6,478 nucleotides of DNA, taken from positions 1 through 6,478 of the forward strand of contig JASUTF010000024.1 of the NCBI GenBank assembly GCA_030445695.1, written 5' to 3'. Below, one piece after another: positions 1 through 6,478 of this stretch. Under the pieces are notes generated by a model, which saw only the letters and a program-made list of their open reading frames with translations, was not told the DNA's origin and made no database searches. Position 1 is the first letter of the stretch; each line of letters opens with the position of its first letter. A program made the position numbers and the translations under genes. The DNA is from Candidatus Iainarchaeum sp. (lineage in GTDB: Archaea; Iainarchaeota; Iainarchaeia; JAADDC01).

Positions 1-1
1 G

Positions 2-706
2 CTGGAGGCGGAGGGCGGCAGCGTCAGGGAGGGGGAGATCATAGGGATAATCGGGCAGAACGGCATAGGAAAGACCACCTTCGTCAGAATGCTGGCGGGA
101 GAGATAGAGCCGGACGAGGGTGAGGTCCGAACGGAGCTGAAGATATCCTACAAGCCCCAGTATATAAACCTCCCTGACAGGCCGGTTTCAGAACTGTTCA
201 TGGAAGAGGACATCGACAGGCCCTTCTTCGAGTCAGAGATAAAGCGTCAGCTGGAGATAGACAAGATATGGGAGAACAACGCAGCCGAGCTGTCGGGCGG
301 AGAGAGGCAGCGTGTGGCCATCGCCCTCTGCCTGTCAAGGGACGCGGACATATATCTTCTGGACGAGCCCTCTGCATTTCTGGACGTTGACCAACGTCTT
401 ATCGCCTCAAAGCTCATAAAACGCGTCATAGCCAACAGGAAGAAGGTGGGCTTCGTCGTGGAGCACGACATCGTGATGATGGACTACGTGTCGGACCGCC
501 TCATCGTGTTCTCCGGAGAACCAGGGCGACACGGCCACGCATCAACGCCGATGCCCATGCGGGACGGCATGAACGCGTTCCTAAAAGAGCTGGGAATCAC
601 GTTCCGTAGGGATCCCCACACGGGACGGCCGCGGGTGAACAAAGAGGGATCCCAGAAGGACGTGGAGCAGAAGAAAAAGGGAGAGTATTACTATATGGGG
701 GCGTAA
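2..706 (+). CDS. rli: RLI/ABCE1 ribosome-recycling ATPase, C-terminal part (5' truncated)
   Basis: The reading frame is open from the window edge, so only the last 234 residues are visible. They cover the second nucleotide-binding domain of a twin-ABC soluble ATPase. Numbered from the first full codon, I see Walker A GQNGIGKTT (18-26), a Q-loop in YKPQYI (50-55), the signature LSGGERQR (97-104), Walker B DIYLLDEPSAFLD (116-128) and the switch histidine in VVEHD (about 155). The tail after VFSGEPG, ending in a KKKGEYYY patch, matches RLI and not a transporter ATPase, and no membrane segment is present. In this family the full protein is about 590-600 residues, with N-terminal [4Fe-4S] domains that are not visible here. 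It splits ribosomes into subunits after termination or rescue, with aRF1 or Pelota. The 3' end overlaps the convergent TctA-like gene by 16 bp. Family assignment is very secure. Confidence 0.97.
   Translation: MEAEGGSVREGEIIGIIGQNGIGKTTFVRMLAGEIEPDEGEVRTELKISYKPQYINLPDRPVSELFMEEDIDRPFFESEIKRQLEIDKIWENNAAELSGGERQRVAIALCLSRDADIYLLDEPSAFLDVDQRLIASKLIKRVIANRKKVGFVVEHDIVMMDYVSDRLIVFSGEPGRHGHASTPMPMRDGMNAFLKELGITFRRDPHTGRPRVNKEGSQKDVEQKKKGEYYYMGA
669..680 (-). terminator. T-rich tract after the TctA-like gene
   Basis: The minus strand reads CCTTTTTCTTCT beginning about ten bases past the TctA-like stop at 691. It is antisense to the lysine run of RLI. Such a tract could terminate the minus-strand operon before it runs antisense into RLI. 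No stem is visible. Confidence 0.35.
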
Positions 707-1791
707 TACGCAAGGGTGGGGAGTAGTAGGAAGAACATGGCTACTCTCTTTTCCACACCGAGCAGATGGGTTAGCGTTCCAGCACACATCATCGAAACGG
801 AAAGGAGCAGCCCGGGAATACCCGAAAGCCCGTAAGATACTGCCAGGACAGTAAAAACGGCTACAACTTTCAATAACCTTCTCGAATAGAGCGAGTAAAG
901 AGCTCTGGACAGGAGCAAAAGCAATAAAACGCCTGTCGACACGCCAAAAGCAAGGGACGCGAATACCCTTGGGATATAAGGCGTCTCCGGAAGTCCAGCA
1001 GCAAAAGAGGAGCGCACGAGACCATATACCTTCCCCGCAGCCGTCAGAAAAAGGGAAGACGAGGCGGAAGATCCAGTAGCCACCATCATCTCCTCGTCAC
1101 GCACGCGGAAGAGCGGCTGGATCATGAAAGCAGCCACAGAAAGAGACACTGCGGGGAAGTAAGCAATGACAAATGCGGTGATGAAACCGAAAAGGCCACC
1201 GCGCAACAGGGAATTAACGTTAAATCTCCCTTCCCTCCCGTAACGGAAGCGCTCTCGCGAAAATAAAGCGATAAGAACCGTAGAAGCACCGAACAGGGAC
1301 GCGATGGAAATGGTGAGCGGCTGCGAAACAGGGAAGGGCGTCTGGAGAACGATAATACCCAATGTTCCATACATTGTAGCCAGCAGAGCAGCCATTAAAG
1401 GATTCCTGGAGCGCAGGACCGTCAGAACCGCCACGAAAAGGAGGAAAAGGAACATCAAAACGGCAGGAAGACGGATCGATAGTAGATCAGTCAGGGGATA
1501 ATAGAAAAGTGGAAAGAGAATCCCAAGAAGCGCACCCGCAGCATATAAGAGAAGAGCATGGGCACCCCTGCCCCTGCGCACGAGGCGGTGGGCAACAATG
1601 GCAGTATATGCAGTCACGGACGAGAAGGCACCGAGGAAAACGGAAGGAAGGGAAGAGAGAGCAGAATAGATACCGTAAGCGACGGAGATGCTGACTTCCG
1701 ACGAGAAGGGAAGAAGAAGGGGGTGGAGACCGGGCAGCAAAGCCGTGAGAACGCCCTTAAGAAGCCCCTCAGCAATATCGGAGGATAACAA
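691..1791 (-). CDS. TctA/DUF112-like multi-pass membrane protein, divergent short form
   Basis: This 366-residue protein is almost entirely hydrophobic, with roughly nine or ten predicted membrane segments. The motif ALLPGLHPLLLPF (about 17-29) resembles the GLxPGIHPN loop of archaeal TctA-type (COG1784/DUF112) proteins. PSVFLGAFS (about 49-57) and AHRLVRRGRG (67-76) match the family's PSIFLGAP...GHRLLLxGRG block. The C-terminal LLGVEKRVAMFFLLLPTL resembles the family's final LxGVRRxHxMGVLLxPT stretch. The Asn of PGxHPN and the Pro-Glu after FLGA are replaced, so substrate chemistry may differ from tricarboxylate transport. No TctB or TctC partner is visible. An open frame extends to 2013, but its first 74 codons only shadow the OB-fold gene. 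I chose TTG at 1791 because a GAGGTGA site lies 8 bases upstream and hydrophobic homologous sequence begins there. The start overlaps the OB-fold gene by 23 bp, implying translational coupling. The substrate is unknown. Confidence 0.8.
   Translation of the reverse strand: MLSSDIAEGLLKGVLTALLPGLHPLLLPFSSEVSISVAYGIYSALSSLPSVFLGAFSSVTAYTAIVAHRLVRRGRGAHALLLYAAGALLGILFPLFYYPLTDLLSIRLPAVLMFLFLLFVAVLTVLRSRNPLMAALLATMYGTLGIIVLQTPFPVSQPLTISIASLFGASTVLIALFSRERFRYGREGRFNVNSLLRGGLFGFITAFVIAYFPAVSLSVAAFMIQPLFRVRDEEMMVATGSSASSSLFLTAAGKVYGLVRSSFAAGLPETPYIPRVFASLAFGVSTGVLLLLLLSRALYSLYSRRLLKVVAVFTVLAVSYGLSGIPGLLLSVSMMCAGTLTHLLGVEKRVAMFFLLLPTLAYYAPI
721..754 (+). terminator. Possible stem and T-tract after RLI
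   Basis: GAGTAG (721-726) and CTACTC (741-746) are exact reverse complements with a 14-base loop. TCTTTTCC follows at 747-754, including four T. The position just after the RLI stop is right for a terminator, but the stem is short and lies in TctA-like coding sequence. Confidence 0.3.
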
Positions 1792-2101
1792 TCTCCGGCT
1801 CACCTCTCCAGATCTGGACGCGTCCTTCCACGCATGCGTAACCCGTCGTGCATTCTTCCGTGCCGAACTCCACGGCACGGGCCGTGCCGTCCGACTCGAT
1901 CCTGTAAACGCACATCCCTTCCGACGTGTACATAGGGGAAAGAATGCCCCTGACAGTAACACAGTTTCCCACGTACTTCCCGATGTCCTTTGGAGGAACT
2001 GCCGGGCAGTCATAGAAGATCAGAATGGAGATGAATGACAGCAAAGATAGCAGGAACGCCAGAAACGCTATGAAACGCCTGTCAACCTCCAACAAGAACA
2101 A
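1769..2101 (-). CDS. Membrane-anchored, cysteine-rich OB-fold protein
   Basis: This small protein, up to 110 residues, has one N-terminal hydrophobic segment (about 10-30) preceded by the charged stretch EVDRR. By the positive-inside rule this places the rest outside the cell membrane. Residues 41-107 read as a single OB-fold barrel: NCVTVRGILSP resembles strand 1, and YACVEGRVQIWRGEPEIVI resembles the closing strands of tRNA_anti/RecJ-like OB domains. Six cysteines (32, 47, 64, 84, 90, 110) stand out against cysteine-poor neighbours. OB folds bind single-stranded nucleic acid or oligosaccharide; which one applies here is not visible. The start is uncertain. TTG codons at 2101, 2095 and 2092 are in frame, but none has an upstream Shine-Dalgarno site. 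The only good one (GGAGGTTGA, 2082-2090) lies inside the frame, and the nearest codon after it is ATA at 2071. The gene overlaps the peptidase gene by 20 bp if the 2101 start is used, and overlaps the TctA-like gene by 23 bp. Confidence 0.75.
   Translation of the reverse strand: MFLLEVDRRFIAFLAFLLSLLSFISILIFYDCPAVPPKDIGKYVGNCVTVRGILSPMYTSEGMCVYRIESDGTARAVEFGTEECTTGYACVEGRVQIWRGEPEIVILRYC
1800..1806 (-). promoter_or_regulatory. Ribosome binding site deciding the TTG start of the TctA-like gene
   Basis: GAGGTGA lies eight bases before TTG 1791, inside the end of the OB-fold coding sequence. It supports a 366-residue product and not the 440-codon open frame, and it implies coupled translation of the two genes. 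Confidence 0.7.
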
Positions 2102-2996
2102 TGGGAAGAAGTAGTATATAAGCGATGAGCACGAAGGGAACGAAGGGCATCGTGGTCTTTACCGGGAGCTCATTTACGCCAATTTCCTTCAGCCACTTTA
2201 TGTCCTCCCGGTAAAGACCGGCAGCGCGCAGCGGGTTTATCCTCACCCGTATCCTGCCCGTCTCAACGAGAGCAGCAGTTGCCCACGAGAAGGGCACAAT
2301 TCTCCCGTCCTCCAGCACAAAATCCACCGGAACGTCCCCCTCTCTTAACTCCTCGACACGCTTAACCCTCCGGAACACGCGTGAACGCATGGAGAGGAGT
2401 TTAAACGAAGAGGAGAGGATAAAGAGCACAAGGAACGCCTTAATGAATCCGGCACTTGGGGAGTAGAGAAGGACGGCGATCGCGGACAGCACGTCTCCGG
2501 GAAACGGCAGGAACGTGAAGAGGAGGGCGAAAACCCCGAAGACAGGGGCCAGAACAGAAAGAACAAAGGACTTCGCCACTATGGGGCGGAGAGAACGCAG
2601 GAAGTCCGTGCGCAGGTCCCTATCGACAAGGACACGGTAAAGTAGATATGGAACGGTAAGAAAGAATGCAGAAAACAGTGATGCGAGGAAGAGTGCAAGG
2701 GGGAAGGGGACGGACACTCCAAAGAGGGATACGGAGTACGGGTTCAGCGATGCGAGGGCTGTGAAGAGTTTTACATCGCCACCGGCCCAGAGACCCATGC
2801 GGTAGAACAGATACGCCAGAAGAAGGGTCACGGACACGTAGAGAAGAACGGAGTAGTCCCCCTGCAGAAGCCAGAGGATAATTCCGATCATCGTCCCGGA
2901 GTATGTGAGCCAGTCAGGTATCCTCCTCTCACGAATGTCAAAGATGGCCGCGATGAAAAGAGCTAATACAGAAACAAAATGCACCAAGTGGATCAT
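2082..2996 (-). CDS. Archaeal A24 prepilin peptidase (EppA/PibD-like)
   Basis: This 304-residue integral membrane aspartic peptidase is predicted to cut the short positively charged leader from class III pilin precursors at the cytoplasmic membrane face. The first catalytic aspartate is in FDIRERRIPDWL (Asp20), the usual D...IP context after transmembrane segment 1. The second is in WAGGDVKLF (Asp74), the archaeal equivalent of the GxGD motif. About six more hydrophobic segments follow. A soluble insert (about 205-280, with LREGDVPVDFVLEDG and GLYREDIKWLKEIG) precedes a final membrane segment, PFVPFVLIAYILLL. That arrangement fits the C-terminal extension known from archaeal A24 peptidases (type II, as in EppA-like enzymes; recalled, not searched). 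The ATG at 2996 is the most upstream start, and no Shine-Dalgarno site precedes it, so translation may be leaderless. It lies directly downstream of its likely substrate gene, and its 3' end overlaps the OB-fold gene. Confidence 0.92.
   Translation of the reverse strand: MIHLVHFVSVLALFIAAIFDIRERRIPDWLTYSGTMIGIILWLLQGDYSVLLYVSVTLLLAYLFYRMGLWAGGDVKLFTALASLNPYSVSLFGVSVPFPLALFLASLFSAFFLTVPYLLYRVLVDRDLRTDFLRSLRPIVAKSFVLSVLAPVFGVFALLFTFLPFPGDVLSAIAVLLYSPSAGFIKAFLVLFILSSSFKLLSMRSRVFRRVKRVEELREGDVPVDFVLEDGRIVPFSWATAALVETGRIRVRINPLRAAGLYREDIKWLKEIGVNELPVKTTMPFVPFVLIAYILLLPIVLVGG
2114..2123 (-). promoter_or_regulatory. Possible internal promoter for the OB-fold and TctA-like pair
   Basis: GCTTATATAC, a good archaeal TATA match, lies inside the last codons of the peptidase gene. 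Its centre is about 28 bases before a GGAGGTTGA site (2082-2090), nearly the same geometry as at the pilin. It may give the last two genes their own transcript. It also encodes part of the peptidase's final membrane helix, so it could be coincidental. Confidence 0.3.
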
Positions 2997-3014
2997 CAGA
3001 ACAAAATAGTATGG

Positions 3015-3030
3015 AAAAGAAAATAATAAT
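3015..3030 (-). terminator. T-rich tract downstream of the pilin gene
   Basis: After the pilin stop (3049) the minus strand runs into a T-rich tract, ATTATTATTTTCTTTT, with no clear stem. Archaeal RNA polymerase terminates at such oligo-T stretches. A stop here would make the pilin message monocistronic, in line with its own promoter. The tract overlaps the possible peptidase TATA box, so the two readings compete. Confidence 0.4.
3021..3030 (-). promoter_or_regulatory. Possible TATA box for a leaderless peptidase transcript
   Basis: The minus strand reads ATTATTATTT, centred about 29 bases before ATG 2996 within an AT-rich 52-bp gap. The peptidase start has no Shine-Dalgarno complement, so transcription beginning at or just before the ATG would fit a leaderless mRNA. 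The element is a weak match to the TATA consensus. Confidence 0.35.
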
Positions 3031-3048
3031 GGTGCTTCTCTCGCTTTG

Positions 3049-3249
3049 CTATATCACAGCGTTAATATTTTCTATGACCTCATTCGCCTCGGTAACAAGT
3101 TTGTTCACACCTTTGCCAATGGTTTCGTTCACGTCCCTCGCGCCGCTCTGAACACCAGTGGTAAGCATGTAGATCACGAGCACCGCAAGGATAACTACAC
3201 CACCTACGAGCAGGAGATACTCAAAGGTTGTCTGACCGCGATTATCCAT
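3049..3249 (-). CDS. Class III signal-peptide type IV pilin
   Basis: This 66-residue preprotein begins MDNRG, then QTTFEYLLLVGGVVILAVLV. That is the class III (DUF361-like) signal: a charged leader of five residues, expected cleavage just before Gln6, Glu at mature position 5, then a hydrophobic helix of about 20 residues that packs the filament core. The mature pilin would be 61 residues, small but usual for Epd-type pilins. The remaining 30-odd residues (VNETIGKGVNKLVTEANEVIENI) look helical and carry one NET sequon (Asn41), a possible N-glycosylation site as in other archaeal pilins. The frame is open up to 3381, but I chose ATG 3249 because a full GGAGGTGAT lies three bases upstream and the leader begins there. 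It has its own TATA box, so it is probably transcribed strongly on its own. It is the likely structural subunit of the pilus built by the flanking genes. Confidence 0.93.
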   Translation of the reverse strand: MDNRGQTTFEYLLLVGGVVILAVLVIYMLTTGVQSGARDVNETIGKGVNKLVTEANEVIENINAVI

Positions 3250-3252
3250 GGT

Positions 3253-3261
3253 ATCACCTCC
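3253..3261 (-). promoter_or_regulatory. Full-consensus ribosome binding site of the pilin
   Basis: It reads GGAGGTGAT, complementary over nine bases to the archaeal 16S rRNA 3' end, three bases before ATG 3249. It decides the pilin start against the longer open frame reaching 3381 and is the strongest such site in the window, as expected for an abundant structural protein. Confidence 0.85.
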
Positions 3262-3271
3262 GACGTGTTGA

Positions 3272-3298
3272 ATACGCTTCTGATTTTTATAAGCGTAT
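3272..3298. repeat. Perfect 8-bp inverted repeat bracketing the pilin TATA box
   Basis: The arms are ATACGCTT (3272-3279) and AAGCGTAT (3291-3298), exact reverse complements separated by 11 bases that hold most of the TATA element. No T-run follows on the minus strand, so it does not look like a terminator for the upstream platform gene. A dimeric regulator bound here would block TBP, so it looks like a repressor operator controlling pilin expression. The repeat is seen directly; the operator role is inferred. Confidence 0.6.
3283..3292 (-). promoter_or_regulatory. Archaeal TATA box of the pilin gene
   Basis: On the minus strand this reads TTATAAAAAT, a good archaeal TATA element in the 52-bp gap between the TadC-like gene and the pilin. 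Its centre is about 26 bases before the expected transcription start near 3262. The start would therefore fall right at the Shine-Dalgarno site and leave a leader of about a dozen bases. This suggests the pilin is transcribed separately, and more strongly, than the assembly genes upstream. Exact start is inferred from spacing only. Confidence 0.65.
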
Positions 3299-3301
3299 CG
3301 G

Positions 3302-4201
3302 TTAGCCGCCAAGCATGGACGCCACAAGGGCTGCAGTTCCCTTGAGCACGAGGTACGCCACGAGCATGAAAATGGGCGCATATCTGACCCCTGAAGATGC
3401 CCTTCCCTCCCGTATCACGGTAAGCATAATGGCTGAAAGTGCTGCCTGGAAGAGCACGTAAAACGTGAGGAACGTCTGAACAATACCCAGGGCCCGCATG
3501 GAATCTGCAAGCTGCTCGGGAGAGATGACTGAAGTTCCCGCAAAGGCCTTCCCCATGGTCGAAAAGAAGCGCATTATACCAAAAGCGGCACCCACAATGA
3601 AGGGAGATAAGAAAGTGGACGAAACAACGAGGAACATGGACTGCATGGTGGTCTTTGCCTTGCGCTCCTCCATGAGACGGTAGGTCTGGCGAGCATCCTC
3701 TGCCACGTCCTCGAGAACCTTTGCAAGACCACCTCCGGCATGGAACGCGTCCACGATTATTGTCACGACACGTTGCACAAGTTCAGAGGGCACCCTGGAG
3801 GCAAAGCGGCCGAGGGCCACATCAATAGTGTTGCCACTCTGCAGATCGTCAAGGACGTATCTGAATTGCTTCGAAAGCGGACCGTAGTCAGAGGAGACGA
3901 CTTCCCGAACTGCCATCTCAAAAGTGCCGCCTGATTGAAGCGTGGATGCGATCTGCTTCAGCGCATCTGATATGTTCTCGTCAATGCTGGAGAGGACCTG
4001 GACTCCCTTGTAATAGGGATAAAACACGATGATGTCCGCCACCACGAGACCTATCAGAAATGGCAGTATGTCCCCCACAATAACGGAGAGTAGGATGGAG
4101 ACGATTATGACCAGCGTACCAGAAAGTACGAGCAAGCGAGGGTCTGTGCGGATCCCCGCAAGACGCAGGTGCTGTGCATATTTCTTAAGATATCGATTCA
4201 T
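3302..4201 (-). CDS. tadC: TadC-like pilus platform protein (T2SSF domain)
   Basis: This 299-residue membrane protein carries one type II secretion F domain (about 78-205). It would form part of the inner-membrane base on which the ATPase acts during pilin polymerisation. Two membrane helices lie at about 23-42 and 45-62. A cytoplasmic helical domain follows, with the family pattern SSDYGPLSKQFRYVL (103-117), an intervening SGNTIDVALGRFASR and DAFHAGGGLAKVLEDVAED (151-169). Further helices lie at about 187-210, 238-262 and 273-295. It is paralogous to the upstream TadB-like protein: both carry the DYGxLSxxFR...GG(N/G)L pattern. ATG 4201 is four bases after the upstream stop, with GAGGTGA overlapping that stop, so the two platform genes are very probably coupled. 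No cysteines are present. A full-length archaellum FlaJ/ArlJ would carry two such domains in one chain, which argues for a Tad/Epd-like pilus. Confidence 0.92.
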   Translation of the reverse strand: MNRYLKKYAQHLRLAGIRTDPRLLVLSGTLVIIVSILLSVIVGDILPFLIGLVVADIIVFYPYYKGVQVLSSIDENISDALKQIASTLQSGGTFEMAVREVVSSDYGPLSKQFRYVLDDLQSGNTIDVALGRFASRVPSELVQRVVTIIVDAFHAGGGLAKVLEDVAEDARQTYRLMEERKAKTTMQSMFLVVSSTFLSPFIVGAAFGIMRFFSTMGKAFAGTSVISPEQLADSMRALGIVQTFLTFYVLFQAALSAIMLTVIREGRASSGVRYAPIFMLVAYLVLKGTAALVASMLGG

Positions 4202-4205
4202 TCCC

Positions 4206-4212
4206 TCACCTC
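4206..4212 (-). promoter_or_regulatory. Ribosome binding site of the TadC-like gene
   Basis: GAGGTGA ends in the TGA stop codon of the TadB-like gene and sits four bases before ATG 4201. The shared bases indicate stop-restart coupling, which would keep the two platform proteins at matched levels. Confidence 0.75.
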
Positions 4213-5360
4213 ATGGGATCCGACGATTTAACGAAGAACAGGAACAGCAACAGGAATCCTGGGAAGAAAACAAGGTACATCGCTGCCAAAAGGCGCGGAT
4301 CCAGCTGGAATGCCCTCAAAAGCTCCGAGCCCGTGGGTGCGTAACCAATGGTTGTGATCATGGCGAGCATGACGGGGAAGACCACCGCAACGAACATGAA
4401 AATAACGCTGAAGAAGTTCAGTTTTTCCCCGTATGCTGCCACCTTCATCCTCTGTTCAAAGGAAACGTCACTGGCGACGTTCATTATCGCATCCGATAGG
4501 TTTCCACCAATCCTGACTGCCCTAAGAATATTCGCAATGGCACGGCGCATGCCTTTCGACCTCATGCGGGCTGCAAGGTTGGAAAGGGCGACCTCCGTGG
4601 ACTTCCCCTCATCAATCTCACGGAGCGTTCTCCTGAACTCCTCGGACAGAACACCGTAATCCGCCTCTGCAACGGCGCGCATCGCCTGGTAAAGACCCAT
4701 GCCCGCACGTATCTCAACTGCCAGATGTCGCAATGCGAAGGGCAAATACTTCTCCGCTGCCCTGGAACGACCGGCAGCCCGGGACCGCGGATAACTACGA
4801 CCGAAGACGTATACAAGCATGAAGACAACGAAAGCAACGGCCAGTGGCCCAAGGGTTGCAAAGACCGGGCCCTTCTGTATGAAAATTGGAATGGAGAGCA
4901 GGAACGAAACAACAGATAGAATAGTGGCAAGGACAAGTATAAACGCAAGGTACTGAAGGCCTGTAAAAGGCAGGTTCGCCGCGTAAAGGTCCCAGTCAAG
5001 CTCCTTTATGTACTTCTGATCCGCAAGTTTTCTCAGCAAACCGTCGAAGAATCCCTTGAATGCCATATATATCCGTCCCACAGTCCTGATGACGGGGGAC
5101 TCGTAATCAACAAGGTCTTCCGGAGAACCGGATATGGTAATGGTGGGGGCGAGAATGTCTTTTATATCCACCTCGCTCTCTTCCAGTTCGTCTTCCTTGA
5201 TGTATGCGCCCTCTTCCTGATACTTTTCCTGCAGTCGGCGGAGTATCTCGTCGACACTCTCTATCTGCTGCTTCTTTGGAGTATGCTGTGGTTTTTTCTC
5301 TTTTTTCTGACCCTCCACAATCTGTTTCTTGATATCATCCCATTCTACTTCGTCCGCCAA
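4206..5360 (-). CDS. tadB: TadB-like pilus platform protein (T2SSF domain) with long N-terminal extension
   Basis: This 384-residue protein has an unusual hydrophilic N-terminal region of about 100 residues, rich in Lys, Glu and Gln, including a likely coiled-coil stretch (about 34-66, IESVDEILRRLQEKYQEE). Two membrane helices follow (about 134-160 and 165-187), then a cytoplasmic T2SSF domain (about 207-332) with EADYGVLSEEFRRTL and RIGGNLSDAIMNVASD, and two C-terminal helices (about 313-336 and 357-378). It should pair with the TadC-like protein as the platform of the pilus motor. The start is TTG at 5360. A GGAGG site lies ten bases upstream, and the next methionine (residue 99) would delete the whole extension. 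The gene overlaps the ATPase 3' end by 16 bp. The extension may contact the ATPase, but that is inference. Confidence 0.9.
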   Translation of the reverse strand: MADEVEWDDIKKQIVEGQKKEKKPQHTPKKQQIESVDEILRRLQEKYQEEGAYIKEDELEESEVDIKDILAPTITISGSPEDLVDYESPVIRTVGRIYMAFKGFFDGLLRKLADQKYIKELDWDLYAANLPFTGLQYLAFILVLATILSVVSFLLSIPIFIQKGPVFATLGPLAVAFVVFMLVYVFGRSYPRSRAAGRSRAAEKYLPFALRHLAVEIRAGMGLYQAMRAVAEADYGVLSEEFRRTLREIDEGKSTEVALSNLAARMRSKGMRRAIANILRAVRIGGNLSDAIMNVASDVSFEQRMKVAAYGEKLNFFSVIFMFVAVVFPVMLAMITTIGYAPTGSELLRAFQLDPRLLAAMYLVFFPGFLLLFLFFVKSSDPMR

Positions 5361-6478
5361 CGCTTTTCCGCCTCCATGTAATATTCCTGCACCGCTTTCT
5401 TGACGGAATGCATGTCACGCTTCCCTGATTCCATTAAACGGCGAATAAAATCTTCACGGCGCTTCCACTCGTCCATTAGCTCATCCACGCTCAACCCGGT
5501 AAACTCCGCGAGCTTGGTAATGTAAACGATGTTCTCGTCCACCTGCACCATCTCATCCTTGGCAGCATCCCACGAGAAGATTGTGAACACCTTTGGCTCG
5601 TGATCCACATCACGGACCTCTGCAAGTTCCACCACCCTGCGGATTGTCCCTTTCCTGCGGTCATGTATGCGGTTCTGCACGATTATGAAGTCGAGGGCGG
5701 TGGCCATAACCTTCGGGACGCTCATTGGGGGAGAAACGATACGGACTATCGTCTCCTCTGCGCTGTTGGCGTGAATCGTGCCCATAGAACCGTCGTGACC
5801 CGTGTTCATGGCTGTGAAGAGGGTAAATGCCTCGCTGTGGCGCACCTCACCCACAATGATGCGATCAGGGCGCATGCGCAGGGCATTCTTGACGAGGATG
5901 TCCATGGAAATTTCTCCTGTCCCTTCTATGCTGGGTGGGCGTGCTTCCAGCCGGACCCAGTGCTCAAGGGGGAGGTTTAGCTCAGCCGTGTCCTCTATGG
6001 TGATAATGCGCTCGTGAGCAGGTATAAACGCCGCAAGAACGTTCAGAGTTGTTGTCTTACCAGATCCCGTGCCGCCTGCAACGAGTATGTTCGCGGGCTT
6101 GGCACCCATTCCGTCCACTGCAAGCCAAAGAAATGCGGCCAGCCGTGGATCGAACGTTCCAAAGTTTATGAGATCTACAACGGTGTAGGGGTCTTTTCGG
6201 AACTTGCGTATGGTGATCGTTGAACCGTCCACCGATGCGGGCGGGATCGTGGCGTTGACACGGGACCTATCGGGGAGACGGGCGTCCAGAAGCGGGTGAA
6301 CAGCATCGATGTGGCGGTTCACGTCGCGAGCTATCTTTTCTATAATGTTACGGATTTCCTGATCCTCGTAGAACACAACGTTGGTCTTGCACATCCCATA
6401 CTTCCTGTGATAAACGTAAACGGGTTTCATGGGGCCGATTACCATGATCTCCTCTAGGTACTCGTCAGAGACAAGGGG
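5345..6478 (-). CDS. tadA: TadA/FlaI-type pilus assembly ATPase (5' truncated)
   Basis: The frame stays open to the window edge, so 377 C-terminal residues are visible of a protein usually about 500-600 long. An internal ATG at 6445 is not the real start, because family sequence (DEYLEEIMVIGPMKPVYVYH) runs through it. It is a hexameric PilT/VirB11-superfamily ATPase powering pilin insertion at the cytoplasmic membrane. Counting from the ATG at 6445, Walker A is GGTGSGKTTT (124-133), the Asp box is ITIEDTAEL (148-156), Walker B is RIIVGEVRH (195-203) and the His box is GHDGSMGTIHANS (216-228). YHRKYGMCKTNVV near the visible N-end is typical of archaeal secretion ATPases. All catalytic motifs are intact. 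The C-terminal 60 residues are charged and helical. The gene heads the pilus operon as far as is visible; its promoter lies outside. Because two separate platform proteins follow, I favour a Tad/Epd-like pilus over an archaellum. Confidence 0.95.
   Translation of the reverse strand, partial: PLVSDEYLEEIMVIGPMKPVYVYHRKYGMCKTNVVFYEDQEIRNIIEKIARDVNRHIDAVHPLLDARLPDRSRVNATIPPASVDGSTITIRKFRKDPYTVVDLINFGTFDPRLAAFLWLAVDGMGAKPANILVAGGTGSGKTTTLNVLAAFIPAHERIITIEDTAELNLPLEHWVRLEARPPSIEGTGEISMDILVKNALRMRPDRIIVGEVRHSEAFTLFTAMNTGHDGSMGTIHANSAEETIVRIVSPPMSVPKVMATALDFIIVQNRIHDRRKGTIRRVVELAEVRDVDHEPKVFTIFSWDAAKDEMVQVDENIVYITKLAEFTGLSVDELMDEWKRREDFIRRLMESGKRDMHSVKKAVQEYYMEAEKRWRTK
5371..5375 (-). promoter_or_regulatory. 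Ribosome binding site of the TadB-like gene
   Basis: GGAGG lies ten bases before TTG 5360, inside the last codons of the ATPase gene. Spacing is slightly long but acceptable, and no other start codon in this frame would keep the N-terminal extension. Confidence 0.5.

Follow-up and report, generated by a model that had tools for sequence, protein, structure and literature searches.

A conserved pair of OB-fold and TctA-like genes at the tail of an archaeal type IV pilus operon is a likely DNA-uptake module

The window, that is the whole stretch of 6,478 nucleotides that was analysed, comprises positions 1 to 6,478 of contig JASUTF010000024.1 of Candidatus Iainarchaeum sp. (assembly GCA_030445695.1). 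Its minus strand contains a type IV pilus operon, and the genes for an OB-fold protein and a TctA-like membrane protein are located at the tail of this operon. The following features were assigned:

2-706, plus strand: end portion of an RLI/ABCE1 gene, convergent to the pilus operon and the OB/TctA-like pair
691-1791, minus strand: TctA-like multi-pass membrane protein, 366 aa, named after its orthologues; proposed transport subunit of the putative DNA-uptake pair
1769-2101, minus strand: OB-fold protein, 110 aa, single-pass with an N-terminal TM helix, apparent TTG start, named after its orthologues; OB domain predicted to be extracytoplasmic
1769-1791, minus strand: 23 bp shared by the OB and TctA-like genes, which are likely to be translationally coupled
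2082-2996, minus strand: archaeal prepilin peptidase (Peptidase_A24, EppA-like; PF01478 1.1e-12; NF053826 EppA 5e-12, below cut-off)
3049-3249, minus strand: class III signal-peptide prepilin (RGQTTFEYLLLVGG; PF04021 5e-8)
3302-4201, minus strand: pilus platform protein, T2SSF, the second of two (PF00482 3.7e-18)
4206-5360, minus strand: pilus platform protein, T2SSF, the first of two (PF00482 1.2e-21)
5345-6478, minus strand: FlaI/TadA-type T2SSE pilus assembly ATPase, cut by the window edge (PF00437 3.8e-49; NF058587 1.6e-88, below cut-off)

The original prediction had described two genes that overlap by 23 bp and lie directly after the prepilin peptidase gene. All of this held, and the open reading frames were found at the place and on the strand that it had given. 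The peptidase gene and the OB gene share 20 bp. Homology of the TctA-like protein starts at the ATG at position 1791, which yields the 366 aa given above; a longer open reading frame (440 aa, ATG at position 2013) was considered and rejected, because no homologue reaches so far. Overlap or near-zero spacing of the two genes was found to be the norm across the phylum, and in the window the 23-bp overlap probably couples their translation.

Taken alone, neither the OB protein nor the TctA-like protein of the window had a meaningful match in Pfam, NCBIfam or the PDB, and the latter was too divergent for the TctA family PF01970. Its top Pfam match was TgpA_N, which at 19.2 bits remained below the cut-off of 30 and was rejected as a membrane-composition match. 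The names OB-fold and TctA-like are used because orthologues in the same phylum match these families, and not because the window proteins themselves do. PF01970 was matched by 29 of 34 aligned orthologues of the TctA-like protein (best E 1.8e-58), and the orthologue at locus L057 matched it over the full length. About 10 TM helices are predicted for the window protein, and the residues P20, H23, F167, P213, R260 and P358 were invariant in the alignment. A PDB sequence search with the TctA-like profile gave no match. AlphaFold2 was applied to each of the two window proteins alone and yielded poor models, with mean pLDDT values of 53.6 and 51.4, which were too weak for a comparison with ComEC or TctA.

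The OB family was characterized in the same way. PF01336 was matched by 23 of 32 aligned members (best E 2.2e-13), and a single N-terminal hydrophobic or TM helix was predicted in all 32. In the window protein this helix spans residues 10-28 and is preceded by VDRR, and the OB domain is therefore predicted to be located outside of the cell. When the OB profile was compared with the PDB, the best match was to RPA32/Rfa2 of archaea and yeast, which are subunits that bind single-stranded DNA (E about 1e-5). STN1 came next, and the OB domains of tRNA synthetases matched more weakly. This fold match may be taken as a hint of nucleic-acid binding, and it is no proof. Sugars and proteins are also bound by OB folds. 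The OB proteins of the window family (window positions 1769-2101; L028, L029, L031, L032) contain several cysteines that are absent from most orthologues. These residues could form extracellular disulfides or a metal site, which is an inference from sequence alone.

The adjacency survey proposed with the original prediction was performed within the phylum, which we take to be probably one of the DPANN lineages. The set consisted of 87 genomes, 25 of them high-quality, and comprised mostly draft assemblies of one class with sizes of 0.3-1.5 Mb. A single-sequence search detected a TctA-like gene in 36 of 55 genomes; with a profile search the count was 69 of 87, and 23 of the 25 high-quality genomes were among them. 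Six of these 69 loci are cut by contig ends (G004, G007, G035, G056, G071, G077), leaving 63 that could be evaluated. At 59 of them, from many families and including the window, an OB gene was present directly upstream of the TctA-like gene on the same strand and in the same order. The spacing between the profile matches ranged from -17 to +111 bp in these 59 genomes. Order, strand and near-zero spacing show that the pairing of the two genes is not a chance arrangement. The true exceptions without an upstream OB gene were G001, G040, G081 and G086. In G001, which belongs to the same genus as the window genome, the TctA-like gene overlaps the peptidase gene directly (L027:8903-10908) and the genome yielded no OB gene at all; the partner gene was apparently lost.

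The position of the pair relative to the pilus genes could be determined at 57 loci with enough upstream sequence to place the peptidase. A pilus peptidase gene was found at most 4.5 kb upstream of the pair at 46 of these loci. A location of the pair mostly away from pilus genes would have refuted the original prediction, and this was not observed. At the remaining 11 loci the peptidase gene is located elsewhere (G013, G014, G016, G017, G018, G022, G025, G030, G032, G045, G055). The adjacency of the OB and TctA-like genes was kept in all 11 genomes, and thus the bond between these two genes is tighter than their bond to the pilus. A match to the A24 peptidase was present in 83 of 87 genomes. 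Three genomes of one genus (G020, G026, G042) have kept the pilus peptidase and lack both the OB and the TctA-like gene, and represent a natural contrast, i.e. pilus function without the pair. A Fisher test of the TctA-like gene against the pilus-type peptidase (p = 1.6e-4) was given no weight; it is confounded by genome incompleteness and kinship, and the peptidase list was thresholded by the analyst.

Several further genes were noted in the vicinity. Many genomes contain two class III minor-pilin-like genes between the peptidase gene and the OB gene. A DUF2101 (PF09874) membrane protein is encoded directly upstream of the OB gene at L033:7897-8526, L034:10969-11538, L036:10937-11500, L039:8747-9277 and L044:10957-11523, and it keeps this position even at loci where the pair is away from the pilus genes. 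It could be a third component of the module. A JAB-domain (PF14464) gene is located directly downstream of the TctA-like gene at L057:7571-7960, and genes of similar size are found at this position in many genomes of the class; no JAB-domain-like gene was seen near the window. Genomes of the same genus encode a second full-length FlaI/T2SSE-type ATPase of about 510 aa several kb away, beyond the RLI gene (L027:3037-4560, L028:14364-15890, L030:2014-3549), which might be a second pilus motor.

The relation of the TctA-like proteins to canonical TctA was analyzed with a thin sample of three plasmid sequences (Parasedimentitalea, Salipiger, Halalkalicoccus), and the alignment is approximate at such a distance. 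In these controls a gene for TctC or a substrate-binding protein adjoins TctA in three of three cases, and TctB is also present in two. In contrast, neither TctB nor TctC was seen beside the OB-linked TctA-like genes in the neighbourhoods that were read. The GIPG[T/S/N] motifs that are present in both halves of the canonical sequences are not conserved in the OB-linked proteins. Instead, the first repeat contains P-G-x-H(-x-N), with the His in 100% of the sequences, and K-[TS]-R-[TS]-G is found near the second GIPG site, with an Arg that is invariant in 34 archaeal and two cyanobacterial sequences. A FastTree analysis separated the OB-linked group, including the cyanobacterial proteins, from the three canonical TctA (support 0.93, branch length 2.19 substitutions per site). 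Identification as a canonical carboxylate transporter was the second outcome that would have refuted the original prediction, and with the GIPG motifs not conserved, its sequence part was not met.

The cyanobacterial sequences originate from a protein search of 72,556 plasmids with a TctA-like orthologue, which gave two matches at E <= 1e-3, on plasmids of Cylindrospermopsis curvispora (NZ_CP060823.1, L095:3171-7349) and Pseudanabaena galeata (NZ_CP112877.1, L096:3865-6359). On both plasmids a gene for an OB protein with two PF01336 matches is located directly upstream of the TctA-like gene, and no pilus genes adjoin the pair. On the Cylindrospermopsis plasmid a NERD nuclease-related gene follows next after the TctA-like gene. 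The co-location with the pilus genes that the original prediction had noted is therefore not what the case mainly rests on, since the two genes remain paired after loss of the pilus link and are also paired on the cyanobacterial plasmids. A search of a phage collection gave no match, and a scan of genome contigs retrieved only one fragment, which was from the same genus.

According to the original prediction no nuclease was visible, which is true of the window only. The same genome encodes an SNase-fold protein on another contig (L107:2036-2581, plus strand, G000:C24; PF00565 2.4e-9). It is N-terminally anchored or secreted, and its sequence contains a hydrophobic helix at the N-terminus and the motifs VDGDT and DRYGR. 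Its best NCBIfam match, below the equivalog cut-off, is EcnA, a calcium-activated nuclease, which is reported to be a transformation nuclease of M. maripaludis. SNase is encoded in four of five genomes of the genus but in only 21 of 87 in the phylum, and therefore a nuclease step is no general feature of the phylum. A dedicated DNA-pulling motor was not identified.

Genetic evidence for the function of such a pair exists for methanogens. Fonseca et al. (2023; PMC10133366) screened Methanococcus maripaludis for the loss of natural transformation. The genes recovered were those for the pilus, for a thermonuclease and for an archaeosortase, a MinD-like gene and its neighbour, and MMJJ_13020-MMJJ_13030. 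The latter two form a putative operon and encode a protein with one TM helix and an OB fold (MMJJ_13020) and a TctA-like protein with 11 TM helices (MMJJ_13030). Deletion of either gene abolished transformation, and each mutant was complemented in trans. A homologue of MMJJ_13030 is essential for transformation of Methanoculleus thermophilus, pili are needed in both methanogens, and the thermonuclease is needed in M. maripaludis (PMC10133366). The authors proposed MMJJ_13030 as the DNA transporter, because archaea are without a recognisable ComEC (PMC10133366). In agreement with this, ComEC (PF03772, Competence domain) was detected in none of the 87 genomes of the phylum, while 10 bacterial controls were positive. 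Two traits of the archaeal transformation pair were confirmed here: the gene next upstream of the TctA-family gene encodes an OB-fold protein with one TM helix (59/63 loci), and the genome also encodes a class III type IV-like pilus (the window operon).

Taken together, the pair is likely to be a DNA-uptake module like the one for which methanogens provide genetic evidence; in this lineage, represented here by an uncultured MAG, DNA uptake is inferred, without an experiment. The genes, their order, the predicted topology, the phylum-wide pairing, the loss of the carboxylate-transporter motifs and the absence of ComEC rest on the data presented here. The following mechanism is proposed. The pilus encoded by the rest of the operon would bring extracellular DNA to the membrane, where the membrane-tethered exterior OB domain would bind it, probably as single strands, as inferred from the fold and the genetics. 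The OB domain would then hand the DNA to the TctA-like protein, a step that is inferred because the pairing is near-obligate, and the TctA-like protein would contribute to the passage of the DNA through the cytoplasmic membrane. The module would thus work like ComEC and yet be built from unrelated parts, as two proteins. The function in this lineage, DNA as the OB ligand, the channel role of the TctA-like protein and the order in which the steps occur are all inferences. The comparison with ComEC had been made in the original prediction, which combined an exterior OB domain, a multi-pass protein and a type IV pilus to a DNA capture system. As a conserved module this is well supported; the role as a channel is unproven. 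That the TctA-like protein itself forms the channel, a hypothesis shared with PMC10133366, falls a little short of being probable.

Several observations speak against the uptake reading. The OB and TctA-like proteins of the window are divergent, G001 has no OB gene between the peptidase and the TctA-like gene, three genomes keep the pilus peptidase without the pair (G020, G026, G042), and OB folds also bind sugars and proteins. Of the alternatives, the one that survives best is that the pair is an accessory of pilus maturation and builds or decorates the pilus, e.g. by transporting a precursor (glycan or lipid) while the OB domain binds an oligosaccharide, so that the defects of the methanogen mutants would be indirect effects of pilus loss. 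In favour of it, the pair is part of the pilus operon in most genomes, OB folds can bind oligosaccharides, and a term search in PMC10133366 found no report on the piliation of the OB and TctA mutants. Against it, the pair is still together in the 11 genomes in which it is away from the pilus locus, on the cyanobacterial plasmids it has no pilus genes beside it, and it is missing from the three genomes that keep the pilus peptidase. This explanation is thus unlikely. Very unlikely is nutritional import, in which DNA or oligonucleotides would serve a reduced-genome and probably host-dependent archaeon as a nucleotide source and not for recombination. The near-universal presence of the pair in a phylum of small genomes, the absence of ComEC and the identity of the parts with those of a DNA-uptake module are compatible with it, while methanogens with the pair recombine or maintain imported DNA; the present data do not separate nutritional import from natural transformation. 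An ordinary organic-acid (tricarboxylate) permease that is merely located beside pilus genes is supported by the full-length PF01970 match of orthologues and is also very unlikely, given the OB partner in place of TctB/TctC in the neighbourhoods read (canonical TctA have TctC and mostly also TctB), the non-conserved GIPG motifs with an invariant Arg near the second, the long branch to the three canonical TctA (2.19 substitutions per site, support 0.93) and the requirement of archaeal members for transformation (PMC10133366).

The DNA-uptake module remains the preferred reading. ComEC homologues have not been found in archaea, and a TctA-like protein next to an OB-fold protein had emerged from one genetic screen; a survey of archaeal T4P systems (PMC4858521) did not mention the pair by the terms searched. 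The idea of DNA capture, which the original prediction had reached from gene order alone, is the same as that of PMC10133366. A whole archaeal phylum of small genomes keeps both genes together, mostly beside a pilus operon, and the pair is also present on cyanobacterial plasmids, which therefore defines a cross-domain module open to biochemical testing. The pair is a strong contender for the DNA-import machine that has been missing in archaea, and natural competence, or the use of DNA as food, may on this view be a trait of many uncultured archaea. It is tempting to speculate that OB-TctA represents a second, ComEC-independent DNA-import translocon, in which an RPA32-like OB protein would act as the exterior receptor and a repurposed TctA fold as the channel. 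This translocon would be found across the archaeal phylum, in methanogens and on some cyanobacterial plasmids, and within the phylum its genes would accompany those of its own DNA-catching pilus. For this bolder reading the balance of the evidence is at present slightly unfavourable.

A comparison with known systems places the pair as follows. With TctA of TctABC it shares the superfamily (PF01970 in 29/34 orthologues), while it differs in the OB partner gene, in the lack of the GIPG[T/S/N] motifs and in that no TctB/TctC was seen in the neighbourhoods read. The cyanobacterial pair has the same gene order and the motifs PG-x-H-x-N and K-S-R-S-G in the TctA-like protein, and differs from the archaeal pair by two PF01336 matches in the OB protein, the lack of adjacent pilus genes, the NERD gene (Cylindrospermopsis) and the bacterial hosts. 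The resemblance to ComEC is restricted to the presumed way of working, in which an OB domain, here predicted to be exterior, and a protein with several membrane passes would act in concert with a type IV pilus; in the OB-TctA pair the OB and membrane parts are separate proteins, a fused nuclease domain is lacking, and the membrane part belongs to the TctA superfamily. From MMJJ_13020/MMJJ_13030 of M. maripaludis JJ the window pair differs in that it forms the tail of a pilus operon, whereas the methanogen pair stands apart from the pilus genes (MMJJ_08190-08290), and in that the window TctA-like protein of 366 aa is too divergent to match PF01970 alone. Orthology of the two pairs is inferred from family, topology and gene order and not from a direct sequence comparison. 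Both organisms have class III pilins, an EppA-type peptidase and a thermonuclease and no ComEC, and in both a single-TM OB-fold gene adjoins a gene for a TctA-like protein, with 11 TM helices in the methanogen and about 10 predicted here.
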